A stretch of 19,619 bases of DNA from Treponema sp. (lineage in GTDB: Bacteria > Spirochaetota > Spirochaetia > Treponematales > Treponemataceae): contig JAAZCS010000122.1 in the NCBI GenBank assembly GCA_012513125.1, positions 1-19,619 of the forward strand, in the 5' to 3' direction. Numbering within the stretch: position 1 is the first letter of the stretch; each line of letters begins with the position of its first letter. A program made the position numbers and the translations under genes. The notes under the pieces are model-generated. The model was not told the origin of the DNA, ran no database searches, and saw only the letters and a program-made list of their open reading frames with translations. This document shows positions 1-19,619 of the stretch, in pieces.

Positions 1-1524
1 ATCAGGTTTAATTGATGTCATGTAGTAAATACCCAAAACCATATCCTGAGAAGGATAAACAATAGTATCACCATTTGCAGGATCAAGAAGGTTTCTTGCA
101 GACAACATAAGTGTCCAGCATTCCATTTGTGCAGCTTGTGTTAATGGAACGTGAATAGCCATCTGGTCACCATCAAAGTCGGCATTGAATGCTTTACAAG
201 CTAAAGGATGAAGTTTAATCGCCTTTCCTTCAACTAAAACAGGTTCGTAAGCTTGAATACCAAGTCTATGCAATGTTGGAGCACGGTTTAGCATTACAGG
301 ATGTTCTCTTACAACTTCATCCAATATTGCGTAAACTTCAGGAGCTTCACTTTCTACAAGCATTTTTGCCTTTTTGATATTTCCAACAACTTCTTTTACA
401 ACAAGTTTTTTCATCAAAAACGGCTTAAACAATTCAAGTGCCATTTTTGTTGGAAGACCACATTGCCACATTTTCAATTCAGGACCAACAACAATTACAG
501 AACGACCAGAATAATCAACACGTTTTCCGAGTAAGTTCAAACGGAAACGACCTTGTTTTCCTTTCAATAAATCTGAAATTGACTTCAAAGGTCGATTCGA
601 TGCACCCTTAACAGCACGTTTTCGTTTTGTATTATCAAATAAAGCGTCAACTGATTCCTGCAACATTCTTTTTTCATTTCGAATAATAATATCAGGAGCA
701 CTTAACTGCTGAAGTCTCTTCAAGCGATTATTTCTATTAATTACACGTCGATATAAATCATTTAAATCTGATGTTGCAAAACGTCCACCATCAAGCTGAA
801 CCATAGGTCTTAACTCTGGAGGAATTACAGGAATTACATCAAGAATCATCCAAGAAACTTTATTTCCAGAAGCTCTGAAATTTTCAACAATTTCAATTCT
901 TCTAAGAAGTCTCTTATCACTCTTCAAACCCTTTTCGCGCATTTTTTCACGCAATTCGTATGACAATGCATCCAAATCTAAGTTTTCAAGTAAAAGCTTT
1001 ACAGCCTCGGCACCCATATCAGCAATAAAAGTTGAACCATAATGCTCTTGGGCTACTTGATATTCTTCTTCAGAAAGAAGTTGACCTTTTTTTAAGTCAG
1101 TATCACCAGCGTCAATTACTATATATTTCTCATAATATAAAACAGAACGAAGAGCTGCAACTTGCAAATCAAGTAACAATCCCATTCTACTTGGAACAGA
1201 ACGATAATACCAAATATGACTAACAGGAGCTGCCAATTCGATATGTCCCGTTCTTTCACGTCTTACTTTGAAATGAGTAACTTCAACACCACAACGATCG
1301 CAAACAACACCTTTATAGCGGATTGATTTAAACTTTCCACAATAACATTCCCACTCTTTTGTAGTACCAAATATTCTTTCACAGAACAATCCATCTTTCT
1401 CTGGACGAAGAGTTCTATAGTTTATTGTTTCTGGTTTTTTAACTTCACCATAAGACCATGACTTAATAGTTTCTGGAGAAGCCAGTTTTATTTTTAGACT
1501 GTCAAAATCTTGAACATCACGCAT
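1..1524 (-). CDS. rpoC: RNA polymerase beta' subunit (RpoC), N-terminal 508 codons, cut by window edge
   Basis: Largest catalytic subunit of RNA polymerase; with beta it forms the active-site cleft. Reading from the ATG at 1524 gives [14 protein letters not shown] and an uninterrupted frame of 508 codons to base 1. The N-terminal zinc-binding cysteines are visible at about residues 60, 62, 75 and 78 (CYC...CDRC). The magnesium-binding active-site motif NADFDGDQM is at about residues 447-455. The remaining two thirds lie outside the window. The start is set by GGAGG six bases upstream, inside the end of rpoB, and by the 8-nt ATGCGTGA overlap with the rpoB stop, which points to translational coupling. 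Identity is certain from these motifs. Confidence 0.97.
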
Positions 1525-4500
1525 TCACGTCCTCCTTTTCAAATCCGGAAGAATTTTTATCAATTAATTCTTGATCTCTTTCTGTTAAGGCAATTTGTTT
1601 ACCTTTTGCATCATAAATTGTGAAATCAAGAGCCAAACCTCTAAGTTCCTGCACCAAAACATTGAATGATTCTGGAACACCCGCTGGAGAAGAAGGATCT
1701 CCCTTAACAATTGACTCATAAATCTTTGAACGTCCGTTCATATCATCTGATTTAATTGTCATCATTTCTTGTAATGTATTTGCTGCACCATAAGCTTCAA
1801 GAGCCCATACTTCCATTTCACCAAGACGCTGTCCACCGAACTGAGCTTTACCACCAAGAGGCTGCTGTGTTACCAATGAATAAGGACCAGTTGAACGAGC
1901 ATGCATTTTATCATCAACTAAGTGGTGCAATTTCATAAAGTAGATAACTCCAACAAATATTGGATTTACAAAAGGTTCCCCAGTACGACCATCATGTACA
2001 ATTTGTTTACAATCGCGTGACAACCCTGCTTCTTCAAGTTTTGCAGCAATTTGCTCTTGAGAAGGAGATTGGAATACAGGTGCTTCAAATAATGTATTTA
2101 AATACTTACCTGCCATACCCAATTCTGATTCCATAATCTGACCAATATTCATACGAGAAGGTACACCAAGAGGATTCAAACATACATCCAAAGGAGTTCC
2201 ATCTTCCAAATAAGGCATATCTTCAATTGGAAGAATTCTTGCAACAACACCTTTATTTCCGTGTCGTCCGGCCATTTTATCACCTTCACAAAGCTTACGC
2301 TTGTTTGCAATAAGAACTTTTACAATCTTATCTACACCAGGATTCAAATCATCGCCTTCAGAACGACTCAATTGTTGAATATCAATTACTATACCTTCAA
2401 CACCGTGAGGCAAGCGTAATGAAGAATCTCTTACATCTTTTGCCTTCTCACCAAAAATTGAGTTTAATAATTTAAATTCAGGAGTTGTTTCTGTTTCACT
2501 TTTTGGAGTTACTTTTCCAACAAGAATATCACCAGAACGTACTTTTGCACCAACACGAATAATTCCTTCTGAATCAAGATTAGAAACTGCTTTATCGCCT
2601 GTATTTGGAATATCACGTGTAATTCTTTCAGGACCAAGCTTTGTCTCCCTGATTTCAATAGAAAATTCCTTAATATGAATTGATGTGTACATATCTTCAC
2701 GAACAACGCGTTGAGAAATCAATACAGCATCCTCATAATTGTATCCATTCCAAGGAACGAAACCAACCATGATATTTCTACCAAGAGCTAATTCACCATT
2801 AAATGTTGAAGGACCATCAGCAATTACGTCACCTTTAGCAACTTTCTGTCCTAATTGAACAGTTGGGCGCTGATGATAACAAGTATCCTGATTTGTTCTT
2901 TGATATTTCAATAATTCATATTCATCAAGAATAGAAGGATCTTCATTTGATTTAATTTTAATAATGCAACTTGAAACAAAAACAACTTCACCAGCTCTTT
3001 TTGCCTTAATCAAAACTCCAGAATCATAAGCACATCTTTTTTCCATTCCAGTTCCTACGATTGGTGGCTCTGGGAATAAAAGAGGAACAGCCTGTCTCTG
3101 CATGTTACAACCCATCAAAGCACGGTTAGCGGCGTTATGTTCCAAGAAAGGAATCATTGCAGCAGAAACTGAAATTACCTGATGAGGCGAAACATCGATA
3201 TATTGAATATCTTTTGGACTTCTTTGGCTATAATCACCTTGTTTACGGCAAGATACTAAATCTATTGGGAAAGAACCATCTTCTTTAATTCCTTCAACTA
3301 CCTGTCCAATAAAATATTTATCTTCATCAATAGCTGAAAGATATTCAACTTGATTTGTTACCTTTCCATCAACTACTTTTCTGTAAGGTGCTTCAAGGAA
3401 TCCATAATCATTAACACGAGTATACATTGCAATTGAAACAATAAGTCCAATATTTGGACCTTCCGGAGTTTCAACAGGACACATACGACCATAATGAGAA
3501 TAATGAACATCACGAACTTCGAATCCAGCTCTGTCTCTTGAAAGACCACCAGGTCCCAAAGCATTCAAACGTCTTTTATGAGTTAATTCTGCAAGTGGAT
3601 TTACTTGATCCATGAATTGTGAAAGTTGAGAAGACCCAAAGAATTCTTTTATTGCTGCTACTATCGGTTTGATTGAAATCAAATCTTGAGGTTTCATAGT
3701 ATCAGTTTCTTTTAAACTCATTCTTTCTTTTGCAATTCTTTCCATCCTGCTAAACGCGGACTTCAATTGATTAGTCATCAACTCACCAACAGATCTAACA
3801 CGACGATTTCCCAAATGATCGATATCATCAATTTGTTCTTCAGCGATGTAAACTTTAATCAAGAATTTCATAGTATTGATTACATCGTCTTTTGTTAGTG
3901 TGAATTCTGCTATATCTTCAGTATCAAATTTTTTATTTAATTTATATCAACCAACTCTACCTAAATCATATCTTCTTTCTGAAAAGAACATAGAATTCAA
4001 ATCTTTTTCTGCCTGTTCAACAGTCATTGGTTCGCCAGGTTGCAAAATTGCATAAACTGCAGCAAGAGCATCTTCTCTTGTAGGTTCATTATCAACAGAA
4101 CCTTCTTTTACATACTTAACTTCTTCTCTTTCGAAACAATTAATTATTATTTGTGAATCCAAAGATTCATTTTTGTTATTATAAGAATCATTATCTTCAT
4201 TTGTTTTAAAATTAATAACTGTTACAGACTCAATTTCATTTGCAATCAAATCATCAATATCATGAGGATGAAGTTTTACACCTGCATTGAACAAGCGTTT
4301 TTCATCACCACTTTCATCTTTAATGATTACAGCACTTGCTAGTACTTTTCCAACTAAAGAATCTTTTGTTTCAGTATCATTTTTAACAGCTAAATCTTCA
4401 ACTTTATAAAAACATCTAATAATGTCTTCTCTTGTTGTAAAACCTAAAGCACGTAAAAATAAAGTTCCAAGAATTTTCTTTTTTCTGTCTATTTTTGCAT

Positions 4501-5062
4501 ATATGTATTCTTTCTTTTGATCAATTTCAAATTCAAGCCATGATCCACGATAAGGGATGATTCTACTTGAATAAACTTCTTTATCATGACAAAAAATAAC
4601 ACCAGGCGAACGATGTATTTGTGAAACAACAACGCGTTCTGCACCGTTAATAACAAAAGTTCCTCTATCAGTCATAAGAGGAATATCACCCATATAAATA
4701 TCTTTCTGTAAGATAGCACCAGTTTGTAAGAAATTTAAATTAATTCGAGCTTTTAATGGAACTGAATAAGTTTGACCTTTCTGTTTACTTTCAACTTCTG
4801 AGAATTTTTGATTCTGCCAATCTAATTCATAAAATTCATATTCCAATGACATATCGCCATTAAGACTTTCAATAGGAAAAGTAGAAGTGAAAACTTCCTG
4901 CAATCCCTGATCTAATAATTTTTCACGCTTATTTGCTTTTTCTGTTTGTAGAAAACTTTCGTATGATGAAGTTTGTACAGAAATAAGATTTGGAACATCC
5001 ATAAAACTTTTGATGTTCTTGCCGATATATTCTCGGTCATTTGTTCGTGTCTTTTCGAACAT
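1517..5062 (-). CDS. rpoB: RNA polymerase beta subunit (RpoB), full-length frame interrupted by one in-frame TGA
   Basis: Second catalytic subunit of RNA polymerase. From the ATG at 5062 (strong SD AGGGGG just upstream) to the TGA at 1517 there are 1182 codons in one frame, normal for a spirochaete RpoB, but codon 372 is TGA. The first part (371 residues, ending YDLGRVG) and the second (YKLNKKF onward) are contiguous in the same frame; the family has VGR followed by YKLN or MKFN, so TGA replaces the conserved Arg. Later motifs are intact: the rifampicin-cluster segment [15 protein letters not shown], the hybrid-binding region and the C-terminal clamp. The first ATG after the stop is at 3871, 25 codons on, with no visible SD. 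The gene is essential, so sequence error, strain variant or readthrough are all more likely than a dead gene. The natural terminal stop is also TGA. Confidence 0.93.
3947..3949 (-). other. In-frame TGA codon inside rpoB at a conserved Arg position
   Basis: Read on the minus strand the codons are aga gtt ggt TGA tat aaa tta aat, giving R-V-G-stop-Y-K-L-N. E. coli RpoB has AVGRMKFN here, so the expected residue is Arg. A single C-to-T change of CGA, or A-to-T of AGA, would create it. Frame is preserved on both sides, so this is a substitution and not an indel. Confidence 0.95.
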
Positions 5063-5171
5063 TTTATCCCCCTGCTTTTTTGTTCAATCATTCTGCTACG
5101 TATTAGAAACTCTATACAGCACAGAAAATTGATTTTTACCTTGGGTAAGATTTTGCATTTTTAGACAAGTA

Positions 5172-5209
5172 AAGGGATGATATTGATTTAAGAATTAATA
5201 TCATCCCTT
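5172..5209 (-). promoter_or_regulatory. 13-bp perfect stem-loop between rplL and rpoB (attenuator or processing site)
   Basis: On the minus strand AAGGGATGATATT pairs with AATATCATCCCTT around a 12-nt loop. No U-run follows (TACTTGTC comes next), so it is not a standard complete terminator. In E. coli the same junction carries a partial attenuator and an RNase III processing site, so a role in setting the ratio of L7/L12 to beta subunit is a reasonable inference. It lies 28 nt after the rplL stop and about 110 nt before the rpoB start. Confidence 0.7.
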
Positions 5210-5236
5210 GTAAGAATATTTTTAACTAAAAGTTAA

Positions 5237-5611
5237 TTATTTCTTGCTAGCTTTTCCACCAGCTTCAGTAATTTTCTTTACCATTTCGTCAGCGTCAGCT
5301 TTACTTACGCCTTCTTTAACTTCTTTTGGAGCACCTTCAACGAGAGCTTTTGCTTCGCCTAATCCAAGACCAGTAATTTCACGGATTACTTTAATAACTG
5401 GAATCTTTTTAGCTGCGTCAAAACTATCAAGAGTTACTGTGAACTCTGTTTGTTCTTCAGCTGCAGCTGCACCAGCTACAGGAGCTGCTGCAACTGCTAC
5501 AGCTGCTGTTACTCCGAATTTTTCTTCCATTGCTTTTACTAGTTCTGATACTTCAAGAACTGACATTGAAGCGATTGCTTCAAGAATTTGATCATTTGTG
5601 AGAGCTGCCAT
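5237..5611 (-). CDS. rplL: Ribosomal protein bL12 (L7/L12)
   Basis: Stalk protein that recruits translation GTPases to the large ribosomal subunit as dimers bound to L10. It has 124 residues, the usual family length. An N-terminal dimerisation domain (about 1-35) is followed by an Ala-rich hinge (about 37-52, [18 protein letters not shown]) and the conserved C-terminal globular domain with [20 protein letters not shown] and [16 protein letters not shown]. The SD GGTGGAGA precedes the ATG. It is followed by a strong stem-loop before rpoB and preceded by its own candidate promoter, consistent with L7/L12 being needed in excess over the other ribosomal proteins. Confidence 0.97.
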
Positions 5612-5640
5612 ATTGTATTCTCCACCTAAATATTTTTATG

Positions 5641-5673
5641 ACCACTCATTAAGTGGTAGCGGATATTATACCA
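5641..5673 (-). promoter_or_regulatory. Candidate extended -10 promoter for rplL with 5'-end hairpin
   Basis: The minus strand reads TGGTATAAT (5673-5665), a match to the extended -10 element TGnTATAAT. The predicted start near 5658 places a small stem-loop (ACCACT/AGTGGT, loop TAATG, 5657-5641) almost exactly at the 5' end of the transcript. No good -35 is seen, as is usual for extended -10 promoters. An internal promoter here would boost rplL and downstream rpoBC. This is inferred, not shown. Confidence 0.45.
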
Positions 5674-5745
5674 AACAAGTTTTTACCGCATTTAACACAA
5701 ACAGTCGACAGCTATGAAGCCTGAATGTGTTTTTTATAACCTAAA

Positions 5746-6261
5746 TTAGTTAGATCCTTCAGCTTGCTTTTTATCAGCATAAGATTGCAATGTAGCTGCA
5801 AGTTTTCTTACAGGTCCATTCATTGCAGACATAAGCATAGCATAAAGTGCCTTCTTTCCAGGAACCTTTGAATAAGCTTCTATTTTTGAAGCATCATAGA
5901 TTTCTTTACCAATACTTGCACCCTTAACAGTTAATGTTGGAGCTTCTTTAGTAAAATCGTAAAGAATTTTTGCTACTTCATTTGAATCTTCTTTTACCAT
6001 TGCAACAACAGTAGGACCTTTCAAATAATCAGCAACATTTTCTACTTTAATATCATCAAAAGCGATACGTGCAAAATTATTTTTTACAACTTTTAGAACT
6101 GCATTTTTTTCACGTAGTTTGTCTCTCAAAGAAGTAATCTGCTCTACAGTCAATCCTCTATAATCTGCAAAAATAAAATCATTATATTCAGAGAATGTCT
6201 TTTTAGCACTTTCAATAGCTGCTGTTTTAGCAGGCTGTATTTTTTTTGCTTTAATAGCCAT
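5746..6261 (-). CDS. rplJ: Ribosomal protein uL10
   Basis: Base of the ribosomal stalk; binds 23S rRNA beside L11 and carries the L7/L12 dimers on its C-terminal helix. It has 171 residues, normal for the family. The N-terminal rRNA-binding domain includes FADYRGLTVEQITSLRDKLR (about 31-50) and VVKNNFARIA, and the C-terminal helix (about 135-165) is present. The start ATG overlaps the rplA stop as TAATG and has the SD GGAAGGTG, so translation is probably coupled to L1. There is no spacer before rplJ in which a classical L10 leader could fold. Confidence 0.96.
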   Translation of the reverse strand: MAIKAKKIQPAKTAAIESAKKTFSEYNDFIFADYRGLTVEQITSLRDKLREKNAVLKVVKNNFARIAFDDIKVENVADYLKGPTVVAMVKEDSNEVAKILYDFTKEAPTLTVKGASIGKEIYDASKIEAYSKVPGKKALYAMLMSAMNGPVRKLAATLQSYADKKQAEGSN

Positions 6262-6941
6262 TATTCACCTTCCTTATAATCAACCCAAACACCAGGACCC
6301 ATAGATGAACTAACAGATACTGATTTTACAAATGCACCAGATGAACCAACTGGCTTCTTACGACTAACTTCATTTAGAAGAGTAATAATATTTTCAACAA
6401 CTTTTGTTAAATCCATTGAACACTTTCCTACAGCAATATGAATGATACCACTCTTGTCTGCACGGAACTCTGTACGACCTTTTTTTAACTCAGCAACTGC
6501 TTTTGCTACATCAGGTGTTACAGTTCCAGTTTTTGGGTTTGGCATTAATCCTTTACGACCTAAAACCATACCTAAACGACCTACGTCTTTCATCATATCT
6601 GGAGTTGCGACAGCTACATCAAATTCAAGCCATCCCCCTTTTACTTTTTCGATATATTCATCAGAACCAGCAAAAGCTGCACCAGCATCTAAAGCTTCTT
6701 GAACTTTATCATCTTTACAGAATACAAGAACTTTTTTCTCGCCCTTAAACTGATTTGGGAATACTAAAGTATCACGAACTGTTGCATTCTTATCTAAATT
6801 TAACACTACATGTGTTTCAACAGTTTCATCAAACTTAGCAAATTTCATATCTTGAATCATTTTGCAAGCAGAAGCTACATCATATTTCTTTGAAAGATCA
6901 TACTTAGTTACTGCTGCGTTATATTTCTTTCCATGTTTCAT
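6261..6941 (-). CDS. rplA: Ribosomal protein uL1
   Basis: L1 stalk protein of the 50S subunit, which moves deacylated tRNA through the E site and in many bacteria represses its own operon by binding the rplK leader. It has 226 residues, the usual size. Family landmarks are the TVETHVVLNLDKNA-type N-terminal strand, GLMPNPKTGTVTPDV (about 131-145) and RKKPVGSSGAFVKSVSVSSS toward the C-terminus. The ATG lies one base after the rplK stop, with GTGGAG as SD inside the end of rplK. The 3' end overlaps rplJ by one base. Confidence 0.97.
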   Translation of the reverse strand: MKHGKKYNAAVTKYDLSKKYDVASACKMIQDMKFAKFDETVETHVVLNLDKNATVRDTLVFPNQFKGEKKVLVFCKDDKVQEALDAGAAFAGSDEYIEKVKGGWLEFDVAVATPDMMKDVGRLGMVLGRKGLMPNPKTGTVTPDVAKAVAELKKGRTEFRADKSGIIHIAVGKCSMDLTKVVENIITLLNEVSRKKPVGSSGAFVKSVSVSSSMGPGVWVDYKEGE

Positions 6942-6942
6942 A

Positions 6943-7374
6943 TTATTGCTCCACTTCTACACCCATACTGCGAGCAGTACCGGCAATAATTTTTTTTGCT
7001 GCTTCAATATCATTAGCATTGATATCTGGCATTTTTTGTTTTGCAATTTCCTCAAGATCTTTTTTAGAAAGTTTTCCAACTTTTTCAAGAAGAGGATTTT
7101 CTGATCCTTTGTCCAATTTTAATGCTTTTTTGATTAAAACTGCTGCTGGAGGTGTTTTTAAGATAAATGTGAATGATTTATCCTGATAAGCAGTAATAAT
7201 TACTGGAATTATTAAGCCTTTTTCCATTGTCTTTGTCCTATCATTGAATTCCTGAACAAATTTTGGAGCACTTACACCATGAGGTCCGAGAGCCGGACCA
7301 ATTGGAGGAGCTGGTGTTGCCGCTCCTGCAGGACACTGCAACTTGATAACAGCTGTTACTTTTTTTGTAGCCAT
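6943..7374 (-). CDS. rplK: Ribosomal protein uL11
   Basis: Binds the GTPase-associated centre of 23S rRNA. It has 143 residues, standard length. The N-terminal domain has the signature [21 protein letters not shown] (about 14-34), the site of thiopeptide contact in the family, and the C-terminal rRNA-binding domain has [19 protein letters not shown]. The SD TAGGAGA lies 7 nt before the ATG. It is preceded by a structured leader of three stem-loops and followed after one base by rplA. Confidence 0.97.
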
Positions 7375-7396
7375 TTTTTTCTCCTAAGATTGGTAT

Positions 7397-7501
7397 GAAG
7401 ATGTTATAAACATTCTTCTAACGAAATACCTATGTCCAACGGACTTATATTTCTCCCAAAAAACAGGATATTTGATTTGCATTTAGGTTTGCAAATCCCT
7501 G
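7397..7501 (-). promoter_or_regulatory. Structured leader between nusG and rplK: attenuator-like hairpin plus possible L1-binding fold
   Basis: Three consecutive stem-loops read on the minus strand. First, 7501-7464: CAGG and GATTTGCA pair with TGCAAATC and CCTG, followed directly by six U, so it resembles an intrinsic terminator. Second, 7453-7423: outer helix GAAATA/TATTTC and inner helix GTCC/GGAC (loop GTT), separated by an asymmetric internal loop (TAA versus ATAGG). Third, 7418-7397: GAAG and ATGTT pair with AACAT and CTTC, just before the rplK SD. In several bacteria L1 binds the rplK leader through two helices joined by an asymmetric loop, so the second element is a candidate. Pairing is read by eye; the L1 assignment is inference. 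Confidence 0.55.
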
Positions 7502-7512
7502 TATTTGTTACA

Positions 7513-8070
7513 TTATTGTTTTTCTGCTTGCATGAAATTAATTTCAACAGGTGTTGGTCGTCCAAAAATTTGAACTTCAACAGCGAGCTTTTCTCTTTCA
7601 ATATTAATTTCTTTAATTGTTCCACTAAATGAAGCAAAAGGACCGTCTGATATTTTTATTATATCACCGACATTAAATGACTGTTTAACGTGAACTTGTT
7701 TTTCACCTTTTATGAGACCTGATTTTTGCAACAAATTCTTTGCCTCATCCATAGAAATAGGAATCGGTCTTACATTTGAATTAGTGCCAACAAAACCAGT
7801 AACACCCTGAATTGTTCTTAACTGAGCACAAGTTGTTTTCCAACCCAATTCAGGTAAATCCATTTCAAGCATTATATAACCAGGTAAAAATTTATTACTG
7901 CGAGACTTTCTTTTACCATCTTTAATTTCAACGATTTCTTCTACAGGAACTTTAATATCCAGAACTACTGCTGGATCAATTTCTTTAGCATCAAGCATAG
8001 TTCTTATAGTACGCTCAATTTTATTTTCATATCCTGTATAAGTATGAAGAATATACCAACATCTAGACAT
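7513..8070 (-). CDS. nusG: Transcription termination/antitermination factor NusG
   Basis: Elongation factor that binds the RNA polymerase clamp and links it to Rho or the ribosome. It has 185 residues, close to the family norm. The NGN domain (about 1-110) begins MSRCWYILHTYTGYENK and contains FLPGYIMLEMDL. The C-terminal KOW domain (about 130-180) has VGDIIKISDGPFASFSGTI. SD AGGA is upstream, and the start is 9 nt after the secE stop, the standard secE-nusG order. It is followed by the structured rplK leader. Confidence 0.97.
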   Translation of the reverse strand: MSRCWYILHTYTGYENKIERTIRTMLDAKEIDPAVVLDIKVPVEEIVEIKDGKRKSRSNKFLPGYIMLEMDLPELGWKTTCAQLRTIQGVTGFVGTNSNVRPIPISMDEAKNLLQKSGLIKGEKQVHVKQSFNVGDIIKISDGPFASFSGTIKEINIEREKLAVEVQIFGRPTPVEINFMQAEKQ

Positions 8071-8079
8071 CTATAAATC

Positions 8080-8262
8080 CTATTTCATAAAAAAGCGGAA
8101 TGCTTCTGTAAAACCAAAATCAAGTAAACCTAAAAGAATAGCAATTATTACTGTTGAAATAAGCACAACCTTAATTGACGAAATTACATCATCACGTGTT
8201 GGCCATACTACTTTTTTTAATTCTGCTCTACTTTCACGAAAAAACTGAAATACTTTTGACAT
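8080..8262 (-). CDS. secE: Preprotein translocase subunit SecE
   Basis: Small essential membrane subunit that clamps SecY in the protein-export channel. It has 60 residues, the short single-span form. The conserved cytoplasmic amphipathic part is FFRESRAELKKVVWPTRDDV (about 8-27), and one membrane helix follows (about 30-55, VVLISTVIIAILLGLLDFGF). SD GAGGT lies 5 nt before the ATG. The stop is TAG. The tRNA-Trp gene lies immediately upstream and nusG downstream. Confidence 0.96.
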   Translation of the reverse strand: MSKVFQFFRESRAELKKVVWPTRDDVISSIKVVLISTVIIAILLGLLDFGFTEAFRFFMK

Positions 8263-8288
8263 ATTACCTCATCCTAGTTAAAAAAAAA

Positions 8289-8361
8289 CAGGGCAGGCAG
8301 GACTTGAACCCACGACAGGCGGTTTTGGAGACCGCTGCTCTACCAACTGAACTACTGCCCT
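8289..8361 (-). tRNA. tRNA-Trp, anticodon CCA
   Basis: A 73-nt cloverleaf on the minus strand. The acceptor stem AGGGCAG/CTGCCCT is fully paired with discriminator G. The D-arm is GTTC/GAGC with AGTTGGTA loop, and the anticodon stem GCGGT/ACCGC has loop CTCCAAA (anticodon CCA). The T-arm is GTGGG/CCTGC with TTCAAGT loop. CCA is not encoded. tRNA-Trp next to secE is a common arrangement. The anticodon is the ordinary one, so it is not in itself a UGA-reading Trp tRNA. Confidence 0.96.
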
Positions 8362-8398
8362 ATATATAATTTGTTATTACTAACAACAATATAAAATT

Positions 8399-8575
8399 TT
8401 ATTTTGCTTTTGTTTCTTTATGCAATGTATGCTTACGATCAAAAGGACAATATTTGCTTAATTCTAATTTTCCCTGAATATTTTTACGGTTTTTGTAAGT
8501 TGTATAATTTTTACGTTTGCATTCTGTACATTGTAAGGCAATAATTTCAACTGAACCTTTTTTCTTACTTCCCAT
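8399..8575 (-). CDS. rpmG: Ribosomal protein bL33
   Basis: Small 50S protein near the E site. From ATG 8575 (SD AGGAGA upstream) it encodes 58 residues beginning [20 protein letters not shown] and containing [20 protein letters not shown]. The first zinc-ribbon pair is C16-x2-C19. The second knuckle is C43-P-F-D46, so the usual fourth Cys is Asp and the site is a C/C/C/D variant, or a degenerate zinc site. It sits between tRNA-Thr and tRNA-Trp in the same transcription unit. Confidence 0.93.
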
Positions 8576-8622
8576 TGTTATATCTCCTAAAAGAATTCTT
8601 TATTCATTGTTTTCCATATTAA

Positions 8623-8695
8623 AGCCCCCGTGCAGAATCGAACTGCAGACCTCAACATTACCGCTGTTGCGCTCTACCAACTGAGCTACAAGGGC
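8623..8695 (-). tRNA. tRNA-Thr, anticodon GGT
   Basis: A 73-nt cloverleaf on the minus strand. The acceptor stem is GCCCTTG/CGGGGGC (two G-U pairs) with discriminator T. The D-arm is GCTC/GAGC, the anticodon stem CAACA/TGTTG has loop GCGGTAA (anticodon GGT, reading ACC/ACU), and the T-arm is TGCAG/CTGCA with loop TTCGATT. CCA is not encoded. It is the first gene of the unit. Confidence 0.95.
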
Positions 8696-8741
8696 AAAAT
8701 GCAACACTCGACACATGGATATAGAAAACGTGCGTTATAGA

Positions 8742-8770
8742 AATATAATTAATGACTTGATTTATGTCAA
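8742..8770 (-). promoter_or_regulatory. Sigma-70-type promoter for the tRNA-Thr/rpmG/secE/nusG/rpl/rpoBC unit
   Basis: The minus strand reads TTGACA (8770-8765), a 17-nt spacer, then TATATT (8747-8742): perfect -35, perfect spacing, five of six at -10. The predicted start is near 8735, about 40 nt before the mature tRNA-Thr. This is the strongest promoter seen in front of the cluster and is probably shared by the whole operon. Confidence 0.8.
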
Positions 8771-8845
8771 TAACATAAATTACTTTTTCAAAACATATCC
8801 TCTAAAATCAAGAATTTTCTTCTTTTTTTTAAATTTTATTCGTTT

Positions 8846-8874
8846 TTGCAATTAATTAGCTTATATGATAGTAT
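8846..8874 (+). promoter_or_regulatory. Candidate promoter for cysE
   Basis: TTGCAA (8846-8851), a 17-nt spacer, then TAGTAT (8869-8874). The predicted start near 8881 lies downstream of the upstream ATG at 8865 and just before the GAGG SD of the ATG at 8892, so it supports the shorter CysE start. Confidence 0.5.
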
Positions 8875-8891
8875 CCTATTTCGAGGTTTTT

Positions 8892-9761
8892 ATGAATATT
8901 GATATGTTAATCGATGGAATACTTGATTCTTATGATAGATACGGCTTAATCAATCGTAATGATTCTGAAAATTTTCCTAACAGACAAAATGTTATTTCCT
9001 TACTAAAAGATTTACAGTCGTTAATATTTCCAGGTTTTACTGAAGCCGAATACATAGACCCCATCAATATCAGATATCTTACTGGTCAAAAAGTAAATAA
9101 TGTTATAGTAAAATTAACTCAAGAAATTCAAAAAACTTTAATTTACACAATAAAAACAAAAAAAAGTGGGTCTCAAAACATTGAAAATTCACATTGCTAT
9201 AAACTTGCCGAAAAAGTCTCTTTAGCTCTAATTGAAGAACTTCCAGAAATCCGACGTAAAGTGCAACTTGATACAAAAGCCGCTTTTAATGGTGATCCGG
9301 CAGCTCAAAGCAACGAGGAAGTCATTCTTTCTTATCCAGGATTAGAAGCAATAGTTGTCCACAGAATTGCTTATTTTCTATTCACAAACGGAGTTCCAAT
9401 AATTCCTAGAATAATGAGCGAATACATTCACGGCAAAACAGGCATTGACATCCATCCAGGTGCTTCTATTGGCGAATCCTTTTTCATTGATCATGGAACA
9501 GGAGTTGTAATTGGTGAAACTTGCATAATCGGAAACAATGTCAAAATTTATCAAGGTGTAACACTTGGTGCACTGAGTGTAAAAAAAGAATTTCAGAATA
9601 AAAAAAGACATCCTACTATTCAAGACAACGTAACAATTTATGCAGGTGCAACAATTCTTGGCGGTGACACTATTATTGAAGAAGGATGTACTATCGGCGG
9701 AAATACATGGGTAACTCATTCTGTGTCAAGAAAAACAATCATAACTCAAGACAGTGAATAA
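8892..9761 (+). CDS. cysE: Serine O-acetyltransferase (CysE/EpsC type)
   Basis: Makes O-acetylserine from serine and acetyl-CoA, the first committed step of cysteine synthesis. It has 289 residues: an N-terminal helical domain (about 1-170) and a C-terminal left-handed beta-helix of hexapeptide repeats (about 180-280). The catalytic region is HPGASIGESFFIDHGTGVVI, followed by the CoA-binding GVTLGALS, RHPTI and ILGGDTIIEEGCTIGGNTWV. The tail after the repeats is short. An ATG at 8865 would add nine residues, but GAGG five bases before 8892 and the promoter position favour 8892. The neighbouring genes are not cysteine genes. The stop codon overlaps the U-run of the minus-strand terminator that follows. 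Confidence 0.93.
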   Translation: MNIDMLIDGILDSYDRYGLINRNDSENFPNRQNVISLLKDLQSLIFPGFTEAEYIDPINIRYLTGQKVNNVIVKLTQEIQKTLIYTIKTKKSGSQNIENSHCYKLAEKVSLALIEELPEIRRKVQLDTKAAFNGDPAAQSNEEVILSYPGLEAIVVHRIAYFLFTNGVPIIPRIMSEYIHGKTGIDIHPGASIGESFFIDHGTGVVIGETCIIGNNVKIYQGVTLGALSVKKEFQNKKRHPTIQDNVTIYAGATILGGDTIIEEGCTIGGNTWVTHSVSRKTIITQDSE

Positions 9762-9800
9762 AAAAAGGGATTCTAGTCGATAACATCGAGAAGAATCCCT
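9760..9800 (-). terminator. Intrinsic terminator of the minus-strand small RNA
   Basis: On the minus strand AGGGATTCT pairs with AGAATCCCT, with an inner helix TCGAT/ATCGA (loop GTT) separated by a 2x2 internal loop. The stem is followed directly by a run of seven T. On the plus strand no T-run follows, so it does not serve cysE. No annotated minus-strand gene lies upstream except the proposed small RNA. Confidence 0.8.
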
Positions 9801-9851
9801 CGTCTAGCATTGCTAGACATCGGAGAGAGTTTATCAGCTTATTTACAAGCT
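9760..9851 (-). ncRNA. Putative novel small RNA, about 90 nt, between cysE and radA
   Basis: A complete transcription unit without an ORF: promoter at 9886-9858, predicted 5' end near 9851, intrinsic terminator ending at about 9760. The RNA folds by eye into hairpin A (9851-9836, AGCTT/AAGCT), a 17-nt unpaired linker (9835-9819) containing CUCUCUCC, hairpin B (9818-9802, GTCTAGCA/TGCTAGAC) and terminator hairpin C (9800-9766). The linker is complementary to GGAGA-type Shine-Dalgarno sequences such as those before rplK, rpmG and rplL here, suggesting an mRNA-pairing regulator. It does not resemble tRNA, tmRNA, 6S or SRP RNA. Existence rests on signal arrangement alone. Confidence 0.6.
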
Positions 9852-9857
9852 ATTATT

Positions 9858-9886
9858 AAACTAACATGTTATTATATGAATGTCAA
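9858..9886 (-). promoter_or_regulatory. Sigma-70-type promoter of the putative small RNA
   Basis: The minus strand reads TTGACA (9886-9881), exactly 17 nt, then TAGTTT (9863-9858), keeping the T1, A2 and T6 bases that matter most. The predicted start is near 9851. It points away from radA and toward the terminator at 9800-9760. Confidence 0.6.
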
Positions 9887-9906
9887 CAAATTTCGGAATA
9901 ATATTA

Positions 9907-11262
9907 ATGAATAAAAAAGAATCAAATATAATTTTTAAATGTTCAAACTGCGGATTTTCACAACCAAGATGGCTTGGAAGATGCCCTCAATGCAACGAAT
10001 GGAACACTTTTGAAGAAGCAAGAGAGCAAAAAGGAAATGCAAAATTAAAAGTAAATGACAAACAAGAACCTATTTCCTTTAACTCTATCAGTATTGAAAA
10101 CAATCAACGATACATAACTGGAATTTCTGAATTTGACAGAATGATAGGCGGTGGTATCGAAAATAAATCAGCCACTTTAATTGGTGGAGAACCCGGAATA
10201 GGTAAATCTACACTTCTCTTACAACTAGCATCTCCTTCCATGACTCATTTTGCAAAAGGTCACACAATTCTCTATATCACAGGAGAAGAATCTGCAGCTC
10301 AAATAAAAGAAAGAGCAACAAGACTAAATCTTGAAACAGATGGAATACAATTGCTATGCACAACAAAAATCGAAAATGCAATTGATGTTATGAATGAACT
10401 AAAACCAATTCTAGTAATTATAGATTCCATTCAAACTATGTATTCATACGACACAGGTTTAATTCCCGGAACAATCAATCAATTAAAATATTGCTCAAAT
10501 GAATTAATTCTTTGGGCAAAAGAACATAATTCCGCAATTATTATGACCGCTCACGTTACAAAAGAAGGTTATATTGAAGGCCCAAAATCTCTCGAACACA
10601 TGGTTGATACAGTAATTTCATTTGAACGAAATAACGAAGATTTAAGATTTTTACATTCTCAAAAAAACAGATTTGGCTCCGTCGACGAATTAGGAATTTT
10701 TTCAATGACAGACAAAGGATTAATCCCTGTAATTGACCAAACTTCTCTATTTATTACAAAAAGAACAGAAGATTTGCCACCAGGAGTATCATATACGCCT
10801 GTTTTTGAAGGTAGTAGGGTTTTTATTGTTGAAATTCAAGCACTAACAATACCAGCAAAAGCATCAATTTCACGAGTTTACAGTGAAAAAATTGACAATG
10901 CCAGAGTAAACAGAATTGCCGCGGTTTTAGAAAAACGATGCGGAATTAGATTTTCAGATCAAGATATTTATGTAAATGTTGCAGGAGGAATAAAATTAAC
11001 AGAAAGCTCAATTGATGCCGCAATCGCAACCGCACTTTATTCAGCTCGCACAGACATTCCATTACCCCCAAAAACAATTATTTTTGGTGAATTAAGTCTA
11101 GCTGGCGAAATCAGATCTGTTAATAAAGTGAAACAAAGAATTAACGCTTCACTTGGACTTGGATTTACAAATATTATTGCAGCTGACGAAGATAAAGATA
11201 TAATTTACAAAACTGATTTAAAACAGTTAATAAAATATACATTTTCTCAAAAATCGCATTAA
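9907..11262 (+). CDS. radA: DNA repair ATPase RadA (Sms)
   Basis: RecA-related helicase-like protein that processes branched recombination intermediates. It has 451 residues. The N-terminal zinc finger has C12-x2-C15 and C26-x2-C29 (CSNCG...CPQCNEW). Walker A GEPGIGKST is at about 94-102, the RadA signature KNRFG at about 255, and a C-terminal Lon-protease-like domain (about 340-440) includes VNVAGGIKLTESSIDAAIA and GELSLAGEIR. An in-frame ATG at 9880 would add nine residues. It has no SD, its first bases overlap the -35 of the minus-strand promoter, and family members start just before the zinc finger, so 9907 (weak GGA nine bases upstream) is preferred. Confidence 0.95.
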   Translation: MNKKESNIIFKCSNCGFSQPRWLGRCPQCNEWNTFEEAREQKGNAKLKVNDKQEPISFNSISIENNQRYITGISEFDRMIGGGIENKSATLIGGEPGIGKSTLLLQLASPSMTHFAKGHTILYITGEESAAQIKERATRLNLETDGIQLLCTTKIENAIDVMNELKPILVIIDSIQTMYSYDTGLIPGTINQLKYCSNELILWAKEHNSAIIMTAHVTKEGYIEGPKSLEHMVDTVISFERNNEDLRFLHSQKNRFGSVDELGIFSMTDKGLIPVIDQTSLFITKRTEDLPPGVSYTPVFEGSRVFIVEIQALTIPAKASISRVYSEKIDNARVNRIAAVLEKRCGIRFSDQDIYVNVAGGIKLTESSIDAAIATALYSARTDIPLPPKTIIFGELSLAGEIRSVNKVKQRINASLGLGFTNIIAADEDKDIIYKTDLKQLIKYTFSQKSH

Positions 11263-11266
11263 AAAC

Positions 11267-11281
11267 GAGTAAAATTTACTC
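11267..11281. repeat. 15-nt perfect dyad between radA and the sigma-54 promoter
   Basis: GAGTAAA and TTTACTC flank one central base. No T-run follows, so it is a poor terminator for radA. Its centre is about 150 bp upstream of the predicted hsp20 start, a distance compatible with an enhancer site for a sigma-54 activator. Function is inferred only from position. Confidence 0.35.
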
Positions 11282-11399
11282 AAATTCACTATTTCAACAT
11301 TTCATTATGGGTCTTAAACACCAGAGAAAAAACTCATTTTAAACAATAAATTTACACAACTTTTATTCTTTTTTATTAATTTTACTACATTTCATTACT

Positions 11400-11415
11400 T
11401 GGCACGGTTCTTGCT
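11400..11415 (+). promoter_or_regulatory. Sigma-54 (RpoN) promoter for the hsp20 gene
   Basis: TGGCAC, five bases, then TTGCT: a full match to the -24/-12 consensus, with GG (11401-11402) and GC (11413-11414) twelve bases apart as required. The predicted start is about 11426, giving a 35-nt leader to the ATG at 11461. An AT-rich stretch lies immediately upstream. Confidence 0.8.
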
Positions 11416-11460
11416 ATTATCTATATGAAAGATAAAATTACTATTCATAGGAGGTATAAT

Positions 11461-11889
11461 ATGAATGAACTTTCATTTTTAGATTCAATTTTTAACAATT
11501 CAATGGCGGACTCAATTATGCCAAACTTTTATTATCACACAAACGCTTCAACACCAAAAGTTGACGTAAAGGAAAATAGTGATAATTACACACTAGAGAT
11601 GGAATTGCCTGGAAGAACAGAAAAAGACATCAATATCGAATTGGAACATAACAATTTGACAATTTCATCAAAAACACAAGATGAAAATAAAGAAGAGCAT
11701 AAAGAAAAGAACGAAACTAAATGGATTCTTAAAGAAAGATATTCAAGTAGTTTTTCAAGAAGATTTTCACTTCCATCTGATGTTGATTCTGAATCCATTG
11801 CAGCAAGCTTCAAAAACGGAATTCTTACAGTGGTAATGCACAAAAAAGCTATAGCTTCTCCTAAAAAGATTGCTATTGAAGCTTGTTAA
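11461..11889 (+). CDS. hsp20: Hsp20-family small heat-shock protein (alpha-crystallin domain)
   Basis: ATP-independent holdase chaperone. It has 142 residues. A short N-terminal arm precedes the alpha-crystallin domain (about 30-128), which starts PKVDVKENSDNYTLEMELPG and ends at AASFKNGILTVVM. A C-terminal I-A-I (KKIAIEAC) fits the I-x-I motif used in oligomer assembly. The start at 11461 has AGGAGG six bases upstream. An earlier ATG at 11425 lies at or before the predicted transcription start and is rejected. It appears monocistronic: its own sigma-54 promoter and a strong terminator at 11910-11965. Confidence 0.94.
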   Translation: MNELSFLDSIFNNSMADSIMPNFYYHTNASTPKVDVKENSDNYTLEMELPGRTEKDINIELEHNNLTISSKTQDENKEEHKEKNETKWILKERYSSSFSRRFSLPSDVDSESIAASFKNGILTVVMHKKAIASPKKIAIEAC

Positions 11890-11909
11890 AATTGATATAA
11901 TTAAAGATG

Positions 11910-11965
11910 CACCCAAAAATTAAAGCAAAAGAAATTTCTGCGTAGATTTTTGGGTGTTTTTTTTT
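11910..11965 (+). terminator. Intrinsic terminator of hsp20
   Basis: CACCCAAAAAT (11910-11920) pairs with ATTTTTGGGTG (11946-11956) around a 25-nt loop, followed by nine T (11957-11965). The end of the T-run overlaps the stop codon of convergent pgsA. Confidence 0.88.
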
Positions 11966-12554
11966 AATCTTTCAGAAGTTTACTAAAATGAATTAAATAA
12001 TCAATAAAAGAAATATAACTTAGTATCAAACACAAAACAAATAGACAGATGGAAATAATTCTCAAAACACCAAAGAATTCAACAACTACATTTAATCTTA
12101 CCAAAGCTTCAAGAAGCAATGCAAAAAAACCAGAAATTACATAAACGACAGTTTTAAGCTTTCCGCCTTTTCGTGCCGCAATAGCAACACCTTTCTTTAC
12201 AGCTATCATTCGTATAAAATTCATTGTCAGTTCTCGATAAAGGATGAATACAAACACTACAGTAGGCATATATCCGATTCCATTTACAGAAAACATAAAA
12301 CAAACAAATGTAGATAAATGAACAACTACATCAGCAAAAGGATCAAATAATTTTCCAAAATCACTAACCTCATTAAATTTTCTTGCATAATGTCCATCAA
12401 GATAATCAGTAAATTCCATAAATGCCAACAAAGGAAACATTATAAATATAGAAAGTGAATTAAATTTTCCAGTCCAAATCGGAATAAAATAAAGTAGAAA
12501 AAAAACCGGCGCCAATATGATACGGGATAATGTAAACTTATTTGATAATTTCAT
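11964..12554 (-). CDS. pgsA: CDP-diacylglycerol-glycerol-3-phosphate 3-phosphatidyltransferase (PgsA)
   Basis: Inner-membrane enzyme that makes phosphatidylglycerol phosphate from CDP-diacylglycerol. It has 196 residues with several hydrophobic spans (about 10-28, 35-50, 92-106, 132-150, 160-188). The CDP-alcohol phosphotransferase signature is complete: D53-G54-x2-A57-R58-x8-G67-x3-D71-x3-D75. The family covers related alcohols, so the glycerol-phosphate specificity is inferred from size and overall fit. No SD is visible before the ATG. A candidate promoter places the transcript start next to the start codon. It converges with hsp20. Confidence 0.85.
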   Translation of the reverse strand: MKLSNKFTLSRIILAPVFFLLYFIPIWTGKFNSLSIFIMFPLLAFMEFTDYLDGHYARKFNEVSDFGKLFDPFADVVVHLSTFVCFMFSVNGIGYMPTVVFVFILYRELTMNFIRMIAVKKGVAIAARKGGKLKTVVYVISGFFALLLEALVRLNVVVEFFGVLRIISICLFVLCLILSYISFIDYLIHFSKLLKD

Positions 12555-12561
12555 AGATAAA

Positions 12562-12589
12562 GTATTAAGAATATAAAAAGAAAAGTCAA
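12562..12589 (-). promoter_or_regulatory. Weak candidate promoter for pgsA
   Basis: The minus strand reads TTGACT (12589-12584), 16 nt, then TAATAC (12567-12562). The predicted start is about 12555, next to the ATG, which would make the mRNA leaderless or nearly so. The -10 is only a partial match. Confidence 0.3.
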
Positions 12590-12594
12590 GTTAA

Positions 12595-12650
12595 ATAAAA
12601 AATTGGACGACAGCGAGAAGTTTAGTTTTCAACTGCGTCCAATTTTTATT
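12595..12650 (-). terminator. Intrinsic terminator of the cytidylate-kinase-like gene
   Basis: AATTGGACG (12601-12609) pairs with CGTCCAATT (12636-12644). On the minus strand six T follow the stem, so it terminates the gene ending at 12650. The plus strand is also T-rich after the stem, but no gene needs it there. Confidence 0.8.
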
Positions 12651-13471
12651 TATTGGAAAGTTTTAAAATCATGGACTATTCCAACTGAAGATTTAACCTC
12701 ATAATTTGGCAATTCTTGTTTAATAATTCTGATTGCATTTTCAACCGCCACAATAGAATCAGAAATACCCTGCAAGATAAATGTATTATCTTCAATAACA
12801 CCATGGATAAATTCAATATTCAGCTTATATTTAAAAATCAGTTTATTCACTATTTCTTGTGATTTTAGCATATTTTCAATTATCTTTTTACCTTCAGTTT
12901 CTTTTTTCTCATCTACAGAGCTACTTACTACTGACGAAATAATTTTAGCAGAAGTTGGAACATCTATTAATCCTGTATTCAAAACCAAATGAAAATATGA
13001 TGAATCCTTCAAATCTACATTATAAAAACTTTTATGGAATCCATCTCGATTCATATCGCTTTCTTGAATACGTTGTTTAGCTTGTTTTTCATCCCATGAA
13101 AATTCTTTTTCCAAACGTTGCAAACGAATAGCTTCTGGCGAAATCAACCTAACAGAAATATTATTTGGGACATTTTGAAGTACAACAAATGCACCTCTTC
13201 CTATAATAATCACATTTTCCTGTGCTGCAGCTTCAAGAATTGCATATTGTAAATAATTTATATATTCATCCCTATCTTTTGCCAAAGACGCAAAAAAACC
13301 TGGTTTTCGCTCATCATATTTTGGCATCTTTTCCTGTGGAAATCCTAATTCAATTATTCTCTTTTCAATATCAGTTCTCTTTACAAATTTATAATTCAAT
13401 TGTTTTGCGAGTTCCTCTGCAACTTCATCTCCAAACGCAGCTACCTCTCTTGAAATTGTTATAATTGCCAT
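12650..13471 (-). CDS. Cytidylate-kinase-like protein with possible C-terminal BON-like domain
   Basis: 273 residues from the ATG at 13471 (SD GGGGGTG upstream); a TTG at 13516 gives a longer but unsupported frame. The N-terminal part (about 1-185) resembles the cytidylate-kinase-like family: MAIITISRE at the start, IIIGRGAFVVL, VRLISPEAIRLQR and RDGFHKSFYNVD. The glycine-rich phosphate loop normally after ISRE (GSGG-type) is replaced by VAAFGDEV, so nucleotide kinase activity is doubtful. After a charged linker (about 186-205), the last 65 residues (IEFIHGVIEDNTFILQG, then AVENAIRIIK) look like a BON-type alpha/beta fold. The role is unknown. It ends at its own terminator. Confidence 0.7.
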   Translation of the reverse strand: MAIITISREVAAFGDEVAEELAKQLNYKFVKRTDIEKRIIELGFPQEKMPKYDERKPGFFASLAKDRDEYINYLQYAILEAAAQENVIIIGRGAFVVLQNVPNNISVRLISPEAIRLQRLEKEFSWDEKQAKQRIQESDMNRDGFHKSFYNVDLKDSSYFHLVLNTGLIDVPTSAKIISSVVSSSVDEKKETEGKKIIENMLKSQEIVNKLIFKYKLNIEFIHGVIEDNTFILQGISDSIVAVENAIRIIKQELPNYEVKSSVGIVHDFKTFQ

Positions 13472-13523
13472 ATTACACCCCCTAAAACGCAAATAATAAG
13501 AAAGCTTGCAATGCAAACTTGTG

Positions 13524-13560
13524 AATAAAAACTAAGATAACATTTAGCAAAGTTTTTATT
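13524..13560. repeat. 10-bp perfect inverted repeat between divergent genes
   Basis: AATAAAAACT (13524-13533) and AGTTTTTATT (13551-13560) are separated by 17 nt. An imperfect dyad (13502-13520, AAGCTTGCA/TGCAAACTT) lies next to it. They sit in the 195-bp gap between the divergent cytidylate-kinase-like and NUDIX genes. They could be operator-like sites or weak RNA hairpins; no convincing promoter was found to anchor them. Confidence 0.4.
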
Positions 13561-13666
13561 ACGCTTCTTATAAAACAAAGTCTAGAATTTTTCTTTCATT
13601 ACTTCATTTATTTTCAAATAAATGATAAAACGATTACTAAAGAAAGTCAAAAAAAAGAGTAAAATT

Positions 13667-14233
13667 ATGAAAACATATTTCACTAAATCAGATGAAGCAT
13701 TAAAATGGAAAGAAGAAAAATGCACAAATTTGTTGAATACTGCTGTTTTTGAAGTTACACAAAGAAGTAATAAAGCCCATAACGGAACAGAAGGCAAATA
13801 CATAGTTCTAAATGCAAAAGATTGGGTAATTGTTATTCCATCAATAAAAGATGATTTTCTAATGGTGAAACAATGGAGACATGGAGAAAAAAAACTAAGC
13901 ATCGAATTTCCAGGAGGAGTAATCGATGAGGGTGAAGATCCTGAACATGCAGCGTATAGAGAATTAAAAGAAGAAACAGGCTATTGTGCAAATAATCTTA
14001 TAAAACTCGGAAGTTTTAATCCAAACCCAGCTTTATTTTCAAATCATGTTCACATTTTTTATTCTGACTCTCTTAGCAAGACAGACGCCCAAAAACTTGA
14101 CGCTGACGAATTTATAAATTGCATTACAATCTCACATAAAGAAGTGTTGAACGGTATGGGCACAGAAGAATTTCCGCACGCACTTATGGGTACCGCCCTA
14201 ACTCTATACTACAAATATTTAGCTTCAAGATAA
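13667..14233 (+). CDS. NUDIX hydrolase, ADP-ribose pyrophosphatase-like
   Basis: Probably hydrolyses ADP-ribose or a related nucleoside diphosphate derivative. It has 188 residues. The Nudix box is complete at about 84-106: G-x5-E-x7-R-E-L-x-E-E-x-G (GGVIDEGEDPEHAAYRELKE). The preceding strands (WVIVIPSIKDDFLMVKQWRH, EFPGG) match the ADP-ribose branch, but substrate cannot be fixed from sequence. The frame could begin at 13622, but that ATG has no SD and adds a Lys-rich stretch; 13667 with GAG upstream is preferred. It stands alone, ending at a strong bidirectional terminator. Confidence 0.85.
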   Translation: MKTYFTKSDEALKWKEEKCTNLLNTAVFEVTQRSNKAHNGTEGKYIVLNAKDWVIVIPSIKDDFLMVKQWRHGEKKLSIEFPGGVIDEGEDPEHAAYRELKEETGYCANNLIKLGSFNPNPALFSNHVHIFYSDSLSKTDAQKLDADEFINCITISHKEVLNGMGTEEFPHALMGTALTLYYKYLASR

Positions 14234-14234
14234 A

Positions 14235-14267
14235 AAAAATCCCAACTGTTTTTGTTGGGATTTTTTT
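14235..14267. terminator. Bidirectional intrinsic terminator between NUDIX gene and TmpB-like gene
   Basis: AAAAATCCCAAC pairs with GTTGGGATTTTT around a seven-base loop, with A-runs before and T-runs after, so either strand gives stem plus U-run. It serves the NUDIX gene (+) and the convergent minus-strand envelope operon. Confidence 0.9.
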
Positions 14268-14269
14268 AT

Positions 14270-14959
14270 TTATTTTGTATATGGTTCATACTCTTTCTTT
14301 GAATCATAAGTTCCAGAACGATATTCACCAGTTAAACTTGGAACATGCATTTTCATACCAGGATGAATCAAATTTGGATCTTCTGGTTTTGGCATTGAAG
14401 ATTTATTGTCTTGATACAAGTTTTCCCAAAGAAGAGGATTATTGTAAATATAAGGTCGACCTGAAATATTCCAGTAACAATCTTTATTTTCTGCCCATGG
14501 TTTTACAATATAATATTCAGGAAGAGGAGTAACTTCTTTTACACCATCCAAAGCAGCTAAAGACTGTTTAGCATAGTTTGAAGCTTTTTCATAATCTTCA
14601 CTTGTATATGAAGTTTCTGCGTTTCCTAAATTTTCTTTTGCAGACGAATATGCCATAGGAAAATTCTTATCTGCTTCCACTTTTTCTGCCCAAGTTATTT
14701 TGTTTTTTGCCATTTTAATGTTGGAATCAGCATCTTTTTTTGCTAACATAGTTGCAATGTACGCTTCTGAAAGAGCCGCATTTTCTTCTGCTTTTTGAGC
14801 ATATTCAACAGCTTCTTCATAAGCTCCAGCATCTAGTGCCATTTCGGCTTTTTTTGTATATTCATCAGCTAATTTTTGATAAGTATTGTTTGTATAACTT
14901 ACTGCAAATACAGAAAAAATCAAAAACGACAATAAAATAGATATGATTATTTTTTTCAT
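14270..14959 (-). CDS. Exported LysM-like envelope protein, TmpB-like
   Basis: 229 residues. It has an N-terminal signal peptide (MKKIIISILLSFLIFSVFAV) without a lipobox Cys. A helical region (about 25-145) rich in Ala, Lys and Glu carries TPR-like pairs (AGAYEEAVEYAQKAEENA; SEDYEKASNYAKQSL). The C-terminal LysM-like domain (about 150-210) has YYIVKPW, DCYWNIS, LLWENLYQDNK and HPGMKMHVPS. This architecture fits treponemal membrane protein B and related DUF4398-plus-LysM proteins, a resemblance I recall but did not search. Its ATG overlaps the upstream lipoprotein stop as TAATG, so the two are translated together. It probably binds peptidoglycan. Confidence 0.7.
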   Translation of the reverse strand: MKKIIISILLSFLIFSVFAVSYTNNTYQKLADEYTKKAEMALDAGAYEEAVEYAQKAEENAALSEAYIATMLAKKDADSNIKMAKNKITWAEKVEADKNFPMAYSSAKENLGNAETSYTSEDYEKASNYAKQSLAALDGVKEVTPLPEYYIVKPWAENKDCYWNISGRPYIYNNPLLWENLYQDNKSSMPKPEDPNLIHPGMKMHVPSLTGEYRSGTYDSKKEYEPYTK

Positions 14960-15933
14960 TATTGTTCCTCTCTTACAGTTTCTTCATCCAAATCTTCATC
15001 GATTTCTATTACAGCTTCTTCAGGATTCTCAAATTTATCATCTTCAAGTAGAACAGCATCAGCATCTTCAATACCATCAACTGGTTCTGTTATTGGAGCT
15101 TCTTTATCTGCTTTTTCTGCATTTTGCTTGCTTTCTTCTACCTTTTTCTTAGCATTTTCTATTGCCAATTGAGCTGCAGCTCTTTTTTCAGAAACAGAAA
15201 CATATAAGTTTGTAAATATATCTTTTGAATCAGTATAGCTACTTAAAGCAGATTCTGGATTTTGCATAGAATATAGTGAATCACCTTTTTTGAAAGCTTC
15301 AACACCTTCTGTATATTTTTCCTTTTGAGAAACTCCTGCTTTTACAGAATCAGCATCTTTCTTTGCATTGAAAGCTTCTACTCGTTCATCTTTAGCTAAT
15401 TTTTTATATGCAATAGTCAAAACTTTATTAAAACTGCTATAAGCTTCCTGTGAAGAATTTAGCAATTCATCAGTTTTGAGTGTTTTCGAAGTAATTAGAA
15501 TATCAGTTTCACTCAATTTAGCTACACCTTTATCATAATCGGCTCTTGAATAATCAGCAAAATTATTATCATCAATCTTCTTTTTTGCTTTTGTTGCATT
15601 TAAGTATGCTGACAGAGCTAAATAATGCTTTTCAATATCCTTTCCGTCTCCATTTGGATTAGCACAAAACTCATCATACTCGCTATCTATTCTTGCTAAT
15701 AATTCACCAGCATTTTCTTTTGCCCCAGCATTAATTGCTAATTCACGGGCTTTTTCAATTCTGGCTTTTATTTCATCAACACTTTCTACAGAACTTTTAT
15801 TTGAATCATCTAATTCATCAGTTACAGTAGGTGCATCCAAATTTGTATCTACTTCGGCAACAGGTTTTGATCCACAAGATGCTAGAAAAAACAGCATTAA
15901 TAGAACCGTACCAAAAAAGGCGATTTTTTTCAT
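14959..15933 (-). CDS. Helical lipoprotein, TmpA-like
   Basis: 324 residues from the ATG at 15933, chosen because GAGGTT lies just upstream and a clean lipoprotein signal follows (MKKIAFFGTVLLMLFFLASC, lipobox LASC, Cys20). A longer frame to 16005 lacks an SD and would start upstream of the predicted transcript. The mature part is almost entirely helical and charged, with TPR-like segments around 80-125, 130-190 and 205-250. An acidic Glu/Asp-rich tail covers roughly the last 50 residues. Composition, the adjacent LysM gene and shared translation resemble the treponemal TmpA/TmpB pair. No enzymatic motif is seen. Confidence 0.65.
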   Translation of the reverse strand: MKKIAFFGTVLLMLFFLASCGSKPVAEVDTNLDAPTVTDELDDSNKSSVESVDEIKARIEKARELAINAGAKENAGELLARIDSEYDEFCANPNGDGKDIEKHYLALSAYLNATKAKKKIDDNNFADYSRADYDKGVAKLSETDILITSKTLKTDELLNSSQEAYSSFNKVLTIAYKKLAKDERVEAFNAKKDADSVKAGVSQKEKYTEGVEAFKKGDSLYSMQNPESALSSYTDSKDIFTNLYVSVSEKRAAAQLAIENAKKKVEESKQNAEKADKEAPITEPVDGIEDADAVLLEDDKFENPEEAVIEIDEDLDEETVREEQ

Positions 15934-15962
15934 GATAACCTCACAACTTTTATGTTTTAACA

Positions 15963-15991
15963 ATTTTACTACACAATTTTCAATTATACAA
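15963..15991 (-). promoter_or_regulatory. Promoter for the TmpA/TmpB-like operon
   Basis: The minus strand reads TTGTAT (15991-15986), 17 nt, then TAAAAT (15968-15963). The predicted start is about 15956, leaving a leader of roughly 23 nt with the GAGGTT SD. Confidence 0.55.
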
Positions 15992-16038
15992 CGATAATAT
16001 AGCAAGGTTTTCTTTATTTTACAAAATAGGAGTATTAT

Positions 16039-16263
16039 ATGGCTGATGAATTTTCATTTGAAATTGTTCAAAGTTTAGGTATTGTTGCTGAAGGAAAAGG
16101 TGGATGGAATATTGAGCTTAATCTTGTATCATGGGGAGGCAGACCTGCAAAATATGACATTAGAAGCTGGTCTCCAGACCATCAGAAGATGGGAAAAGGG
16201 TCAACTTTTACAAAAGAAGAAATCGTAGCACTTAAAGCTTTACTTCAAAAAACTGAGCTATAA
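16039..16263 (+). CDS. YdbC/PC4-like single-stranded-nucleic-acid-binding protein
   Basis: 74 residues: MADEFSFEIVQSLGIVAEGK, then GGWNIELNLVSWGGRPAKYD, then IRSWSPDHQKMGKG and a short C-terminal helix. This matches the bacterial YdbC family, whose fold is that of the transcription cofactor PC4 and which binds ssDNA as a dimer. The SD TAGGAG precedes the ATG. Its 3' end overlaps the convergent holA by 19 bases, and no terminator is seen between them. The role in this organism is unknown; replication, repair or transcription are possible. Confidence 0.8.
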   Translation: MADEFSFEIVQSLGIVAEGKGGWNIELNLVSWGGRPAKYDIRSWSPDHQKMGKGSTFTKEEIVALKALLQKTEL

Positions 16264-17270
16264 TCGGCAATTTGAGAACTGGCACCTTTCAACATAATTA
16301 TCTCATAAAGCATTTTTTGCAATAATATTTCTTCAAAGAAAGTGCCATCGCTTCTAATTACCATATCTGTTGATGCTAAAACTGAAAGAATTGCAACAGA
16401 TTGCCCATATGTCCACACTTTGGAAGCTTTTCTATACTGATTTTGCATCAATTTGCTGGCAAAACCATTAGTTTTTAGCGTAAAATCATCAGGAAGACTG
16501 TTATCATGACATATTTTATGCCACAAACAGAGTTTTCTAAAACAAGATGACAGACCTGCAATAATCATCACTGATGATGCATTTTTTGACAAACGAATTT
16601 TCTGAAGAATATTTATTGCATCTTCAAATCGTTTTTCCGAATTATTTGAATTATCAGAGATTTTATTAAACAAAGTAAATGCTGACTCTTCCCTGTTATG
16701 TGATAATATGGCATCTACTTCAGAAACAGTAATTTCATGATTCTTTGAAAAACACAAAAAAAATTTTGAACATTCCTGTTTTAAGGATTCGGTATTATTT
16801 TCAACCATCTCCAATATTAATTCTGCTGCGTCTTCTGTTATTGAATAAGAATTTTTTTTGAAATAATCATATAGCCAAGGCAATTTACGATCTTCAAACA
16901 TTTCCCAGAATTTCCGTTTATTTTGAACAGGAATCAACTTTTCTAATTTAGAATCAACAGAAATATCATCAGAAACAAGAATTAATACGGTAGATTCTGA
17001 CGGCTCTGATTTTAACCATTCATCAAGCATTAGAAGTTCATCTTTCTTTTTGAGTAATTCTGCATTTCTACACACGATACAAACGGCTGACGAAAAAAGA
17101 GTCCCGTTTTGAAGAATCGTCATTACTTGATCAAAAGAAGTTTCCTGCAAGAAAAATAATTGTTCATCAATTTCGCCAAATTTCTTTTTTAACGAGTTTT
17201 TAATCTTAGCAATTTCATCATTTCTTTCACCGGCTTCAGGACCTGTAAACAGATAAATGGAAGGAATCAT
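16245..17270 (-). CDS. holA: DNA polymerase III delta subunit (HolA)
   Basis: Clamp-loader subunit that opens the beta sliding clamp. It has 341 residues, usual for the family. It begins MIPSIYLFTGPEAGERNDEI, the degenerate AAA+ phosphate loop of delta. ELLKKKDELLMLDEWLK, ILVSDDISVDSKLEKL and FEDRKLPWLYDYFKK follow, with the middle lid domain (about 120-210) and a C-terminal helical collar (about 225-330). The ATG is one base after the lexA stop with no own SD, so translation is probably coupled to lexA. It is the last gene of the hprK-ptsH-lexA-holA unit and overlaps the convergent ydbC-like gene at its 3' end. Confidence 0.88.
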   Translation of the reverse strand: MIPSIYLFTGPEAGERNDEIAKIKNSLKKKFGEIDEQLFFLQETSFDQVMTILQNGTLFSSAVCIVCRNAELLKKKDELLMLDEWLKSEPSESTVLILVSDDISVDSKLEKLIPVQNKRKFWEMFEDRKLPWLYDYFKKNSYSITEDAAELILEMVENNTESLKQECSKFFLCFSKNHEITVSEVDAILSHNREESAFTLFNKISDNSNNSEKRFEDAINILQKIRLSKNASSVMIIAGLSSCFRKLCLWHKICHDNSLPDDFTLKTNGFASKLMQNQYRKASKVWTYGQSVAILSVLASTDMVIRSDGTFFEEILLQKMLYEIIMLKGASSQIADYSSVF

Positions 17271-17271
17271 A

Positions 17272-17883
17272 TCAATAAGTTCTTACAATATTTGAAAGAA
17301 TTCCAACAATTCTTACTTCTTGGCAATAAATTGCCTGAAAAGTTGGATTTTCTGGCTGAAGTCTTACTCTTGTAGCTTCTTTGTAATATCTTTTCAATGT
17401 AATTGCATCTTCAATAACGGCAACAACTATTTGACCATCGATTGCAGTGTTTGATTGTTCAACAACAGCCAAATCACCTTCAAGAATACCTGCATTTATC
17501 ATGCTAGTTCCCCTGACTCTTAATGCAAAATAATTTTTTCCAGGACGTACAAATGGTTCTGTTAAGTTTACGTAGCCGTCGAGATTTTCTTCACATAACA
17601 AAGGTTTTCCTGCTGCAACTGTACCCAAAAGGGGAACTTTTCCAACAAATAATTTTGGTTCTTTTTCTCTACAGTCTGACAGAACACGTATCGAACGAGA
17701 GCGTTTTTGGCATTGTGATAGATAGCCTTTTTTTTGCAATGCAGTAATATGATCTTGAACCGCTCTTAATGAGATGCCGAAATTTTCACTAATTTCTCTT
17801 ACTGTTGGTGGAAAAGCATTTTCATCAGAAAAATCAGAAATAAAAGTTAATACTTCTTTTTGACGATCTGTTATCTGTTTCAT
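17272..17883 (-). CDS. lexA: SOS repressor LexA
   Basis: Represses DNA-damage genes until RecA-stimulated self-cleavage. It has 203 residues, normal length. The N-terminal winged helix (about 1-70) has FPPTVREISENFGISLRAVQ. The self-cleavage site Ala91-Gly92 (GTVAAGKP), catalytic Ser127 (RGTSMINAG) and Lys164 (AITLKRYY) are all present, so it should be cleavable. SD AAGGAGGA precedes the ATG. No obvious LexA operator was found by eye upstream of the gene or of hprK, but the spirochaete site is not known to me for this genus. It lies 24 nt after ptsH and directly before holA. Confidence 0.95.
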   Translation of the reverse strand: MKQITDRQKEVLTFISDFSDENAFPPTVREISENFGISLRAVQDHITALQKKGYLSQCQKRSRSIRVLSDCREKEPKLFVGKVPLLGTVAAGKPLLCEENLDGYVNLTEPFVRPGKNYFALRVRGTSMINAGILEGDLAVVEQSNTAIDGQIVVAVIEDAITLKRYYKEATRVRLQPENPTFQAIYCQEVRIVGILSNIVRTY

Positions 17884-17907
17884 TTCTCTTCCTCCTTATA
17901 AAAATGA

Positions 17908-18174
17908 CTATTCCTCTTCAAATTTACTCTCAAATAAAGCTTCTATTGCAGCGGCTGCAGCTACTTCGTCAGGACCTTCAACTTTCAAAGTAAGTTGAGT
18001 GTTGTATCCGGCTGCCATTGTAATAACACCCATAATGGATTTTGCATTCACAGTAGCGTCTTCTCTTTCCAAAGTTATTTCACTTTGAAATTTGCTTGAA
18101 GTTTGAGCAATAATAGCTGCCGGTCTTGCGTGAATTCCCGCTCTATTCTTTACAGTTAGAATTTTTTCTACCAT
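17908..18174 (-). CDS. ptsH: Phosphocarrier protein HPr
   Basis: Phosphotransferase-system carrier. It has 88 residues. The active His15 lies in NRAGIHARPA, and the regulatory Ser46 lies in NAKSIMGVITMAAG, the site HprK phosphorylates. The SD AAGGA is upstream. The 35-nt gap from hprK contains a small perfect hairpin (GACAG/CTGTC, loop of four, 18187-18200) just before the SD. In treponemes with few or no sugar PTS permeases HPr is thought to be mainly regulatory; permeases are not visible here. Stop is TAG. Confidence 0.96.
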   Translation of the reverse strand: MVEKILTVKNRAGIHARPAAIIAQTSSKFQSEITLEREDATVNAKSIMGVITMAAGYNTQLTLKVEGPDEVAAAAAIEALFESKFEEE

Positions 18175-18209
18175 ATTCTTATCCTTGACAGTTTTCTGTC
18201 TATTATATA

Positions 18210-19199
18210 TTAGTATGAATCATCATTGCCATAATAAGCAGCCTGAGCTTCACCTGATTCTATCCATTTTAAGACATTCTGATTAAAATCTTTAGCAGAA
18301 TTATATCCCATATTCTTTAATCTTTCATTCATTGCTGCAGCTTCAATAATAATTGGTAAGTTTCTTCCAGGACGAACAGGAATTTCAATTACAGGTATTT
18401 TGACACCCAAGAGTTCTTTGTATTTTTGATCAGTTCCCAATCTATCATACGCCTTACTTGAATCCCAATCTTCTAGTTGAACTATCATTTGAACTTCTTT
18501 TTGATCTCTGATGGCACCAACTCCATATAATTGTGAAATATTAATTATTCCCAAGCCTCTGATTTCCATATGGTGGCTAATTAATGTATTGGCACCTCGT
18601 CCTAAGATAATATTACCATTTACACAACGAGGCTCTACAACATCATCCGCAACAAGTCTATGACCTCTTTCTACCAATTCCAAAGCGGTTTCACTTTTTC
18701 CGACACCAGAATGTCCTGTCAGAAAGATTCCGATTCCGTAAACTTCTACCAAAACTCCATGAAGTGTTTTTCGTGGAGCAAATACATTTGAAAATGCCCT
18801 TACCAATCTATTTGAAAACTCTGTTGAGGTCAAATCACTTTGCAAAAGAGGACAAGCACTTTTTTCGGCTTCTTCTCTGAATTCTTCTGTTGGTTCCAAA
18901 TTATATGTAAAAATACAACAAGGAATAGGAGAGTTAAAAAAAGTTTTTATTGTGTCAAATGAATTTTCTTTGTGAAGACGATTTAAATATGCAGTTTCGC
19001 CACGACCAAAAAGTTGGATTCTATTACTAGCAAAAGATTCATAAAACCCCGAAAGAGCCAATCCTGGGCGATTAATCTCAGGGACAGTAATTGCTCGGGG
19101 CAATCCTCTTCTTCCTGCAATACACTTTAAGTGCAATGCATCGTGTCCGGAAAGTTCCAAATCGAGCAAATCTAAAACAGTAAATCTCTTATCTGCCAT
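18210..19199 (-). CDS. hprK: HPr(Ser) kinase/phosphorylase
   Basis: Phosphorylates and dephosphorylates HPr on Ser46 in response to metabolites. It has 329 residues from the ATG at 19199. Walker A GHSGVGKS is at about 162-169, followed by ETALELVERGHRLVADDVVE. The HprK signature near the C-terminus (KIPVIEIPVRPGRNLP, then IEAAAMNERLK) is intact. A GTG at 19220 would add seven residues, but the predicted transcription start coincides with the ATG at 19199, and family members begin MADK-like. No SD precedes 19199, so the mRNA may be leaderless. It is first in the unit with ptsH, lexA and holA. Confidence 0.95.
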   Translation of the reverse strand: MADKRFTVLDLLDLELSGHDALHLKCIAGRRGLPRAITVPEINRPGLALSGFYESFASNRIQLFGRGETAYLNRLHKENSFDTIKTFFNSPIPCCIFTYNLEPTEEFREEAEKSACPLLQSDLTSTEFSNRLVRAFSNVFAPRKTLHGVLVEVYGIGIFLTGHSGVGKSETALELVERGHRLVADDVVEPRCVNGNIILGRGANTLISHHMEIRGLGIINISQLYGVGAIRDQKEVQMIVQLEDWDSSKAYDRLGTDQKYKELLGVKIPVIEIPVRPGRNLPIIIEAAAMNERLKNMGYNSAKDFNQNVLKWIESGEAQAAYYGNDDSY

Positions 19200-19205
19200 G
19201 ACAGT

Positions 19206-19234
19206 ACTATACACATACACTGATAAATTTTCAA
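19206..19234 (-). promoter_or_regulatory. Promoter of the hprK-ptsH-lexA-holA unit (leaderless start)
   Basis: The minus strand reads TTGAAA (19234-19229), 17 nt, then TATAGT (19211-19206). Seven bases downstream of the -10 is 19199, the A of the hprK ATG. Confidence 0.6.
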
Positions 19235-19245
19235 TAAGTATTCAT

Positions 19246-19274
19246 TTGTCTTTTCAAAATTTAAGTTGTATACT
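19246..19274 (+). promoter_or_regulatory. Promoter of hpf
   Basis: TTGTCT (19246-19251), 17 nt, then TATACT (19269-19274). The predicted start is near 19281, giving a leader of about 57 nt. It is back-to-back with the hprK promoter. Confidence 0.6.
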
Positions 19275-19337
19275 TTAAATGATGATAAAGACATCTGTTT
19301 ACATCTTGTGAACAAAAAACACTTTAAGGAGATATTT

Positions 19338-19619
19338 ATGACATCATCAATTAAACCAGTAGGATTCACCCTAGAAGAAAAACAATCAGAAATGATTGAT
19401 TCAAAAATGAAGAGAATTTCATACGCAGAAGGTCTTATCGTTGATTTGATTTTAAGAATAAAACATGATAAAGCATATTCTTTTGATGCTACAGTTAATT
19501 TTAAATGGGGAACACAAGCTCATCTTACTTCAGAAGACTTTGATTTTGCTGCAGGATTAAATAAATTAATGGATGTTTTAGACAACAAAATTAAAAAAGA
19601 AAAAGATAAAGTACAAGAG
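19338..19619 (+). CDS. hpf: Ribosome hibernation promoting factor (HPF/RaiA family), 94 codons, cut by window edge
   Basis: Binds the 30S decoding region and stores ribosomes as inactive particles when growth stops. From ATG 19338 (SD AAGGAG six bases upstream) it reads MTSSIKPVGFTLEEKQSEMI, then ISYAEGLIVDLILRIKHDK, VNFKWGTQAHLTSEDFDFA and GLNKLMDVLDNKIKKEKDK. The beta-strand/helix order and the C-terminal KIKKEKDK basic helix fit the short HPF domain. At least the end of the protein lies beyond the window. It is divergent from hprK. Confidence 0.85.
   Translation, partial: MTSSIKPVGFTLEEKQSEMIDSKMKRISYAEGLIVDLILRIKHDKAYSFDATVNFKWGTQAHLTSEDFDFAAGLNKLMDVLDNKIKKEKDKVQE

Follow-up and report, generated by a model that had tools for sequence, protein, structure and literature searches.

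In some bacteria UGA is a sense codon: it is read as Trp in mycoplasmas and as Gly in Gracilibacteria, where essential genes carry TGA in frame. An in-frame TGA also occurs in genes into whose products selenocysteine is inserted. A third kind of interrupted frame is found in fragmented draft or metagenome assemblies, in which an essential gene may contain one isolated stop while keeping its frame and its homology past that stop. The rpoB gene described here, from a Treponema genome, shares a feature with each of the three; a literature search that covered split beta subunits, readthrough in rpoB and stop codons in assemblies from metagenomes brought up no paper that looked relevant.

The DNA analysed, referred to as the window, is a stretch of 19,619 bases that makes up the whole of contig C339 of the source genome (G000). 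This genome – 406 contigs, 2,265,936 bases and 80.62% complete – is a fragmented draft, probably assembled from a metagenome. Its best named relatives, in a search with the second rpoB piece that may omit records of the window itself or very close to it, are Treponema assemblies with 87-88% identity, several of them from ruminant stomachs.

The interrupted rpoB frame

On the minus strand, the window letters at 3947-3949 read TGA, and the same TGA is present in the genome's own copy of contig C339. It is codon 372 of an rpoB frame that opens with the ATG at 5062 and closes with the terminal TGA at 1517-1519, with 1181 residues and this single internal stop. The reading frame is the same on both sides of codon 372. 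The internal TGA is more than a chance occurrence, because the parts before and after it jointly form one complete beta subunit, as the following features (all on the minus strand) illustrate:

1517..5062, minus strand: rpoB (beta subunit of RNA polymerase), 1181 residues, one internal TGA, terminal TGA at 1517-1519
3947..3949, minus strand: internal TGA at codon 372, an Arg in the otherwise identical full-length protein P0001 (introduced below)
3950..5062, minus strand: 371-codon piece ahead of the TGA, covering Rpb2 domain 1 and a portion of domain 2 (Pfam)
1517..3946, minus strand: 809-codon open piece past the TGA, with the terminal stop; Pfam end of Rpb2 domain 2 and domains 3, external 1, 6 and 7
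3869..3871, minus strand: ATG, lying 26 codons past the TGA and the earliest possible start there; by eye, the 30 bases ahead of it contain no obvious ribosome binding site

Among 120 loci examined, some of which share a genome, Arg is found at the place of the stop in all 114 whose alignment reached it, the alignment of the remaining six having fallen short; this alignment was used instead of a motif scan, which came back without the motif in 3 of 31 loci. Two PDB alignments also have Arg at this place. Both the in-frame TGA with its frame kept on either side and the conserved Arg, which an earlier, sequence-only reading of this DNA had proposed, are therefore borne out: the former by the letters of the window and of the contig, the latter by the aligned loci.

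Past the TGA, the rpoB sequence is identical to P0001. Compared with G077 – the best match after the window itself among the genomes searched with P0001 – dN is 0.091 past the TGA (808 codons) and 0.149 ahead of it (368 codons); the part past the TGA shows no decay.

An intact counterpart and the origin of the stop

When the rpoB frame, with an X at the stop, was searched against about 5.8 billion proteins, the best match was P0001, a protein of 1181 residues with 100% identity, represented by 4 member sequences and 7 contigs; the runner-up was 87% identical. P0001 and the window agree at 1180 of 1181 positions, and at residue 372 P0001 has Arg. The longest of its contigs, at 125,790 bases, is about six times longer than that of the window (19,619 bases). 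TGA is not known to stand for Arg in any NCBI code, which speaks against P0001 being the window contig translated under another code. The search table marks the sources of P0001 with '-', the sign it gives to proteins encoded by the window; we take this to flag near-identity, because the window as it stands does not encode P0001. We read the table as saying that the 7 contigs carry this exact sequence and not merely its 90% cluster, because other rows combine many members with one contig (P0008, for example, with 36 members and 1 contig). These contigs probably belong to the same species as the window. What would mark the stop as an error is an otherwise identical gene product that is intact elsewhere in the same organism, and P0001 is such a product, provided that the species is indeed the same.

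An error is the most likely explanation, given that a complete protein, identical but for this residue, is encoded by other recorded sequences. In all likelihood, the TGA is a single-codon consensus error in one contig, and the organism itself has an intact rpoB with Arg at that codon. The cause would be technical and not a mutation in living cells: a mistake in the reads or in the consensus, or else a minority variant that entered the consensus, would have introduced the TGA into contig C339, while the organism would keep an intact rpoB encoding Arg at residue 372. Another lineage of the species could nevertheless have a real TGA.

The alternative that survives best is a real and recent nonsense allele, present in a minority of cells – either dying or provided with a second, intact copy – and assembled into the contig. 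Such an allele would look the same, with one codon changed and the rest of the protein identical, and a second rpoB copy could be missing from an incomplete assembly. Against it stands the single rpoB locus found in the 80.62% complete assembly; in addition, cells that lose the beta subunit are expected to die, and it should be rare for a dying minority to supply the consensus base. On balance, we consider this explanation improbable.

Isolated stops in rpoB across the genus

Isolated stops in rpoB are not confined to this genome. P0001 was searched against 200 genomes of the genus and matched in 155, with rows listed for 147, some of them partial. While 143 of the 147 listed genomes have no stop in the matched part of rpoB, four have exactly one in frame: TGA in G000, and TAA in G220, G064 and G123. 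These stops align to four different residues of P0001, namely 372 (Arg, G000), 171 (Tyr, G220), 856 (Glu, G064) and 87 (Phe, G123), the last three thus lying away from residue 372. All four occur among the 45 genomes with 200 or more contigs, and the 102 genomes below that number have no such stop (one-sided Fisher 0.008), a link with fragmentation that rests on four cases, on rounded counts and on a cut-off of 200 contigs picked after the data had been seen. That the stops lie at different residues, are of two kinds and come from fragmented assemblies is in keeping with sporadic errors, and not with one mechanism common to all. The three TAA-containing loci are L189 (G220:C8:9900-13900), L190 (G064:C75:7400-11500) and L191 (G123:C226:4100-8200), and their stops are probably errors as well.

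With isolated stops in 4 of 147 listed genomes, a single stop of this kind does not by itself indicate readthrough or recoding. The numbers carry a warning for work on such assemblies, and the first check on a stop of this kind is to look at how further assemblies of the same species read. The sequence-only reading had listed three options for the window – a base-call or assembly error, a true nonsense codon overcome by readthrough or a suppressor tRNA, and a beta subunit made in two pieces. The error is now the best supported, because P0001 is encoded on 7 contigs and isolated rpoB stops are present in three other fragmented Treponema assemblies; the other two options have gained no positive support.

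Use of UGA and its possible decoding in the source genome

A real TGA would make an essential gene dependent on the decoding of UGA, which would be striking. Recoding was surveyed in 41 stretches, including the window, with 267,957 bases (31,929 of them N), or about an eighth of the genome, containing 224 gene-like segments. About 12% of the sampled G000 bases read N (31,929 of 267,957, in 40 sampled contigs, L137-L156 and L161-L180, plus the window), and the survey accordingly covers less than its full length. Stop-ended segments number 200: TAA is the stop of 130, TAG of 41 and TGA of 29, a count that includes the internal rpoB TGA. No further pair of gene-like segments split by TGA was found among the 224 segments, although pieces shorter than 50 codons would be missed. 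Among non-overlapping segments there are 24 same-frame neighbours: the rpoB pair (TGA) and 23 split by TAA or TAG, which are taken as gene junctions, a start codon following within 0 to 14 codons.

A looser scan of 21 stretches yielded 19 same-frame pairs; TGA was the separating codon in 9, rpoB among them. Apart from rpoB, the TGA pairs (8) and a further 3 with TAA or TAG were checked, and all 11 were rejected, as they lie inside strongly coding frames on the opposite strand.

UGA recoding is rejected because there are no further TGA-split cases in the 41 stretches and TGA is an ordinary stop here. It terminates rpoB, lexA and holA, and the tRNA-Trp in the window has the anticodon CCA. On each of these points – TGA as a normal stop of the three genes, the ordinary tRNA-Trp and, given the count of terminal TGA codons, the improbability of a recoded genome – the prediction made from the letters alone agrees with the data. 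A variant release factor 2, suggested at the same time as something to look for, was not found: genes similar to RF1 and RF2 are both open, and the RF2-like gene looks intact, with the release-factor motifs SPF and GGQ seen by eye.

In the loci of 22 tRNA family matches, ARAGORN identified 23 distinct tRNA genes, and no anticodon among them matches UGA. This set is incomplete – tRNA-Arg with UCU is also missing, even though AGA is the commonest Arg codon – and the absence of a UGA-reading tRNA is therefore weak as evidence. For tRNA-Sec, the best match in this incomplete genome scores 41.5 bits against a cut-off of 47 and sits on a tRNA-Leu. A tRNA-Thr(GGT) at 8623-8695 of the window was found by ARAGORN but is absent from the 22 family matches, so at least one tRNA gene escapes that list.

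These data bear on the second alternative, in which readthrough of UGA, or a suppressor tRNA that decodes it, allows full-length beta to be made from the TGA-bearing gene. The conservation on both sides of the TGA is what such decoding would lead one to expect, and a suppressor could lie outside the incomplete set of 23 tRNA genes. The otherwise identical P0001 on 7 contigs, however, has an ordinary Arg; TGA serves as a stop elsewhere in the sampled stretches, with no second TGA-split pair; and the open RF2-like gene with its motifs argues in the same direction, as do, weakly, the lack of a UGA-reading tRNA among the 23 found and of a tRNA-Sec match over the cut-off. We regard readthrough or suppression as highly improbable, and give the same low credence to its specific form, in which this Treponema strain truly has the TGA and obtains full-length beta by readthrough or through a suppressor tRNA-Arg encoded in the missing part of the genome.

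That beta is made in two pieces, by restart at the ATG at 3871 – correctly noted in the sequence-only reading, in frame and followed by a 784-codon frame – is hardly credible, given the lack of an obvious ribosome binding site ahead of this ATG, a break within Rpb2 domain 2 (P0001 residues 319-423 being the best stretch), the loss on restart of 25 residues including the conserved YKLN, the occurrence of a stop at the residue-372 place in none of the relatives listed, and the absence of a 371-residue copy of the first piece among the best 120 matches, although such pieces might hide in the P0001 cluster.

As a real biological feature, then, the internal rpoB TGA is very unlikely, and a comparison with the known systems bears out its closest affinity. 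Unlike the recoded genomes of mycoplasmas and Gracilibacteria, this genome has a single such site in the sample, uses TGA as an ordinary stop and shows no UGA-reading tRNA among the 23 found. Selenoproteins differ from the window rpoB in that no tRNA-Sec scored over the cut-off (the genome being incomplete) and in that the place of the stop is an Arg in 114 of 114 aligned loci. The likeness is greatest to the isolated stops of fragmented assemblies, including those in the other three stop-bearing rpoB genes; the window rpoB is the one among the four for which the comparison with an intact protein was made, and for it an otherwise identical one is on record.
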